Source: Bryobacterales bacterium (GTDB lineage: Bacteria > Acidobacteriota > Terriglobia > Bryobacterales > Bryobacteraceae). Taken from it: 64,000 nucleotides of DNA. This document shows, piece after piece, positions 1-64,000 of the stretch. The position numbers and the translations under genes were made by a program. The stretch spans positions 42,968 to 106,967 of the forward strand of contig PMTR01000111.1 in the NCBI GenBank assembly GCA_003167255.1, written 5' to 3'. Positions within the stretch are counted from its first letter, which is position 1; each line of letters opens with the position of its first letter. The notes beneath the pieces are model-generated. The model had not been told where the DNA came from, searched no databases, and saw only the letters and a list, made by a program, of their open reading frames with translations.

Positions 1-1
1 C

Positions 2-21
2 CGCCGGGCTTCTGCCCGGCG
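2..21. repeat. Perfect 8-bp-stem hairpin at left edge
   Basis: Bases 2-9 (CGCCGGGC) pair perfectly with 14-21 across a TTCT loop. It could be the terminator stem of a gene lying to the left or one of the many short palindromes of this genome. No T-run follows, so a palindromic repeat is preferred. Confidence 0.5.
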
Positions 22-470
22 TCCCCGCCACAACCCGCAGAATGCCAGCTAACAAGAAGAGACTCCCTGAAATTTGTTTTGTCGGCGTTCACCGCCCTTG
101 ATCGGCGGCTCAATATGCCTTTTTTCGGTCTTTTTCAGTTTCCTCTAAGAAGCCGGCGGGAGGCTGAAATTCTGGCCCCACGGATGGCTGCCCCAGCACC
201 ACCGCCACCGTTTTTCCGTTCACAAAAATCTCAACCTAATTTCCCCTCATATCACTCACTTACAATTTCGAATTTCAGACTCCATCCCTCTGGCCCGCTA
301 TCGTGGGATCGCATGAGAGTCTCTTACCACAACCAAATTGGCTTTGTTCCTTTCCAGCAGCTAACTCCCCGCCGCAACCCAAAGAAGAATCGCCAGTTAC
401 AGAGAATTGGCTTCGTTTCGTCAAACCGCAACTGTGGGACAGACCTCCTGGCCTGGCCAGGAGGCCTGTC
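22..470. other. Gene-poor left end
   Basis: No convincing gene is seen here. A 180-codon open frame (79-621, plus) crosses the stretch, but its product has no recognisable domain and its second half is antisense to the aminotransferase gene. Around 120-420 the composition is less GC-rich than elsewhere. Bases 438-470 hold a hairpin of the dispersed GACAGGCC type, directly after the aminotransferase stop on the other strand, where it could serve as a 3' end. Confidence 0.5.
438..470. repeat. Dispersed palindrome, GACAG..CTGTC type
   Basis: GACAG and CTGTC flank an inner CCTCCTGGC / GCCAGGAGG stem. Two relatives of the same design (GACAGGCC-AGGA-GGCCTGTC and GACAGGCG-TCCT-CGCCTGTC) lie at 54566-54585 and 54622-54641, so this is a genome-wide short repeat, not a gene-specific structure. 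Confidence 0.6.
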
Positions 471-1655
471 CTACATGGCGTTCATTAAGGCCTCGGCCAC
501 GCGATCGACATCCCGCTCGCGCATGTCGGGGAAGTGCGGCACGCCGAGGACGGACGCGCCGAGTTCTTCGGTGACGGGTAGCGGGCCGCGGGGGCAATCG
601 GCGAAGGCCGGCTGCACGTGACATCCCTGGCCCCACCAAGCTCGTGTATCGATCGCGCGCTTCCTCAGGTGGCGTGAGACTCGCTCCGAGGCGCCTCGCG
701 GCAGGATTATGCTCGTGGTGCTGGTGGCCCAGCCATCGCCGTAGCCGGGCTGCAGGCTGACTCCTGCCAGCCGCGCGATGGTCTGGCGGTACCACCCGGC
801 AATGCGAAGGTGCAGCGCCCGCGTGGCGGGCCACGCGTCCAGCGAGGCCAGCGCCGCGGCGGCGTGGTACTCGCTCATCTTGGCGTTCAGCGCCGGCAGC
901 ATGGCGCTGCGCGTGGCGAGAAACCCGAAATTGCAACAGGCCACCAGGCGCAACCGCAGCTCCGGATCGGCGGTGGCTACGAAGCCGCCTTCGCCGGCAC
1001 CCAGAATCTTGGTGGCGTGCAGGCTCACCACCTGGGGAATGGGGGCGGCGCCGGCGGTATCGAAGGCGGCGGCGGCGTCCACCACCACCGGAATGCCGGT
1101 CTGTTTTTCCAAGTCCCGCCACGGCGCGATCTCGAGCGGCGCGCCGAAAGGAGAGACTACGATCACCGCTCCCACTTTTCCCGCGAGGCGTTTCATTGTC
1201 TCGCGCACGGCGGCGGGGTCGAGCGCCCAGGTATTTCGCAGGACATCGTGGAACCACGGGATCAATCCGGCGGCGCGCGCCGCGTGAGCCGTGGCGGCGA
1301 AAGTCCACGAGGGCATCAGGCAGAAGGATCCGGCGGGCGCGCGTCGCGCCAACAGCGCGGCGGTGAGGCCCGCTGTGGCATTCGCCGTCGTAACCACCCC
1401 GCCTGCCGTCATGCCGAGACGCCGGGCCAGTTGTTGCTCGAGGCGCGTGACCAGCGGTCCATAGTTGGAATACCAGCGCGCTTCGTCGATGGTTTGGAGA
1501 TAGGGCAGGATTTCCGCGGCGGAAGGTAGCCGTGGGCGCATCACCGGCAGGGGCTCGGGAGTTTCAGCGCGCGCGGCCCGACGTGGCGGCCGCAGGGTTG
1601 CCGCAGGCGGCATTCGGCCGGCCTGCGCCGTCAATGGCAACGGCCGGGAGCTCAT
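471..1655 (-). CDS. DegT/DnrJ/EryC1/StrS-family PLP aminotransferase
   Basis: Predicted cytoplasmic pyridoxal-phosphate sugar aminotransferase or dehydratase of fold type I, 394 residues, a normal family length. Residues 60-66 (WYSNYGP) match the family start signature. Asp193 in VVDAAAAF is the expected cofactor-nitrogen ligand, and Lys216 in SLHATKILG is the expected Schiff-base lysine. Residues 1-45 are Pro/Arg/Ala-rich, so the true start could lie further in. The start codon overlaps the csrA stop as ATGA, so the gene is translationally coupled to fliW-csrA. In this family such enzymes make amino sugars for surface glycans. The link to FliW/CsrA suggests a sugar used for flagellin or envelope glycosylation, which is inference only; the substrate cannot be read from sequence. 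Confidence 0.85.
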   Translation of the reverse strand: MSSRPLPLTAQAGRMPPAATLRPPRRAARAETPEPLPVMRPRLPSAAEILPYLQTIDEARWYSNYGPLVTRLEQQLARRLGMTAGGVVTTANATAGLTAALLARRAPAGSFCLMPSWTFAATAHAARAAGLIPWFHDVLRNTWALDPAAVRETMKRLAGKVGAVIVVSPFGAPLEIAPWRDLEKQTGIPVVVDAAAAFDTAGAAPIPQVVSLHATKILGAGEGGFVATADPELRLRLVACCNFGFLATRSAMLPALNAKMSEYHAAAALASLDAWPATRALHLRIAGWYRQTIARLAGVSLQPGYGDGWATSTTSIILPRGASERVSRHLRKRAIDTRAWWGQGCHVQPAFADCPRGPLPVTEELGASVLGVPHFPDMRERDVDRVAEALMNAM

Positions 1656-1930
1656 GATCGGCGTGGCGCGGGCCGGCCGGCGTGGTCGCGCGCTCCCGCA
1701 GCGGTCCTCTGAAAATGCTCCATCAGCGAGGACCAGACTGCCACCTGCGGCGCTTTGGCCGCCGCCAGGTTCTCTTCCTTCACCAATTTGATTTCGCGCA
1801 TCACTACCGGCATTTCACGCGGCGCGCGGATTCCTACTTTGACGCGCGAGCCGTTGATGCCGGCAATCACGATTTCGATGTCGTCGCCAATGCGGATGGT
1901 TTCACCCTGACGGCGCGACATCATGAGCAT
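1652..1930 (-). CDS. csrA: CsrA, translational regulator
   Basis: RNA-binding post-transcriptional regulator that, in the known family, binds GGA-containing leaders and controls motility and carbon storage. The core MLMMSRRQGETIRIGDDIEI is diagnostic, followed by RVKVGIRAPREMPV, a short helix, and a C-terminal tail of about 30 residues (92 residues in total, against roughly 60-75 in typical CsrA). ATG at 1930 was chosen because the CsrA domain begins exactly there and an AGAGG element sits just upstream inside fliW. Upstream codons in this frame are only a shadow of fliW. The gene overlaps fliW by 10 bp and the aminotransferase by 4 bp. FliW is the known protein antagonist of CsrA, so the pair probably forms the usual partner switch. 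Confidence 0.93.
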   Translation of the reverse strand: MLMMSRRQGETIRIGDDIEIVIAGINGSRVKVGIRAPREMPVVMREIKLVKEENLAAAKAPQVAVWSSLMEHFQRTAAGARDHAGRPAPRRS

Positions 1931-2379
1931 ACCGTGGCCTCTTCGGGCAACAGCGCGTGCTGGTGCGAGTAGTCCGATTCCGGAGCCACTGCCTGCACCG
2001 CTTTGCGGTTGGCCAGGTTGACCACCAGCGGCGCCAGCAGATTGGCTGTGGGCCCGCTTTCCCGGACGGCCAGCACCGCCAGGCACAGCACGTCATGGCC
2101 GATACGCGGCTGGCGTTCCGCGGGCAAATCCACCAGAGCCAGATCCTCCGGTATCACCTGCAAGTGGTAGTCCGGATCCACCGACTGCACCGGCATGGTG
2201 GTGAAGCACAGCGAGGCTTGTTCCAGGCTCTGCACGAACACCAGGGGTGCAGTTTGCGGAATCTGTACTAAGACAAACCGCCGGCACTCTTCAAATCCGG
2301 GCAGACCCCGGGGGAATTCGAGAACCGACTCCTGCTCGAAGGCAATAGGTCCGAAGTTTGTGGTTTCTAATACGGGCAT
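1921..2379 (-). CDS. fliW: FliW, flagellar assembly factor and CsrA antagonist
   Basis: FliW binds flagellin and, when free, sequesters CsrA, so flagellin export is coupled to flagellin translation. Seen here: ETTNFGPIAF at the start, then LEFPRGLPGFEE and the hydrophobic FVLVQ strand typical of the family, about 152 residues, full length. ATG at 2379 fits the family start best; GTG at 2388 would add three residues. It is first in a minus-strand operon with csrA and a DegT aminotransferase. No flagellin gene lies in this window. The upstream 280 bp toward the divergent galT contains palindromic repeats and presumably both promoters. Confidence 0.93.
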   Translation of the reverse strand: MPVLETTNFGPIAFEQESVLEFPRGLPGFEECRRFVLVQIPQTAPLVFVQSLEQASLCFTTMPVQSVDPDYHLQVIPEDLALVDLPAERQPRIGHDVLCLAVLAVRESGPTANLLAPLVVNLANRKAVQAVAPESDYSHQHALLPEEATVCS

Positions 2380-2465
2380 TCCGGTCACTCTGACTAGTGA
2401 TCGGCTGACACGGCAAAAACTTTAACGCCTCCGCGCGGCGGCGAGCGACCAAGGCGTTATCTTTC

Positions 2466-2546
2466 GCCCCTACCGGGGCTGGGCGATTCTGCGCCAGGTT
2501 CCCATCGCTGACGCGATGGGCCATTTTCTGGCGCCCCTGCCGGGGC
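2466..2546. repeat. Three nested short palindromes between fliW and galT
   Basis: GCCCCTACCGGGGC (2466-2479), CCCATCGC-TGAC-GCGATGGG (2501-2520) and GCCCCTGCCGGGGC (2533-2546) are three hairpins in a row. The outer two are near-identical, so the block is a composite palindromic element lying in the divergent fliW/galT promoter region. Confidence 0.6.
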
Positions 2547-2671
2547 TTAGCACAGCAGTGCGAAAGTTAAATGCCACAAAAAAGAAAACAGCATAGGGCC
2601 AACTCTCATGTCCGGTACCCATTGTAAACGCGGGGCCGCGGGCGGGTTTCCATTCGCTACCATGAGAGTGC

Positions 2672-3688
2672 ATGTTCGATTGGAAACAGGATCCGCACAG
2701 ACGCTTTAACCCGCTGATACGCGAATGGGTGCTGGTATCGCCGCAGCGGACGGCGCGGCCATGGCAAGGGCAGATGGAGGAAGCGGCAGCCGGCACGGAG
2801 CCGGACTACGATCCGCAATGCTACCTTTGCCCGGGGAATGCGCGGGCGGGCGGCGCGCGGAATCCAGAGTACACTTCGACATTTGTCTTCGATAACGATT
2901 TCGCCGCGCTCAAGCCCGATACGGCGCTGGCGCGGTTCGAACAGGACGGGCTGCTGGTGGCGGAATCGGAGCCGGGGATTTGCCGGGTGGTCTGTTTTTC
3001 GCCGCGCCATAACCTGACGATGGCCAACATGGAGCCGGCGGATCTGCGGCGCGTGGTGGATGTGTGGGTGGAGCAGTATGGCGAGCTGGGCGCGCAGCCG
3101 CTCATCAACTCCGTGCAGATCTTCGAGAATCGGGGCGCGATGATGGGGGCGAGCAATCCGCATCCGCATTGCCAGATCTGGTCGAATCACGCGGTGCCGA
3201 ACGAGGTGGCTAAAGAGACGGCGGCGCAACAGGCCTGGCTGGGCCAGCGGGGCGGCTGCCTGCTGTGCGACTACGCGAAGCTGGAGCGGGCTGGTGGCGA
3301 GCGCGTGGTGGAAGAGAACGACAGTTTCCTGGCGGTGGTACCGTTCTGGGCGGTGTGGCCGTTCGAAACGATGGTGATTGCGAAGCGCCACGCGAGCGGC
3401 ATCGATGGGTTTACGGACGTGGAGCGCGACGGCTTGGTGGATATTCTGAAGCGCACGACGTCGCGATACGACCGGCTGTTCCACGTTTCGTTTCCTTACT
3501 CGATGGGGATTCACCAGCGGCCCACGGATGGCGGCGCGCACACCGAATGGCACGTGCACGCGCATTTCTATCCGCCGCTGCTGCGTTCGGCGACGGTGCG
3601 AAAGTTCCTGGTGGGCTACGAAATGCTGGCGACGCCGCAGCGCGACATCACGCCGGAAGCGGCGGCGGAGCGACTGCGGACGGTTTAG
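2672..3688 (+). CDS. galT: Galactose-1-phosphate uridylyltransferase
   Basis: Leloir-pathway enzyme exchanging UMP between UDP-glucose and galactose-1-phosphate in the cytoplasm. The 338-residue product is full length for the family. Cys50 and Cys53 (CYLCPGN) are the expected zinc ligands. The HIT-like active site is [10 protein letters not shown], with the nucleophilic His166 in the HPH triad. The C-terminal [13 protein letters not shown] block is also typical. ATG at 2672 lies just before the conserved [15 protein letters not shown] start. It is divergent from fliW. No galK or galE is adjacent, so the rest of the pathway must be elsewhere. Confidence 0.93.
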
Positions 3689-3719
3689 CCGGTCCGGTGA
3701 CGCGTTTTCGGGAGGTAGC

Positions 3720-3779
3720 ATGGCGAACTCCGCTGCTTTCCCGCCACGATTGTGGCGAGAATTTGAGAAGATTTATTAG
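3720..3779 (+). CDS. Possible 19-residue ORF behind galT
   Basis: A 19-codon frame starts at ATG 3720 behind a textbook GGGAGG ribosome site, 31 bp after galT. Its product contains FPPRLWREFEKIY. Half of it is encoded by the palindrome at 3742-3757, so it may be a by-product of the repeat and not a gene. No function is suggested. Confidence 0.2.
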   Translation: MANSAAFPPRLWREFEKIY

Positions 3780-3821
3780 AAACAAAAGACTTATTTGAAA
3801 AACCCCGCCACAATCGTGGCG
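3742..3821. repeat. Inverted pair of 16-bp palindromes (REP/BIME-like)
   Basis: CGCCACGATTGTGGCG at 3742-3757 and its exact reverse complement at 3806-3821 flank about 48 bp of AT-rich sequence. Each copy is itself nearly palindromic. This is the arrangement of a paired REP-like or small MITE-like element. Confidence 0.6.
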
Positions 3822-4072
3822 AGTTACTACAGGGATCGAAGAAACGCGGGCGAGCATTGGGGGAATGGAGAGTGGGCTGCCCGCGCGACTCTCACCCGCC
3901 TTCAGGGTAGCAGGCGCCTGGGCCAAGTAATATCCGGGAAGTAATTGATTCTGAGGGAGAAAAAGATTGAACTGGGTGGCGGTGGGCGAAATATTTTCGA
4001 GATCTGCCGGTCTCTGGATCTTGATTGCTCCCGGTTGCCCCGCGCTATCTTAGGGAATAGCGCCGGAACCCG

Positions 4073-6130
4073 ATGGCCATGCACAACTTCACGATTTCGG
4101 ACCTGCTCGGGAGCCTTACCGCCTTCGGCCTGTTTCCGCTCTTCGTGTTGGTACCGGGCTACGCGGCCGGGTGGCTGCTCAATCTGTTCGCCTTCCGCTC
4201 TCGCACACCCGCTTTTCGCCTCGCGCTGAGCATCCCGCTCTCTATTTCCATCTGCCCGATTCTGACGTACCTGCTGGCCCACTTTCTCTCCATGGGCGCC
4301 GTGTGGATGCTGTTCGGCGCATCGTGGCTGTACGTGGCGGTTCTGGCCGGGTCCGGGTTACGCCGAGCGGCCCGCCCCCGCATTTCTGCGCTGATCCTGG
4401 CACTGGCTTGCGGCTGGACCGGGCTGGCCCTGCTTTCGCTGGTCGACCTGCAACTGGGCAACCGGCTCTACTATTCCGTCATCGGCTTGGACTATTCGGT
4501 CCGTACGGCGATGATTCACTCGCTGGCCACCACGGGGATGCCGCCCGAAAGCCCCTTTTTCTTCCCTGGCTCACCCGTGACTCTGCGCTACCACTACTTC
4601 TGGTTGATCTTATGCAGCCTGGTGAACCGCCTGGGAGGTAGCGCGGTGAGCGCGCGCCAGGCGCTGATCGCGGGGACGCCCTGGGCCGGCATGGGCCTGA
4701 TGGCTCTCATCGCCCTCTACCTGCGGCTTTTCTCCGCGCAAGGCGCGGCGCGACTGCGGCGCCGCACAGCCATCGGCATCGCGCTGCTGGGAGTGACGGG
4801 CCTGGATATTGTGCCCACCCTGATGCTTGTCCTGCTCTACGCGAGCCGCCTGACCAGCATGGTTTTCCCGAGCCTGGAATGGTGGAACGAACAGGTGGAT
4901 GGATGGGTTTATACCATGCTCTGGGAGCCCCATCATCTGTGCGGCCTGATTGCCTGCCTCACGGGTTTCCTGGTGGTGTGGCAGGCGCCGTCGGAGCCCG
5001 GCAAGGGTGGTGTCCTGAAGAACGGGCTGGTCGCCGGATTGGCTTTGGCCACCGCGGTTGGCGCCTCGATCCACGTGGTCTTTGTATTCGCGATCTTCCT
5101 GTTAGTCTGGACTGCCATCACCATATGGAAGAAGTGGCGCAAGGATACCGTGGCGCTCATCATTGCCGGTGCGGCCAGCGCGCTGCTCTCGATTCCGTAC
5201 CTCCGCAGCCTGGCGGGGCCTGCTTCCGGTGGACCACCGGTGGTATTCGCCGTGCGGAGCTTCATGATTCCCGAGTTCTTCATGCGAGCGTTCGGGCTTC
5301 GCGAGGCCTGGCAGATAGCGATTGGGGACCTGGTACTGCTGCCGCTGAACTATTTCCTGGAGCTGGGCCTGTTTTTTGTGGTCGGCTGGTGGCAATGGAA
5401 ATCGTGGAAGGCGAAACCGGGCGGGCTGGGCCGGCGGGAATTCGCCGGCGGGGCCATGGCCGCCGTCAGCGTGCTGACGTGCACGTTTTTCCGTTCCAGC
5501 CTGATCGGTAACAACGATCTGGGATGGCGCGGCTTCCTCATCGCTCAGTTCGTGCTGCTGCTGTGGGCGGCCGATCTGCTGGCCGAGTGGCCCCGGCTTA
5601 CACGCAAGGTTCTGCTTGCATGTCTGATCGGCCTGGGAGCGGCCGGGACTCTGTACGACGTCTCGATCCTGCGCTTCTACGCCGTACTCTCGGACGGTGG
5701 CTCCGTCCCCCTGCTCTCCTGGATGGCCACCGACCGCCAACTCGGGCGGCGCACTTACGCCGTTCGGGAAGCCTACGAATGGGTGGGCCGCCGGACGCGG
5801 CCCACGGCGGTGGTGCAGTTCAATCCCAAGGTTGTGCAGGATACGGCGGCCTGGCTCTATGCGGATCGCCGGTCCATTGCGGCGGGTCCGGATTGCATCT
5901 GCACCTTCGGCGGCGATTCACGCCTCTGCGCTCCCATCCTGGCGAGCATCGAGGAACTCTATTCCTCCGAGGCGGACCTCAAGACCTTTCACCAGGTCTG
6001 CAACAAGCTGCCCATCGACATCCTGGTGGCGAAGGATACGGACCCCGCGTGGCGAAACCCGCACGGTTGGGTATGGGAGAGCCAGCCGGTCTTCGCTAAC
6101 GACTACGTCCGGCTGTTCCAGTGCCGATGA
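4073..6130 (+). CDS. Large polytopic membrane protein, GT-C-like, function unknown
   Basis: The 685-residue product starts with hydrophobic segments (from LTAFGLFPLFVLVPGY) and continues with roughly a dozen or more membrane helices up to residue 540. A soluble C-terminal region of about 140 residues follows. A loop between early helices contains SPVTLRYHYFWLILCSL, with the mix of aromatic, charged and His residues seen near active sites of membrane glycosyltransferases of the GT-C fold. No diagnostic DxD or ExD motif was identified, so an enzymatic role is only suggested. Two in-frame ATGs (4073, 4079) are possible starts. The gene is convergent with the exosortase-associated gene, and stop codons lie 20 bp apart. 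Confidence 0.7.
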   Translation: MAMHNFTISDLLGSLTAFGLFPLFVLVPGYAAGWLLNLFAFRSRTPAFRLALSIPLSISICPILTYLLAHFLSMGAVWMLFGASWLYVAVLAGSGLRRAARPRISALILALACGWTGLALLSLVDLQLGNRLYYSVIGLDYSVRTAMIHSLATTGMPPESPFFFPGSPVTLRYHYFWLILCSLVNRLGGSAVSARQALIAGTPWAGMGLMALIALYLRLFSAQGAARLRRRTAIGIALLGVTGLDIVPTLMLVLLYASRLTSMVFPSLEWWNEQVDGWVYTMLWEPHHLCGLIACLTGFLVVWQAPSEPGKGGVLKNGLVAGLALATAVGASIHVVFVFAIFLLVWTAITIWKKWRKDTVALIIAGAASALLSIPYLRSLAGPASGGPPVVFAVRSFMIPEFFMRAFGLREAWQIAIGDLVLLPLNYFLELGLFFVVGWWQWKSWKAKPGGLGRREFAGGAMAAVSVLTCTFFRSSLIGNNDLGWRGFLIAQFVLLLWAADLLAEWPRLTRKVLLACLIGLGAAGTLYDVSILRFYAVLSDGGSVPLLSWMATDRQLGRRTYAVREAYEWVGRRTRPTAVVQFNPKVVQDTAAWLYADRRSIAAGPDCICTFGGDSRLCAPILASIEELYSSEADLKTFHQVCNKLPIDILVAKDTDPAWRNPHGWVWESQPVFANDYVRLFQCR

Positions 6131-6150
6131 GCACCCGGCCGCGGAGCCGG

Positions 6151-6774
6151 CTACGCGGGGTCTGAGGAGAAGATCTGGGCGCGTAAATCGGAATTCAGGG
6201 CCAGGGCGATCAAGAGGGGAGCGGCATAAGGGACCACGTACATATTGAGGTATTCGAAGAAGTTGAGGACGGTGTTGGCGGCGCCGGTGGTGTACGCGAG
6301 ATTGCGGTCGATCATATAGACGGAATAGAGAATAATGCCGCAGACGGAGATGAGGTAGACGAGAGCGGTTCCGGCCAGGAGGATCTTCCAGGTGCGGCGG
6401 CTGAAAGGGGCGGCGAGAGCGGCGGCCCAGAAGAGCGGGAAGACGAGCGAAAACAAGACTGGCACATCGCGCGCGACGGCCAGCTTGAGGGAGGGCAGGC
6501 GGACGGGGCGCACGGCTGGGTCGAACATCTTCTGCGCGGCGTCACTTCTCTGGATGAAGCCGGGGAGCGGCACTTGCAGGAGCCAGTTGCCGGAAAGATC
6601 GCTGGTGGCATGGGCTGTGGAACCGTCGCCGGGTACGAGGTGAAGCGCGAGGCCGGTAGAAACGCGCAACGCGCCGAGCAGGGGATCGAGGAGGAGCATC
6701 CACCAGACGGTGAGCATGACGACGACCAGGAGGGAACCGCGCAGCAGAAAGCGGAGCTGGGGGTTAGCCGGCAT
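6151..6774 (-). CDS. Exosortase H-associated membrane protein
   Basis: 207-residue inner-membrane protein: one N-terminal helix (FLLRGSLLVVVMLTVWWMLL), a periplasmic stretch of about 75 residues, then three or four helices from residue 103 onward. Size, topology and location beside an XrtH-type exosortase match the XrtH-associated membrane protein; its biochemical role is not established in the family. It would normally follow xrtH directly. Here about 520 bp of repeat DNA separates the two, so co-transcription may be weakened or lost. Identification rests mainly on context and topology. Confidence 0.6.
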   Translation of the reverse strand: MPANPQLRFLLRGSLLVVVMLTVWWMLLLDPLLGALRVSTGLALHLVPGDGSTAHATSDLSGNWLLQVPLPGFIQRSDAAQKMFDPAVRPVRLPSLKLAVARDVPVLFSLVFPLFWAAALAAPFSRRTWKILLAGTALVYLISVCGIILYSVYMIDRNLAYTTGAANTVLNFFEYLNMYVVPYAAPLLIALALNSDLRAQIFSSDPA

Positions 6775-6931
6775 TTCTCACCAGCTTTCTGCTGCTGCGC
6801 GCGCCTAGCGACGAAACCTGGCGCGAAAAGCGGGCTAGTATTCCTGTGTTAGAAGAAGGGGGTAGCCGATCCTGGCTGGCGCCGGGTCTCAGACGGCGAT
6901 GGCCGGCTGCGAAAATTAGCAACCCGCGCCA

Positions 6932-6975
6932 AAGAGCCGCCTGAAAGGCGGCTGCGGGCAAGATTGCCCGCCCCA
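6932..6975. repeat. Dispersed repeat, copy 1 of the GCCGCCTGAAGGCGGC element
   Basis: This copy differs by only a few bases from 61921-61967. It consists of a GCCGCCTGAA(A)GGCGGC hairpin followed by GGGCAA-ATTGCCC and GCCCCAC. The presence of the same unit 55 kb away shows that it is a mobile or dispersed repeat. Confidence 0.65.
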
Positions 6976-7042
6976 CAAAGCGGCGGAGCCGCAACCAAAA
7001 TGTCGGCGTTGCGGGCTTGGAAGCCCGCTCCACGAGGGCTGT

Positions 7043-7242
7043 GAAATCTTCGCGTGCTGCGAAGAATTTGAAGAGGTGTAATCCACAGCAGCGGAGCCGC
7101 AACCAAACTATTGAGGGCTGCGTGATGGCCAGCGGGAGCGCGACCAGGGGGTCGCGCGCAGTCCAGGGGGACTGCCCCACAGTCCGCCACGTGAGACAGC
7201 GAAAATCTTCGCAGCGTTCGAAGGAATTGAGCAGGTGTAATA
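7043..7242. repeat. Two diverged direct copies of a 40-bp unit
   Basis: The unit 'GAAATCTTCG...CGAAGAATTTGAAGAGGTGTAAT' at 7043-7082 recurs in altered form at 7202-7242. Both are in the same orientation within the spacer that separates xrtH from its partner gene. Confidence 0.45.
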
Positions 7243-7295
7243 CAAGAGTGGCCACGAGCGGTTCGCCGGTAGCGCCGAATCTTGCGGTCAGTGGG

Positions 7296-7829
7296 TTAGT
7301 GCGCGCCGGCATGGGCGAAGGATCCCGATTTCCGCACGAAGTAGGCCCAGGTCCAGAAGACCACCAGGGTATCGAGCATCATGAGGCTTTCCCACAAGTA
7401 CAGGTGCGCGAAGTCGAACCAACGCTGACTGTACTGGCCGAGGTAGAAGAGGGTGATAAAGCGGACGAGGTTGACGGAGTGGATGGCTAGAGTTCCGGCG
7501 AGCAATCCTTTGCCTTTCTGGGCCCAGGAAGCGGGGAAGGCTAAGATTGCGGCCCACAGGAGGATGGTGACGTTGACGCCGTTGCAGCCGTTAGCCATGC
7601 GGATTGCAAAACGGCTGACGGGGTTTTGCATGAGGTCGGCCAGGGCCACCGCGCGGCCGCCGCAGAGGCGGATGAGGACCGCGGCGAGCGAGACAAGGAC
7701 TCGCGAAAAGCCATCGACGGCGGGCTGGGCGAATGGAGTGAACAGGAGTATGAAGCCGGCCAGGAGGCAGACGGAGAAAAGGATCAGGAAGCGGTACATG
7801 CGCGCGGGCGTGGGGCCGGGGTTGGGCAT
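7296..7829 (-). CDS. xrtH: Exosortase H (XrtH-type)
   Basis: Membrane cysteine protease/transpeptidase that, in the known family, cleaves and sorts proteins carrying C-terminal anchors at the inner membrane (XrtH is associated with IPTL-CTERM type signals). The 177 residues carry several helices. The catalytic set is visible: Cys in MANGCNGVN, Arg in HSVNLVRFITLF, and His in WFDFAHLYLWES. Length is typical for XrtH. It is divergent from the histidine kinase gene. No protein with an obvious anchor signal was recognised in this window, so its substrates must lie elsewhere. Confidence 0.85.
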   Translation of the reverse strand: MPNPGPTPARMYRFLILFSVCLLAGFILLFTPFAQPAVDGFSRVLVSLAAVLIRLCGGRAVALADLMQNPVSRFAIRMANGCNGVNVTILLWAAILAFPASWAQKGKGLLAGTLAIHSVNLVRFITLFYLGQYSQRWFDFAHLYLWESLMMLDTLVVFWTWAYFVRKSGSFAHAGAH

Positions 7830-7883
7830 TCAGGATCTCTGTTATTTTCTCATTATTCGGGGGGCGGCGTCACATCTTGGCTG

Positions 7884-7903
7884 GGCAGGCGGCACCGCCT
7901 GCC
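7884..7903. repeat. Short perfect palindrome upstream of the histidine kinase
   Basis: GGCAGGCGG and CCGCCTGCC pair around a 2-base loop, in the 126-bp divergent promoter region between xrtH and the kinase gene. It is probably another dispersed palindrome, not an operator. Confidence 0.5.
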
Positions 7904-7955
7904 CCACCTTGGGCGTGCCGCACGCTACAATTATTTCGGACTATAAGCACCGAAT

Positions 7956-9539
7956 ATGCCGAGGCGCCTCGCCCGGAAACTGATGCTCTCGATCACCGTT
8001 ATCGTGATCATCGTGGCGGCGGTTTCCGGGTTGGTTAACGTCAAAACCGAGGAGCAGCAACTGCTGCACACGATGATCCTGGGGGCGGAACAGCTCTCCA
8101 AGGGGATCACCAGCGCCACCTGGCACGCCATGCTCGACGACCATCGGGAGGCGGCCTACGAGGTGATGCAGACGATTGCGTTGAAGCAGGGCATCGACCG
8201 CATCCGCATGTTCAACAGCGCGGGGCATGCCACGTTTTCGACGAGCCAGGAAGCGCGGCTGGACACCATGGATCCGAAGCGGATGGATGCGCCGGACCGG
8301 GTCAAGATATACAGCGGCACGGACGGCTGGAGGCGGCTGGATATGCGGACGCCGATTTACAACGAGCGTTCGTGCAGCCAGGCGGAATGCCACGCACACC
8401 CGGCGGGGGTGAAGGTGCTGGGGGTGCTGGATCTGACGTTGAACCTGGAAAGCGTAGACCACGAAGTGTCCGGCATGAAGTTCCGGGTGCTGCTGGTGAC
8501 GGGCGTGGAGATCACGCTGATCAGCCTGTTCATCATCTTCTTCACACGCCGTTTTTTGAGCCGTCCGATCGACGAGCTGATCGAAGGCACCAAGGCGGTG
8601 AGCCAGATGGAGCTGGATAAACCGATTGAGATTTCGAGCAGCAGCGAGGAATTGGATGAGCTGGCGCGGTCGTTCGATGTGATGCGGGACCGGTTGCGGA
8701 CGGCGCTGGGAGAGATCAACCAGTTCACGCAGAACCTGGAAAGCAAGGTGGAGGACCGGACGCAGCAGCTCAAAGCGGCGCACCAGAAATTGCTGCAAAC
8801 GGACCGGCTGGCCTCGTTGGGACAGCTTTCGGCGAGCGTGGCGCACGAAATCAATAATCCGATCGCGGGCGTGCTGAACCTCTCGATGCTGCTGCAGCGG
8901 ATGTTGAAGGACGATGGCATTCCGGCGGGGCGGATCGAGGAATTCCGCAAGTATTTGACGCAGGTGACCAACGAGACGGCGCGGGTGGGACGGATTGTGT
9001 CGGACCTGCTGGCGTTTTCGCGGCGGTCGAAGCCGCAGCGGGCTCCGGGCGACGTGAACAAGATCGTAAAGATGACGCTCTCGCTGATCCAGCACAAGAT
9101 GAAGCTGAGCAACGTGGAGGTGGAGACACACCTGGAGGAAGACCTGCCGCTGGTGCCGTGCGACCAGTCGCAGATGCAGCAGGTGGCGCTCAACCTGTTG
9201 ATGAACGCGGCTGAGGCGACGCAAGGGAAGACCCAGCGGCGGGTGAAGGTTTCGACCAATTCGGGCGACGGCATGGTTCGCCTGGTGGTGACGGACAACG
9301 GCGAAGGAATTCCACCGGAGAATCTGGCCAAGATCTTTCATCCGTTTTTCACGACCAAGCCGGAAGGCAAGGGCGTAGGGCTGGGACTGGCGGTGACGTA
9401 CGGGATTATCGAGGCGCACGGCGGCGATGTGGAGGTGGCGAGCAAGGTGGGTGAAGGAACCACGTTCACAGTCTCGCTGCCGTTCGAGCCTCCGCAGCGG
9501 GCGGAGTTGCCGCTTCCGGAGCTCGCGCGGAAGGAATGA
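7956..9539 (+). CDS. Membrane sensor histidine kinase with periplasmic CX4CH motif
   Basis: 527 residues. Helix 1 at about 9-28, a periplasmic sensor region to about 172, helix 2 at 176-196, HAMP linker to about 255, coiled coil to 285, then HisKA and HATPase. The phospho-acceptor is His297 (SVAHEINNP). The N box LNLLMNAAEAT, G1 VTDNGEGIP and G2 GKGVGLGLAVT are all intact, so it should be active. The periplasmic part contains Cys140, Cys145 and His146 (CSQAECHAHP), a CX4CH spacing resembling unusual c-type haem sites; haem binding is inference. The stop overlaps the archaemetzincin start as ATGA, and the NtrC-type regulator follows, so this is one operon and a likely cognate pair. Confidence 0.9.
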   Translation: MPRRLARKLMLSITVIVIIVAAVSGLVNVKTEEQQLLHTMILGAEQLSKGITSATWHAMLDDHREAAYEVMQTIALKQGIDRIRMFNSAGHATFSTSQEARLDTMDPKRMDAPDRVKIYSGTDGWRRLDMRTPIYNERSCSQAECHAHPAGVKVLGVLDLTLNLESVDHEVSGMKFRVLLVTGVEITLISLFIIFFTRRFLSRPIDELIEGTKAVSQMELDKPIEISSSSEELDELARSFDVMRDRLRTALGEINQFTQNLESKVEDRTQQLKAAHQKLLQTDRLASLGQLSASVAHEINNPIAGVLNLSMLLQRMLKDDGIPAGRIEEFRKYLTQVTNETARVGRIVSDLLAFSRRSKPQRAPGDVNKIVKMTLSLIQHKMKLSNVEVETHLEEDLPLVPCDQSQMQQVALNLLMNAAEATQGKTQRRVKVSTNSGDGMVRLVVTDNGEGIPPENLAKIFHPFFTTKPEGKGVGLGLAVTYGIIEAHGGDVEVASKVGEGTTFTVSLPFEPPQRAELPLPELARKE

Positions 9540-10069
9540 AGTACCTGTACGTGGGGGCGACGCCCGAAGTGGAACGCGAGGCGTACGGCGCGGTGCGCGA
9601 CCGGGTGGAGAGCGAGTTCGGCGCGGCGGTGCGGGAGATGGAGCTTGGGGCGGTGGAGTTCGCCTACGACCCGGAGCGCAGGCAGTACGGGTCGATTGCG
9701 GTGCTGGAGATGTTGACGCGGATTTGCCCGCCGGATGCGGTGAAGCTGCTGGCGGTGACCGAGCGGGATTTGTACATTCCGGTGTTGACGTTCGTGTTCG
9801 GGCAGGCGCAACTGAGCGGACGGGTGGCGGTGATTTCGCTTGCGCGGCTGCGGCAGGAGTTTTACGGACTGGCGCCCAACCGGGAGATATTTCTGGAGCG
9901 GGCCTCGAAAGAAGCGCTGCACGAGACCGGCCACACGTTCGGGCTGGTGCATTGCGGCGACCGGAATTGCGCGATGTCGCTTTCGACGAACGTGCGGCAG
10001 ATCGATTCGAAGCGTTGCGAGTATTGCGCGGCCTGCGGGGCGCGGTTGCGGCGCGGAGCAAGGGAGTAA
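9536..10069 (+). CDS. amzA: Archaemetzincin-family zinc metalloprotease
   Basis: 177-residue soluble protein of the archaemetzincin family, metalloproteases whose physiological substrates are unknown. The signature is complete: HETGHTFGLVHC with His129, Glu130, His133 and His139, then Cys140, Cys145 and Met147, and the second structural zinc site completed by Cys161 and Cys164 (CEYC). There is no signal peptide. The gene overlaps the histidine kinase stop by 4 bp and ends 5 bp before the response regulator start, so it is made together with the two-component pair. A role in the signalling pathway, or as the pathway's effector, is inference from this arrangement. Confidence 0.9.
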   Translation: MKYLYVGATPEVEREAYGAVRDRVESEFGAAVREMELGAVEFAYDPERRQYGSIAVLEMLTRICPPDAVKLLAVTERDLYIPVLTFVFGQAQLSGRVAVISLARLRQEFYGLAPNREIFLERASKEALHETGHTFGLVHCGDRNCAMSLSTNVRQIDSKRCEYCAACGARLRRGARE

Positions 10070-10074
10070 GGGTT

Positions 10075-11430
10075 ATGAAGACGCACTGGCAGATTCTGGT
10101 GGTGGACGACGAAGAGGTGATGTGCGAATCGCTGGCGGCCTGGCTGCGCGAGGACGGCTATACGGTGGACACGGCTCCGTCTGGGCGGGAAGGCGTGGAA
10201 AAGGCGCGGCAGCGCGACTACGCCATCTATTTCGTGGATTTGAAGATGCCGGGCGGGATGGACGGGATCGAGACCATGATGCAGGTGCGGCGGCTGCATC
10301 CGGAGGCGTCGATCATCATTATCACGGCGTACGCGACGGTGGATACGGCGATCACGGCGATGAAGGAAGGGGCGCAGGAGTACATCGTAAAGCCGTGCAA
10401 CCCGGAGGAAATTTCGCTGCTGGTGAACCGGATTATCAAGGTGAAGAACCTGCAGCGCGAGAACACGATTCTGCGGAAGAAGCTGTCGCGGCAGTACGTG
10501 GTGGGCGATGTCATCAGCAAGAACGCCAAAATGGGCGACATTTTGAAGCTATGTCACGAGATCGCGGGGTTGCGCAGCACGGTGCTGATCCAGGGCGAGA
10601 GCGGAACGGGCAAGGAGATGATCGCGCGGGCGATTCACCATTCGGGAGACCGGGCGGGGAAGCCGTTTGTAGCGGTATCGTGCGCAGCGCTGGCCGAGAC
10701 CCTGCTGGAATCGGAATTGTTCGGGCACGAAAAGGGGGCGTTCACGGGAGCGAACGAGCGGAAGCCAGGCAAGTTCGAGATGGCGGACGGCGGCACGATT
10801 TTTCTGGATGAGATCGGGGACATCTCGCCGAAGCTGCAGGTGGATTTGCTGAGGGTGTTGCAGGAGCGGAGTTTTTACCGGGTGGGCGGGTCGGAGGAAG
10901 TGCGGGTGGATGCACGGGTAGTGGCGGCGACGCACGTGAACCTGCAGCAGGCGGTGACGGAAGGAAAGTTCCGCGAGGACTTGTTTTACCGGCTGAACGT
11001 GATCGAGATCCGGATTCCGCCGCTGCGGGACCGGCGGGAGGATATTCCGCTGCTGGCGCATCATTTTCTGGAGAGGCTGGCACACGAGATGGGCAAGGAT
11101 ATCAACGAGATCTCGGAAGGCGGCTTGAAGCTGCTGATGGATTACAACTGGCCGGGCAATGTGCGGGAGCTGGAGAATGCGGTGGAGCGGGCGCTGGTGA
11201 CGAGCCGCGGACAGGTGCTGACGGAAGAAGATTTTTCGTTCCTGGCGACCAACGGGGCGGCGAAAGCGTGGACGGCACCGGCCGGGATGACGCTGCAGGA
11301 GATGGAAAAACTGTTGATTGTGGCGACGCTCGAGCGGACCAGCGGGAACATCAAGGAATCGGCATCGGTGCTGGGCATCGACCGTTCGACGTTGTACGAG
11401 AAGATCAAGCGGTACGAGATTCCGCGATAG
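10075..11430 (+). CDS. NtrC-family sigma-54-dependent response regulator
   Basis: 451 residues in the order receiver, AAA+ and Fis-type helix-turn-helix. The receiver carries ILVVDDEE and the phospho-acceptor Asp in FVDLKMP. The AAA+ module has Walker A GESGTGKE, the sigma-54 contact loop GAFTGA and Walker B FLDEIGD. The C-terminal helix-turn-helix is ESASVLGIDRSTLYEKIKRY. ATG at 10075 was chosen because the receiver starts there; the open frame extends 648 bp further upstream only as a shadow of the preceding gene. It activates sigma-54 promoters when phosphorylated, presumably by the kinase two genes upstream. No clear -24/-12 promoter was identified by eye. Confidence 0.93.
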   Translation: MKTHWQILVVDDEEVMCESLAAWLREDGYTVDTAPSGREGVEKARQRDYAIYFVDLKMPGGMDGIETMMQVRRLHPEASIIIITAYATVDTAITAMKEGAQEYIVKPCNPEEISLLVNRIIKVKNLQRENTILRKKLSRQYVVGDVISKNAKMGDILKLCHEIAGLRSTVLIQGESGTGKEMIARAIHHSGDRAGKPFVAVSCAALAETLLESELFGHEKGAFTGANERKPGKFEMADGGTIFLDEIGDISPKLQVDLLRVLQERSFYRVGGSEEVRVDARVVAATHVNLQQAVTEGKFREDLFYRLNVIEIRIPPLRDRREDIPLLAHHFLERLAHEMGKDINEISEGGLKLLMDYNWPGNVRELENAVERALVTSRGQVLTEEDFSFLATNGAAKAWTAPAGMTLQEMEKLLIVATLERTSGNIKESASVLGIDRSTLYEKIKRYEIPR

Positions 11431-11501
11431 GCTGTTCGGCTTATAATTAGGAGTTACGGATTCTATAAAGTGAATTCAGCGAGATGTGAAAAAACACTTT
11501 C

Positions 11502-11576
11502 AGCCGCCGATGAACGCAGATCAACGCGGATAATCTTTGGTTTTCAATCTGCGTTCATCGGTGTTCATCGGCGGCT
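11502..11576. repeat. Inverted repeat 'CCGCCGATGAAC...GTTCATCGGCGG'
   Basis: Bases 11502-11531 and 11547-11576 form a 30-bp imperfect inverted repeat (GCCGCCGATGAACGCAGAT / GTTCATCGGTGTTCATCGGC) around a short AT-rich loop. Elements of this wording are common intergenic repeats in several phyla. It sits immediately before the peroxiredoxin fragment and could act as a transcript end for the operon to the left. Confidence 0.7.
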
Positions 11577-11611
11577 ATGCCTTTTTCATCAACCTGGTTA
11601 GGAGGAATCGC

Positions 11612-11881
11612 ATGTTAGGCGCCGGCGAGCCGTTGCCCAATTTTTCGGTGGTCGCGACGGTGAGCCTGGAGAAGGGCAAGACCTTCCAGACCATTACGGA
11701 GAGCGACTACCCGGACAAGTGGAAAGTTTATTTCTTCTGGCCCAAGGACTTCACTTTCGTGTGTCCGACGGAGATTTCGGCTTTCGGCGCGCTGGACGGC
11801 GATTTCAAGGAGCGCAACACCCAGTTGCGGCTGGAAAGCCTGCTCCACAGCCCGGACGCATGCTCGCCGGTTGCCGGCTGA
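11612..11881 (+). pseudogene. Truncated 2-Cys peroxiredoxin (AhpC/TSA family)
   Basis: AhpC-type peroxiredoxins reduce hydroperoxides using a peroxidatic Cys and a C-terminal resolving Cys, and are about 185 residues long. Here the frame is normal from ATG 11612 (ribosome site AGGAGG) through FWPKDFTFVCPTE, with the peroxidatic Cys, to GDFKERNTQ. After that, unrelated sequence runs 20 codons to a stop at 11881. The product, 89 residues, lacks the second half of the fold and the resolving Cys, so it is almost certainly inactive. I could not find the missing half in the next 500 bp, so this looks like a rearrangement breakpoint and not a point mutation. Confidence 0.75.
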
Positions 11882-11993
11882 GACGGAAAGTGCGTCGGAA
11901 TACCCCATTCGTCAATTCCTCCCTAATTCCCGGCGCGGACTGAAGTCCGGCCCGGTAGTGGGTTGACCGCGTGATTTGGTGCTAGTGGAACTC

Positions 11994-12015
11994 CGCTCCC
12001 TTACGGTCGCGGCTC
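11994..12015 (+). repeat. Dispersed repeat TNACGGTCGCGGCTC, copy 1
   Basis: One of at least six copies in the window of a 22-bp unit ending TTACGGTCGCGGCTC. It stands alone here, in the spacer downstream of the truncated peroxiredoxin. Confidence 0.65.
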
Positions 12016-12265
12016 GCTGGGGAGGTATATGCGCCGAGGACCAGGCGTTGTAAAAAGCACAGAATCACACGGTCAATGTACTAGCTTCGGCGACTGGAAA
12101 GCCGGGGTCGGTCGAAAACCGGGGTCAGCCTGAACTGAGAGACTGAGTGATTTCCAGAATGGCGGCTCACTGGTGGAACGACAGACCGGGGAATGGAAAA
12201 CCGGTGACATTCAAACAGACGGCGCCAAGGTGATCAGGTAGATCACGGGATAACCGCAATTCTAG

Positions 12266-12287
12266 CGCTCCCTGACGGTCGCGGCTC
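12266..12287 (+). repeat. Dispersed repeat TNACGGTCGCGGCTC, copy 2
   Basis: Same unit with TGACGGTCGCGGCTC, 85 bp before the AAA ATPase start and in the same orientation as copy 1. Confidence 0.65.
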
Positions 12288-12371
12288 TGCCTGAAGGACC
12301 AGAAGTACCTGAAGCACTTCTCCACTTGCAAACGTGCAGTTATAATGCATAATTACAAGAGGGGCCCGCCG

Positions 12372-13592
12372 ATGCGCCGTCGTTACATTCCGCGTGCGTT
12401 GGAGCCAGTCCTCCGGAAGGCTGCCGCCCAGTTCCCGGCGGTGGTCCTAACGGGACCACGCCAGTCGGGCAAGACGACATTGCTGAAGCGTGTTTTTGGC
12501 GAAACGTCCGACTATGTCTCACTCGAGTTGCCCGACGTGCGCGCTGCCGCGGCGGCCGACCCGCGTGGTTTTCTCGAGATGCACCGTGCGCCCGTCATTT
12601 TTGACGAAGTCCAGTACGCGCCGGATCTGTTGCCCTACATCAAAGAGAGAATCGATGAACGCCGGGACGCGCACGGCCAGTACTATCTAACGGGATCGCA
12701 GAATCTGCTTCTAACCGAACACGTCACGGAATCGTTGGCTGGCCGGGCAGCAATGCTGCGGCTATTGCCTGTCTCACAGCGCGAGGAGTTCGGGAGGCCG
12801 CTCAACCCGCTGCCTTGGGAACCGAAGAAGCGCTTCGCCGCCAACCATATTGCGCCGCCGGATCTTTGGAAGAGCTTCCTGCGCGGCGGATATCCGGAAC
12901 TTGTCGCCGAGCCCGATCGCGACATCCGGCTGTGGCATTCCAGCTACGTTCAGACCTACCTGGAGCGCGACGTGCGCTCGGTGCGCCAAGTTGGGGACCT
13001 GATCTCGTTCCAGAGTTTCCTGCGCGCGCTCGCGGCCCGGACCGGCCAACTGCTCAATCTCACCGACGTTGCGCGCGACCTTGGGGTGGCGGTGAACACT
13101 GCCAAAGCGTGGCTCTCCGTGCTCGAGGCCACTTTCCAGGTCATCGTGTTACGGCCATACCATGCCAACGTCGGCAAACGCCTGGTCAAGACGCCGAAGG
13201 TGTATTTCACGGACACCGGCATGCTTAGCTACCTGGCTGGTTTGAAAGATCCGGATCACGCGGCAGCGGGTCCGCTGGGTGGGGCAATCTTTGAAACCGC
13301 TGTTCTTCTAGAAATCGCGAAAGCGTTCGTCAACCGGGGCGAAGAGCCGCAGATCCACTTCTGGCGCACGTCGGCCGGAGTGGAAGTCGATCTGGTTGTC
13401 GAAGCTGGCGGCAAGTTGATCCCGATTGAAGTAAAGCTTTCCGCGACACCGCGCCCGGCGATGGCAAGTGGGATTCGAGCCTTCCAAGAAGACCTCGGCG
13501 AAAAGGCAGGACAGGGGTTTGTCATCCATCCCGGAGAGGTCAGGCTGCCCCTGGCACCGAAGGTCGTCGCGTTGCCATTCGCTGAACTCTGA
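12372..13592 (+). CDS. AAA (AAA_14/DUF4143) ATPase
   Basis: 406-residue protein with N-terminal P-loop ATPase (Walker A LTGPRQSGKTTLL, Walker B APVIFDEVQYAP, sensor-like YYLTGSQN) and C-terminal DUF4143 region. The latter contains ARDLGVAVNTAKAWLSVLEA, a winged-helix-like segment, and HFWRTSAGVEVDLVVE, which looks like the E-x-D nuclease-like core seen in these proteins. The start was moved to ATG 12372, which has AGAGGGG 9 bases upstream. The family is abundant and stand-alone in many genomes; its function is unknown, though a toxin-like or nucleic-acid-processing role has been suspected. It has no partner gene here and is flanked on both sides by repeat-rich DNA. Confidence 0.85.
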   Translation: MRRRYIPRALEPVLRKAAAQFPAVVLTGPRQSGKTTLLKRVFGETSDYVSLELPDVRAAAAADPRGFLEMHRAPVIFDEVQYAPDLLPYIKERIDERRDAHGQYYLTGSQNLLLTEHVTESLAGRAAMLRLLPVSQREEFGRPLNPLPWEPKKRFAANHIAPPDLWKSFLRGGYPELVAEPDRDIRLWHSSYVQTYLERDVRSVRQVGDLISFQSFLRALAARTGQLLNLTDVARDLGVAVNTAKAWLSVLEATFQVIVLRPYHANVGKRLVKTPKVYFTDTGMLSYLAGLKDPDHAAAGPLGGAIFETAVLLEIAKAFVNRGEEPQIHFWRTSAGVEVDLVVEAGGKLIPIEVKLSATPRPAMASGIRAFQEDLGEKAGQGFVIHPGEVRLPLAPKVVALPFAEL

Positions 13593-13643
13593 CGGCCCGA
13601 GTGAATTGCACCAGCGTGTTGACGGTCAACGCTAAGAATACTT

Positions 13644-13657
13644 CTCGACTTGTCGAG
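13644..13657. repeat. Small palindrome CTCGAC-TT-GTCGAG
   Basis: This perfect 6-bp stem is extended by ATACT/AGTAT on either side with one bulge. It lies 50 bp behind the AAA ATPase stop and may be a 3' hairpin or operator. No T-run follows. Confidence 0.35.
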
Positions 13658-13761
13658 AGTATACCGGAATGGACGGGGCGGCTTTGCTCTTGAAACTGCC
13701 TATTCAGCGCGGCGCTGAGACGCGGAGAAAAATAGGACAGGGGGCACCGGCCGGAGCGGCG

Positions 13762-14061
13762 TTAGGGTTTCGACGCCACCTTCACGTCTGTGACGTAGAA
13801 TTTCCCGCCTTCCACAACGACGACGGCCTCAATATGGTCGCCCACGTGGAGTTTCGCCAGTTCGGAATCCGGCTTCACCGGATACTCCATGGTCATCGGT
13901 TCCATCCAGCCGCCAATCTTGCCGGCGGAAATTGTCGCAGTCTTGGAGGCGGGATCGAGCGCTCTTACATCACCTTGCATGGGATAGCGTTTGGCCGTCT
14001 CCCGAGCGCTGCAACCGAGCAGGGCCAGCGCCAGAAATATCGAGCAGATTCCTTTGGTCAG
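13762..14061 (-). CDS. CusF-like copper-binding lipoprotein, start codon unclear
   Basis: The conserved part (MQGDVRALDP onward, then GGWMEPMTMEYPV) is the small Met/Trp-containing fold of periplasmic CusF-type copper-binding proteins, with Trp and Met ligands in the expected order. The first ATG (13980) cuts the protein inside the fold. Reading further upstream in frame gives CSIFLALALLGCSARE, a lipoprotein signal with the lipobox LLGC. The only initiator candidate before it is CTG at 14061, exactly where a 188-bp sequence also found at 34683 begins. The natural start may have been replaced by that rearrangement. The gene lies 50 bp behind the PagL-like gene and is probably co-transcribed with it. 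Copper chaperoning in the periplasm is the likely role. Confidence 0.6.
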   Translation of the reverse strand: MTKGICSIFLALALLGCSARETAKRYPMQGDVRALDPASKTATISAGKIGGWMEPMTMEYPVKPDSELAKLHVGDHIEAVVVVEGGKFYVTDVKVASKP

Positions 14062-14248
14062 GCCTGATAAGGAAAAAGGGACGCCGGCCGGCCGATTTCG
14101 ACGGATGTCTTTCAGAAGGTGGATCCGAGATAGAAGCCGAGAGGAATCGTCACCCCGGCGTTTTGCGGGAACAGATTGCCGTTGGAGTAATGCGCGATCC
14201 GGACTTCGGCGGTGACCCGCCCATTCCTGCCCAAGAAGACTCCGGCGC
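14061..14248. repeat. 188-bp duplicated block, source copy
   Basis: This segment matches 34683-34870 at 184 of 188 positions by hand alignment. It covers the intergenic space before the CusF-like gene and the last 46 or so codons of the PagL-like gene. This is the source copy because here it is continuous with a full gene. Confidence 0.9.
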
Positions 14249-15314
14249 TCATGAAATCCTGAAACGTGAACCGTCTGCCGGTTTCCTCACCATCAATGGT
14301 TGTCCTGGTGATCAACGCCGGGCCGGCGAGGGAATAACTGAAATAGAACTTCAGCGGGTTGGTACGAACCACGGTGAACCGGAGCACGGGATACACCGAT
14401 GCGGTGTGAAATCGTTCGCCGTTTTTCCGGCTCTTCCATGAGGAAACGCCGGCGCCCCAATCGAGCGCGAAAAACCGGCGGGTGTGGAATATATTGCGCT
14501 GGTAATTTACGGACAAGCCATTCGCCACGTAAACCGAGCCGGCCCAGAAAACAGGAACCGCGCCTTTCGAAACGAAATCGTTTGCGCCAAAACCCAGCGC
14601 GTCGGTCATATATCCCATCTGAAATATGTTCTTCGGCCAAACCGGGCCGTTGGTGGAATCTGTTTCAACCCGTTCAGCCGGGAGATGGCGCAACGTATAA
14701 GTGAATCCACCGGAAAAGAACAATGTGCGGGGCTGGTGGCCGGCCGAGCGCCCCAACGCCGCAGTGACTCCGGTAAGAAGGGCCCAGTGGTCGTTGACGT
14801 GATAATCCAGGCCCCCCCCAGATAAGAGGGTCGCGTAACTGGCATCGTTCACGACCGGCTCCTGGTTGATTGAGAATCCCTTTCGCGTGACGATACCGAG
14901 GCCGCCTTCACCATACACGGACAACGTCCTGGTAAGCGGCAGGCGCAATTTCGCAGTCAAGCCCGCAACATTCATCCACACTGAATGACTCCCCTGGTCC
15001 CCATTCACGTTTTGATACTTCACCCAATACACCGGACGCATGTCACTAATCTGTGCGGAAAAATATTTGCTGAACTCGTGTCCGAACAGAAAAACACGCG
15101 CGGCGAGATGTGGAACCTGAATGGATTGCGCGTGGAACCCCGGCTGCACCTGCGAGCTGGAAAAAGGATAGTCGATGTAGCCGAGCTGAACCCCGATGTA
15201 GGAATTCGCCAAGAATCGCGGGTATTGCGCCGGCTGATCCTGCGCCGCAGCGGCGCGGGCATGAGTCAAGAGTACCAGGGGCGAGATCGCCCAAAAAACT
15301 CTCTTCCTGTTCAT
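14112..15314 (-). CDS. Outer-membrane beta-barrel with C-terminal PagL-like lipid A deacylase domain
   Basis: 400 residues with a signal peptide (cleavage after about residue 24, ARAAAAQ). Alternating aromatic/hydrophobic strands end in LGFYLGSTF, with the terminal Phe of outer-membrane barrels. The N-terminal 200 residues look like an OmpA-type 8-strand barrel. Residues 220-400 resemble acyloxyacyl hydrolase (PagL), which removes the 3-O acyl chain of lipid A. The PagL signature AHYSNGNLFPQNAG gives His375 and Ser377, but the position expected for the catalytic Glu (14 residues after His) is Thr389, so activity is doubtful. The two-barrel fusion is about twice the usual PagL length. It is divergent from a TonB receptor across a 350-bp spacer. 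Confidence 0.65.
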   Translation of the reverse strand: MNRKRVFWAISPLVLLTHARAAAAQDQPAQYPRFLANSYIGVQLGYIDYPFSSSQVQPGFHAQSIQVPHLAARVFLFGHEFSKYFSAQISDMRPVYWVKYQNVNGDQGSHSVWMNVAGLTAKLRLPLTRTLSVYGEGGLGIVTRKGFSINQEPVVNDASYATLLSGGGLDYHVNDHWALLTGVTAALGRSAGHQPRTLFFSGGFTYTLRHLPAERVETDSTNGPVWPKNIFQMGYMTDALGFGANDFVSKGAVPVFWAGSVYVANGLSVNYQRNIFHTRRFFALDWGAGVSSWKSRKNGERFHTASVYPVLRFTVVRTNPLKFYFSYSLAGPALITRTTIDGEETGRRFTFQDFMSAGVFLGRNGRVTAEVRIAHYSNGNLFPQNAGVTIPLGFYLGSTF

Positions 15315-15370
15315 CGCAGCGCTACCTTAGTACACTGTTTCATCAATACACTCTCGTATTCCGCGAAGAC

Positions 15371-15392
15371 CGCTCCCTCACGGTCGCGGCTC
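15371..15392 (+). repeat. Dispersed repeat TNACGGTCGCGGCTC, copy 3
   Basis: Copy with TCACGGTCGCGGCTC followed by CGATGGGAGCCGCGCGCG, which can fold back on it. It lies in the divergent region between the PagL-like gene and TonB receptor 1. Confidence 0.65.
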
Positions 15393-15622
15393 CGATGGGA
15401 GCCGCGCGCGTAAGCAAGCGGTCTGGCAATACGTGAACGATCATCCGGAACCGCGGACTTATGCAGGACGAAGCCGCGGGGCCGTTTCCGCCGGCTGCCA
15501 GTTTCCGCCGGCTGCCATTGCAGTTGCCGGAAGGAACTGGTAGTATGACCGATACCACAAGAGAATTCAAGCCGCGCGATCAGTTCGGCGATGCCATCGC
15601 CGACGGCGCATATCAACAGGCC

Positions 15623-15660
15623 GGCCACTTGATTCAATTGGTGAGAAATATTTTGGGGAG
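15623..15660 (+). promoter_or_regulatory. Conserved promoter-like block before TonB receptor 1
   Basis: GGCCACTTGATTCAATTGGTGAG..ATATTTTGG resembles 20317-20356 before the paralogous receptor 2, where the matching bases contain a TATAAT. Conservation of non-coding DNA between two diverged paralogues suggests a shared promoter or operator. The exact boxes are not certain. Confidence 0.35.
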
Positions 15661-15664
15661 CCGG

Positions 15665-18600
15665 GTGCACGGCATTATTCTACCTTTCTGCCTGTCGTTA
15701 TTCATGCAGAGTCCGGTAGCTGCCCAAAGCAACGGAACACTGTCGGGGATCATCGAAGACAACGCCGGTAAGGTCGTCCCGGGCGCAGTTCTGACGCTCT
15801 CGCTTCAGGAATCGGCAGGTGTCTACTCTTCCACAGTCACGTCCCGCGCGGGCTCGTTTCTTTTCTCCGCGCTGAGACCGTCATCTTACGACCTCACAGT
15901 GGAAGCTCCTACCTTTGCGAGGCAGACCGTGAAGAACGTCAAGGTCGATGCGGCGGCCGAGACTTCTCTGCCGCCGATCCACCTCGCGGCCGCCGGCGCC
16001 GGGCAGGTGGTGGAGGCGAAGACTCTCGAACAGCCGCCGCAAGCAGCCGGTGTCGATGTTGCGTTCCGCGTGGACGATGAACAGGTGCGGCGCTTGCCAC
16101 TCCCCGCACGGGATCCGTTTTACCTGCTGGAAACGCTTCCCGGCGTGCAGGAAAACGGCCGCGCTCCACTGGCGATCTATGGCGAGTCCGTGTCGCTGGC
16201 AAACATCACTTATGAGGGCGTGAACCTGGAGGCAACCCCTACTCGGGGTAGCGGGCTGAATTCTACAACGCTCTTGCTTCGAACCGACGAGGTCGGGGAA
16301 ACGGCCGTCGTGACCGGCGCCATCGATGGCTGCGGTTGCGCTCAGGCAGCGTTTAGCGCGCCGGGCGGAAGCAGTGCGTTCCATGGGTCCGTGTACGGGC
16401 TGGCGATCCCGAAAGGCAGCACGGCTCAGTATTGGACCGACAACAGCCGGAACACGCCCGCCGCAACGAATATCAGTCAACTAGGGGCGACCTTCGGGGG
16501 CCCGCTGCGAAAAGACCGGTTGTTTTTCTTTTTGAACTATGAGGCCAATCTGGATCGCTCGACCGTCACCCGCACGGGCCAGGTACCCGTCAGCCCGCTC
16601 TTCAGCCAGGATCCGCTGATGCGACAGGTGCTCGGACTCATTCCATCCGATCCATCGGGCACGTATCGGGGAACGCAGAACAACGGAGGCACTGGCAGCG
16701 TTGCGATGGCCCGACTGGATTACCTTATTTCGGCCCGGCACAGCCTGGCGCTGACCTTGGCGGGCAGAAACGGTTCCACAGACGACCCGTCCGACTCCTC
16801 CGTCTTTGGGCGTGAGCCAACCACCACTCTGGGCGTCTCGACGTTTTTTTTCGCGACTTCCTGGCGCTGGTCGCCAACTCCTAAACTGACGAACGAGCTG
16901 CGAGCCGGCGCCAGTCTGTGGGAACTCGACTATCGCAACTCGCTCCGCTCACAGTTTGGCTTCATCGCCGTCCTGAACGATCCGAGTGTTGCAGTCAGCC
17001 AGCCTATGCCGGGCATCGACCCGCAGGCGCGTAAGGATCACCTGCACAGTTACCAGGACAACCTGACGTGGGTGATTGGCAAACACACTTTGCAGGCCGG
17101 CCTCTGGTTTCAGCAGTATCGTCTGGAGTCGGATGGTTTCAATAACGGGCCGCTGGACTCGCTGACGGCGCCGCGCTACGTGGTTAACAACATCGCTCAG
17201 GGCACTATGGTTGAAACCGATCAGCGGTTCAACATCGCTTCGTCCACTTCCGGATACTCGAGCGGATCCAAGGCCCGCAGCAGGCTTTCCGCGCACATGA
17301 TCTCGCCCTACCTCCACGAGAACTGGAAGCCATTTCGTTCTCTATCGATCAACGTGGGCCTGAGGTACGATTACCTTTCTCCGGCGGAGGAAGAAACCGG
17401 CACCGCCATCATTCCGGTTCTAGCGGGTGTCGCGTCGGACGCGGTATACAACAAGAAGATGACTTTTGCGTTCGCTTCGGCCGCGCAGCCCTTCTACCGG
17501 AAGGATACCGACAACTTCACCGAATATTTTGGCCTTGCCTGGAAGCCGAGCGAAAAGCTGCCGCTGGTGGTGCGCGGGGCCACCAGCACCAGCTATTTCA
17601 ATGACGATCTGCTTCCCAACATGAGCATATACGCTCTGCGGAACCCGTTTCAGAGCTTCAACGTGTCCACGGATCTCAGCGGGAGTCCGGTTGCGCTGTC
17701 GAAGGCTTCGGCGACGCCGGCGCCCACGTCTCCAAACCTGACGCTGCCCGCTCTTTTGTCTTTCGCCAACAGCTTCCATCAGCAGCCTGGACCCGTATAT
17801 GGCGTGGATCCGAACCTGCGAACGCCGAATATCAAATACTGGAACCTGGGCGTCGAATCCAAGGTGAAGGGCTTGCTGTTGGGCGTGCGCTATGTGGGAA
17901 ATCGTCTGGAAGAGGGCCCTCGTTCCGTAGACCGCAACCAGGTGATGATGTCTCCGGACTTTCTTGGGGCTTTCCAAAACGTTCAGTCCAGTTTAAGAAG
18001 CGGCACTCCCACCCAAGGCATCCCGCTGCTGCCAGGAGGCGGGATTTGCGCTAATTTCAGTCTTCAAAACTGCCAGCCCGATCTATACGCGAGGTCTCTG
18101 ATTCAGTCGGGCCAGGCGGCTGAACTGGGCCGGTGGCTGGAGGGCCAGGGATACAATCCGAACGGCGCCTACAATTTTCTGGGAAATCCATTGGCGCCGC
18201 AGGGGATTTATGTGCTCTCGCACCTTGGCGTATCGCGGTACGATGGCCTGCAATTGACGGTGTCCCGGCGGCGCACAACGGGTTTGGGTCTGAGCGCCAG
18301 CTACGTGCTCTCTAAGGTCTTGAGCAACCTGGACGATTACCGGCAGGGGGCGATCGATCCCTATCTGGACCTGTACAATGCTTCTCTGGAATGGGCCCCC
18401 TCCCCGTTCAATGTGAGACACGCATTCAAAGCCGTTTCCACGTGGGATCTTCCCTTTTCGAAGGGCCGCAGTTCCGCCAGAAGCTTATCCGGCAGGCTTC
18501 TCAGTGGGTGGAGCATCAGCGGCATCCTGATCGCCCAGTCCGGAGCGCCGTTCTCGCTGCTCTCCGGCGGATCCGTGACCACGCCCGCTGGAAACGTGAC

Positions 18601-19045
18601 CGGCATTTCGGGCCTGGGCACTTCTACATCGCAAGCGGACTCAGGACAAAACACGGTGGTGACGTCTTTGACTGGGGGGCAGATCCAGAAATTTTTCGGT
18701 ATTCGCAAGAATGCCGACGGTACCGTGACCTACGTGAATGCTCCGGCGGGGGCCTTTCAGGAGCCCGGCATGGACGCAGTGGGGAATCTGCAGCGGCGTA
18801 TGTTCACGGGGCCGGGAGCGTTCAATCTGAACCTGGGAATACGAAAAGCGATTTCACTGAGCGAGCGGATCCCGGCGGAGTTCCGCGCCGAGTCCATCAA
18901 CGTGCTCAACAACGTGAACTGGTTGGTGGGCGACGAAAGCTACCAGGGAGCGAACAATCAAAAGAGCACCTCCTTGTTCGGTAGCAACATCACCCAGTGG
19001 AATTCACCGAGGAGCTTTCAGGTTTCGGTGCGGCTGCGGTTCTGA
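15665..19045 (+). CDS. TonB-dependent receptor 1 with N-terminal carboxypeptidase-regulatory-like domain
   Basis: Predicted outer-membrane receptor of 1126 residues: signal peptide (LPFCLSLFMQSPVAAQ), a carboxypeptidase-regulatory-like beta-sandwich (GTLSGIIEDNAGKVVPGAVLTL, split here), a plug-like region with LPLPARDPFYLLETLPG, and a long barrel ending in SFQVSVRLRF with terminal Phe. The start was set at GTG 15665, behind GGGGAG, because it gives a clean signal peptide; the frame is open 204 bp further upstream. Such receptors in Acidobacteria take up large substrates; the ligand is unknown. The nearest relative is the interrupted receptor at 20666-25836, and each of the two stands divergent from a gene for a predicted lipid A-modifying enzyme. 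Confidence 0.85.
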   Translation: MHGIILPFCLSLFMQSPVAAQSNGTLSGIIEDNAGKVVPGAVLTLSLQESAGVYSSTVTSRAGSFLFSALRPSSYDLTVEAPTFARQTVKNVKVDAAAETSLPPIHLAAAGAGQVVEAKTLEQPPQAAGVDVAFRVDDEQVRRLPLPARDPFYLLETLPGVQENGRAPLAIYGESVSLANITYEGVNLEATPTRGSGLNSTTLLLRTDEVGETAVVTGAIDGCGCAQAAFSAPGGSSAFHGSVYGLAIPKGSTAQYWTDNSRNTPAATNISQLGATFGGPLRKDRLFFFLNYEANLDRSTVTRTGQVPVSPLFSQDPLMRQVLGLIPSDPSGTYRGTQNNGGTGSVAMARLDYLISARHSLALTLAGRNGSTDDPSDSSVFGREPTTTLGVSTFFFATSWRWSPTPKLTNELRAGASLWELDYRNSLRSQFGFIAVLNDPSVAVSQPMPGIDPQARKDHLHSYQDNLTWVIGKHTLQAGLWFQQYRLESDGFNNGPLDSLTAPRYVVNNIAQGTMVETDQRFNIASSTSGYSSGSKARSRLSAHMISPYLHENWKPFRSLSINVGLRYDYLSPAEEETGTAIIPVLAGVASDAVYNKKMTFAFASAAQPFYRKDTDNFTEYFGLAWKPSEKLPLVVRGATSTSYFNDDLLPNMSIYALRNPFQSFNVSTDLSGSPVALSKASATPAPTSPNLTLPALLSFANSFHQQPGPVYGVDPNLRTPNIKYWNLGVESKVKGLLLGVRYVGNRLEEGPRSVDRNQVMMSPDFLGAFQNVQSSLRSGTPTQGIPLLPGGGICANFSLQNCQPDLYARSLIQSGQAAELGRWLEGQGYNPNGAYNFLGNPLAPQGIYVLSHLGVSRYDGLQLTVSRRRTTGLGLSASYVLSKVLSNLDDYRQGAIDPYLDLYNASLEWAPSPFNVRHAFKAVSTWDLPFSKGRSSARSLSGRLLSGWSISGILIAQSGAPFSLLSGGSVTTPAGNVTGISGLGTSTSQADSGQNTVVTSLTGGQIQKFFGIRKNADGTVTYVNAPAGAFQEPGMDAVGNLQRRMFTGPGAFNLNLGIRKAISLSERIPAEFRAESINVLNNVNWLVGDESYQGANNQKSTSLFGSNITQWNSPRSFQVSVRLRF

Positions 19046-19345
19046 TCGCGGAAGACCGGGGACATCTCTTCCGGCGGATCGCCTGGCGCCTGCAGGCCTT
19101 GGCCGAAGGAGATCTCTCCGAGCGGGCTCGCACGCGGGCGCACCAGATCGCACGGGATGCCGACTTGCGAACGGTGGCGCTCCGCGTACCGTGGGCGGTG
19201 AACCCGTCCGGACGACTCGCGGGAACCGGAATCGCCGGGAACCGGATAGCCGCCTGCCCTTGCCGGGTGCGTTGCTCAGCCGGAAGTGGAAAGGACAGAC
19301 GATTCTGGTCGAGGTTCGCCACTGGGCCGAAAGGGCTTACCTGCT
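19042..19345 (+). pseudogene. Decayed DUF2924-family gene
   Basis: In frame from about 19042 the sequence encodes FRRIAWRLQALAEGDLSERA followed by RTRAHQIARDADLR, the conserved middle of DUF2924 proteins. The second conserved block (LPGALLSRKWKGQTILVEVR, 19255-19315) appears in another frame. There is no start codon of its own, at least one frameshift, and the usual C-terminal block (SLSAIA...FFG) is missing. The fragment begins right at the stop of TonB receptor 1. DUF2924 genes usually sit beside recombinase genes in phage or mobile DNA, so this is a scar of a former mobile element. Family assignment is from memory of the motif. Confidence 0.55.
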
Positions 19346-19403
19346 CATTTTTGCGCCGGACAGTAGCTATAGACTGTTGAGCGGAGCCCAGCCGCATTCC
19401 TGC

Positions 19404-20195
19404 CTATTGGCGCAATACGACAAAGCGGCTGATCGAATAGCCGAGCGCTCCCCCCATGAAGACATCCGAGACGAAATGAGCGTTGAGCGTAATCCTGGAG
19501 AAACCAACCACCCCGGCCAGTCCATAAGCTACGTAAGGAACCCAGCGGTGTTTCCCGTAACGGCGTGCGACGACGGTGGCGACAGAGAATGCGGCAATCG
19601 TGTGGCCCGACGGAAAGCTCCCATTCGAGAGTCCATAACGGGTGTTGTCCTTGAACCAGGTGGCAGCGAAATTCCCATTGGGCGCGATGGCGATCGGTTG
19701 CAGCCGGCGGTCGACGTCCTTCATGGCGCCAGTAACGAGGTCACAGTCGATCAGGGATTCTACCGCCAGCAGAGCTGTGCTTTGCATCTTCGAATCCTTC
19801 CGCAGCAGTCCGGCGGCATAGAGCGAGACCGGGGCGGCAAGCGTCGCATACACGGTGGCATTTCCGGTGAAGATCCGATTGAACCCGCCGAAAGAAGATG
19901 TGCGGCGAAAGTAAGGCGCATCGAGCGGGTCCAAAGCAACCAGGGCGGCAGTTGCGCCGAGGACCGCTCCGGTGGGAATCAAATCGTTCCCACGGGCAAG
20001 GCGGAGCGGGAATAGCCAGATCTTCTTTTGGTCGCTGAGCAGGTTGGGAATCAACCGCTTCAACGAAACCGGCCTCTCGAAAGGCGCGGGTGGCGAAGGA
20101 ACCGGTGGGTTCTGAGGGGTCGCCTGGGGAGCCGCGTGGGCATGTGTCCAGGGGACCAGGAGCAACGTGGCAAGAAAGGCTTTCTTACTGTTCAT
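19404..20195 (-). CDS. PAP2-superfamily membrane phosphatase
   Basis: 263 residues with an N-terminal signal peptide or helix (FLATLLLVPWTHAHAAPQ), a Pro-rich linker, then membrane helices. The PAP2 catalytic motifs are present: KDVDRRLQP (variant of KX6RP), SFPSGHTIAAF with the catalytic His, and SRITLNAHFVSD with the second His. Enzymes of this superfamily dephosphorylate lipids such as undecaprenyl pyrophosphate, phosphatidic acid or lipid A (LpxE). Which substrate applies cannot be decided. The gene is divergent from TonB receptor 2, mirroring the PagL-like/receptor 1 arrangement, and the two signal peptides are similar in wording. Confidence 0.85.
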   Translation of the reverse strand: MNSKKAFLATLLLVPWTHAHAAPQATPQNPPVPSPPAPFERPVSLKRLIPNLLSDQKKIWLFPLRLARGNDLIPTGAVLGATAALVALDPLDAPYFRRTSSFGGFNRIFTGNATVYATLAAPVSLYAAGLLRKDSKMQSTALLAVESLIDCDLVTGAMKDVDRRLQPIAIAPNGNFAATWFKDNTRYGLSNGSFPSGHTIAAFSVATVVARRYGKHRWVPYVAYGLAGVVGFSRITLNAHFVSDVFMGGALGYSISRFVVLRQ

Positions 20196-20665
20196 AGCAT
20201 CCCTCCTTAGGCGGGGTGAGCCGCGGGCCGATCGTCTCCGTTCGCTGCCGATCGCAGTAGCCGGGCGGAGATGGCAGTATGGCGGATGGCACCCGAAAAT
20301 TCAAGCCGAATTAAGAGGGCCGGGCCACTTTATTCAATAAGGTATAATATTCGGCGGCGCCGGTTCCAGTTATTCATCTCAATTCCCGCCTCCTGGTACG
20401 AAGGTGGCGCTCGGCGGAGCCGAAGACGGGTGCCGAAGGGAGAACTGCAACTCGGCGGGTCGAGGGAAGGCGGCCGGGGGTATAGTCGGCCCATAGTGGG
20501 CGCCAAAAGCGGCGCCTTCGCTTCCTGCGTGCTGCATTAGCATTCCGGCAATAGCGAAGTTACATGTCAGGTGGCGAGCGAGGCTAGCACTTTGAGCTAA
20601 TAGCCGGCGAATCGTACAAACGCCGGCACGTCTGTTCTGTGCTCGCGCGGAGATGAGGGAATCAG
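20196..20665. other. Divergent control region of PAP2 gene and TonB receptor 2
   Basis: The 470 bp hold no supported gene. The part at about 20265-20360 resembles the upstream region of TonB receptor 1 and includes TATAAT at 20343-20348. The remaining 300 bp up to the receptor start are unusually long for a leader, and nothing recognisable was seen in them. Confidence 0.5.
20317..20356 (+). promoter_or_regulatory. Conserved promoter-like block before TonB receptor 2
   Basis: GGGCCACTTTATTCAATAAGG is followed by TATAAT (20343-20348). It is the counterpart of 15623-15660 before receptor 1. The TATAAT fits a -10 box, but a convincing -35 at 17 bp was not found. Confidence 0.35.
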
Positions 20666-21570
20666 TTGACGCAAGCAAGGGTGTTTCACGCCGTGGATCC
20701 GGCCCGGATCCGGCTCATCTGCAAGTGGGTTTTGCTTCTTTGTCTTGCGCCGCTGGGTGAGACCTTCGCCAGAGCCCAAGCCACCGGGCGTCTCTCCGGC
20801 TCGGTGGAAGATGCCGCCGGCGGCGCCGTCTCAAACGCGCGCGTGACGCTCACCGTGGGCAACACGACCGTCGTGTACGCGGAGACCTCGAGCCGCGGCC
20901 GATTCTTCTTCCCCGCTTTGACACCGCAGGTCTACGACCTTACCGTCGAGGCCGCCAACTTCGCAAAACAGACGCTGCAGAGCGTCGCAATCGACCCCGC
21001 CACCGAGACTTCCCTGGAGCCCATCCGCCTCACACCAGGCGACGCCAAACTGGCGACAGCAGCCAAAGCCCCGGCTCAACCGCTGCAAATCGCCAGTATC
21101 GATGTGGCGTTTGTGGCCACTCCCGACCAGGTGGCCCGCCTGCCACTTCCAGGCCGCGATCCCTTCTATCTTTTGTATACACTTCCTGGCGTGCAGGAAA
21201 ACGGCCGCGCTCCGGCGGCTATCTATGGGGAACCCTTGTCCATAATGGACATCACCTACGAGGGCGTCAGCGCCACCGAAGGCCTTTTTCGCGGGAGTTC
21301 CACAACCCTCTCGCTGCACACCGATCAGGTCGGCGAAGCGGCCGTCGCCAGCAGCTCCATTTATGGCTGCGGTTGCGCTCAGGCCTCCTTCACCGCTCCG
21401 TCCGGCGGACGGGCCCTGCACGGCTCGGCGTACTGGTTCGGGACCCCCGCCGGAGTTACCGCACAATACTTCGCCGACAGTAGCCGCAATGCGCCCGCCA
21501 CCACCAGGCTCGATCAACTGGGAGCCACCTTCGGTGGCCCATTGATCAAAGACAAGCTGTCTTTCTTTTT
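20666..21570 (+). pseudogene. TonB-dependent receptor 2, 5' part (split by IS)
   Basis: The N-terminal 301 codons of a receptor paralogous to receptor 1, starting at TTG 20666 (GAGGGA upstream). It comprises a signal peptide (LLLCLAPLGETFARAQ), a regulatory-like domain (TGRLSGSVEDAAGGAVSNAR) and a plug with RLPLPGRDPFYLLYTLPG. The reading frame enters an insertion element at 21571 and ends at a stop at 21628, so only a non-functional fragment can be made. Precise removal of the element and one copy of the 8-bp target repeat joins this part in frame to 23310-25836, giving a 1143-residue receptor close in length to receptor 1. The disruption therefore seems recent. Confidence 0.85.
21563..21570 (+). 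repeat. Target-site duplication, left copy
   Basis: TTCTTTTT directly left of the insertion element, identical to 23302-23309 on the right. Eight bases is the usual target duplication of ISL3-family elements. Confidence 0.85.
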
Positions 21571-21608
21571 GCCTCGTCCGGGAAATCTGTGGGTCGTTTG
21601 GTCCACGT

Positions 21609-22031
21609 TTAGCCCTCTGATTGATTGAGGAATTTCCAAAGCTTTCGGCAGGTGGACTCGAAAGATCGCTGTTGTTCCTCGGAGTCGCGGTGATGGAGGA
21701 TGGGGCCACCGTCCTTGATCATCTCGGCCAGAACTTTCTCCACTGGCGCTTTTCTGAGCGAGGGCGTGTAGTTGAGTTCGGTGATGAGCTCTCCTCCTAA
21801 TGCCCACATGTTGTCGACGTGCTTCTGGATCGTCTTTGGCGACAGATCCGACGTTGCCAAGTACTCCAGGAACGGACGGAACAACGTCACGAGTTGCTCG
21901 CCGGGTGGCAGATCTTTCTCCAGACCCATCCACGAGCGTGGCCAACTGTTCAGATCCCGGCAGTAGTGTTCCAGTCCATGGCGCGGCGAGGCGGCGGCGC
22001 GGGTTATTTTGGTAGGTTTCGCAGTTGCCAT
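21609..22031 (-). CDS. Passenger protein of the IS, function unknown
   Basis: 141-residue basic, soluble protein encoded inside the insertion sequence, opposite in direction to the transposase, with starts only 11 bp apart. It contains GEQLVTLFRPFLEYLATSDL, then SPKTIQKHVDNMWALGGELI, helical and with the flavour of the N-terminal SAM-like/core-binding domains of integrases. The C-terminal half has EEQQRSFESTCRKLWKFL. ATG at 22031 is preferred over 22058, since the sequence before it overlaps the transposase promoter. ISL3 elements often carry such extra genes. A DNA-binding or target-selection role is inference. It is too protein-like to be a mere shadow. Confidence 0.65.
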   Translation of the reverse strand: MATAKPTKITRAAASPRHGLEHYCRDLNSWPRSWMGLEKDLPPGEQLVTLFRPFLEYLATSDLSPKTIQKHVDNMWALGGELITELNYTPSLRKAPVEKVLAEMIKDGGPILHHRDSEEQQRSFESTCRKLWKFLNQSEG

Positions 22032-22041
22032 CTTCCACCTC

Positions 22042-23295
22042 ATGCTGCAGCTCATCACAATTCTAAATCGGTGCCACCGCTTTCCGGGATTCGTTTACCA
22101 GAGGGCCCGCTTCAGTTCCGATCACAAGAGCATTGAAATCGCCATGCGCCCGCGTAAGGGCTCCAAGGCGATTTGTTCGCGCTGCCACCAGCCCGCCCCC
22201 GGCTACGATCAACTCGTCGAGCGGCGTTTCGAATTTATTCCTTTCTGGGGATTTCTGGTTTTTCTGCTTTACTCCATGCGGCGTGTCGATTGCCGCCGCT
22301 GCCAGGCGGTCGTCGTCGAGGAGGTCCCTTGGGCCGATGGCAAACGTACTCTCACCAAAGCCTACATGCTGTTTCTGGCCCGCTGGGCGCGCCGGCTGTC
22401 GTGGAAGGAAACCGCCGAGGCGTTTCGCACTTCCTGGGACAAGGTCTTCGACGCTGTGGAGCACGTGGTCACTTGGGGCTTGCAACACCGGGTGCTCGGC
22501 CAGATTGACGCCATCGGAGTCGACGAAATCCAGTACGCCAAAGGTCACAAATATCTCACCCTGGTCTACCAGATCGACATCGGCATCACCCGCCTCCTCT
22601 GGGTAGGCAAAGAGAGGACTATCGAATCCTTCCAAGGGTTCTTCACCGCCGTGGGGAAGGACGTCATTTCCAAAATCGCCTTCGTCTGCTCCGATATGTG
22701 GGAGCCCTATCTGAAACTCATCCGCGAAAACTGCTCCGAGGCCCTCCATATCCTCGACCGCTTCCACATCGTCGCCAATATGAACAAGGCACTCGACAAC
22801 GTCCGTGCCGAGGAAACCAGCCGCATGAAACGCGAGGGCCGCGCCCCTGTCCTCAAGAAGTCCCGCTGGTTGCTGCTGCGTCGCAGCGAGAACCTCGGCG
22901 CCGAACAGCATTTCCGGTTGCGCGATCTCCTCCGCTACAACCTCAAGACCGTCCGTGCCTACCTTCTCAAGGAAGCCTTTCAGCAACTTTGGGAATACAC
23001 TTCGCCCGCCTGGGCCGGCAAGTTCCTCGATGAGTGGTGCCGCCAGACCATGCGATCCCGTATCGAACCCATGAAGAAGATCGCCCGCTCGCTACGAAAG
23101 CATCGCGAACTCATCTTGAATTATTTTCGGGCTCAAAAGCTACTTTCCAGTGGCGTCGTGGAGGGCTTGAACAACAAGGCCAAAGTCACCATGAGAAAAT
23201 CGTACGGCTTCCGCACCTACCGCGTCCTCGAACTCGCCCTCTATCACTCACTTGGCAAGCTGCCCGAGCCGGAGTCCACCCACGATTTCTTCTGA
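22042..23295 (+). CDS. ISL3-family transposase
   Basis: 417-residue transposase of the ISL3 (IS204/IS1001/IS1096/IS1165) family. It has an N-terminal zinc finger (CSRCHQPAPGYD ... RRVDCRRCQ), a helix-turn-helix region (SWKETAEAFRTSWDKVFDAV) and a DDE RNase H-like core: first Asp in IGVDEIQYAKG, second Asp in FVCSDMWEPYLK and Glu in SSGVVEGLNNKAK. No frameshift or internal stop is seen. The stop lies 6 bp inside the right end of the element. The start at ATG 22042 (MLQLITILN) matches the family; an earlier in-frame start at 22009 is possible. It mobilises the surrounding element, which has split a TonB receptor gene. Confidence 0.93.
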   Translation: MLQLITILNRCHRFPGFVYQRARFSSDHKSIEIAMRPRKGSKAICSRCHQPAPGYDQLVERRFEFIPFWGFLVFLLYSMRRVDCRRCQAVVVEEVPWADGKRTLTKAYMLFLARWARRLSWKETAEAFRTSWDKVFDAVEHVVTWGLQHRVLGQIDAIGVDEIQYAKGHKYLTLVYQIDIGITRLLWVGKERTIESFQGFFTAVGKDVISKIAFVCSDMWEPYLKLIRENCSEALHILDRFHIVANMNKALDNVRAEETSRMKREGRAPVLKKSRWLLLRRSENLGAEQHFRLRDLLRYNLKTVRAYLLKEAFQQLWEYTSPAWAGKFLDEWCRQTMRSRIEPMKKIARSLRKHRELILNYFRAQKLLSSGVVEGLNNKAKVTMRKSYGFRTYRVLELALYHSLGKLPEPESTHDFF

Positions 23296-23301
23296 CGAGC
23301 C

Positions 23302-23309
23302 TTCTTTTT
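23302..23309 (+). repeat. Target-site duplication, right copy
   Basis: TTCTTTTT immediately right of the insertion element, identical to 21563-21570. The receptor frame resumes directly after it with the codons for NYESAIDHST. Confidence 0.85.
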
Positions 23310-25836
23310 CAACTACGAGTCCGCCATCGACCATTCCACCGTCACACGTATTGGCGCGACATCGATCGGCCCGCTCACCAGCAGCGATCCCCTGATGCGT
23401 GAAGTTCTCAATCTAATCCCCTCCGACCCGTCCGGCCAGTATCGCGGATCGCAAACCAACGGCGGGACGGCTAACATCGGGCTGGCCCGTCTGGACTATC
23501 TTCTCTCGGCGCGCCACGCCTTGGGCCTGACTCTCGCCAACCGGGGCGGTTCCGCCGACGATCCCTCCGATTCGCCCGTCTTCGGAGCCCATCCTGCCTT
23601 GACCTCGCACGTATCGTCGCGGTTAGTGGCGGCCTACTGGCGCTGGTCTAAGACGCCTCGGCTCACCAATGAGGTCCATGCTGGCGCCAGTTACCTGGGA
23701 ATCGATTACCGGAATTCGCTACGCGCGCAGTTCGGCTTCATTGCCACCCTGGAAGATCCGAACGTCTCCGTAAGCCAGCCGATGGCCGGCATGGATCCTC
23801 AGGGAAGCGCCGAGCGGCGCGCTAGCTTCGAGGACATCGTCACCAGGGTGACTGACAAATACTCCTGGCAGGCGGGGTTTCGGGCCCAACAGTATCAACT
23901 GGGCTCTTATGGCTTCAACAATGGGCCGCTGGACTCACTTTCCGTCCCACGATATATCGTGAGTAACGTTGCTCAAGGCGTCATCACGGAGGCGGATCAA
24001 CGCTTCAACATCCTTTCGCCCACCTCGGGATACTCCGCCGGCTCCACGGCCCGGGGCAAGCTTTCCGCGACGATGGCCTCCGCGTACTTCCAGGTGACGC
24101 GCAGGTTGTGGCGCTCGCTCACCATCACCGCCGGTCTGCGCTACGATTTCTTTATCCCGGCCACCCAGGAGACCGGGGCAGCCATCATTCCGATCTTATC
24201 CGGCCAGACCTTGACCGGCAGGGCCGGCGATTCCGTGTACAACAAGCAGATGAAGTTCGCCTATGCTTCCGATGGACATGCCTTCTACCGGCCGGACCTC
24301 AACAACCTATCCGGTTATGCGGGCGTCGCCTGGAAACCGTCCTCGAAGCTGCCTATCGTTCTGCGCGGGGGCACGAGCGCCAGCCAGATTTATGACGAGT
24401 TGCTGCCGGCTTTGAGCATCTTTGCCCTGCGGAACCCGTTCCAGAGCTTCAACGTCTCCGCGGACCTGAGCGGCGCCCCAGTCCCCCTCTCCAGAGCGCC
24501 GCTGATCCCCACCCCCGTTATGCCCGCACTCACCCTGCCATCGCTCCTCTCCTTTGCGAATAGCTATGGTCAGGAGCCTGGCACGGTGTACGGGGTCGAT
24601 CCGGACTACCAAATGCCCAACGTCCGATATTGGAACGTCGGAGTGGAATCTGAGTGGAAGGGATTCCACTTCGATGTGCGGTACATAGGAAACCGCATGG
24701 AAGAAGGGCTTCGGTCCGCGGATCGGAACCAGGTCATGTTGTTTCCAAGCTTTCTTAGCTCCTTCCACCAGGTGCAATCCGCTCTGAACAGTGGTGGGCC
24801 TACCAGCGGATTCCCATTGATGCCGGGAGGCGGGCTTTGTGCCAACTTCAACCTCCAGAATTGCCAACCCGATTTGTATGCGATTTCCCTGATCCGCACG
24901 GGACAAGTGGGCGAGTTGGGTCGATGGTTTGAAGGCCAGGGATACAATCCCAACGGCGACTATGCCTTCCTGGGGAATCCGCTTACTCCGCAGGGCATCG
25001 ACGTGCTGTCGCACCTTGGCACATCGCGATACGACGGCCTTGAGTTGACGGTGACGCGGCGTGCCGCGGCCGGCCTGAGTCTCACGGCCAGCTATGTTCT
25101 TTCCAAGGTCTACAGCACCTTGGACGATTACCAGCCCGGTGCTGTCGATCCGTACCTCGACATAAATAATCCATCGCACGATTGGGCGCCGTCGCCGTTT
25201 AACGTGACCCGCGTGGTCAAGGCCGCCGCAACGTACGACCTTCCGTTTTCCGGGCGGCGGACGCCGTCCAGGGGCGCGTGGGGAACGATTCTGCGCGGAT
25301 GGAGCCTCAGCGGTATCGCCATCGCCCAATCCGGTGCACCGTTCTCGTTGCTCTCCGGCGGGTACGTGGTCGAGCCTGACGGCCGGCAGCAAATGATCAC
25401 GGGCCTCGGCACCTTCAATTCGCAAGCGAATTCCGCCCAGAATACGGTGGTGACCTCTCTCACCGCCGGCCAGATCGCGCCCTTCTTCGGTATCCGCAAA
25501 ACTCCGGATGGCGGTGTAAGCTATGTGAGCGCTCCGGCCAGCGCCTTCCAGGAGCCCGGCCCAAACTCCATTGGCAGTGTGCAGCGGCGCATGTTCACCG
25601 GCCCGGGCGCATTCAACTTGAACCTCGGCCTGCGCAAGTCGATTCTACTGGTGGAGCGCATCAGGGCGGAATTCCGCGCCGACGCGATCAACGTCTTCAA
25701 CAATGCCAACTGGCTGGTTGGCGATCAGACCTACCTGGGCCCGGACAATCAAAAAGGGACCGCCGTGTTCCAAGGCAACATCTCCCAGTGGAACCCTCCG
25801 CGCACCATCCAGTTCATGCTGCGCCTGCTGTTTTGA
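23310..25836 (+). pseudogene. TonB-dependent receptor 2, 3' part (split by IS)
   Basis: Encodes the remaining 840 or so residues of receptor 2, from NYESAIDHSTVTRIG to the end of the barrel, RTIQFMLRLLF, with a terminal Phe. It is collinear with receptor 1 (for example SDPSG...NGGT, NNGPLDSL and RRMFTGPGAFNLNLG occur in both). It has lost promoter, signal peptide and plug because of the insertion at 21571-23301. The first in-frame ATG is at 23395, but a protein from there could not be exported. There are no other frameshifts or stops, again pointing to recent inactivation. Confidence 0.85.
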
Positions 25837-25897
25837 GGCTGCGCCTTATTTCTCCCGGGTGTGCGGCATGGACGTGGAACGGCGTGCACCCCAATCA

Positions 25898-25919
25898 GAG
25901 CCGCGACCGTCAGGGAGCG
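25898..25919 (-). repeat. Dispersed repeat TNACGGTCGCGGCTC, copy 4 (inverted)
   Basis: GAGCCGCGACCGTCA.. is the reverse complement of the unit seen at 11994, 12266 and 15371. It lies in the 159-bp gap between TonB receptor 2 and the kinase gene. Confidence 0.65.
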
Positions 25920-25995
25920 TTTGGCAAAGGCGGCGCCTTGGGACAGATTGGTCTGTCCCCATGGGTGCATGGGTGGAGGTGCGGCGCCGCAGGCT

Positions 25996-28456
25996 TCAGA
26001 ACGTCAATCGAAATACCGTTCCGCCGCCTTCCGATCCTCCATGGGCGGCGACGCCATAGATCTTCCCACTGGGTTCGAGAATGAGACGCGGTATCAAGCT
26101 GGGTTCCGCGCCATCGGCGGGTCCTTTGAAGGTGTGGAGCACCGTCTCGGTCCATGGGCCGCCGGTCGCCGCGGGCGGCTTCAATTCGAATATCGTGCCA
26201 GCCCCCCACTGCCCGCCCGATCGGGTGGCACCATAGAGCGCACCATCGGGGCCGGGCGCCAGAGCCCCGACCACATCCGAACCGTCGCCGTTCAGGCCGG
26301 TGAACGGGTGCAGCACGGTCTCGCTCCAGGGCCCACCCGGCGTTGCCGGCGGCTTCAGCTCGAAAACCGAGCCGCGCCCCCGCTCGCCCATGGTTGTGGT
26401 GCCATAGAGCGCTCCATTTTTCCCGAACATAAGGCCGCCGCTGGAACAAGCCCCATCCCCGTGTTCGCCGGTGAAGTGGTGCAGCACGGTTTCCGTCCAC
26501 CCCGTGCCGGGCGTTGCGGGCGGCTCCAACTTGAAAACCACGCCGGCGCCCGGAGTGGCGCAGTTGGTTGTGCCATAGAGTGCTCCGGCCTTGTCCAGCG
26601 TCAAATCCGCTTGCGGATTGGCGCCGTCATTCGGTCCGGTGAACGTGTAAAGCACCGTTTCGGCCCAGGGCCCACCGGGAATCGCGGGCGGTGTCAACCG
26701 GAAGACGATTCCATCTCCCTGGCCTGGAGTCCCGCCGCTCTGGGTAGTGCCATACAGTTCTCCGTTCTTGCCGAAAATCAAAGTTCCGTCAGGGTCGCAG
26801 CCGTCTCCGCCCTGGCGCGTGAAGTGATGGAGCACCTTCTCGGCCCAAGCGCGCCCCGGCGATTCGGGCGGGGTCAACTCGAATACCGTGCCATTTCCCG
26901 ACGCTCCGCCGAAAGCGGTGGTGCCATAAAGTCTGCCGTCTTTACCCACAGTCAGGCCGCCGGGGCTCGCCCCGTCGGCGCCGCCGGTAAAGGGATACAG
27001 AACCCTGAGGACCCACTGCCCGTCGGGAGTGAGCGGCGGATCCAACTCGAAAACGGTGCCGGCCCACGCATCGCCCCCGTTCGCGGTGGTTCCGTACAAG
27101 GCTCCGTGCGGGCCGGCGGTCAAACCGAGAGGGCCGGCGGGCCGGCTATCCCTGGCGGGGAAACTCCGGAGGACTTCGTATTTCGTGTCGTTTCTGAATT
27201 GGATGTGCCGGCGGACGGCCGAACCGCTGTCTCCTTTTGCCGTGCACAGGACTAGCAAGGCCGCGGCAAATGCACCTATGCGCGCGGCTTTGGCAAGCCG
27301 GGGCGAGAGCAGACCTGCGTCCGGGCGAGCAAGCCGTTTCAGATTTCGATGAAGCTCCGCTGCGGATTGCCAGCGCTCGTCCGGCTGCCTCTTGAGACAG
27401 CGAAGGATGGCATCGGCGAGACCGGCGGGAACGGCGGCTTGCAGGCTGCTTCGATCCGGGCCCTTGCCCGCCAGGATGGCACGCATGACTTCCTCGGAAG
27501 TCCGGCCCTCAAACGCCTTGCGGCCCGTGGCAATTTCGAAGAGCACCGCGCCCAACGTAAAAATGTCCGTGCGGGCATCGACTTCGCGCCGCTCGATCTG
27601 CTCGGGCGCCATGTATTGCGGCGTGCCCAGAATCAAACCGGTGACGGTGAGCGAGGAATCGGCGTCCGGCAGCGGGACGGCGCCGAGCGCTTCCGCCTCT
27701 TCCGCCCAGCGCGCCAGTCCGAAATCGAGCAGCTTGACGCCAAAGGCGGTGAGCATGATGTTGGCGGGCTTCACGTCGCGGTGGATGACGCCGCGATCAT
27801 GGGCGTAGGCCAGAGCGCCGGAGACTTCGGTGGCCATGCGCAGCAGCTCCGGATAGGGCACGGGCCCCTGCTTCAGCCGCTTGGCCAGCGTCTGGCCTTC
27901 GAGGTACTCCATGACCAGGTAATCGACGCCCGCGTGGTGGCCGATATCGTACAGCGTGCAGATGTTGGGATGGGTTGAGGCAGGAGATGGCCTGGGCTTC
28001 GGCTTCGAAGCGGCGGCGGATTCCGGCCTGGTCCGTCAATCGGCCGGCGAGGACCTTCAGTGCGACGACCCGGCCTAGGCGCGTGTCGCGGGCGCTGTAA
28101 ATTTCGCCCATGCCACCCGCGCCGGCCGGCTCGACGACCTCATAAGGCCCCAGGCGGGCACCCGGATCCAGGCGGAACTTGCCACCGGAATCGCCGGCCT
28201 TGCGGGCCAGTGCGGCTTCGAACTCTTGGCGAAGCCGGCTGATGGCGATGCCGTCGGGGCCGAGCGCGATTTCGAGCGCCGGTTGCTCCAGGAAGCTCTC
28301 ATGCCGCTCCGTAAGCGCCAGCATTTCTTCCACTTCGCGGCGCAGGTCCTGGTCTCCGCCGGAACTCTCCGCAAGGAACGCGGCGCGGCGGGCGGGCTCG
28401 CGTTCCAGCGCGGCGTGATAGAGGCGCTCGACGCGCTGCCACCGTTCAGCGTCCAT
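25996..28456 (-). CDS. Ser/Thr protein kinase with GloVer-type repeats, frameshifted
   Basis: The N-terminal part (28456 to about 27975) has the acidobacterial kinase leader MDAERWQRVERLYHAALERE, then the Gly loop GAGGMGEIYSARD and VVALKVLAG. The frame breaks near 27973. One extra G in the GGG at 27972-27974 turns the expected NHPNICTLYDIG into other residues, and the rest continues from MEYLEGQTLAKRL in the next frame. That part has HRDVKPANIM, LLDFGLARW and APEQIE, a helix (IGAFAAALLVLC) and about seven extracytoplasmic repeats built on LYGTT..GG...GTVFEL. Removing one base restores a kinase of about 815 residues. Either the gene is a recent pseudogene or the base is a sequencing error. It overlaps the sigma factor gene by 11 bp. 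Confidence 0.8.
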
Positions 28457-29069
28457 GGGCGTTCTCAGCGGTCAACGAAAGCTCCGGCGCAGTGGCCGGC
28501 GCGCTGCCCGCCAGGTAGCGAAGCATCCAGGCTTTGGCCGCTTTCCAATCGCGCATCACGGTTTCCGGCGAAACTTTCAGGAAGACCGCGGTTTCCTCAA
28601 CCGTGAGGCCGCCGAAGAACTTCAGCTCGACGACCTGGCTCTTGCGGCGGTCGAACTTCTCGAGGTCGTTGAGCGCGTCGTCGATGGCGGCAAGGTCCCG
28701 AAACCGGCCGGTGGGGAGCTGAAGCGCTTCGTCCAAAACTGCCACGGGGGCGCCGCCGCCGCGCTTAAGGTATGAGCGCGAGCGGGAATAGTCCACCAGG
28801 ACGCGCCGCATCAACTGCGCGCACACGGCCAGGAAATGAGCGCGGTCGCGCCAGCGGACGCGCGGAGTATCGACGAGCCGCTCGTAAGCTTCATGGACGA
28901 GGGCAGTGGTCTGCAGGGTGTGGCCGGAACGCTCGCCGTTCATGTAGCGGCGGGCCATGCGGCGCAGGTCCTCATAAACCAGCGGCAGGAGCTTTTGCAA
29001 CGAAGCTTCGTCGCCCTGGCTCCAGGCCAGCAGCATGTCCGTGATGTCGGGTTGTTCCGAGGATGACAT
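28446..29069 (-). CDS. ECF-type RNA polymerase sigma factor
   Basis: 207 residues from ATG 29069, which has GGAGGGCGGG directly upstream; the frame extends 63 bp further but without a ribosome site. Region 2 is seen in LVYEDLRRMARRYMNGER and region 4 in QVVELKFFGGLTVEETAVFL followed by KVSPETVMRDWKAAKAWML. The wording is that of the Sig-70_X6/ECF-like group common in Acidobacteria and Planctomycetes. It overlaps the downstream Ser/Thr kinase gene, a recurrent sigma-kinase pairing in which phosphorylation may control the sigma factor (inference). No anti-sigma gene is adjacent. Confidence 0.9.
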   Translation of the reverse strand: MSSSEQPDITDMLLAWSQGDEASLQKLLPLVYEDLRRMARRYMNGERSGHTLQTTALVHEAYERLVDTPRVRWRDRAHFLAVCAQLMRRVLVDYSRSRSYLKRGGGAPVAVLDEALQLPTGRFRDLAAIDDALNDLEKFDRRKSQVVELKFFGGLTVEETAVFLKVSPETVMRDWKAAKAWMLRYLAGSAPATAPELSLTAENAHGR

Positions 29070-29391
29070 CCCGCCCTCCGAGGACGCGTCGTGTGATGTA
29101 TCTATCCTATGGCCTCGAGTCCTCGCTTTCAATAAGAATTCGGCAGTCGATGCCAGAATTTCGTACCAGTTCCCGCCTAATAGGACAGGTGAAGGTGCGA
29201 CGGCTTGCGCGGGCCGGCGGCATCGGCGTGCGGTGCGCGAGGAGAGGATATTTGTGTGAACTCATTTAGATGAACTGCGCTGATCAGCCGGTTTTGAGCT
29301 CTGTTGGGCGGTACGCTCCGGCAGACAAAGACCGCCTTCATGTGCAGAAAATTGCGGAGTTCTCTATTGCTAAGGAACGCAAGGAGAATAG
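29070..29391. other. Divergent promoter region
   Basis: The 322 bp lie between the ECF sigma factor (minus) and the small ORF plus papain-like protease (plus). They are less GC-rich than the surrounding genes. Several short open frames cross it on both strands but none looks like protein. No repeat of the families listed elsewhere was seen. Confidence 0.5.
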
Positions 29392-29562
29392 ATGAATACG
29401 ATTGGTGTAATTCGAGAAGGCGGCGCACTCGCCGCGCCTCCAAACCGGCGGCCGACCCCAAGCAACAAAGGGATCAAGATCCACGGCCACTGGACCATCG
29501 AGGTTGCCTTTCGGCGCATCGGCAGCCCGGTTCCACGGTCGTCGCCGCGGATTCTCTCTTAG
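29392..29562 (+). CDS. 56-residue ORF, probable remnant of a larger family
   Basis: Starts at ATG 29392 behind a strong AAGGAG site and ends 26 bp before the papain-like protease gene. The product contains PTPSNKGIKIHGHWTIEV, a phrase I associate with the N-terminus of larger acidobacterial proteins in which it continues with a PDG-containing strand. Here it continues instead with an Arg/Pro/Ser-rich tail and a stop. It may be a truncated relative, or a genuine short peptide made with the protease. The family link is from memory and weak. Confidence 0.4.
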   Translation: MNTIGVIREGGALAAPPNRRPTPSNKGIKIHGHWTIEVAFRRIGSPVPRSSPRILS

Positions 29563-29587
29563 ACAAGACCTACGGAGGAAATTCCCA

Positions 29588-31519
29588 ATGAAGACAGTAG
29601 GAGATTTACGTCGTGAACTGAGTTCTGTCAAGCTCACCTGGCAGATTAACCCAAGTCTAAAAGACACCGACCCTATTCCGACCTTCCGGCCAGGGGGCAT
29701 ACCAGTCGCTCCCAAGCCTGAGCAAATCCTGACCGAGGACCAAGCCCTCGCCATCGTGTCCCGACCGACCGTTAACCCATTCTTGGCTCAGCGGCGCATC
29801 GAACTGGGCTACCTCGCGCCGGCGGGTGCTCCGAAGCCCGCGCCCCCCATGGTGCCTGGGCGTCCTCCTTCGGGCGCGCCCCTTCCCAGCGTAGTCGATT
29901 GGCGAAACCGGTTTGGCTGGAAATGGATCACCTCAATTCAAAGTCAAACCTGCGCCGACTGCTGGGCCTTCGCGACAGCGGCCCTTATCGAATCCATGGT
30001 TCGGATAGAGCATTGCGCCTGGGCAAAACTATCCGAGTCCGAGATTCGCGAAGGATGCAATGCAAAATGCAGCGACGGTGGAACCCCTGACAATGCGATA
30101 CCCTATGCGGCTGCGAACGGCGTCTCCGATCGTGGCTGCGTCCCGTATACGGCAAACAATCCTCCCGTGGTTCTCTGTGCCGACCACAGCGGGAGGACCG
30201 TAAAGATCGATTCGGCAAACTACACTCACCTCGCATCGGGAGCCGGGAATGGTTATCGGCTGCAAAAGCTTTGGCTGGATCTGGTCGGCCCTATTATGAC
30301 CTATCTGATTTGCGACGATGCCTTTAACGTATACGGTTCGAGCGTTTTGACCGATCCTCCTAATGTCGATTGGAGCTCAGGCGCTGGCCATTTCGTCCTC
30401 ATAGTCGGCTACGACGACACTCAGAATCCGCCAGCGTGGATTATCAAGAATTCCCAGGGAACCACATGGGGCGAACAGGGCTTCGGCTACATCGGGTACG
30501 GGGCGGTCCAGTCCGACACGTATGGACAGGGCGGCCTTTACGGCACTAATCCCGATCCCTGGACGAAGCGCCGGCTGCATAGCGGGGGCATGGTCGAAAG
30601 CGGCGACGGCGCGGACCACGACAATTTTGAGCTCGTCTCCCTGACGGGCAAGGTTGCGGGTGAAGCGACCGGTCAGATACGTCACTATTGGCGCGATGGC
30701 GCGAGCTTGGCATGGGCCCTCGCTGAGACGTTTGGCGCTGGCGCTGCTAGCTTCCCTACGCTGTGCCAGACCACCTTTAACCGAAACTTCGAAACCGTCC
30801 ATGTCACGACGGGCGGACGCCTCCATCACTGGTACTTCGATCAGGCTTCACAGAAATGGTTCGACGACGGTGACTTCGGTCCGAACGACGCGACCACTCG
30901 GGCCGCCTTCATTCAAAGCAACTACGGGAGCCCTGGCAATTTCGAGGTTGTCGTCCGCAACTCTGCCGGTGTTCTCGAACACTGGTGGAGGAACAATGGC
31001 GTGACTCCGTATACATGGTACAAGGGAGCAACTTTCGGAGCAGATATCGCATTCAGCGGGCCTGCTTTCGTGCAGTCTCATTACGGCAAGCAGGGTAACT
31101 TCGAGGTTGTTGCGATACTCGCCAGTGGACAGATGCAACACTTCTGGCGTGACAACGACGCCGGCAACGTCTGGAAGACCGGCGAATCCTTTGGTGGAAA
31201 CATCTCGTCGCCGGCGTGTATGATTGAAGGACAATACGGCGCGGCCGATGAGAACTCGGTAGGCAGTTTCGAGTTATGTGTTGCTTGCGCTGGCCAGGCG
31301 CAACATTGGTATCGCGACAATCAGAATGCTGGGAATTGGACCATGACAGCAGCGTTCGGGAGCGATCAGAGCCCAGTGCAGGAGGTCATCGCGTTGCTTG
31401 AAGGAAGTTACGGGTTTGATCTGGAGGTCATCGCACTCCTACAAAGCGGCCAATTGCAGCATTTTTATCGTGACAGCGCTTTGGTGTGGCACCAAGGGAG
31501 CGTTATTGGACCAGCCTGA
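29588..31519 (+). CDS. Papain-family (C1) cysteine protease with C-terminal lectin-like repeats
   Basis: 643 residues from ATG 29588 (GGAGGAAATTCCCA upstream). Residues 1-100 are a Pro-rich propeptide-like region without an evident signal peptide. The C1 core follows: SQTCADCWAFA with catalytic Cys125, GHFVLIVGYDD with the catalytic His, and IIKNSQGTTWGEQGFGYI with the catalytic Asn. From about residue 340 to the end there are about six repeats of roughly 45 residues built on NFEVV....G.L.HWWRDN, alternating with W-K-GA-FG turns. These resemble DUF346/PLL-type sugar-binding beta-propeller blades (tentative). A protease aimed at glycans or glycoproteins by a lectin propeller is the simplest reading. 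The export route is unclear. Confidence 0.8.
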   Translation: MKTVGDLRRELSSVKLTWQINPSLKDTDPIPTFRPGGIPVAPKPEQILTEDQALAIVSRPTVNPFLAQRRIELGYLAPAGAPKPAPPMVPGRPPSGAPLPSVVDWRNRFGWKWITSIQSQTCADCWAFATAALIESMVRIEHCAWAKLSESEIREGCNAKCSDGGTPDNAIPYAAANGVSDRGCVPYTANNPPVVLCADHSGRTVKIDSANYTHLASGAGNGYRLQKLWLDLVGPIMTYLICDDAFNVYGSSVLTDPPNVDWSSGAGHFVLIVGYDDTQNPPAWIIKNSQGTTWGEQGFGYIGYGAVQSDTYGQGGLYGTNPDPWTKRRLHSGGMVESGDGADHDNFELVSLTGKVAGEATGQIRHYWRDGASLAWALAETFGAGAASFPTLCQTTFNRNFETVHVTTGGRLHHWYFDQASQKWFDDGDFGPNDATTRAAFIQSNYGSPGNFEVVVRNSAGVLEHWWRNNGVTPYTWYKGATFGADIAFSGPAFVQSHYGKQGNFEVVAILASGQMQHFWRDNDAGNVWKTGESFGGNISSPACMIEGQYGAADENSVGSFELCVACAGQAQHWYRDNQNAGNWTMTAAFGSDQSPVQEVIALLEGSYGFDLEVIALLQSGQLQHFYRDSALVWHQGSVIGPA

Positions 31520-31641
31520 CCCGCCAGAGCTAGAGCTTCGGTTCGACTCAGGAGAACCGGTGACACAGGAAAACCTGTGACTGTCCCCTCAGCCTGCAGT
31601 TCAGGCTGACGGAGTTCTCCTCGACGCTCTCGTACGCGCGA

Positions 31642-31944
31642 TCAGTTTTGCAGCGGGAGACCGCCGTAGCAACCACTGCAGCATTCATATATGCTACCGT
31701 TGAAACCAAAGGGGTCGTCGCAGGGTCCCACCCACACGCAGCAACATTGCGACTGATTATCTGCCAATATCGAGCAGCAGCCGCTGCATCCAATGAGACA
31801 ATAGGACCCAGTAACCGTGAGACTGTCGCAGTTGGTCCCACCGCTGCAGTCCTGCGCCCGCAGCACGTTGATACCCCAACCGAGCTGCAGCAGGCCGAGA
31901 ACTACTAGTGCAATTTGCACCCTTGACTTCTTTAGCACTTTCAT
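31642..31944 (-). CDS. Small secreted protein with 13 cysteines
   Basis: 100 residues from ATG 31944, with AAGGGGG 8 bases upstream; a TTG two codons earlier is less likely. Residues 1-30 form a signal peptide (VQIALVVLGLLQLGWGINVLRAQ). The mature part of about 70 residues contains 13 Cys, many as CC or CCC (CSGCCSILADNQSQCCC, ECCSGC), plus Gly and Ser, with no resemblance to ferredoxin or metallothionein spacing that I recognise. It lies 39 bp downstream of the 257-residue exported protein in the same direction, so the two are probably one operon. It is convergent with the cysteine protease gene. Function unknown; a disulphide-rich or metal-binding exported peptide is the safe description. 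Confidence 0.7.
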   Translation of the reverse strand: MKVLKKSRVQIALVVLGLLQLGWGINVLRAQDCSGGTNCDSLTVTGSYCLIGCSGCCSILADNQSQCCCVWVGPCDDPFGFNGSIYECCSGCYGGLPLQN

Positions 31945-31983
31945 TTGCAAACCCCCTTAATGAACTAGCCAGCCTCTGAGCCA

Positions 31984-32757
31984 TTACTTAGTTTGCTGAT
32001 ACGTAGAGGCCGACGGCTCGCGTACTACGGACGGAAACCCCGGGCGAGACAATTCAAGCATTTCGCCTAGCTTAGCAGCGGCAGCTGACTTGCCGCGCTG
32101 CTGCAGACGCAGCATTCTTGCTTCGTATGATGCGATGGAAACGGGTAAGGTTACATCCTGGAAGTACAGGGCGCGATCTGGCTCACCAGGCACTACCTGT
32201 ATCGTCTCTTCCTGAACCACCCCCGCCTTCGTGGTAAACACCGCGCGGAGCGGCTCACCGTTCAGCTCGGGGGCCTCCCAAAATTCTGAGGTTGTGCCGG
32301 AGCCATTACTGCCACTATGCATCACAAGCACCCGATAACCCGCGACCCTTTCCTCACGGAGAAATTCTGGTCTCCTCCGGGCAAGTGCCTCAGCATAAGC
32401 CGCGGGGTGCTCTGGGGCAAACGATACGTAGGTGACCTTCTGGTTGTCGGCGGAACTCTGAAAGGTGCCCTTCCCAGGCACCGAAAACAAAATGCTGGTC
32501 CACACCGTCCCATCGGGCTTGAAGTTGGTAACTATCTGTCGAAATGCCCCGGTACGCGATTGGTACCGGAAGCGCATTGAAGTCAGCGTCGGCTTCCCCG
32601 CGCTCGGATAGTTCATCATTTTGCTCACCTTGGCGTAGCCGACAGGAACGCTAATACTGGCGCTGGCCCGATGCCTACCGACTAGCATTGCGGCCGATCC
32701 CCCTAGGAACACGGCAAGACAAACAACACCTCGGTAACGCTGAATAATACCTCGCAT
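31984..32757 (-). CDS. Exported protein of unknown function
   Basis: 257 residues from ATG 32757, with GGGAGG 9 bases upstream. It begins with a membrane segment or signal anchor (GVVCLAVFLGGSAAMLVG), followed by a beta-rich extracytoplasmic domain with SMRFRYQSRTGAFRQIV and GYRVLVMHSGSNG, and a polar C-terminal helix. No domain was recognised. It is the first gene of a minus-strand pair with the Cys-rich secreted protein 39 bp downstream, and a joint role at the cell surface is likely only from this context. The 184 bp to the divergent gene at 32942 contain a candidate promoter for that gene. Confidence 0.65.
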   Translation of the reverse strand: MRGIIQRYRGVVCLAVFLGGSAAMLVGRHRASASISVPVGYAKVSKMMNYPSAGKPTLTSMRFRYQSRTGAFRQIVTNFKPDGTVWTSILFSVPGKGTFQSSADNQKVTYVSFAPEHPAAYAEALARRRPEFLREERVAGYRVLVMHSGSNGSGTTSEFWEAPELNGEPLRAVFTTKAGVVQEETIQVVPGEPDRALYFQDVTLPVSIASYEARMLRLQQRGKSAAAAKLGEMLELSRPGFPSVVREPSASTYQQTK

Positions 32758-32892
32758 CTATCAGCCTCCCCATTTAGGAAACGACAGGTTCGACCTGCGG
32801 ATATTATGGGAAGGTCGGGAGGGGGATGTCAATAGAAAAGTTTGAATTCGATTTCAATTTGTCCTTACGCTGTCTGGAAGCGCGAAAACTGC

Positions 32893-32921
32893 TTGACAGC
32901 CGCTGAAGGACCGGATAGCCT
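32893..32921 (+). promoter_or_regulatory. Candidate sigma-70 promoter
   Basis: A perfect TTGACA (32893-32898) is followed after 17 bp by TAGCCT (32916-32921). The start codon of the next gene lies only about 14 bp after the predicted transcription start, so the mRNA would have a very short leader. The -10 match is poor. Confidence 0.35.
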
Positions 32922-32941
32922 TCCTATAGCGGGGTGCATGA

Positions 32942-34606
32942 ATGGGCAGGACTCTCTTATTCTATTTGTTTGCACAGGTCTTGTGGCCGCAAGTGCCTTC
33001 AGTCAAAACCGGCATCGTTGTAGGTCAGGTGGTCAATGCTAAGACTGGCGAACCTATTGCGAAAGCAACCTTGAGGCTAAATGCCTTAGACCGCCCGGCC
33101 GGATCCACGGAGCAGCCGATTGAGATAAAGACGGCGACAGATTCACAGGGGCGATTTATCATCGGCAACGTGCCGCCAGGGAGATACGTGCTCATTAGTT
33201 TTCAGAGTAGCGGTTTCGAAGCCAGCGAGTTCGGGGCCAAGAGGCGAGGTGGCCCGGGGATGCCGATTCTTGTCCCGGCCGGAGAGCGCACAGACGGTCT
33301 GATTCTTCGCCTGGTTCCGCTGGGCGCCGCCACGGGGCGCGTGTTGGACGAGGATGGAGAACCGGTTGAGCACGCAAGCGTGCAGGCCCAGACCTTTCGA
33401 TTCGAAAGCGGGCGGAGAACTCTGGTTACAGCGGGCCAGGCGACGACCAACGACTTGGGTGCCTTCCGAATTGCGAAGCTTCCCGCGGGGCAGTACTTTC
33501 TGGTAGCCGGCTTCTATCGCGTGGCAAAGGAAGCAACGCCTGGCGGCGGATTGGTGGTTCGCCGTGCGGCCGACACGAGCTTTGCTCCGACCTATTATCC
33601 GGGCACGGTCGATGCCAGAGCGGCGGCATCAATCGACGTTCCGGCAGGAGAGGAGGCCGGAGGTCTCACTATCAAGCTTCTAAAGAAAGCGGCCTATACT
33701 ATTAGGGGCAAGGTGACGCAAGACCTGCTGCCCGGCTCGCCGAATCTGAGCGTCGTGCTAGCTCCCCTCGGGTCGGACATTAGCGCGGCTTTGGCCGGAA
33801 CTCTTTCCGGAATAGTGGACGGGAAGGGCAACTTCGAGATTCGTGGCGTCCCCCCAGGCTCCTATGCCGTCTACGCATGGGTGGGAACTTACCCTAATAA
33901 CTTTCAGACTCATTGTGAAGTAGGGGTGTATGACAAGGACGTCGATGGCGTGGAAGTCCGCTTCGCTCCGCGGGTCAGGGTGACCGGCAAAGTGCGACTG
34001 AAGGACAAAACTGCGCGGGATATGACCGGCATTAGCGTCCTGCTACGGCCCCGGGCGGACGGTTTCGCGCTGGTAAAAGAGCGCGGAACCCACGTTCGAG
34101 AGGATGGCGGCTTCGAAATCGAGGACGTGGAAGCAGGCCTCTATGATGTCGAATTGTTTCACCTGCCCGAGGGTTTCTATATGGAAGCCGCGCACAGCGG
34201 AGACCGCAATGTGCTTGACCTCGGCTTCGAATGCGCCGGCAAGATCGCCCCACTGGAGATCGTGCTCAGCCCAGCCTCCGCGACGGTCGATGGAGTCGCG
34301 CTGGACGACAAAAACCAGCAGCCGGTTGCGGGCGCAACCGTGGCCCTGGTTCCACAGGAAGACGGGCGGCGGAATCGTGAAATGTATTACCGCACGGCGG
34401 TAGCGGACGCGTCCGGCCGATTCAGCCTCAGCGGAATCGTTCCCGGCACGTACAAATTCTTTGCCTGGGACGACATTGAGCCGGGAGCCTATATGGATCC
34501 GGAGTTCATGAAACAGTGGGAGAGTAAGGTTACGGCGAAGACCATTCGAGAAGGCGCCCGGGAGGCCGTTTCGCTATCCGTGCTTCACTCCGAAACGGCT
34601 AAGTAA
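32942..34606 (+). CDS. Exported protein with repeated carboxypeptidase-regulatory-like domains
   Basis: 554 residues with a short signal peptide (TLLFYLFAQVLWPQVPSV). At least five beta-sandwich repeats of the carboxypeptidase-regulatory/Cna-B type follow, each recognisable by a 'G.V.D..G.P...A.V' strand, a 'D..G.F.I..LP.G.Y.L' core (for example DSQGRFIIGNVPPGRYVLI, DASGRFSLSGIVPGTYKF) and an end strand. It lacks any barrel, so it is not a TonB receptor. Proteins of this design are abundant in Solibacter-like genomes, and their function is unknown; they may be surface adhesins or scaffolds. Not in an obvious operon. Confidence 0.8.
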   Translation: MGRTLLFYLFAQVLWPQVPSVKTGIVVGQVVNAKTGEPIAKATLRLNALDRPAGSTEQPIEIKTATDSQGRFIIGNVPPGRYVLISFQSSGFEASEFGAKRRGGPGMPILVPAGERTDGLILRLVPLGAATGRVLDEDGEPVEHASVQAQTFRFESGRRTLVTAGQATTNDLGAFRIAKLPAGQYFLVAGFYRVAKEATPGGGLVVRRAADTSFAPTYYPGTVDARAAASIDVPAGEEAGGLTIKLLKKAAYTIRGKVTQDLLPGSPNLSVVLAPLGSDISAALAGTLSGIVDGKGNFEIRGVPPGSYAVYAWVGTYPNNFQTHCEVGVYDKDVDGVEVRFAPRVRVTGKVRLKDKTARDMTGISVLLRPRADGFALVKERGTHVREDGGFEIEDVEAGLYDVELFHLPEGFYMEAAHSGDRNVLDLGFECAGKIAPLEIVLSPASATVDGVALDDKNQQPVAGATVALVPQEDGRRNREMYYRTAVADASGRFSLSGIVPGTYKFFAWDDIEPGAYMDPEFMKQWESKVTAKTIREGAREAVSLSVLHSETAK

Positions 34607-34682
34607 AGTCGTTCCGCCCCAACCGACGCCGAGCAGTATTCAAGCTGTCGCGACTGGACGCGATTACTCTTCTGCTGCGGCC

Positions 34683-34870
34683 GGCCTAATAAGGAAAAAG
34701 GGACGCCGGCCGGCCGATTTCGACGGATGTCTTTCAGAAGGTGGATCCGAGATAGAAGCCGAGAGGAATCGTCACCCCAGCGTTTTGCGGGAACAGATTG
34801 CCGTTGGAGTAATGCGCGATCCGGACTTCGGCGGTGACCCGTCTATTCCTGCCCAAGAAGACTCCGGCGC
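34683..34870. repeat. 188-bp duplicated block, orphan copy (3' end of PagL-like gene)
   Basis: Identical to 14061-14248 except for four substitutions, in the same orientation and 20,622 bp away. It contains the last 46 or so codons of the PagL-like gene on the minus strand and the spacer behind it, with no start or upstream part. It lies between the stop of the regulatory-domain protein and the stop of the VWA gene, so it disrupts no gene. Neither boundary shows an insertion-element end. Confidence 0.9.
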
Positions 34871-34892
34871 CTTGGGACATATCCCCTCTAGC

Positions 34893-37076
34893 CTACGGCA
34901 CCACCATGATCTGCGCCCGCGTGAAGCTGAACTTCTTCTCGGTGGGGTTCATGATGCTTACCTGGCATTCGTATCTTCCGGGCTGGAGCTTGGCGAGCGG
35001 CAGGGAGAAGCGGATCGGCAGGGCCTTGGTCTTCTTATCCAACCCGTCCTTTACCACTAACTGCTCGGTCTGGAAGGCCAGAGTCTTGCCGTGGAAGAAG
35101 CTGACGTTGGCCACCACCGGCTCGGTGGTTTCGGCCAGCGGTTCGTAGGTTTCCAGGTAGACGTACATTTCCTGGCTCTTCTTGAAGACGCGCGTCACGC
35201 TGGGAATCAGCTTCTGGTTGTCCTGCACCAGGGGATTCTCGGCGAGCAGTTTCTTATCCTTCTCGGCCGAGTACAGCGCTTCGTTTACGGGCTGCCGCTG
35301 GTTGCTCAGGATCACGGAGCTGGTGGCCAGGGTGGTCTGGTTAGTGGAGAGGTCGGGGATGACGAACTTCTGTTCGTAGGTCCCGATCATGCCAGTTTCG
35401 TTGTCGCGGGCGAGGAATTTCAGCGAATAGGAGCCGGGCGGCAGGGTAAAGCCGGTGTCGTAAGCGATGGAGCGCTTGGAAAGTTCGGCGGCGTTCTGGT
35501 CCTTGAGCTTGAGCTCGACGTAGTCGCGGACGTTGCCCTTGATGTCACCCTTGGAATCCTTGACCTGTCCGATGAAATCGAGGCGGGTAGTCTCGGCGCC
35601 GCCGTGCATGGCGAGTTCCAGTTCGCTGCCGGGAATCTTGACTTCCACGGGCACGAAGTAGCTGTCGCGCGCCAGGCGGAAATAATCGATTTCGGCGACG
35701 ACCGTAATATCGGTGATGGGGTCGCCCAGCATCAGGGCTTCGGAGAGCTGGCGTTCCTTGTCCTCGGAGTCGAACTTCTTAAACAGCTTGCCGGCGAAGT
35801 AACCGTGGCGGTATTCCAGCTTGGCGGAGAGGTCCTTCTTGATCTTGAGGTCGATCTTGCGATAGTGGCCGTCGAGCGCGGTGTTGGTGCTGTAATAGCC
35901 GAGGATGTAGTAGCTGGAAATATCCTTCTGGGCCTGCACGATGCCGACGCCGAGATCGTTGTTATCGAGCAGCGCTTTGCCGCCGGTGTCGGCGGCCAGG
36001 GTAGTGAGGGTTTCCTGCTGGCCTTGGAAGCTGGCTTGGGCCGACCGCTGCGAACTGCCGGTGAAGGCGCCCTGGCCGCTAGTGGCGCCCTTGGTGGCGT
36101 CGCCGAGCGGACCGGAGGCCACCAAGCCGCGCGCGTCGATGGGGTAGAAGGAGACGTTAGCTTTGATGGCGGCGTTTTCGGTAGCGGTCAATTGCGCCTG
36201 GTTGTTGCCGTTTTTGTCTTGGCTCAAGCCGCTGGCGAAGTAGACCAAGGCCTTCTTTTCGGGGAGTGAGCCGAGCATCTTGGCGGCGGTTTCCAACGCG
36301 GACAACTGGCGGTCGGTGTTGAAAATGTTGAATTCGGAATCGTCGGCGCTGAACGCGGCGCCGGTATCGGAAGCGGCATCGCTCGAATCGGTGGAGTCGA
36401 AACCGGTGCCTTCGCCGACGGTCAGGCCCTTGATGTCCTTGATGAGTTGGTCGCGGTCATCGGTGAAGTCTCTGACTACCTTGACGTCGGCGGCAAAAGT
36501 CATGATGGCTACCAGATCCGACGCGGTGATCTGGGTCTTTACGAACTTGACGGCGGAATCCTGGGCGCGGATCTGATCCTGAATGGGCATGGAGGTCATG
36601 TCGAAGAACAGGACCATGAGGCGCTTGTCTTTGTACTTGACCTCGCCGGCCTGGGCCGGGGCGATCTGGTTCGACGTGACGGCCTTGATTTCCAGTGTGG
36701 CCGGTTTGGGTGCTGCAGCGGCGTCGGGACGCGTTTCCAGAGTGGCCGGCGGCGTGGTGATGGGATCGGACTTCAGCTCCTGGTATTCGCAGACCTTGAT
36801 GTCCTGGGGCTTGCCGTCTTCGGTGATGGCGAAATCGGCGGCTTTCAAGCCGGGCACGGGATTGCCGTTCTTGTCCTTGGCAAAGACGTCGACCACCACC
36901 AATTGCACTGTGTCGGTGAAGCTGTAGACCTTCTTGGCGCCGGGCGCGGCGGTGCCCTTCTTTTGCGCCGCCGATTTCGCGGCGGATTTCTGCGGCGCGG
37001 CGGGTGGCTGGGTGGCGACCTGCTGCGCGGAAGCGATCAGCAGCGCAGCAAGGATGGTGAAGAGTGTAACTCGCAT
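34893..37076 (-). CDS. VWFA-related secreted protein (acidobacterial type)
   Basis: 727 residues. It has a signal peptide (LFTILAALLIASAQQ), a Lys/Ala/Pro-rich stretch to about 48, a small beta domain (VVVDVFAKDKNGNPVPGLKA), a von Willebrand A domain from about 150 with a degenerate MIDAS (LFFDMTSM in place of DxSxS), and a long beta-rich C-terminal region. This matches the acidobacterial VWFA-related family, whose role is unknown but which is thought to mediate protein-protein contact outside the cytoplasm. Its ATG overlaps the TonB receptor stop as TAATG, so it is translationally coupled to that receptor and the products may work together. It ends 22 bp from the orphan 188-bp repeat. Confidence 0.85.
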   Translation of the reverse strand: MRVTLFTILAALLIASAQQVATQPPAAPQKSAAKSAAQKKGTAAPGAKKVYSFTDTVQLVVVDVFAKDKNGNPVPGLKAADFAITEDGKPQDIKVCEYQELKSDPITTPPATLETRPDAAAAPKPATLEIKAVTSNQIAPAQAGEVKYKDKRLMVLFFDMTSMPIQDQIRAQDSAVKFVKTQITASDLVAIMTFAADVKVVRDFTDDRDQLIKDIKGLTVGEGTGFDSTDSSDAASDTGAAFSADDSEFNIFNTDRQLSALETAAKMLGSLPEKKALVYFASGLSQDKNGNNQAQLTATENAAIKANVSFYPIDARGLVASGPLGDATKGATSGQGAFTGSSQRSAQASFQGQQETLTTLAADTGGKALLDNNDLGVGIVQAQKDISSYYILGYYSTNTALDGHYRKIDLKIKKDLSAKLEYRHGYFAGKLFKKFDSEDKERQLSEALMLGDPITDITVVAEIDYFRLARDSYFVPVEVKIPGSELELAMHGGAETTRLDFIGQVKDSKGDIKGNVRDYVELKLKDQNAAELSKRSIAYDTGFTLPPGSYSLKFLARDNETGMIGTYEQKFVIPDLSTNQTTLATSSVILSNQRQPVNEALYSAEKDKKLLAENPLVQDNQKLIPSVTRVFKKSQEMYVYLETYEPLAETTEPVVANVSFFHGKTLAFQTEQLVVKDGLDKKTKALPIRFSLPLAKLQPGRYECQVSIMNPTEKKFSFTRAQIMVVP

Positions 37077-40000
37077 TAGAAATTAAACCTCAAGGTGGCG
37101 GTGACAGTGCGCATTGAGCCGTAGTTTTGGACCAGCCCGAACTGATTCAGACTTGTGGCGTTCAAGTACCAACTGGAAACGACGGGGTGGTTGATGGGGT
37201 TCTGGGACTGGAGACTGAATGTCAGGTTCTTGCGGTCCGCCAGGCGGAAGGTGCGGCTGGCGTTGGCGCTTATTGAAAACTGGCCGGGTCCGGTGAGCGC
37301 ATCGCGGCCGATATTGCCATACAGTCCGCTGGGAGGCGCCGAGAATGCGGCCGGGTTCAGAGTGCCATCGATATAAGCGGGTTGGCCATTGTAATAGGCC
37401 CGGATATTGGCCTGTGCGGTTCCTCCGCCCAATAGCTTGCCGGCGGTGGGAGTGATGGGCGCGCCGCTGGCCACGGTTATGTTGGTGGTAAGCATCCAGT
37501 CTTTGATGATGACGCCCTTCCATCCGTTGATGAGGGCGCCTCCGCGGGTGCCGACGCCGGTAGAGTAATTGAGTGAGGTGGTAAAGGTCTGGTTGCGCAC
37601 GCCGGCAGTGCGGCCGCGCTCGCCGGAGGGATCCAGCCAGTTCTGAGCGATGCCGCCGAAAGAGTCATCGATGCTCTTGGCGAAAGAGTAACTGAGGTTC
37701 CAACCGAGACCGCCGCGGGTGCGGCGGTTCAACTGAGCCTGCACCGAGTCATAGACGCTATTGCCGTTGGAAGTTTCGTAGGTGTATCCGGCCGGGCAGA
37801 TAAAGCCCGAGGCGCAAGTCGGCGAGCCGCCGGGCGCATAAGAATTCGGCAGCAACTGCTGCGGAAGCGCGGTGCCCTTCGACGCGAAATACGTGACGGT
37901 GGAAACCATGTTCCACTTCAGGTTTTGCTGGATCGCCAGTTGCCAGAGCTGCGCGTAGCCGACGCGGAAGTTCGCGTTGATGGCCTGGGTAGTGGTTGCC
38001 TGATTACCGCTGGCACAGCCAAGCTGCGTCAAGGAGGTCAGATTGAGACCGTTCTGCAGCGTGGCGTTGCATTTGTTCTGGAGGAGGAATTCAGTAGCGA
38101 ACGGTGCTTGCGCATCCAACTGCGCGACTAGACTGGAATATACGGACGGGGAGAATTGGATGCCATACCCGCCGCGAACCACGGTGGAGCGTTTGGCGAA
38201 CGGCTTCCAGGCAAAACCGATGCGCGGTGAAAAATCGGTCTTCTGGCCGTGCAGCATGGAGTCGCTGTAGTGGATGCCCGTTGCGGGACCGGTGCCTCCG
38301 GCCACGACCGCCGCCGCACCGATGCTAGTCGGAACCATGAAATTGCCCGGGAGGTCGATGGTGGCGAGGCGGTTGTACAACTCGGTGGTGGGCGCCTGAT
38401 AATCCCACCGCAGGCCCAGGCTAAGCGAGAGCCTCGGGCTGAGCTGCCACTGATCGTTGGCGAAAAGATCGTAGACGCTAGTTCGCAGGTAGCGGTCGCC
38501 GCCGCTGGGCGTGTTCTGGATGGCCACTAGATTCGCCGGCGGCGAACTGCCGGCCGCAATGAGCGCGGCGCCTTGCGAATTGTTCAACGAGTTGGCGACG
38601 TTGAGCGACATGGTGCTGGGAGTGCCGAGCAGGAAATCGGCAAGATCGTACCCGGTTCCGTTGCTGGCGATGCCATTCAGAGCGGTGGCGACGCCGGTGA
38701 AGGAGTAAGTGCCGCGCGGGTTGTTCTGGCTCAGGGTGTTGGCCTGGCGCCGGCTGAAATCCCCGCCGAACTGGAATTGGTGCGCGCCGTGTACCCAGAG
38801 CACCGTTTCGCCAACCGCGCTGGTCTGGGGATGGTTGTAACTGGCTCTCGCGTCGGACAGTCCGAGGATGCCGCTTCCCGAGAAGTTGAGAGCGGGCGGC
38901 CCCCAATTGAGCGGTAACTGGTCGGTGCCGGTGATGCCCAAAGTGCCTTCCACGTTAGTAAGGTTGGCGAAATACGGCGTGGTGAGCTGATGAGCCTTGC
39001 TGTAGGTGTACCGGCTGGTGGCGATCACGTGCAGGCTGAAATGGTAGATGTAGGAGGCATTGGCATTGATGCCGTTGTTGCTTGCGAGATCTTTCCAGCC
39101 AGGAATGGTGGCCGCGAAGACGCTGGGCGTGGTGGTGTTGCTGCGCTGGTACTGCAGGCCGCCGTTCACCTGGTTCTTGGTATTGAAGCTGTAGCTCAGA
39201 CGGGCATTGACGTTGTCTGAGTTGGTGGCGCCCGATGCCGAGGCAGCATAGTTCAGCGGTGCATTGGCGGTGCCGCCGGTGAAATTCGGCTCCGGGTAGT
39301 ATTTCAGCAAGGCAAGCGCGGCTGAGTTAATGCTGGTGAGCGGGATCTGGTTGTTGGAGTAGGGCGTCGCGCCGTTGTACAGGACGAGGGGAAGTCCGTT
39401 AGTGCCAGTCACGCCGGCAAAATTCCCAGCCTTCTCTGCGTCGGTGGGCACCAGGTAGCTGTAGGTGGTCCCGGTGCGGGCGCGGCCGAGCGTGTAATTA
39501 ATGGTGAAGGTGCCCTTGTTGCTGGTGAGCAGATGCGGAATCTTCAGCGGGCCGCCGGCGGTCAGGGTAGAGCGGATGCTCTGCCTATTGGGTTTGGAAA
39601 CGTCCTGGCCGGTGATGGAATAGTCACGCGCATTGAGCGCGGAGTTGGTCAGAATGCCGCTGGCGCTGAAGTTGTAACGAGAGCGCGGATCGCGGCGATT
39701 GTTGCCGAAAGAGCCCACACCGCCACGGCCACCGGGGCCGCCACGACCGCCGCCGCCGCGTCCGCCGCGTCCACCGCCGCCCGGGGACATGGGAATGTTC
39801 ATGCCACCGCCGCCGCGGCCACCACCACCGAATCCCGCGCCGCCGCCGGGACCACCGCCGCCGGGAGCGCCGCCGCCGCGGCCACCGCGGCCGCCGCCGG
39901 CATCACCGCCGGCTGCCATTTGGGTGGGATCGCCGGGCATGCCGTTCATGCCGGGCATCATCATGCCGCCGGGGCCCATGCCGCCCATGTCGCCGCCGCG

Positions 40001-40834
40001 TCCCGGACCCCAATCGCCGCCCTGGCCCGGCATATTCAGGCCTTGGCTGACGCTGCCGTTGATGGTGAAGGCATCGTTGGCGCTCTGGGAGAGGTCGCTG
40101 TTCGCGGCGAGGTCATTGTTCATGGCCGCGTCGGGGGCGGCGACATCGCCGGACTGGTTTACGCCGATGCGCTGAAAACCGCCCTGCTGCGACCCGCCGG
40201 GCCGTGCCACGGTGGATCCACCGAGGGCTTGGGTGAGAGAGGGATTCCCGTTGTTTCCAGCGGGCTTGGACGTGGTAGCGTTCTTGGAATTCTTGGAGTT
40301 CCCCTTGGCCGGCGGCTTGGCATTGCTGGCCGCGGCCGTGGTGGTGGCAGCGGGCTTGGTATCAGCAGCTTTGGTATCGGTGGCCGCCGGCACCGCCGGT
40401 TTGGTTTCGGCGGGCTTATCGGCGGTAGCCGTAGTTGCCGGAGCCGTGGCAGCCGGCACGGCGGGTGCGGCCGGCGTCGGGGGTGGGGGAGGCGGCGCGG
40501 TCATGGCTTCCAGTGACTGCATTTTGAGATCCCAAAGCGGGCTTGGCGCGTCGGCGGCAATGCCGATCTCGCGGCTGACCTTCTCGAAGCCCAGCATGTC
40601 GACGCTGATGGTCCAAACACCATCGGCGAGCTCCGGGAATGCATAGAACCCATTCTCGTCGGTGGTGGTGAGGACCTTCTTGTCGCCTTGGGTGGCGGTT
40701 ACGGATGCGCCGGGGACGGGTAGGCCCCCGGATTTGACGTTGCCATGATGTTCCGAAGCCATCAAGCCCATTACGACAACGCAGGCGACCAACAGGAGGC
40801 GCCCAATAGAGGTATAGAAACGGTTAGCAGCCAT
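37076..40834 (-). CDS. TonB-dependent receptor 3 with Pro/Ala- and Gly/Arg-rich insert
   Basis: 1252 residues. It has a signal peptide (LLLVACVVVMGLMASEHHG), a carboxypeptidase-regulatory-like domain (GLPVPGASVTATQGDKKV), then a low-complexity segment that is unusual for a receptor: Pro/Ala/Thr-rich at about 113-200 and Gly/Arg/Met-rich at about 270-390 (GRGGRGGG, GGGRGGRGG, MMMPGMNGMPG). A plug-like region and barrel follow, ending in TVTATLRFNF with terminal Phe. Acidobacterial receptors of this type often have such a linker, but this one is long. It is coupled by a TAATG overlap to the VWA gene. The substrate is unknown. The Gly-rich part is encoded by simple-sequence DNA (39700-40030) prone to length change. 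Confidence 0.85.
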   Translation of the reverse strand: MAANRFYTSIGRLLLVACVVVMGLMASEHHGNVKSGGLPVPGASVTATQGDKKVLTTTDENGFYAFPELADGVWTISVDMLGFEKVSREIGIAADAPSPLWDLKMQSLEAMTAPPPPPPTPAAPAVPAATAPATTATADKPAETKPAVPAATDTKAADTKPAATTTAAASNAKPPAKGNSKNSKNATTSKPAGNNGNPSLTQALGGSTVARPGGSQQGGFQRIGVNQSGDVAAPDAAMNNDLAANSDLSQSANDAFTINGSVSQGLNMPGQGGDWGPGRGGDMGGMGPGGMMMPGMNGMPGDPTQMAAGGDAGGGRGGRGGGAPGGGGPGGGAGFGGGGRGGGGMNIPMSPGGGGRGGRGGGGRGGPGGRGGVGSFGNNRRDPRSRYNFSASGILTNSALNARDYSITGQDVSKPNRQSIRSTLTAGGPLKIPHLLTSNKGTFTINYTLGRARTGTTYSYLVPTDAEKAGNFAGVTGTNGLPLVLYNGATPYSNNQIPLTSINSAALALLKYYPEPNFTGGTANAPLNYAASASGATNSDNVNARLSYSFNTKNQVNGGLQYQRSNTTTPSVFAATIPGWKDLASNNGINANASYIYHFSLHVIATSRYTYSKAHQLTTPYFANLTNVEGTLGITGTDQLPLNWGPPALNFSGSGILGLSDARASYNHPQTSAVGETVLWVHGAHQFQFGGDFSRRQANTLSQNNPRGTYSFTGVATALNGIASNGTGYDLADFLLGTPSTMSLNVANSLNNSQGAALIAAGSSPPANLVAIQNTPSGGDRYLRTSVYDLFANDQWQLSPRLSLSLGLRWDYQAPTTELYNRLATIDLPGNFMVPTSIGAAAVVAGGTGPATGIHYSDSMLHGQKTDFSPRIGFAWKPFAKRSTVVRGGYGIQFSPSVYSSLVAQLDAQAPFATEFLLQNKCNATLQNGLNLTSLTQLGCASGNQATTTQAINANFRVGYAQLWQLAIQQNLKWNMVSTVTYFASKGTALPQQLLPNSYAPGGSPTCASGFICPAGYTYETSNGNSVYDSVQAQLNRRTRGGLGWNLSYSFAKSIDDSFGGIAQNWLDPSGERGRTAGVRNQTFTTSLNYSTGVGTRGGALINGWKGVIIKDWMLTTNITVASGAPITPTAGKLLGGGTAQANIRAYYNGQPAYIDGTLNPAAFSAPPSGLYGNIGRDALTGPGQFSISANASRTFRLADRKNLTFSLQSQNPINHPVVSSWYLNATSLNQFGLVQNYGSMRTVTATLRFNF

Positions 40835-41142
40835 GGGGGTAACACCATGTAGGCGAAGCGAAAACAGGGAATGTTACCGCAGCCGGTCCGGATTCTGCGG
40901 AACTCAAGAGCCTGCGGCGGGTTACACGCCGGCCAGGGTCCTGATTATCACCTAATAAACAGGTTGCCGGGAGAGCCGCGCGGGGGCCAAACGGGCGCGG
41001 GGAAGTGTAAGCCAATTAACATTCGAATACCGGCCCTTGCTATCGAAAACTATGGTAATTTGACGGAATTTAATCCGGCATAATCAGGGGAAAGTAACGC
41101 TATAATCAGCACGGATAGTAGTACTAGTATTAATGAGGCTGC
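40835..41142. other. Divergent control region of TonB receptor 3 and the repeat protein
   Basis: 308 bp without a gene, notably AT-rich in the right half. A TATAAT at 41101-41106 lies 37 bp before the GTG start of the gene to the right; no good -35 is present at 17 bp, though a TTGACG occurs at 41060-41065. The left half would hold the receptor promoter on the minus strand. Confidence 0.45.
41101..41106 (+). promoter_or_regulatory. Candidate -10 box TATAAT
   Basis: A perfect TATAAT in an AT-rich stretch, 37 bp upstream of GTG 41143. The -35 region is not convincing (GCATAA at 17 bp), so activator dependence would be expected if this box is used. Confidence 0.3.
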
Positions 41143-44100
41143 GTGGGCTGCCTGTATTGCGGCAAAGAGATCGGTCTAGTTCGGCAGATGCGCGATCGCG
41201 AATTCTGCAGTCCCGCGCACCGGAAGAGTTACGGTGCGCGCCTGGGAAGAGCGATCGAGGATCTGGCTGCGCCTGAACCGCCTCCGGCAGCGGTTGCCGG
41301 TTTCCGCATCGACATGCCGCTACAGTCAGGCAATTTAAATCGCTCGGTTGCGGTCTGGGAATTCGGACACAGCAGCAGCGCAACTGAATTGCGCGATGGG
41401 TGGCCGGTTTCGATTGGCGGCGTGCGAGGCCAGGGGGCGAAAGCTCTCACCGGATCTCACTGGGCGCCTTTCGCGCCGGACCTCTGCGCGCGATCGCACG
41501 CCGGACCCTCGGTATATTGCCCGGACATTCAATTCCCCCGCTTCGAACTGGCGGCGGAAGATAGCATGCCGCCCGGGAGCGGAGAGGTCGCGGAATCGCC
41601 GCCGCTGGCGGGGGCCGCGTTCTGGGATATCCCCGAAGCCAACGAAGCGGCCTACATCATGGCCACGCCGGAAGTAGCCCGAAGGACGGCGCCGATTCTG
41701 GAACCAGCCGCGATGGCGATGGTGGCAGCACCGCTGGTGATCGGAATCAGGGGCCTGGTAGCGGCTCCGGCGGCGGAAGCGGTGGAGGCGCTATTTCGCC
41801 CGGCGCGGTATGCCGAAGACATGGCGTTCCCGGCCGCGGCGGCGTCGACTCAGGCGTGGGTTCTGGAACCGGTCGACGGATTGGCGGCGGCGCCCGAGAT
41901 CCGCGGCCCTGTGCCAACTCCGGCGGCGGAAGCGGTGGAAGCCCTGCTACCGGTGACGCCGTATGGTGCGGCGATGGCATTCCCCGCGGCGGTCGAGATG
42001 GGAAGCGCCTGGACGCTGGAACAGGCCGGCGAATTGTCGCTGGCGCTGCCGGATTGTGGCACGGCGGCGGCTCCGGCGGCGGAAGCGGCGGAGGCGTTAT
42101 GGCCCCCGGCGCCGTATGCCGGAGAGTTGGCGTTCCCAGCCGCGTCGGCGATGGTAAGCGCGTGGGTCCCGGAGCCGATCTCGGAAGTGTGGCTCGAGTT
42201 CGAAGGCTGCGGCATGATGGCGGCTCCGGCAGCCGAAGTGGTGGAGGCTCTGCTTCCGCCCGCACCGTATGCCGATGCGGCGGCCTTCCCGGCTGCGGCC
42301 GCACCAGCCACGAGAGTGGCATGGACGCTCGAGCCGGCGGACGTGCCGTCGCTCGTTCTGGAAGGCTGCGGGGCGATGGCCGCTGCGGCGCCAGAAGCGG
42401 CGGAGACTCTCTTCCCGGCCACGCCGATGGCTCAGGCGGTCGAGTTTCGATCGAGCGCCGTGCGGTTGCCGGAACTGGCATTGACGGCCGTGCCGGAAGC
42501 ACAGACGGAAACGGCGGAAGATGTTGCGGAGGCCGTGGAGGCGGTGCCTCCGCCGGAATCCTGGATGACGCCTCCGCCGGCGTGCGAAGTAGAGCGCGAA
42601 GTCTGGCCGGTCGAGGCCGCAGCGTTGCCGCTCGAAGCCGCGGTCCAAGTGCCTGGTGCGGCGGCGCTGGCGATTGCCGAGCCGATGATGCGCGAGAGCG
42701 CCGGCTGGCGGCTCGCTCCTTTGGCCGAACCAGTAGTGGCTTACGTCTCGGCGCGGCTCGCGGAGAGCATCGCCGAAGTCGCCTTGCAGCCCGCGGCGTT
42801 TTGTGTGCCGGATCTGGCGGGCCTGGGCCTCGCTGGAAAACGCCGATCCACGCCCGCGGGGCCGGCGGCGCAACGGATACCGAACCCGGCCTCGCCGGAA
42901 CGTGGCTCGAGTCTGGCGGCGGAGCCGGCTGCGGCAGCGGGCTCCGGCGTGATCCGATTCCCGGACCTGGTGCTGGCGCAGACGACCGGCAGTTCGACCG
43001 GCGCGTTCCGCGTATCGGAAGCGGGCTTGGCGGTTCCCGGGACGGCCGTTCCCGACTGCCGCGCGGCGCGGATCGAGCCGCTCTCCACGATCTCCATCGT
43101 GCCACCCACAACGGGCGCCGATCAGCCAGGCGCGGCCTTCCCGCAAGGGCCATTGGTTCCGCTGGAATTCTTCTGCCAGCGGGTTCCCATGGCGCCCAAG
43201 CGGAATCTGGCATGGCTGACCAGAAGCATTCCGGCACTGCCGCCGAGATTCGCGATGCGGACGGCTTTCGACCGCCTGGAAGATCTGGCGCTCATCCCGA
43301 TGAAGCGGGAGCGGGAGACGCCATCGTTCACCGAAATCTTCAGCATTGCGAATGCGGCGCGGCGCACCCAGCACAGCCGTCTGCGCGCGCCCGCGCGAGC
43401 GGTGGCGGCGGCCCTGCTGATGGCGGTGGGCTTGTGGTTCGGCGCCGGTTCGGCCAAGATCGGGCGCGAATTGCTCGCGGTGAAGACGGACTGGCCTTCG
43501 GTGGAGACGCCATCGTCATCGGCCGGGCGGGATTTCACGGCGGCCTTCGCGCGCGTCCGCTCGGTTTTTGTTCCTCCGGCGCCGCGAGCCTCTGAAGGAC
43601 CGATCGAAAAGATACGCCGCGCGATTCAAAGCCGCGCGGCGGCGGAGCTGAGCGACACGTTCCGCGGGATGGAAGCCTGGGGCGCGGCGGCCGCGGCTCT
43701 GCCGGCCGGATGGTCACGGCATCCCGACGGGTATATACGCACGGGCCAACTGGCGCTGTATCACCCGTCCCTGGGTTTTACCGACTACCGGCTGGAGTTT
43801 TTCGGCCAGATTGAAAGCCAGGGCATGGGGTGGGCGGTTCGCGCGTCGGACCCGAACAACTACTACGGCATGAAGTTCAAAATCATAGAGCCGGGGCTGC
43901 GGCCGGTGCTCGCGGCGGTGCATTATCCGGTGGTGGGCGGCAAGCAGGGCGAGCGCGTGGAAACACCCCTCAGCGTGATGATTCACAACAGCACGCCGTA
44001 CCACGTGGCCGTGGATGTAAAAGGCAACCGCGTGACCACATCCATTGAAGGCGAGGAAGTGGATTCGTGGACCGACGACAGTTTGAAGGTAGGCGGCGTA

Positions 44101-44388
44101 GGCTTCTTCAGCGATGCGGGCGAGAGCGCGCATCTTTATTGGATGAAGATCACCAAGAACCAGGATTGGTTGGGCCGGGTGTGCGCGTATTTTTCAGGCA
44201 ATGCCGGCAGCACCGAAACGGGCGATCTGTGGCGCGACGACTCTGTGCCGGCGCAACCTCCGCGGCCCTCGCCGCGGCCGTCTCCGGACGCCATCCTGGC
44301 GGCCGTCGAGAGCGAGGAGTTCCTTTACCACAGCCCGCACCGGGCCAGGATTTCGACTAACGAGAGGACCGAACCATGCAAGTCGTAA
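41143..44388 (+). CDS. Zinc-ribbon, Ala/Pro-rich tandem-repeat membrane protein
   Basis: 1081 residues from GTG 41143. The N-terminus is a small treble-clef-like motif with Cys3, Cys6, Cys22 and His26 (CLYCGKEI ... REFCSPAHRKS). About 700 residues rich in Ala, Pro, Glu and Val follow. Within them, from about residue 206, 51-residue units starting PAAEAVEAL and containing the phrases AFPAA and AW.LE are repeated four to five times; the DNA period is 153 bp. One membrane helix (AAALLMAVGLWFGAGSA) lies at about 752-772. A beta-rich C-terminal domain (YIRTGQLALYHPSLGFTDYR to FFSDAGESAHLYWMKI) resembles a concanavalin/laminin-G-like fold. Inside-out order would be: zinc motif in the cytoplasm, fold outside. 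It overlaps the TPR gene by 13 bp. Function unknown. Confidence 0.7.
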   Translation: MGCLYCGKEIGLVRQMRDREFCSPAHRKSYGARLGRAIEDLAAPEPPPAAVAGFRIDMPLQSGNLNRSVAVWEFGHSSSATELRDGWPVSIGGVRGQGAKALTGSHWAPFAPDLCARSHAGPSVYCPDIQFPRFELAAEDSMPPGSGEVAESPPLAGAAFWDIPEANEAAYIMATPEVARRTAPILEPAAMAMVAAPLVIGIRGLVAAPAAEAVEALFRPARYAEDMAFPAAAASTQAWVLEPVDGLAAAPEIRGPVPTPAAEAVEALLPVTPYGAAMAFPAAVEMGSAWTLEQAGELSLALPDCGTAAAPAAEAAEALWPPAPYAGELAFPAASAMVSAWVPEPISEVWLEFEGCGMMAAPAAEVVEALLPPAPYADAAAFPAAAAPATRVAWTLEPADVPSLVLEGCGAMAAAAPEAAETLFPATPMAQAVEFRSSAVRLPELALTAVPEAQTETAEDVAEAVEAVPPPESWMTPPPACEVEREVWPVEAAALPLEAAVQVPGAAALAIAEPMMRESAGWRLAPLAEPVVAYVSARLAESIAEVALQPAAFCVPDLAGLGLAGKRRSTPAGPAAQRIPNPASPERGSSLAAEPAAAAGSGVIRFPDLVLAQTTGSSTGAFRVSEAGLAVPGTAVPDCRAARIEPLSTISIVPPTTGADQPGAAFPQGPLVPLEFFCQRVPMAPKRNLAWLTRSIPALPPRFAMRTAFDRLEDLALIPMKRERETPSFTEIFSIANAARRTQHSRLRAPARAVAAALLMAVGLWFGAGSAKIGRELLAVKTDWPSVETPSSSAGRDFTAAFARVRSVFVPPAPRASEGPIEKIRRAIQSRAAAELSDTFRGMEAWGAAAAALPAGWSRHPDGYIRTGQLALYHPSLGFTDYRLEFFGQIESQGMGWAVRASDPNNYYGMKFKIIEPGLRPVLAAVHYPVVGGKQGERVETPLSVMIHNSTPYHVAVDVKGNRVTTSIEGEEVDSWTDDSLKVGGVGFFSDAGESAHLYWMKITKNQDWLGRVCAYFSGNAGSTETGDLWRDDSVPAQPPRPSPRPSPDAILAAVESEEFLYHSPHRARISTNERTEPCKS
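41764..42410 (+). repeat. 153-bp coding tandem repeats
   Basis: The units begin at 41764, 41917, 42070 and 42223 (exact 153-bp steps), each opening with (G/A)CTCCGGC(G/A)GC(G/C)GAAG. A fifth, diverged unit follows at about 42382 with a 159-bp step. Together they encode the 51-residue repeats of the membrane protein. Conserved spacing with divergent sequence suggests old repeats kept by selection for length. Confidence 0.75.
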
Positions 44389-46025
44389 AACAGGAGACCG
44401 GCATCAAGCATCCCATACCCGCCGGCGTGACCTCGATCGAGGATGTGCGGCAGCTCAAGCGGCCCAACCGCACGCTTTCGAAAGCTGTGTCGTTGCACCT
44501 GGAAGGCAAGCTGGAGAGCGCGGCGAAGCTGCTGTCGAAGGCCATCGAGGCGGGCGAACGCGATCCGGCTCTCTTTTCGGCTCTCGGGCACATCCATTTC
44601 GAAATGCGCGACTACGCATCGGCGGCGGCCACCTACACGCAACTGGTGGAGCTGGAGCCGCTGCATCGCACGGCGCACTTCAACCTGGGAGTCTGCCAGG
44701 GTAATTTGAAGGAATGGAAGGCGGCGACGGTTTCGTTCCGCGATGCGGCCGACGCGGACGCCACGCGGGCCGACGCGCTGCTGGGGTTGGGGATTTCGCT
44801 GATCCACACGGGCGAGCCGGGCGAAGCCCTGGAGCCGCTCGACAAGTATCTGAGCCTGTTCCCGGAGCACGAACAGGCGGTGTTCGGAAAAGCGGTGGCC
44901 TTGCAGCAGACCGGGCGCCACGCCGAAGCCGTGGAGCAGTACCGCAAGGTGCTGGCGCGCAATCCGCGCTGCGAGGAAGCGCTCTCGAACCTGGTGGCGA
45001 TGTTCCTGGAAAAGAAAGACCACGATGCGGTTCGCCGCTACGCGGAGATGCTGGTGGAACTGCAGCCGGAATCCACGGTGGCGATTGAGGCGCTGGCCAC
45101 GCTGGCATTTGCCGAGGGCGATTTTCCGGCGGCGGCGCGGCATTGCCGCAGCCTTTCGGAGATGGCGCCCGACCGCTTCGAAAACTGGTTCAACCTGGGG
45201 GTGGCGTACCACAAGCTGGGCCATCACGATAAGGCCGTGCAGGCCTACCGCCAGGCCACCGGGCTGAAGCCGGATTGCGCGCAAGCCCACTTGAACCTGG
45301 GCGTGGCGCTCCAGGAGCTGAGCGACCTTCCGAGCGCGCGCGCCTGCTACGAGCGGGCCCTGCAAGTGGATCCCAACCAGGCGGGCGTTCTGTGGAACCT
45401 GGCGCTGGTGCTGGAACAGCAGGGCGAGCGCAACTGGGCGGAGAAGCTTTACGAGCGGATTCCCGAACAGGCGTCGGAATCCTGCGACGCGACTTTCCGG
45501 CTGGGATACTTGCGGCTGCTGCGCGGCGATTACGCCGGCAGTGCCCTCGCCTTCGAGACCTGCATCCACGTGCGGCCGGACTGGCCGGAAGCCTGTCTGA
45601 ACGCGGGGATCGCTTACGCGCGTTTGGGCGAAACCGATAACGCCAGACGGTATTTCCAGGAAGCCCTGATGATCCGGCCCGATTCGTCCGACGCCGTGCG
45701 CGGCCTGGCGGCGCTGGCTTTGGAGCAGCAGGATTTCGTGGAAGCGTACGAGCTGCATCGCCGTCTGATCGAGATGGGCGAGCGCGGCCCCGAGCTTTTC
45801 TACAACGCGGGCCTGATCTGCCAGAAGCGGGGCCAGAACGAAGAAGCGGTGGGATTCTACCAGCAGGCGCTGGCCGAGGATCCGGAATTCGCCGAAGCGC
45901 TGCTCAACCTGGGCCATGCGCTGATGGCGCTGGGGCAGGAAGAGGAAGCGCGGTCGTACTGGCGGCGGGCGATCCGCGAGAAGCCGGAGCTGGCGCAGAC
46001 GTATTTCGAGCCGGCGGCATCGTAA
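44376..46025 (+). CDS. Tetratricopeptide-repeat protein
   Basis: 549-residue soluble protein composed almost wholly of TPR units, about 14 of them. Typical units are LFSALGHIHFEMRDYASAAA and AHFNLGVCQGNLKEWKAA; later ones include HLNLGVALQELSDLPSARAC, with the W/L/G/Y/A/P spacing intact. There is no signal peptide or helix. It starts 13 bp before the end of the zinc-ribbon membrane-protein gene, so the two are co-translated; the TPR protein is a likely cytoplasmic partner of that protein's N-terminus (inference). TPR proteins act as interaction scaffolds, and nothing here identifies the partner more closely. Confidence 0.88.
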   Translation: MQVVKQETGIKHPIPAGVTSIEDVRQLKRPNRTLSKAVSLHLEGKLESAAKLLSKAIEAGERDPALFSALGHIHFEMRDYASAAATYTQLVELEPLHRTAHFNLGVCQGNLKEWKAATVSFRDAADADATRADALLGLGISLIHTGEPGEALEPLDKYLSLFPEHEQAVFGKAVALQQTGRHAEAVEQYRKVLARNPRCEEALSNLVAMFLEKKDHDAVRRYAEMLVELQPESTVAIEALATLAFAEGDFPAAARHCRSLSEMAPDRFENWFNLGVAYHKLGHHDKAVQAYRQATGLKPDCAQAHLNLGVALQELSDLPSARACYERALQVDPNQAGVLWNLALVLEQQGERNWAEKLYERIPEQASESCDATFRLGYLRLLRGDYAGSALAFETCIHVRPDWPEACLNAGIAYARLGETDNARRYFQEALMIRPDSSDAVRGLAALALEQQDFVEAYELHRRLIEMGERGPELFYNAGLICQKRGQNEEAVGFYQQALAEDPEFAEALLNLGHALMALGQEEEARSYWRRAIREKPELAQTYFEPAAS

Positions 46026-46051
46026 CGCCGTGCGCGCAAAATCGCGAGCGG

Positions 46052-46942
46052 GTGAGCTCTGCTCCCTTACGCCCTCCGCTCCCTCACGGTCGCGGCTCCG
46101 TGAGAGGCTCCGCACCGAGCCGCGACCGTAAGGGAGCGAAGGGCCGGCATACGTCACAGAACTTCAGCACAAATGTACTGTGCGTCCTGACGGCCGCGCT
46201 TGCCTGCTCGTCCGTGCCTGCGCAGACATCGGGCGGAACGGCGGCCGTGGCGATCTGGACGCCGGGCGAGGCGGTGCTGGCGACCGATTCGAAAGTGACA
46301 CTGAGCGGCGGCGGAGCGGTCTTGCCGGCCGAGCAAAGCTGTAAGATCCGCACATCCGGGCGATTCTTCTACGCGATTGCGGGTCTCTACAATCACGCTC
46401 CGACGGGCTTCGATGCGTGGCGGCTGGCGGAGGGCGCGATCGCGGGTGCGACGTCCGTAAACCAAGCTGCGTCGCGGGCCGAGCGGCGCATCCAGCCGGC
46501 ACTGGAGATGGCGTTGGCGGACATCCGGCGGCGCGACCCGCCAGACTATGCGCGCCGTTATGCGGAGGTCTGGCTGGCGATTTGGATTGCGGGCACGGAG
46601 CGCGGAGATCCGGTGATGGCCGGGCGCGAGTTTCTTCCGGGCAGAACCGTGGCGCGCGAATTTCCGGGCGCGAGCGGCGCTGGGGCAAAAGGAGAGATCG
46701 GCATTGCCATCTTCGGCGAGCGCCAGGCGATTGACTCGGCATATGGCGATGTCCAGGCGATCGGCCGGTTGGTGGAGGCGAAGGGACCGGCGGCCGCCGC
46801 GAGGGCGCTGGTGGAGTTGGAAATCGCCGGAGAACCGGAGAAAGCCGGAGGTCCCATTTCCATGGTGCGAATCAGGACGGTGCGAACCACGACAGGCGGG
46901 GCGGAGTGGATCGAACGCGGTCTGTGCGCGGGGCCGCGCTGA
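46052..46942 (+). CDS. Secreted proteasome-beta-like Ntn hydrolase
   Basis: Family features: the putative nucleophile Thr63 follows Gly-Gly (SGGTAAVAIWTPG); counting it as 1, Asp17 falls in LATDSKVT exactly where proteasome/HslV subunits have it, and Lys36 in CKIR stands near their Lys33. FFYAIAGLYN matches the following core strand. Before Thr63 is a signal-peptide-like stretch (VLCVLTAALACSSVPAQ), so the enzyme would act outside the cytoplasm, unlike HslV. The frame opens with GTG 46052, but residues 9-32 are encoded by a dispersed palindromic repeat (46077-46138). There is no ATG between the repeat and the signal peptide, so the natural start may have been overwritten. Substrate and oligomeric state are unknown. 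Confidence 0.6.
   Translation: MSSAPLRPPLPHGRGSVRGSAPSRDRKGAKGRHTSQNFSTNVLCVLTAALACSSVPAQTSGGTAAVAIWTPGEAVLATDSKVTLSGGGAVLPAEQSCKIRTSGRFFYAIAGLYNHAPTGFDAWRLAEGAIAGATSVNQAASRAERRIQPALEMALADIRRRDPPDYARRYAEVWLAIWIAGTERGDPVMAGREFLPGRTVAREFPGASGAGAKGEIGIAIFGERQAIDSAYGDVQAIGRLVEAKGPAAAARALVELEIAGEPEKAGGPISMVRIRTVRTTTGGAEWIERGLCAGPR
46077..46138. repeat. Inverted pair of the TNACGGTCGCGGCTC repeat (copies 5 and 6)
   Basis: Copy 5 at 46077-46098 and its reverse complement, copy 6, at 46117-46138, can form a 22-bp stem with an 18-base loop. The pair lies across the apparent 5' end of the Ntn hydrolase gene, right after the TPR gene, in the manner of a BIME-type REP doublet. Confidence 0.75.
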
Positions 46943-46943
46943 T

Positions 46944-46965
46944 TTTACAACCTCTTTACACCTCC
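46944..46965 (+). promoter_or_regulatory. 11-bp direct repeat, candidate winged-helix binding site
   Basis: TTTACAACCTC (46944-46954) is followed directly by TTTACACCTCC (46955-46965), two near-identical 11-bp units in the same orientation. Regulators of the OmpR/PhoB fold bind such 11-bp-period direct repeats. The site lies 56 bp before the start of a gene for exactly such a winged-helix domain, which suggests autoregulation. Confidence 0.45.
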
Positions 46966-47020
46966 AACACGACCTTCCGTACGGTTTCCCGTAGGATTGC
47001 CATAGGAATAAGGAGAAACC

Positions 47021-47407
47021 ATGGAGATTCTACGGAAGACGGATTCGCAGGCTTCGGTGTACCGCGACGCCCATCTCACACTGGATTTTGACAAACAGGC
47101 CGCCACGCTCGATTTCGAGGCGCTGCCGTTGACTCGAAAGGAATACGATCTGCTGGCCTTGCTGGTTTCTTACGCCGGGATGATTGTGCCGCGATCGGAA
47201 TTGCTGCTGCGGGTATGGGGCTACGGCGATGGCATCCGCACGCGCACCCTGGATGTCCACATCCGGCACCTGCGCAAGAAGCTGGGCGTGTATGCGGACG
47301 AGTACATCGAGACGGTGTTCGGCATTGGCCACCGTTTCCAGCCGTACGATACGTCACGGCGCTTCCCCGTGATGCTGGAACGTCCGGTTCTGGCAATGGG
47401 AGCGTAG
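47021..47407 (+). CDS. Stand-alone OmpR/PhoB-type winged-helix DNA-binding protein
   Basis: 128 residues from ATG 47021 with AAGGAG upstream. It is the C-terminal effector domain of OmpR/PhoB regulators alone: the beta sheet LTLDFDKQAATLDFEALPLT, then KEYDLLALLVSYAGMIVPRS and the recognition region RTRTLDVHIRHLRKKLG, and the wing YIETVFGIGHRF. There is no receiver domain, and no room for one upstream, so it cannot be phosphorylated in the usual way. A direct repeat at 46944-46965 may be its own operator. The next gene, 198 bp downstream, is an ADOP-type permease, so the protein may regulate it (inference). Confidence 0.85.
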   Translation: MEILRKTDSQASVYRDAHLTLDFDKQAATLDFEALPLTRKEYDLLALLVSYAGMIVPRSELLLRVWGYGDGIRTRTLDVHIRHLRKKLGVYADEYIETVFGIGHRFQPYDTSRRFPVMLERPVLAMGA

Positions 47408-47604
47408 GGCCTGGTGGGGCAGGATGGCATCCTGCGCGCCGGTTGGCAACCGGCGCTGGGCGGCCATTTGCAGACACCGGCAGGCGGGTTACCAACCCGC
47501 CGCAGGTTGCCAACCTGCCCCACCAGCCAGCACCTTCCGTCACTGTATTTTGCGAGGTTCAATAATTGCGTCACCGGAGCGGCGCGCCGGAGTATAAGTC
47601 TTAT

Positions 47605-50037
47605 ATGCGCGCACTTTGGAAAGACTCCCGCTATGCGGTCCGCACGCTGCTGAAGAGCCCGGCGTACACCGTGGTGGCTCTGGTCACTTTGGCGCTGGGA
47701 ATCGGCGCCAACACCGCGATTTTCAGCGTGGTGAACCAGGTTCTGCTGAATCCGGCCGGCGTGTCCAACCCGGAACGCATCGTGGCGTTGCGGGTGAATT
47801 ATGACAAGCTGGCGCTGCGGAACATTGGCGTTTCAGTGCCGGATTTTGCCGACGTGCTGCACAGCACCGGGCACTTCGAATCGGCCGCGCTGATCGACAC
47901 GGAAGACTTCAACTACACCGGAACGGGGGCGCCAGAGCGGCTGCGCGGAGCCAGCGTCACATGGCGATGGTTCGAGGTCTTCGGGGCGCGGGCGCAACTC
48001 GGCCGCGTATTCCAGGCTGATGAAGACCGGCCCAACGCGAACCGGGAGGTCGTGCTGTCGCATGCGGCGTGGAAGCGCCTCTTCGGGCAGGACGTCGGCG
48101 TGTTGGGACGGTCCATCGAGCTGAACCAGAAAATCTACCGCATCGTGGGTGTGATGGGCCCGGATTTCCGCTGGCCGGTGGATGTGGACCTGTGGGCTCC
48201 GCTGGGCCTGGCGGACAGTGCATACGATCCCGGCAACCGCTTCAACGAGAGCTACAACGCCATGGCGCGGCTGAAGCCGGATGTGCGCTTCGCTTCCGGC
48301 AACGCGTTCGTTTCGGTGCTCAGCGATCGCGTGAAGAACGGTGGCGGGCGCGCCGGAGAGTACGCCAGGGATTCCGCGTGGGGCATGTTTCTGCTGCCGT
48401 TCACCGACTTCATCGCCGGCGATACCAAGACGCCCATGCTGGTGCTGATCGGCGCGGTGGGCTTCGTGCTGCTGATCGCATGCTCGAACATTGCCGGACT
48501 GATGCTGGCGCGTTCGTCGGGGCGCAGCAAAGAGATGGCGGTGCGCGCGGCGTTGGGAGCGGGCCGGTGGGAATTGATCCGGCAGTCGCTGGCGGAGAGC
48601 CTGGTGCTGGCCGCGGGCGGGGCGGTGATCGGTCTCGGCGTGGCCTATGCAGGCGTGCGCGGGCTGCTGGCGCTGGCTCCGGAAGGCCTGCCGGTAGCGG
48701 TGGGCGTGCGCATGGATGCGACGGTGCTGGCGTTCACGGCGCTGGCTGCGATGGCGGCCGGGGTGATCTTCGGAATGGCGCCGGCTTGGCAGATCTCGCG
48801 CCTGGACCGCTACGAGTTTTTGAAAGAGGGAGGCCGCTCCAATACCGCGGGACTGCGGAGACAGCATCTGCGCGCCTCCCTGGTAGTGGCGGAAGTGGCG
48901 CTGGCGCTGGTGCTGCTGGTGGGCGCGGGCCTGTTCCTGCGCAGCCTGGCCGCGCTGGAAGACGTCAACCCCGGATTCCGCGCCGATGGCGTCATCACGG
49001 CGGGACTCTCTCTGCCGCCCGCGCGGTACGCCGATGCGGCTAAGCGGATCGCGTTCTTTCGCGCGGTAATCGGAAACCTGGCGGCGATGCCGGGCGTGAC
49101 CTCGGCCGCCGCTGCCGTTCCCATGCCGTTCAGCGGAAGCGGAGGCTCGGCATCCTTCCAAATCGAGGGCCGGCCGTCGCCGCCGGGCGACCCGGGACCG
49201 CACGGCGCCATCGGATATGTCAGCCCGGAGTATTTTGCGGCGCTCAAGATCCCCATCCAACAAGGCCGCGTGTTCACGGACCAGGACCGCCAGGACACCG
49301 GGCAGGTTGCGGTGATCGACGACATGCTGGCCAAACAATACTGGCCGAATGAGAATCCGGTCGGCCATCGCATCGGGCGTGGCGGCTCGTCGGGGTTTGC
49401 GACCATCGTCGGCATCGTGGGGCATGTCCGGAACGGCGACCTGGCCGGGGAGGAGGTGAAGGGCAAATATTACTTCCCGCTCTACCAGGCGCCGCCGCCG
49501 TTCGGCACCTTCGCGGTGCGCACACCATCGGACCCGTCGCGGCTGGCGGCAGGCATCCGCGAAGCCGTGCGCTCGGTGGATGCCGGGCAGCCGGTGTCGG
49601 AGGTGCGCCTGCTGAGCGACATGGTCGCGAGCTCGCTCGCGCCGCGCCGTTTTGTGGTGACGGTGCTGGGAGTGTTCGCCGGGATGGCGCTGCTGATGGC
49701 GGTGATCGGGCTCTACGGCGTGATCAGCTACGCGGTGACGCAGCGCACGCAGGAGTTGGGCGTGCGCATGGCGCTGGGAGCGCAACCGGGTGAGATTCTG
49801 CGGCTGGTGCTGGGCCAGGGAATGCGGCTGGCGGGCATGGGAGCGGCGGTGGGCCTGGCGGCATCGCTGGCATTCAGCCGTTTGTTGCAGAGCCAACTGT
49901 TCCACGTGAGCGCATTCGATCCGCTGACGTTCGCGCTGATGGCGCTGGTGCTGGTGGCCGCCGCGCTGCTGGCGAGTTACATCCCGGCGCGCCGGGCGAC
50001 GCGCGTGGACCCAATGGTGGCGCTGAGATACGAGTAA
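47605..50037 (+). CDS. ADOP-type (acidobacterial duplicated) ABC transporter permease
   Basis: 810 residues. ATG 47605 was chosen because it gives the conserved start MRALWKDSRYAVRTLLKSPA; the frame is open 39 bp further from a TTG. It has one N-terminal helix (VVALVTLALGIGANTAIF), a MacB-like periplasmic domain, three helices (from VLIGAVGFVLLIACSNIAGL), a second periplasmic domain (about 440-660), and three or four terminal helices ending in ASYIPARRATRVDPMVALRY. That is the duplicated MacB/FtsX permease layout of the ADOP family, whose transported substrate is unknown. No ATP-binding subunit is adjacent. ADOP genes usually sit beside a PadR regulator; here the neighbour is an orphan winged-helix protein. 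Confidence 0.88.
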   Translation: MRALWKDSRYAVRTLLKSPAYTVVALVTLALGIGANTAIFSVVNQVLLNPAGVSNPERIVALRVNYDKLALRNIGVSVPDFADVLHSTGHFESAALIDTEDFNYTGTGAPERLRGASVTWRWFEVFGARAQLGRVFQADEDRPNANREVVLSHAAWKRLFGQDVGVLGRSIELNQKIYRIVGVMGPDFRWPVDVDLWAPLGLADSAYDPGNRFNESYNAMARLKPDVRFASGNAFVSVLSDRVKNGGGRAGEYARDSAWGMFLLPFTDFIAGDTKTPMLVLIGAVGFVLLIACSNIAGLMLARSSGRSKEMAVRAALGAGRWELIRQSLAESLVLAAGGAVIGLGVAYAGVRGLLALAPEGLPVAVGVRMDATVLAFTALAAMAAGVIFGMAPAWQISRLDRYEFLKEGGRSNTAGLRRQHLRASLVVAEVALALVLLVGAGLFLRSLAALEDVNPGFRADGVITAGLSLPPARYADAAKRIAFFRAVIGNLAAMPGVTSAAAAVPMPFSGSGGSASFQIEGRPSPPGDPGPHGAIGYVSPEYFAALKIPIQQGRVFTDQDRQDTGQVAVIDDMLAKQYWPNENPVGHRIGRGGSSGFATIVGIVGHVRNGDLAGEEVKGKYYFPLYQAPPPFGTFAVRTPSDPSRLAAGIREAVRSVDAGQPVSEVRLLSDMVASSLAPRRFVVTVLGVFAGMALLMAVIGLYGVISYAVTQRTQELGVRMALGAQPGEILRLVLGQGMRLAGMGAAVGLAASLAFSRLLQSQLFHVSAFDPLTFALMALVLVAAALLASYIPARRATRVDPMVALRYE

Positions 50038-50234
50038 GAGCGGCGCGACTTAGAGCGTCGGCGGGCACATCCGCGAGATGCGCGTTAGACGGCCAAGTGG
50101 CGGCCGGGCAGGTCCAAGGTTAGTTACCGATGATGATGCTCCATCAAGCTACGCGGATGGATGGACAGGCTGCTCCGAAATGCCGATGCGCGCGGAAAGA
50201 ACAAACGTCGCATCTCCAACAAAAGCAAAACCAG

Positions 50235-50753
50235 TTAAGCCGGAGTAAAATCGCTATCGTCCCTTCGGATCTCCGAGTAGAGACAATAGATAGGCCTGGG
50301 CATGGTCGTGATTCCTGATGTTCTGCCATGCTTTGAAGGCCGCATCCACTTGGCAATTATCGACAGCGCCTGAACTCTTGTCCATCTTCGAGTATTGTCG
50401 TAGTCGGCCGTTTCACGTGCCTGATAAGCTTGATGGAATGCCAGCGAGACCGTGAACAAGTGGGACATGCAATCGGTGTCCGGCCCTGGCGCTGGATTTG
50501 CTCCAAGGAACTTGGCGCAAGCTGCTTGCTGCCGATTGGAGGCGTTCGCCATATTCCCGTGTTTGAAATATCGGGCTAGTAAAGGGCGTTGATTTTCCTG
50601 CCTCCAGTTCAACGTTACCTGACCCAATAGAAAATGAAAAAGGGCGTAGTAGCTGGTTGAAACGGCTCTTCTGAGGCTGGCCTGGCGCGGTCTCTGGAGT
50701 TCGCGCCGTGCAAGATGGTAGGCCTGTTCGAGGAGATCCTCCGCAAATGGCAT
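50235..50753 (-). CDS. HEPN-domain protein, frameshifted near the C-terminus
   Basis: 172 residues as it reads. The HEPN helix SLRRAVSTSYYALFHFLL is clear, followed by LLARYFKHGNMANASNRQQ, where Arg and His are spaced as RX3H, close to the RX4-6H of HEPN ribonucleases. After residue 134 (ALSIIAK) the frame leaves the helical pattern and becomes Pro/Arg/Thr-rich. The next frame encodes VDAAFKAWQNIRNHDHAQAY and LLSLLGDPKGR with a stop at 50254, a typical HEPN end. One base lost near 50349-50352 explains this. ATG 50753 follows the stop of the 107-residue gene without a gap. It is last of a four-gene low-GC cassette, and a toxin or RNase role is likely by family. Confidence 0.65.
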   Translation of the reverse strand: MPFAEDLLEQAYHLARRELQRPRQASLRRAVSTSYYALFHFLLGQVTLNWRQENQRPLLARYFKHGNMANASNRQQAACAKFLGANPAPGPDTDCMSHLFTVSLAFHQAYQARETADYDNTRRWTRVQALSIIAKWMRPSKHGRTSGITTMPRPIYCLYSEIRRDDSDFTPA

Positions 50754-51077
50754 TTACGGCATTGCAGCCCAAGCGGGATCGTGGATGCGGGCCGCCTCGG
50801 ACTGGCTCCTGAAATTGAAGTAGGCGTGGACACCGTTTTCATCGGTGTGCAGGTGGTTCATGAGTGTGAGCGCTATCTTCTGGGCGACATGCCGCAATCG
50901 TTGAGGCCGGCTTGCTTCGTCGGTGAGAACGATATTAAAGAAAATGGAAGCGAATCCCATCGCGTCGAATCCGACTTCGAAGTTGATCCGGACGATGTCG
51001 GGAACGAGCATGGGTGTAGCCTGCCGGATTTGGTCCCGGAGTGCCGGAGTGTTGGTTAGAATGGCAGGTACGATCAC
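50754..51077 (-). CDS. 107-residue protein of unknown function, partner of the HEPN gene
   Basis: Starts at GTG 51077 and ends exactly where the HEPN gene begins (TAA then ATG). It is acidic to neutral and soluble. Features are IVRINFEVGFDAMGFASIFF, then NIVLTDEASRPQRLRHVAQK, and a Tyr/Phe-rich end HAYFNFRSQSEAARIHD. No nucleotidyltransferase (MNT) motif GSxxxG...DxD is present, so it is not the usual HEPN partner. The GTG start has only a weak ribosome site. Curiously, the frame is the same as that of the nuclease-like gene 30 bp upstream, separated only by its TGA. The exact abutment with the HEPN gene suggests an antitoxin or cofactor role, which is inference. Confidence 0.65.
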   Translation of the reverse strand: MIVPAILTNTPALRDQIRQATPMLVPDIVRINFEVGFDAMGFASIFFNIVLTDEASRPQRLRHVAQKIALTLMNHLHTDENGVHAYFNFRSQSEAARIHDPAWAAMP

Positions 51078-51107
51078 GGCAAACTCATTATCGCGCGTCG
51101 TGGCGAT

Positions 51108-51776
51108 TCATGCGAGCTGGCCCAGTCTCATCACCTGTACGAAATAGCGGTTAGGCGGATGGAGCGCGTAGGAAGTATAACAAAACTCGACGTTTGCGGC
51201 GTGCCAGCCAACGCTCTGATGAGTTTTCAGAATCATCATGCCGCCAAGTTTTCGTAGCGGAGACGCCGCGCCGGCCTTCAGCACATTATCGTCAAACTCG
51301 TTCACGGCTGACCGAAGATGGAGATCGAGGGCGTCGCTGTGATTGACGAAAACCAAAATGTTCGGGAATCCCGAAGCGTATTGAGGCTCCTTTTTGATTG
51401 CCGTGGAGCACATCTGCTGCCATCCGTGCTTCCCCTCGTCGTCGATCACACTTCCTACCTGAATGAACTCGAATGGGGCTGCGGTCATGGCTGCCGCATC
51501 TCGTCGGTCAGTTGCCTTCTCGTTGTAGTGCTTTACTTCGGCGTAAATCGTTTCGCCGTTGAGCCCAAGCCGGAGATCAGGCCTGTCCTGCATTGTTACA
51601 TCAAGGCCATTTTTCAGGAAGAGAAGCGCGGCGCGGGCCTCGGCGATCAACTCAAATATTTTCTGGTCGTTGCCCCTGAATGATCGAAGCTTGGCTTCGT
51701 ATTGATCGACCTCAGAGGCGCCATGGCGTCGAAGCTCTCCAATCCACCAATCAATTGAGATCGGCAGGGTAAGCAC
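51108..51776 (-). CDS. Putative PD-(D/E)xK-fold nuclease
   Basis: 222 residues from GTG 51776, with GGAGG 6 bases upstream; an ATG two bases earlier is in another frame. The candidate active site has a helix Glu in ELIAEARAALLFLKNGLDV, then Asp in RPDLRLGLNG, and E-x-K in IYAEVKHYN, which is the order and spacing of PD-(D/E)xK restriction-endonuclease-like folds. The C-terminal half has the beta/alpha phrases NILVFVNHSDALDLHLRSAV and GGMMILKT. No target-recognition or methylase gene is nearby, so a classical restriction system is unlikely. It lies between a DUF2971-like gene (19-bp gap) and the 107-residue gene (30-bp gap). The fold call is from motif reading only. Confidence 0.65.
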   Translation of the reverse strand: MLTLPISIDWWIGELRRHGASEVDQYEAKLRSFRGNDQKIFELIAEARAALLFLKNGLDVTMQDRPDLRLGLNGETIYAEVKHYNEKATDRRDAAAMTAAPFEFIQVGSVIDDEGKHGWQQMCSTAIKKEPQYASGFPNILVFVNHSDALDLHLRSAVNEFDDNVLKAGAASPLRKLGGMMILKTHQSVGWHAANVEFCYTSYALHPPNRYFVQVMRLGQLA

Positions 51777-51795
51777 ATTTTACCTCCTTTCGAAT

Positions 51796-52497
51796 TTAGG
51801 AGTTGATTATGTGGATTCGGCAGATGTCGTGAAGGTCTCCGAGGTAGAGCATCTCATGGAAATGCTCTTCGGGCTTGGGTGCGGTTCTGGCCTTGCGATC
51901 AACTAATTCGACACGGACGTTCTCGAACCGAAAAGCGTCCGTCTTCGTGTACGCGAAACGGTATTCCTGTTGGTAAGCAAACCTCTTGAGCTTTGTGGTC
52001 GTGATGAGATCGGGGATTGCCCATACGCTTCCTGGTAGGTCATGGCCGTGGTAGTAGCTAACCCTGCGACATACATATTTTTGATAATCGCCAACTGCAC
52101 CAGAAGTTACGTGAGCTTCCGGCGGCAACGCTTTTTGCCACCGCTGCATGAGCTTCAGCGGATCGCAGATTTCGACGCATGCCTTGGCATCGAATTCCTT
52201 TATAAGATCGTCGTTGAATGCCATGCTGACGCAGTAGACGAAGATTTCGTGTGCCTTAGTGATGAACTCCGCGCCCCGCTGGATGTTTCCCTGCGTGTGC
52301 TGCGTGAGATTATTGATCTCTAGGCCGTTCAAAGGCCGATACAGTCGCGTTCCCTCGTATTCATCACCGACAACTTGCGCAGCCTTCGCGTCTTCGTAGT
52401 CACGGTAATAAGCGGCATTCCAGCAGAACATGCTTCCATCTAGGAATTGCCGGGCATGGTCTCGATTGTGGAAATATTTGAATCGACTGTGGCGCAT
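51796..52497 (-). CDS. DUF2971-like protein
   Basis: 233 residues from ATG 52497, with a weak ribosome site. The layout resembles DUF2971 proteins: N-terminal RFKYFHNRDHARQFLDGSMF, where DUF2971 has a helix before a 'small fixed object' strand, followed by CWNAAYYRDYEDAKA and DEYEGTRL (the N-D-x-x-E region), IFVYCVSMAFNDDLIKEFDA (the fCxS strand), AKACVEICDP and AYQQEYRFAYTKTD (the E-x-R/W-R-x-E region). The family is of unknown function and is frequently found in phage-defence neighbourhoods. It is the first gene of the four-gene minus-strand cassette. Assignment is tentative. Confidence 0.55.
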   Translation of the reverse strand: MRHSRFKYFHNRDHARQFLDGSMFCWNAAYYRDYEDAKAAQVVGDEYEGTRLYRPLNGLEINNLTQHTQGNIQRGAEFITKAHEIFVYCVSMAFNDDLIKEFDAKACVEICDPLKLMQRWQKALPPEAHVTSGAVGDYQKYVCRRVSYYHGHDLPGSVWAIPDLITTTKLKRFAYQQEYRFAYTKTDAFRFENVRVELVDRKARTAPKPEEHFHEMLYLGDLHDICRIHIINS

Positions 52498-53032
52498 GGC
52501 CTACAAACCATTTTATCGCGCTTTTGTTTTGATAATCTCCGGATGACTTGGCAGCGCTCCTGCGTGGCAACCGCCGCCCAAGAGACGATTCCGGCCATGT
52601 CAGAGCATCTTGGACAATGCGCGGTGGTTCGATGGGCTAATCTGTTCAGACATCTACAATCCCGAGCTACGACCCTGCATGCGATTCCAAATGGCGGGCA
52701 TCGCCAATGGCATCGCCAATATGGGAGAGCGCACACCACGATCCAATAACGAGCAGGCGTTAAGGCTAGCCCGAGGTCAGACTGATCCGAACGGCACTGC
52801 CTGCCTGCTGAACGCTGTCGCAATGACGCCTATGGGCCCGGCGGAGACCGCTAGAAGGAAGACGGACGCACCAGGGTAGCAGGCCCGACGATCACCGTTT
52901 TCAGCCGAGTGATTTCCGATAATCGACAGAAGACGGCGTTTATCGTAGATGGACTTTTCATCCGGACCCATAGTCGCCGACCTCGTACACTGGCCCCAAA
53001 CGGCTTTATACCGACCAGTTCCGGCCCGCCGT
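52498..53032. other. Gene-free spacer right of the four-gene cassette
   Basis: 535 bp of GC content lower than the flanking genes, continuous in style with the cassette. Open frames on both strands (for example 52440-52823 minus and 52610-52879 plus) do not look like proteins. The cassette promoter should lie at about 52500-52600. No insertion-element ends, tRNA gene or clear direct repeat marking an integration site was seen. Confidence 0.5.
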
Positions 53033-53404
53033 TCAGAAGATCGGCTTCAGGACCATGCGGCCGTACGCGATGAACGCCATGAGGAGGCCCAGCACGCCGC
53101 TCAAGATGATGGACGTGATCTCGCCGTACTTGGCGTGCACCCAGACGAACACGAGGCTTTCGATTGCCAGGACCGTGGCGGCCACCACCGTGAGCGCCGG
53201 CTGCCAGTGGAAGGCGGCGGGGACGATCAGCCCGACCGTGCAGGCGAGTTCGAGGATGCCGAGGGCCATCCAGGCTTGCCGCGGCAACGCACCAAAGGAC
53301 TTGACCCCCTCGCTTACCTTGTCGAACAGGAAGACCTTCATGACACCCGACGCTCCGTACACGAGCGCGGCGAGGACCTGCAGGACCCACAACAGGATGT
53401 TCAT
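53033..53404 (-). CDS. DoxX-like membrane protein
   Basis: 123 residues with four membrane helices (IL.WVLQVLAALVYGASG; MALGILELACTVGLIVPA; TVVAATVLAIESLVFVWVH; IILSGVLGLLMAFIAYG), the size and topology of DoxX/DoxX-like proteins. The wording KVFLFDK after helix 1 and GILEL in helix 2 fits the family. The biochemical role is not settled; relatives contribute to oxidative-stress or quinone functions. ATG 53404 is preceded by GGGAGG. It is monocistronic, between the low-GC spacer and the aldo/keto reductase. Confidence 0.8.
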   Translation of the reverse strand: MNILLWVLQVLAALVYGASGVMKVFLFDKVSEGVKSFGALPRQAWMALGILELACTVGLIVPAAFHWQPALTVVAATVLAIESLVFVWVHAKYGEITSIILSGVLGLLMAFIAYGRMVLKPIF

Positions 53405-53551
53405 CGTGTGCCTCCTCCCGGTTTCCGCATCGCTGACTACCTCATGATATCCAACCGTGCGATCGCCGCTCGCATCTAGGCGCGGTCAGGGGAAGCGCGC
53501 CGGATTGCCCGCCACCCAATTGAGCCGGATCGGGCCTGGCCCTCTGCCAAT

Positions 53552-54532
53552 CTACCGCTCGCTATCCAGCATCTGCATCTGGTCGGCGCCGTAGCGCGTT
53601 CCTTGGATGCGTTGCGGGTTGCAGATTTCTTCCAGGCGGGCGATCTCGGCGGCGGATAATTTCACTTCCAGCGCCCCGAGCGATTCCGCTAGTTGGCGGC
53701 GCGTGCGCGCACCAATCACCGGCACGATGTCGTCGCCCTTGCTCATCACCCACGCGATGGCCAGTTGCGCGGACGGCACTCCGCGGGCCGCGGCCACTCC
53801 CGCAAGGTCCGCCACTACCCGGCGGTTGTGCTCGCCATTCGCGCCGCTGAAGCGCGGCAGGTACGCGCGGAAGTCGCCCTTGCCGGCCGGCTGCGAGCCG
53901 GTGAGCAGTCCGCGCGAGAGCACGCCGTAGGCCGTGATGGCGATCGAGAGCGAGCGCACGGTGGGAAGAATTTCGCGCTCGATCGCGCGGCTGGCCAGCG
54001 AGTACTCGATCTGCAAATCGCACACCGGGTGCGTCGCGTGCGCGCGCCGGATGGTGGCCGCGCCGGATTCCGAAAGCCCCACGTAGCGGACATAGCCTGC
54101 CTGGATCAGCTCGCCGATGGCCCCGACGGTCTCCTCGATGGGAACCGCGGGGTCCGGACGCGTGAGGCGGTAGATATCGATGTGATCGGTGCGCAGCCGC
54201 TGGAGGCTGTAGGAGAGGAAGTTTTTCACAGCATTCGGCCGGCCATCGAGTCCGATGAAAGCGCCGTTGGGCATGCGCATGCCGCCGAACTTTACGGAGA
54301 GCAGCACGCGGTTGCGGCGGCCTTCGATGGCCCGGCCGATCAACATTTCGTTGTGGCCCATGCCGTAGAAATCGCCGGTGTCGAGCAGGTTGATGCCGGC
54401 GTCGATGGCGGCGTGGATGGTCGAGATGCTCTCGGCGTCGTCACTGGGGCCGTACATGCCGGACATGCCCATGCAGCCGAGCGCCAGGGCGGACACCGGC
54501 GGCCCGCTTGCGCCGAGCGGTCTGGTGATCAT
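53552..54532 (-). CDS. Aldo/keto reductase
   Basis: 326-residue NAD(P)H-dependent oxidoreductase of the aldo/keto reductase family, a soluble TIM barrel. The family tetrad is readable as Asp in NLLDTGDFYGMGHNE with the Tyr next to it, Lys in LLSVKFGG, and a His-containing TDHIDIYRL strand, where the catalytic His may be replaced. The C-terminal VIGARTRRQLAESLGALEVK is the cofactor-binding block. ATG 54532 (MITRPLGASGPPVSALALG) is the natural start; the frame extends 57 bp into a palindromic repeat. Substrate unknown. Confidence 0.9.
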   Translation of the reverse strand: MITRPLGASGPPVSALALGCMGMSGMYGPSDDAESISTIHAAIDAGINLLDTGDFYGMGHNEMLIGRAIEGRRNRVLLSVKFGGMRMPNGAFIGLDGRPNAVKNFLSYSLQRLRTDHIDIYRLTRPDPAVPIEETVGAIGELIQAGYVRYVGLSESGAATIRRAHATHPVCDLQIEYSLASRAIEREILPTVRSLSIAITAYGVLSRGLLTGSQPAGKGDFRAYLPRFSGANGEHNRRVVADLAGVAAARGVPSAQLAIAWVMSKGDDIVPVIGARTRRQLAESLGALEVKLSAAEIARLEEICNPQRIQGTRYGADQMQMLDSER

Positions 54533-54565
54533 GAGTAACAGACTAACAGGTTGCGGAAAAAGGCC

Positions 54566-54641
54566 GACAGGCCAGGAGGCCTGTCCCACTCAGGCCGCAA
54601 GCTGCCGATTCTGTTTTGTGGGACAGGCGTCCTCGCCTGTC
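54566..54641. repeat. Two dispersed GACAGG..CCTGTC palindromes
   Basis: GACAGGCC-AGGA-GGCCTGTC (54566-54585) and GACAGGCG-TCCT-CGCCTGTC (54622-54641) are perfect 8-bp-stem hairpins between the aldo/keto reductase and M28 peptidase genes. They are related to 438-470. Confidence 0.65.
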
Positions 54642-54693
54642 GGAGCCGGGCGTAGCCCGACTCTTCCAGGATTGAACGGACTACTTGATTTGC

Positions 54694-54729
54694 ACAAGAC
54701 ACCGGCGGCAAGACCGCCGGCGCTACCAG
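54694..54729. repeat. Dispersed ACCGGCGGC..GCCGCCGGCGCTACCAG element, copy 1
   Basis: GACACCGGCGGCAAGACC, then GCCGGCGCTACCAG, just behind the M28 peptidase stop. The same unit occurs twice in inverted arrangement at 56490-56520 and 56561-56593, on the other side of that gene. Confidence 0.65.
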
Positions 54730-54731
54730 CA

Positions 54732-56423
54732 CTAGCGCGCCGGTTGCGGCGCGGGCATGGTTTCCTTGGTGAAGCGCGGAATCATCTGGTCGCGGTTGGC
54801 GGCGTGCCAAACGGCGGCGGCGATGATGGCGGCGTCCTTCTTCACATCGTCCGGAAGAATGCGTTCGTAGGTGTCGAGGTTGGTGTGGTGAGTCAGGACG
54901 TTGTAATCGATGGGGTCCTGCGAGCAGCCCACGCCCGGCAGCCCGGCGTTGTTGAACGATGTGCTGTCGGTGCCGCCGGTGGCGCGGCTGTTGGTGGCGC
55001 TGATGCCGCCTACGCCGAAATCGGCGAAATCCATGAACAGCGGGCGCAACGCCGCGGCCGCTTCCGGCGGGCCGAAAACGCTGGCGCCGCGAATGCGCCC
55101 GGTGCCGGTATCCACGTTGAAGTAGACATCCAGCTTTTGCCATTCGGGCTTGGGCTCTTCGGCCGTGCCGAAGTGTTGCTTCACGTAGGCCAGCGAACCG
55201 AGCAGCCCTTCCTCTTCGCCACTCCACAGCGCCACGCGGATGGTGCGCCGCGGCTTCAGGCCCATGGACTGAATCACGCGCACGGCTTCCATCATGATGG
55301 CGGAGCCGATGCCGTTGTCGGTGGCGCCGGTGGCCGCGTGCCAGGAATCGAAGTGGCCGCCCAGCATGACGATCTCGTCGGCTTTGTCGGAGCCGGGGAT
55401 CTCGGCAACCACGTTGTTACTGGTCTTGCCTTCGGGATAGGTGTGATTGAGGATGTTGAATTCGAGCTTGACGTCTTCGCCATCGGCCAGAAGGCGCTCG
55501 ATGCGGCCGTAGTCGTCGTTGCGGACGATCGCGGTGGGGATGGTCTTGGTGACGTCGTACGCGTTATGCGCTTGCGCCACGATGATGCCGTTGGGCCGCG
55601 CGGCGTCATTGAGGCGCACCAGTGCGCCATTAGCCACCAGCATGGCGTCAATCTGATCCCGCACTTCGTTCGCCGTCATGCGCGTGGGATCCGGCTCGCC
55701 GCCTCTGCCGCGGCCGCCACCGCCGCCGCCCCGGCCGCCCCGGCCGGCGTTGGGATTGTTGGGATCGTAGCGCTGCGTGTTCTGCGCATCGTCCACGCGC
55801 CGCGCCGGCGACTCGGACATGATGTCAACCGCGGTCTGCTTGCCGACCATGACAATCTTGCCGCGCACCTTGTCTTTGTTCGCGGCGATCCACTGGGCGA
55901 ACTCTTCCTTGGTGGGCTGTAGCCTCTGAGGCCCGCCGCCGCGCCCGCCGAAGCCGCCCCGCCCGCCAGCGGCAGCCTGGGCATTGGGGTCCACCGGCAC
56001 TTCCGGCCCCTGCGGCACAATCAACTGGATGGCCGAGCCGGTCACAGTGCCGTTGGTGGAAGGCGTCCACCCCAGCACTTCGAATTTCAAATTCTCTTTG
56101 ACGGGCGAGGTGATGAATCCGACGGCGCGTTCGTTCATCCAGCCGGCGCGCGCGAAATCCCACGGCTCGGTGTGCGCGTTCTTAAGACCAAACCTGGTCA
56201 GCTCGGCCACGGCCCATTTGACAGCCGCTTCGTGGTTCGGCGAGCCGGTGACGCGCGGACCGTAACGGTCGGTGATCATGTGCTCGATGCGCATGATCTG
56301 GGAATGTTCCATCTCTTCACTGCGGATTTTGGCGGTGGTGACCTCATCCACTTTTTCCTGGGCGGCTTCCTGGGCGATCAGCAGGCAGGATACGGCCACA
56401 GCGGCAAGCAACAGCTTCTTCAT
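54732..56423 (-). CDS. M28-family zinc peptidase with Gly-rich inserts
   Basis: 563 residues with a signal peptide (LLLAAVAVSCLLIAQEA). The metal site of the M28 aminopeptidase/carboxypeptidase family is complete in its first half: His357 and Asp359 (GGHFDSW), bridging Asp369 (GATDNGIG), and catalytic Glu403/404 (WSGEEEGLLGS). A later Asp (FNVDTGTG) and a His near the C-terminus (LTHHTNLDTYER) complete it. A PA-like insert precedes the catalytic part. Two Gly/Arg-rich runs, about 152-165 (GGRGGFGGRGGG) and 227-242 (GRGGRGGGGGGRGRGG), interrupt the insert and are unusual for the family. Secreted peptide degradation is the likely role. It is flanked on both sides by the same palindromic element. 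Confidence 0.88.
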   Translation of the reverse strand: MKKLLLAAVAVSCLLIAQEAAQEKVDEVTTAKIRSEEMEHSQIMRIEHMITDRYGPRVTGSPNHEAAVKWAVAELTRFGLKNAHTEPWDFARAGWMNERAVGFITSPVKENLKFEVLGWTPSTNGTVTGSAIQLIVPQGPEVPVDPNAQAAAGGRGGFGGRGGGPQRLQPTKEEFAQWIAANKDKVRGKIVMVGKQTAVDIMSESPARRVDDAQNTQRYDPNNPNAGRGGRGGGGGGRGRGGEPDPTRMTANEVRDQIDAMLVANGALVRLNDAARPNGIIVAQAHNAYDVTKTIPTAIVRNDDYGRIERLLADGEDVKLEFNILNHTYPEGKTSNNVVAEIPGSDKADEIVMLGGHFDSWHAATGATDNGIGSAIMMEAVRVIQSMGLKPRRTIRVALWSGEEEGLLGSLAYVKQHFGTAEEPKPEWQKLDVYFNVDTGTGRIRGASVFGPPEAAAALRPLFMDFADFGVGGISATNSRATGGTDSTSFNNAGLPGVGCSQDPIDYNVLTHHTNLDTYERILPDDVKKDAAIIAAAVWHAANRDQMIPRFTKETMPAPQPAR

Positions 56424-56489
56424 AATGGATCAGCATATCCTAAAGCGGCATCCGGGTGGGGCATGCTTTAGCTTGTCAATAAACCAACT

Positions 56490-56593
56490 GGCAGCGCCGG
56501 CGGTCTATGCCGCCGGTGTCTTGTGCGCCTAACCACGCCAATCTTCCGATGCTCAAGAAAAGCACCGGCGGCGGAGACCGCCGGCGCTACCAG
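56490..56593. repeat. Inverted pair of the ACCGGCGGC element (copies 2 and 3)
   Basis: GCAGCGCCGGCGGTC..GCCGCCGGTGTC (56490-56520) and AGCACCGGCGGCGG..GCCGGCGCTACCAG (56561-56593) are reverse complements of each other apart from small differences. They lie in the 181-bp gap between the M28 peptidase and TonB receptor 4. Confidence 0.65.
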
Positions 56594-56604
56594 AGTCAAA
56601 AATC

Positions 56605-59600
56605 TCAGAACGTGATGCGTCCCGAGAGTTGCAACTGGCGCGGTCCCCAGAGCAGGTTACTGGTGGCCGTGGTTGCCAGGAACGGGGTGGAAGTGTAGGG
56701 AGTGAAACAAGCGTTGGTGTGGCCGGCGCAAAGGCCGGACCCGGCCGCGACATACGAGAACGCGGTATTGCTCACGCCGGAGACATTGGTGTGGTTGAAC
56801 AGGTTGAAGGCTTCGCCGATGAGTGATAGCTTCAGCCGTTCGGTGATCGAGAACTGCCGGCCCACCCGGAAGTCCACGTTGTGGAAACCAGGGGCAGTGG
56901 ACGAATTGCGCGGCAGCCAGCCGGCGCGGCCTTGGGTAGGACCAGCGTAAGCTACGCCGCCGCTCACGCCGCCATCCAGCGGGCTCGGAGCCCCGGTGAT
57001 GTAGGGCGTTACCGGCTGGCCGGTGGACATGGTCACGATGGTGGAGAACGCCCAGCCATCCAGGACCAGCCGGGCCGGCCGGTTCGCGAGACCCTTCGCG
57101 GAGGGCATCCACACGGCGTTGGCCACGAACCGCTGGCGCTGGTCGAGATCCGAAAGCGCGTATTCGAGCTTGCGGTTATAGGGATCGATGGGATAATCGG
57201 TGCCGTTGAACGTGCCGAAGTTTCCCGCCGCCATGGCGCCGTCGAACGCCTTGCTCAACGTGTAATTCATCGTGAACTCCAGGCCATGCTGCATGGGCCG
57301 GCGCAGAGTGAGCACCATCGAGTTGTACCAGGAATTGACATCGCTATAGCCGACGAAGATGTCGCCGGTATTGGTGTTGATGCGGCTGGTATAGAAGGGA
57401 ACGGTATAGGTTTGCGCGGTTTGACCGCTGCTCAGGATGTCATAGCTCTTGGTGGTGGTGGAGGGAGCCAGGTTGGCATCGACGAAGATGGGCAAATGTT
57501 CGCCCCGGCTCACCACGTATGCCACCGAGCCGCTCAGGTCGCCCGCCAACTGGCGTTCCAGGGTGACTTCGCCCTCGTGGGCTCGCGGATTGACCCAGTC
57601 GGGCGACTGGCCGCGCGTTACCTGGCTGGCGGCAGGCGGAGTGAAAGTGACCACCTGCGGCGTCAGCGCGCCGGAGAACGGCGCGGCTATCTGCGGGCCG
57701 GGCGGGGCCCAGATCACGTTGGGAAACGTCAACGCCGGGCAGTAGTTCGAATTGGTCGCGACCGGGCTGCAGGTGAAGGTTTGCTGAATCACGCCGTTCT
57801 CCACGCGCGTGGCGTAGTAGGTGCTGTTGGTGCTCTTGGCGTAAAAGAGGCCGTAGCCGGTGCGCAGCACGGTCTTCGGCGTGATCTGCCAGGCCAGGCC
57901 AAAACGCGGCGCGAACTGGTCCTTCGGAACGTGGATCGTCGACGTATACAGCGTGGTGAGCGGCGTCAGCGTGTTGGGCTGCGACGGAGCCGTAATCGTA
58001 AAGACGTCGTAGCGCAGGCCCATGTTCAACGTCAGCTTCGAGCTCGCCTTCCAGTTGTCTTCGAAAAAGGCGGCGAAATCATTGTTGTGAAAATCGTCCT
58101 TGCCGACGTGCGTGACGGGGTCGTTGACCTGCGTGAAGGTGCTGTAATGCTTGCCGGTCAGACCGTCTCCCATGTTGATTCCGTAAATGTCCTCCACCCA
58201 GGAGTTGAACGAGGCCTGCGCCGACGATCCGCTGTAGGCGTACTGGCCGGTCCCGTTGTACAGATTGATCATGACTTCGTGGATAAGGTTCAGATCCACG
58301 CCGGTCTTGAACGTATGGCGGCCGTGGACTTTGGAAAGCGTATCCGAAATCTGGATGCGGTGTTCGTCCGGTTCGGCTGTTCGCGGCAGCGCGTAGTTTT
58401 CGCCGTAGGTCATCAGGCTGGAGAGGTTCACGTAGGGAGCGGGTGCGTTGGAGCCGGCGGCTTCCAGGTCGCGGCCCCACTGGAACCGGAGATTGTTCAC
58501 GGCGGAGCTGGCGATGGTGGAATCCCAGTTGGCCACAAAGATGCGCTCGTGGAAGACGTAGCTTCCGTTGGTGCCCAGCGAGCTGTTGTTGGCTGTAGGC
58601 GAGGTGGTGTAGGCATTGGGCGCGCGGTAATTCATGAAATCGAACGAGCTGCTGAAGTGGTTGCGCGTGGTGGCCTGGTAATCCAGCCGGCCGAAGGCGA
58701 CATCCTGGTTGGTGTCGCGGGGGAAGGTGCCTTGCTGGCCGAACAGGAAAGCATTGGCTCCGGCGCACTGCGCGGCAGTCACCAGCGCGGGGCAGGAAAG
58801 GGCGCTCACGGTCGAACTGTAGACGCTGCTGGTGTACGTGATGGGGTTGACTTTGCGCGAGCCATCGTACGTGGCGAAGTAAAACAGCTTGTCTTTGATC
58901 AGCGAGCCGCCGGCGCTGCCGCCGAACTGCTGCCATTGATGGATGGGCTGGCTGTAGGTGCCGCGCGACTTCGGATAGGAATCGAGCGCATTGAAAGTGG
59001 GGTAGCGCAGATAGTAGAACAAGTCCCCGTGGAAAGCGTTGGCGCCGGATTTGGTCACGGCATTCACCACGCCCCCCGCGGCCTGCCCCAGTTCCGCGCT
59101 GTAATTGCTGGAGCTCACCTGATACTCCTTGATGGAGTCCATGCTGTAGACGTAGGCGCCGCTGTTGGCCCGCCCGCGTGCCTCCGAGAAGAACGCCTGG
59201 TTGTTGTTGGCGCCATCCACGGTGTTCGAGTTGTAGAGGCCGGAGATTCCCCGGTAGGAGATCAGCCCGCTGGTACCGTCGGTGGTGACGTTGGGGGTGA
59301 GCAGCACGAAGCTGTCCCAACGCCGTCCGGCGATCGGCAGATTGCTGACCGCATTCTCGCTGATTACCTGTGAGACCTCGGTTTTTTCGGTATCAACCAC
59401 GGGCGCGGCGCCGGTGACCGTCACTTCCTGCTGCGTGGACTGCACGGACAACGCTACGTTGATCGCCAGAGTCTGTCCCACCTGCAGCATCAGGTCTTTA
59501 TGGAGCACGCTCGCGAATCCCGACTTGGCGGCCTCCAGGCTATAGTGGCCCGGTGGCAGAAACGCCGCGGTGTACACCCCGGCCTCGCTAGTCTGGGTCT

Positions 59601-59796
59601 TGCGCTCGATGCCGGTTTCGGTGTTGCGGATGGTCACATTCGCCGCAGGCACCACCGCGCCAGACGCGTCAGTGATGCTGCCGGTAATGGTACCTGAACC
59701 GGCCGTTTGAGAAAAAGCATGATTCGGACAAGCAATCAGGAAGGCCAACAATCCGCCGGCCGCCAGAAACCCTCGAAGCAAATTTGATCTGCGCAT
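56605..59796 (-). CDS. TonB-dependent receptor 4 with carboxypeptidase-regulatory-like domain
   Basis: 1063 residues: signal peptide (FLAAGGLLAFLIACPNHAFS), a regulatory-like domain (GTITGSITDASGAVVPAANV followed by EAGVYTAAFLPPGHYSLEA), a plug (VVDTEKTEVSQVISENAVSN to YSAELGQAAGGVVNAVTKSG) and a barrel ending in RQLQLSGRITF with terminal Phe. This is the most canonical of the four receptors, without a low-complexity insert or frameshift. ATG 59796 is preceded by GGGAGG. It is transcribed in the same direction as the M28 peptidase, 181 bp apart with palindromes between. A shared role in scavenging peptides is possible but unproven. Confidence 0.9.
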   Translation of the reverse strand: MRRSNLLRGFLAAGGLLAFLIACPNHAFSQTAGSGTITGSITDASGAVVPAANVTIRNTETGIERKTQTSEAGVYTAAFLPPGHYSLEAAKSGFASVLHKDLMLQVGQTLAINVALSVQSTQQEVTVTGAAPVVDTEKTEVSQVISENAVSNLPIAGRRWDSFVLLTPNVTTDGTSGLISYRGISGLYNSNTVDGANNNQAFFSEARGRANSGAYVYSMDSIKEYQVSSSNYSAELGQAAGGVVNAVTKSGANAFHGDLFYYLRYPTFNALDSYPKSRGTYSQPIHQWQQFGGSAGGSLIKDKLFYFATYDGSRKVNPITYTSSVYSSTVSALSCPALVTAAQCAGANAFLFGQQGTFPRDTNQDVAFGRLDYQATTRNHFSSSFDFMNYRAPNAYTTSPTANNSSLGTNGSYVFHERIFVANWDSTIASSAVNNLRFQWGRDLEAAGSNAPAPYVNLSSLMTYGENYALPRTAEPDEHRIQISDTLSKVHGRHTFKTGVDLNLIHEVMINLYNGTGQYAYSGSSAQASFNSWVEDIYGINMGDGLTGKHYSTFTQVNDPVTHVGKDDFHNNDFAAFFEDNWKASSKLTLNMGLRYDVFTITAPSQPNTLTPLTTLYTSTIHVPKDQFAPRFGLAWQITPKTVLRTGYGLFYAKSTNSTYYATRVENGVIQQTFTCSPVATNSNYCPALTFPNVIWAPPGPQIAAPFSGALTPQVVTFTPPAASQVTRGQSPDWVNPRAHEGEVTLERQLAGDLSGSVAYVVSRGEHLPIFVDANLAPSTTTKSYDILSSGQTAQTYTVPFYTSRINTNTGDIFVGYSDVNSWYNSMVLTLRRPMQHGLEFTMNYTLSKAFDGAMAAGNFGTFNGTDYPIDPYNRKLEYALSDLDQRQRFVANAVWMPSAKGLANRPARLVLDGWAFSTIVTMSTGQPVTPYITGAPSPLDGGVSGGVAYAGPTQGRAGWLPRNSSTAPGFHNVDFRVGRQFSITERLKLSLIGEAFNLFNHTNVSGVSNTAFSYVAAGSGLCAGHTNACFTPYTSTPFLATTATSNLLWGPRQLQLSGRITF

Positions 59797-60061
59797 TCAT
59801 AACCTCCCGTTCAGATTAGTAAGTGCCACGATTAGTTGGACTTGGGCACCGTCACACTACTCTTGTGATCCACCTATGAACAACCGTTTGGGGACGGAAC
59901 GTCCCATTGTCCCGCTCACCCGGCGGGCGACCCTTCAACATAAACCGCACTCCAAAGCTTTGTGTACCTCACAGCATAACCGAAATTGGTTACGGGCGCA
60001 TATCTATATCGGGATTTCGAGGATTTCCCTTTGCCCGGCGCGGACTGTGCGAGACTGAAAT

Positions 60062-61849
60062 GTGCGAAAAACCCTTCTCGCACTGCTCTTTTCCGGGGTG
60101 GCCGCCTGTGCGGCACAGCAACTGTGGGACCCGGCCGACCTATGGAAGTGGCGGACCGCGTCGGACGCGCGCATCCGGCCGGACGGCCAGTGGGTGGTCT
60201 ACGTGGAAGGCTGGAGCGACCGGGCGGCGGATGCTTCCTACTCCAACTTGTGGGCCGTCTCCACCGACGGAAAAAGGCGCGTCCGCATCACCGATGGCGA
60301 GTGGCGCGACTGGTCGCCGCGCTGGTCGCCGGAGGGGTCGCGCGTGGCGTGGATTCGAGAGAAGGCAGGTGGCGTCGAGCTGCGCGTGGGGCGGCTGGAG
60401 GCGCACGAGGAATCGCATCAGGAATCGATGATCGCGAGCGGCCCGATCGAACGCCTAGCCTGGTCGCCGGATGGGAAATGGATCGCCTTCACGGCACGGG
60501 CGAGTTGGTTCGTGGCTTCCGTATCTGGCGGCGCGGCGCGGCACATTCCGGCAGGCGGCCTGGCGGCCGCGGGTGAACCGGCCTGGATGCCCGATGGACA
60601 ATCGATTGTCAGCGCGGCGGCCGATGGTGAAATCTACTCGATTCGCGTGGCCGATGGCGCGGCGCGGCGACTGACCAATGACGCCGCGCGCAACCAGGAT
60701 CCGGTCGTCTCGCCGGACGGCGCGCGCATCGCGTTCCTTGCCACCGATTCCCGGCCGCGCAGCTACTCCATTCGCAAGTTGATGGTCATGAACGCGGATG
60801 GCAGCGGCGCGAAGGTGCTCGGCGGCGCGCTGGACCGCGATTCGACCGGCCCACAGTGGAGCTCCGATTCGCGTACCGTGTATTTCATTGCCGACGATCG
60901 CGGATCCACGCACGTTTACGCCGGGCGCAACGACGGCTCCACGCGGCAGGCCACTTCCTCCCCCGAGCGCCTGCGCGGCTTCACCTTGGCCGACAATGGC
61001 CGCGCCGTTTCGGTGCGCTCCACGGCGGCGGGAGCCGAGGAAGTGGTGACGTTCGCGGTGGATCTCGCGCCGGTTCCGGTGGTGCTGGCCGCGCCCAACT
61101 CAGCTCTGATCGCGGAACGTCAGACGGGCGCGGCGCAAGAAATTGCCTTCCAGTCTGGCGGCAAGACCATTCAGGGTTGGGTCATCAGGCCGCCGGCCTT
61201 CGACGCGTCGAAACAGGTTCCGCTGCTGCTCGATATAGCGGACGCGCCGCGCCGCATGTGGGGCGTTGAATTCTCGCCCGAGGCCCAGATCTACGCCGCG
61301 CGCGGTTACGTGGTGCTGCGCATCAACCCGCGCGGCACCCCGGGATACGGCGAGGAGTTCGGCTATCTGCTGCCGACGCGCTTGCCGGGCGACGATGCCG
61401 ACGACCTGCTGCGCGCCGTCGATTTCGTGGCGGCGCAAGGCTCGATTGACGTGCGGCGCCTGGCCGTCAAGGGCGGCTTGCTGGCGGCCTGGTTAATCGG
61501 ACATAGCGACCGCTTCAAGGCGGCGGTGACACGCCATCCAATCGTCGATTGGGCGCTGGATGTCATGACCGCGCCGGATGGCGCGCGCCACGCAACCGAT
61601 TGGATGAATGCACTACCGTGGGAAGACCCGGATCAGTACGTCAAGCACTCCCCGATTTACTTCGCGGGCAACTTCAAGACGCCGACGTTGGTGCTGGCGG
61701 GAGATCCCGATCCGCAATCCGATGAGTTGTATTTTGCGCTACGCGCGCGCCACGTGGAGTGCGCGCTGGTGCGGATCGCGGACGACCCGAAGGCCAGCGC
61801 GCTGGCGATCGAGATGGAAGCGACGCTGGCTTGGTTGAAGCGGATCTAA
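60062..61849 (+). CDS. S9-family (prolyl oligopeptidase) protein lacking catalytic Ser and His
   Basis: 595 residues from GTG 60062, with a signal peptide (LLALLFSGVAACAAQQ), a WD40-like/PD40 propeller (DPADLWKWRTASDARIRPDG, WSPRWSPEGSRVAWIR and later blades to about 340) and an alpha/beta hydrolase domain. The oxyanion-side phrase YVVLRINPRGTPGYGEEFG is normal. At the nucleophile, where S9 enzymes have GGSYGGY before AWLIGH, this protein reads KGGLLAAWLIGHSDRF (residues 470-485), so Ser and its loop are missing. At the catalytic His, expected as ESHG, it reads ADDPKAS. Asp in LAGDPDPQSDELY remains. It is therefore a predicted pseudo-peptidase, possibly a binding protein. There is no frameshift. 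Confidence 0.85.
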   Translation: MRKTLLALLFSGVAACAAQQLWDPADLWKWRTASDARIRPDGQWVVYVEGWSDRAADASYSNLWAVSTDGKRRVRITDGEWRDWSPRWSPEGSRVAWIREKAGGVELRVGRLEAHEESHQESMIASGPIERLAWSPDGKWIAFTARASWFVASVSGGAARHIPAGGLAAAGEPAWMPDGQSIVSAAADGEIYSIRVADGAARRLTNDAARNQDPVVSPDGARIAFLATDSRPRSYSIRKLMVMNADGSGAKVLGGALDRDSTGPQWSSDSRTVYFIADDRGSTHVYAGRNDGSTRQATSSPERLRGFTLADNGRAVSVRSTAAGAEEVVTFAVDLAPVPVVLAAPNSALIAERQTGAAQEIAFQSGGKTIQGWVIRPPAFDASKQVPLLLDIADAPRRMWGVEFSPEAQIYAARGYVVLRINPRGTPGYGEEFGYLLPTRLPGDDADDLLRAVDFVAAQGSIDVRRLAVKGGLLAAWLIGHSDRFKAAVTRHPIVDWALDVMTAPDGARHATDWMNALPWEDPDQYVKHSPIYFAGNFKTPTLVLAGDPDPQSDELYFALRARHVECALVRIADDPKASALAIEMEATLAWLKRI

Positions 61850-61920
61850 GTGGGGCGGCCAATCCTGGCCGCAGCCGGCTTCAGCCGGCGCTGCGCGCGC
61901 GCGAGTATTCTTGCCGATCC

Positions 61921-61967
61921 CGAAGAGCCGCCTGAAGGCGGCTGCGGGCAAAATTGCCCGCCCCACC
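61921..61967. repeat. Dispersed repeat, copy 2 of the GCCGCCTGAAGGCGGC element
   Basis: Same unit as 6932-6975, in the gap between the S9-family gene and the convergent P-type ATPase gene. A second hairpin unit with GGCGGCCAATCCTGGCCGC lies just before it (61853-61872). Confidence 0.65.
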
Positions 61968-61973
61968 AGGGCG

Positions 61974-64000
61974 TTACCGCAGGCGCAAACTGTTGCTTAC
62001 GACGGTCACGCTCGAAGCGGCCATGGCGGCGGCGGCCAGCATGGGCGAGAGCAGCCCCAGCGCGGCGATGGGGATCCCCACCGTGTTGTAGGCGAAGGCC
62101 CAGAAAAGGTTTTGGCGGATGATCCGCATGGTGCGCCGCGAAAGCTCGATGGCGTCGGCCACACCGTTGAGGTTGTCGCGCATCAGCGTGATGCCGCCGG
62201 CTTCCATGGCGGCGGCGGTGCCGGAACCCATGGCGATGCCGAGATCGGCTTGCGCCAGCGCGGGCGCGTCGTTGATGCCGTCACCCACCATGGCGACGCG
62301 GCGGCCGCCGGCCTGCAATTTTTTTACCTCGGCCATTTTTTGATCGGGCATCACTTCGGCGAGAAAGTGCTCGATACCGGCTTGGCGCGCGACGGCCTCG
62401 GCGGTCGCGCGGTTATCGCCGGTGATCATCCAGACCTCCAGGCCCATGTCGCGCAGGCGCCGCACGGCTTCGGCGGCTTCGGGCTTGATGGTGTCGGCGA
62501 TTTCGATGGAACCGGCCACCACGCCGTCAACCGTTACGGTGGCGCCTGGTTTCGACACCACCACCTGGTGCGATCCCACCAGGGCGCGGACGCCGAGGCC
62601 GGCCAGCGCGGAGAAACCCGTGACCTCTTGTAGCGGGAGGTGGCGCGACGCGGCGGCTTCGACGACGGCCTTGCCCAGGGGATGTTCGGAGTAACGCTCG
62701 GCGGAAGCGGCCAGGCCCAGAACATCATTCCCGGAGAAGCCCGCGGCGGGAATGACACGCATGACGCGCGGCTTGCCTTGCGTGATGGTGCCGGTTTTAT
62801 CGAGCACAATCGCGTCGATTCGGTAAGCCATTTCGAGAGCTTCGCCGCCCTTGATGAGGATGCCGCGCCCGGCGCCGCGCCCGGTGCCCACCATGATGGC
62901 GGTGGGCGTGGCCAGCCCCAGCGCGCAAGGGCAGGCGATGATCAGCACCGCCACCGCGTTCACCATGGCCGTCGAGAGCGGCGCGAACAGCAGCCAGACG
63001 CCGAATGTGACGAGCGCGGCGGCCAGCACGGCGACGGTGAAATAGCCGCTCACCACGTCGGCCAGGAGAGCCACCGGGGCGCGCGAACCCTGCGCCTGCT
63101 TCACCATTTCGATCATGCGCTGCAGCACCGTGGCGCGCCCCACTTCGGTGGCCTGGTAGCGAAAACTTCCGGAGCAGTTGACGGTTCCAGCGAAGGCCTT
63201 CGCGCCGGGGTGCTTGTCGACGGGCAGGCTTTCGCCGGTGAGCATGGATTCGTCCACCGCCGATTCGCCGTCGAGGACCACGCCATCCACCGGGATGCGC
63301 TCGCCGGGCCGCACGACCAAAGTGTCGCCGGCGCGCACCTCCGCAACCGGCGTTTCCACTTCCACGCCATCGCGAAGCACGCGCGCGGTAGCCGGCTGCA
63401 ACTCGATGAGGCGGCGGATGGCGCCGGACGCCTTTATACGCGCGCGGGCCTCCATCGTGCGGCCCAGCAGGATGAGCGCGATGATGACGGCGGCAGCTTC
63501 GAAATAGACCATGTGCCCGCCGCGCGCGGTTTCCCAAAGCGAGTAGAGGAACGCGGCGCCGGTGCCGAGCGCGATCAGCGTGTTCATATTAGCGGTGCGA
63601 TGGCGGACGGCGCTCCAGGCGGCTGTGTAAAACGGCGCGCCGGAATAAAAGATGACGGGCAGCGTGAGAGCCAGTTGGATCCACGGAGCCACGTGCAACA
63701 TTCCCAACACCATCACCGGCACGGTAAAGATGATCGCGACGATGAGGCGCCGGCGGTATTGGGTTTCGGCTGCGTCCACGGCTGGCTCGGTCTCGGGCAC
63801 GCCGTAGCCGAGATCTTCGATGACGCCGATGAAATCGGCCACGCGGACGCGCGCCGGGTCAAACTCCACGGTAGCGGTGTTGGTGGCCAGGTTGACGTTG
63901 GCGCGCGTGACGCCGCTGGTTGAAGAGAGCGTGCGCTCGATCGAGCGCGCGCAGGCCGCGCAGGTCATGCCGGAAACAGGAAGGTCGATGCGCTCGGCGG
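61974..64000 (-). CDS. copA: Copper-type P1B ATPase, incomplete at the window edge
   Basis: ATP-driven export of Cu(I) (or Ag) across the inner membrane is the known role of this subfamily. The gene runs off the right edge: the frame is still open at 64000 and the first in-window ATG (63968) is the Met of the metal site [14 protein letters not shown], so at least the start of the heavy-metal domain lies outside. Seen in order: the CxxC domain, helices, TGES actuator loop ([10 protein letters not shown]), ion-site [11 protein letters not shown], phosphorylation [18 protein letters not shown], and [16 protein letters not shown]. All key residues are present. The end ([12 protein letters not shown]) is typical for CopA. 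A CusF-like copper lipoprotein lies far off at 13.8 kb and is not part of this operon. Confidence 0.92.

Follow-up and report, generated by a model that had tools for sequence, protein, structure and literature searches.

The closest solved relatives of the protein described here are prokaryotic S9 peptidases of the acylaminoacyl-peptidase/carboxypeptidase group (8wt1 from Geobacillus, 5yzm to 6ikg from Deinococcus, and 4hxe from Pyrococcus), which have the same two-domain fold over residues 20–595, with Z scores of 30–34 and 20–28% identity. These enzymes keep the nucleophile elbow, whereas the protein encoded in our window (a 64,000-nucleotide stretch of a contig from a Bryobacterales bacterium) has lost the elbow with its Ser as well as the loop that carries the His. 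Reuse of a bacterial protease fold is known from MamO and CspC, whose folds are unrelated to S9. As described in the available parts of the respective sources, MamO is a metal-binding activator of a partner protease (PMC4794232) and CspC a sensor of bile acid (PMC6636752); the losses in these two proteins differ from those in the group of genes (the clade) to which the window gene belongs.

Within S9 itself, the available text of one source describes two animal S9B proteins, the Kv4 channel partners DPP6 and DPP10, as inactive members that are likewise kept for non-catalytic work (PMC4350108). The Ser is replaced by Asp in DPP6 and by Gly in DPP10, whereas in the window clade whole loops are missing, the S9 group is a different one, and the bearers are bacteria. 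According to the same text, DPP10 has an unaltered elbow with His and Asp in place and hydrogen-bonded, engineered variants of it gave no activity, and its access channel is narrowed (PMC4350108). For prokaryotes, a survey of POP genes reports 15 in Solibacter usitatus and signal peptides in 75% of acidobacterial POP homologues, and in its available text there is no mention of the terms 'inactive', 'catalytic residue' or 'non-peptidase' (PMC4522959). Among the matches listed for the open PMC literature, we found no report of a bacterial S9 pseudo-peptidase clade. The phenomenon is known from DPP6 and DPP10, and the unusually thorough bacterial form of it is new to the literature searched: the S9 pseudo-peptidases that we found described are animal proteins with one catalytic residue swapped, and here the protein is bacterial and the catalytic loops are gone.

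The gene occupies positions 60062–61849 on the forward strand of the window, with a GTG start, 595 codons, a TAA stop and no internal stop codons. An apparent Sec-type signal peptide was recognized by eye at approximately residues 1–19 (60062–60118, forward strand), where the predicted structure has a helix at residues 2–15, and the protein is presumably exported. (Cys16 resembles a lipobox by eye, also in the copy from the same genus, but most orthologues are without it and the lipoprotein assignment was dropped.) Pfam, the structural model and fold comparison delimit a beta-propeller domain at approximately residues 22–359 (60125–61138, forward strand) and an alpha/beta-hydrolase domain at approximately residues 360–595 (61139–61846, forward strand). 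The protein belongs to family S9 both by this fold and by its match to the Peptidase_S9 profile (PF00326), which scores 93.3 bits against a curated cut-off of 22.6 (2e-26), and PD40 propeller repeats are also found by Pfam. Against the NCBIfam dipeptidyl-peptidase Dpp5 model (NF053518) it scores 167.6 bits, below the equivalog cut-off of 900; by sequence, the nearest solved structure is 8wt1 (2.8e-56). The subfamily label S9C stems from the original prediction, and none of these comparisons assigned it. A note of caution is warranted, since the Pfam match alone would call the window gene a peptidase.

An AlphaFold model of the window protein, computed from a 13-sequence input, has a mean pLDDT of 78.4 and a pTM of 0.82. 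Residues 20–595 of the model superpose on 8wt1 with a Z score of 34.3 (519 residues aligned at 2.2 Å; TM 0.86 by query length), and the two-domain S9 fold is therefore entire, in agreement with the original prediction that propeller and hydrolase core had been maintained in an open frame. The pLDDT falls below 50 at residues 427–443, 499–525 and 527–533, all around the former active site. A control model of an intact relative (L061) was unusable, with a mean pLDDT of 66.4 and residues 552–672 below 50. In the propeller, two loops of the intact relatives are absent from the clade by alignment. A propeller loop near residues 146–150 (60497–60511, forward strand) is absent from the window copy, the same-genus copy and the G253 copy, and is retained by most other clade members.

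Relatives were drawn from 61 genomes (the window's own and 60 relatives), from 237 genomes of the family, and from a named genome collection; 40 stretches were taken from these relatives and their S9 proteins aligned. All residue counts refer to 24 clade rows from 24 genomes (the window copy and 23 orthologues), each reaching the active site, and to an intact comparison set of 24 relatives chosen out of a longer match list. One locus whose contig ends before the active site (L062) was excluded from every count, and a 25th bearer genome (G249), in which a contig end precedes the active site, enters no residue count.

An active S9 enzyme requires a nucleophile Ser in a GxSxG elbow and a catalytic His, and the clade has neither. 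First, four residues around the nucleophile are a gap in the window protein when it is aligned with 8wt1 and with a Deinococcus S9 enzyme, and the Ser within this gap is the residue altered in the structure entry titled S514A mutant. The missing GGSG corresponds to the junction K470/G471 (61469–61474, forward strand); in the Ser column none of the 24 clade rows has a residue, and all 24 selected intact relatives have Ser. Second, six residues (PHGIRG) including the catalytic His are missing after residue 575 (61784–61789, forward strand); this His column is again a gap in every clade row (24/24) and His in every selected intact relative (24/24). Third, the column of the catalytic Asp holds Asp in 18 clade rows, a gap in five and Gly in one, compared with Asp in all 24 selected intact relatives, and 4–7 residues straight after this position are missing in the clade. 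In the window copy D550 is aligned with the catalytic Asp (61709–61714, forward strand, including the site of the loop deletion directly after it), but the adjoining deletion makes the alignment uncertain there. Fourth, the HGGPH motif has become xDxPR: the first His is found in 0/24 clade rows, the first Gly is now Asp in 21/24, Pro stands in 23/24, and the last His is now Arg in 19/24. In the window copy, D394-A-P-R397 takes the place of GGPH (61241–61252, forward strand), and the selected intact relatives have Gly at the position of D394 (24/24) and His at that of R397 (22/24). Finally, at the position of D496 (61547–61549, forward strand) 21 of 23 clade rows carry Asp, where 22 of 24 intact relatives carry Asn. 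Across the whole clade, the residues missing from the hydrolase domain are GGSG, those following the Asp, PHGIRG, and a single one at another position.

The original prediction had held that the segment expected to carry GxSxGG had lost the Ser with its surrounding loop and that the catalytic His region was changed as well. Both statements proved correct, as did the count of two lost catalytic residues, and the damage is wider, extending to the Asp-adjacent loop and to HGGPH. An orthologue set that keeps Ser and His beside a window copy in neutral decay had been named as the contrary outcome, and the search instead found the losses to be common to the 23 orthologues. Identical gaps recurring in 24 genomes are not a matter of chance. 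An assembly or sequencing error in the window genome is refuted because the orthologues share the gaps, and the copies matching named records stem from several projects; the probability that we would leave to such an error is close to nil.

Judged by its sequence, the window protein cannot perform serine-peptidase chemistry. In its own genome there are 22 PF00326 matches, and among the 13 strongest of these the 12 others have a GxSxG-type Ser, with the window gene alone being without it. The residue before the remaining GG was considered as a substitute nucleophile and rejected: it is Ser in 8/24 clade rows, Val in five, Thr in four, Ala in four and Lys in three (the window copy has Lys), and since it varies there is no conserved nucleophile. 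An estimate based on random placement of the gaps (105 of 2,000,000 draws) was discarded as evidence, because it used rough positions and took the whole triad to be deleted, whereas the Asp is in most clade rows still aligned with Asp.

These losses have a single origin. In a gene tree built without the active-site columns (and leaving out L062, L117 and L124), 23 clade rows fall on one branch among intact genes, with an SH-aLRT support of 100. In a quick RpoB tree, with several partial rows and a long outgroup, 13 bearer genomes cluster together (SH-aLRT 93). Of 30 genomes, 27 are in this tree, G001, G200 and G242 having no RpoB match, and four of the 27 cover less than half of the columns. 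A search with the intact protein of G028 against the 25 bearer genomes and five sister-bearing genomes recovered matches of 67–71% in the four other sister-bearing genomes, whereas the best match outside the clade in any bearer is 48% (G002), and no intact sister gene was found by this search in any of the 25 bearers. Because no bearer genome shows an intact sister, the simplest reading is that the S9 peptidase gene was probably inactivated once and in place, in an ancestor from which a single lineage within the family derives, and that descent accounts for its present distribution. When 257 genomes of the order were searched, a single match outside the family came up at a threshold of 1e-100, below which degenerate copies would score, and this match (G037) is an intact gene.

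Genus membership was read from the genome ordering together with a separate genus check, by which 12 genera hold 32 genomes. The gene is present in 25 of these 32: nine genera have it in 21/21 genomes, and the others in 2/5 (g83), 1/2 (g87) and 1/4 (g49). Some of the seven gene-less genomes are incomplete and others are 98–100% complete, and the gene is dispensable. Three of the clade copies are damaged, those of G062 (L124) and G176 (L114) being more degenerate and that of G254 (L097) seemingly frameshifted, and the gene may therefore be failing in some lineages.

Selection on the remainder of the protein was estimated from dN/dS (Nei-Gojobori, with codon bootstrap) in five close clade pairs. 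The window copy compared with that of the same genus (G001) has a dN/dS of 0.133 (95% limits 0.099–0.177), with 0.097 (0.056–0.153) for the hydrolase part, and the four other clade pairs range from 0.233 to 0.313 (0.104–0.259 for the hydrolase part). Of five pairs of intact relatives compared, the four with finite dS gave values of 0.049–0.076, one of them being far from saturation (dS 0.53). The clade values are well under 1 yet above those of the intact pairs, and the constraint is therefore real but relaxed; in the hydrolase domain, the alignment columns have a mean entropy of 1.09 bits in the clade versus 0.67 in the intact relatives. Although the catalytic loops are gone, the hydrolase domain still evolves more slowly than the propeller, with the lower dN/dS in 5/5 clade pairs, and mostly so in intact pairs too. 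What remains of the protein is subject to purifying selection, though less strongly than its intact relatives are, and the proposal that this pseudo-peptidase is kept by selection is upheld by the comparison with the same-genus orthologue. Loss of catalytic residues in orthologues that remain under purifying selection is what characterizes a pseudoenzyme, and both features are observed here.

It could be argued that the gene is a relic on its way out, with fading constraint alone holding the fold, and a dN/dS several times that of intact relatives, the absence from seven genomes and the three damaged copies all agree with this. However, the upper 95% limits of dN/dS are only 0.15–0.39 across the five clade pairs, whether for the whole gene or the hydrolase domain, and open frames have persisted over 12 genera since the single origin. 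We regard a relic as quite improbable.

We consider it probable that the gene encodes an inactive S9 homologue whose losses have a single origin, whose remainder is selected, and whose job is binding without cutting. The presumably exported protein would bind a peptide in the cleft between propeller and hydrolase, or else a protein partner, without cleaving it, and the shortened and re-charged old site (D394, R397, D496 and D550) would be the likeliest place of new contacts. Alternatively, the old site may simply have been closed off, similar to the narrowed access channel of DPP10. A binding role is likely. A more specific version, in which one lineage of soil acidobacteria turned a peptidase into a conserved non-cutting receptor, with trimmed loops and a gained Asp/Arg pair holding a peptide or metal ligand, is offered tentatively as a speculation with some chance of being right. 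The clade, together with the intact sister genes in related genera, offers a natural series for studying non-cutting roles of the S9 scaffold.

The same four residues could instead form a new polar site, the old pocket having been rebuilt for other chemistry, or for a metal or a small ligand. The conservation of the clade-specific charges at D394, R397 and D496 speaks for this, since plain decay does not leave such residues. Nonetheless, the residues shared by 90% of the clade include no new Ser, Cys or His that could belong to a nucleophile set, and two of the four charges are not constant, the Asp at D550 being absent from 6/24 rows and the Arg at R397 from 5/24. Such a rebuilding seems unlikely, and binding without cutting is the reading that we prefer.

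The pseudo-S9 gene stands alone between two neighbors, a divergent TonB-type outer-membrane receptor with a carboxypeptidase-regulatory domain (56605–59796, reverse strand), which is followed on the same strand by an M28 peptidase (54732–56423, reverse strand), and a convergent heavy-metal ATPase (61974–63998). The ATPase neighbor recurs in G001 and, farther away, in G170, but the clade as a whole does not share this setting and we therefore draw no link from it. No neighbor that could point to an operon or partner gene is common to most of the 24 clade loci examined, many of whose contigs end early. A consensus scan of 59700–62000, which says little in itself, found no promoter-like or terminator-like sites. 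A divergent pair, consisting of an ORF of 870–1376 residues and then a TPR protein, adjoins the gene in 6/24 clade loci versus 0/12 intact loci, although in three loci the ORF picked by the script runs antisense to the S9 gene. The window carries this pair 14 kb from the gene (41143–46025, forward strand), and the ORF of the pair, with 1081 residues, has no Pfam match at 1e-4. We read the pair as inherited gene order and not as a functional link. The small downstream ORFs vary among the loci inspected.
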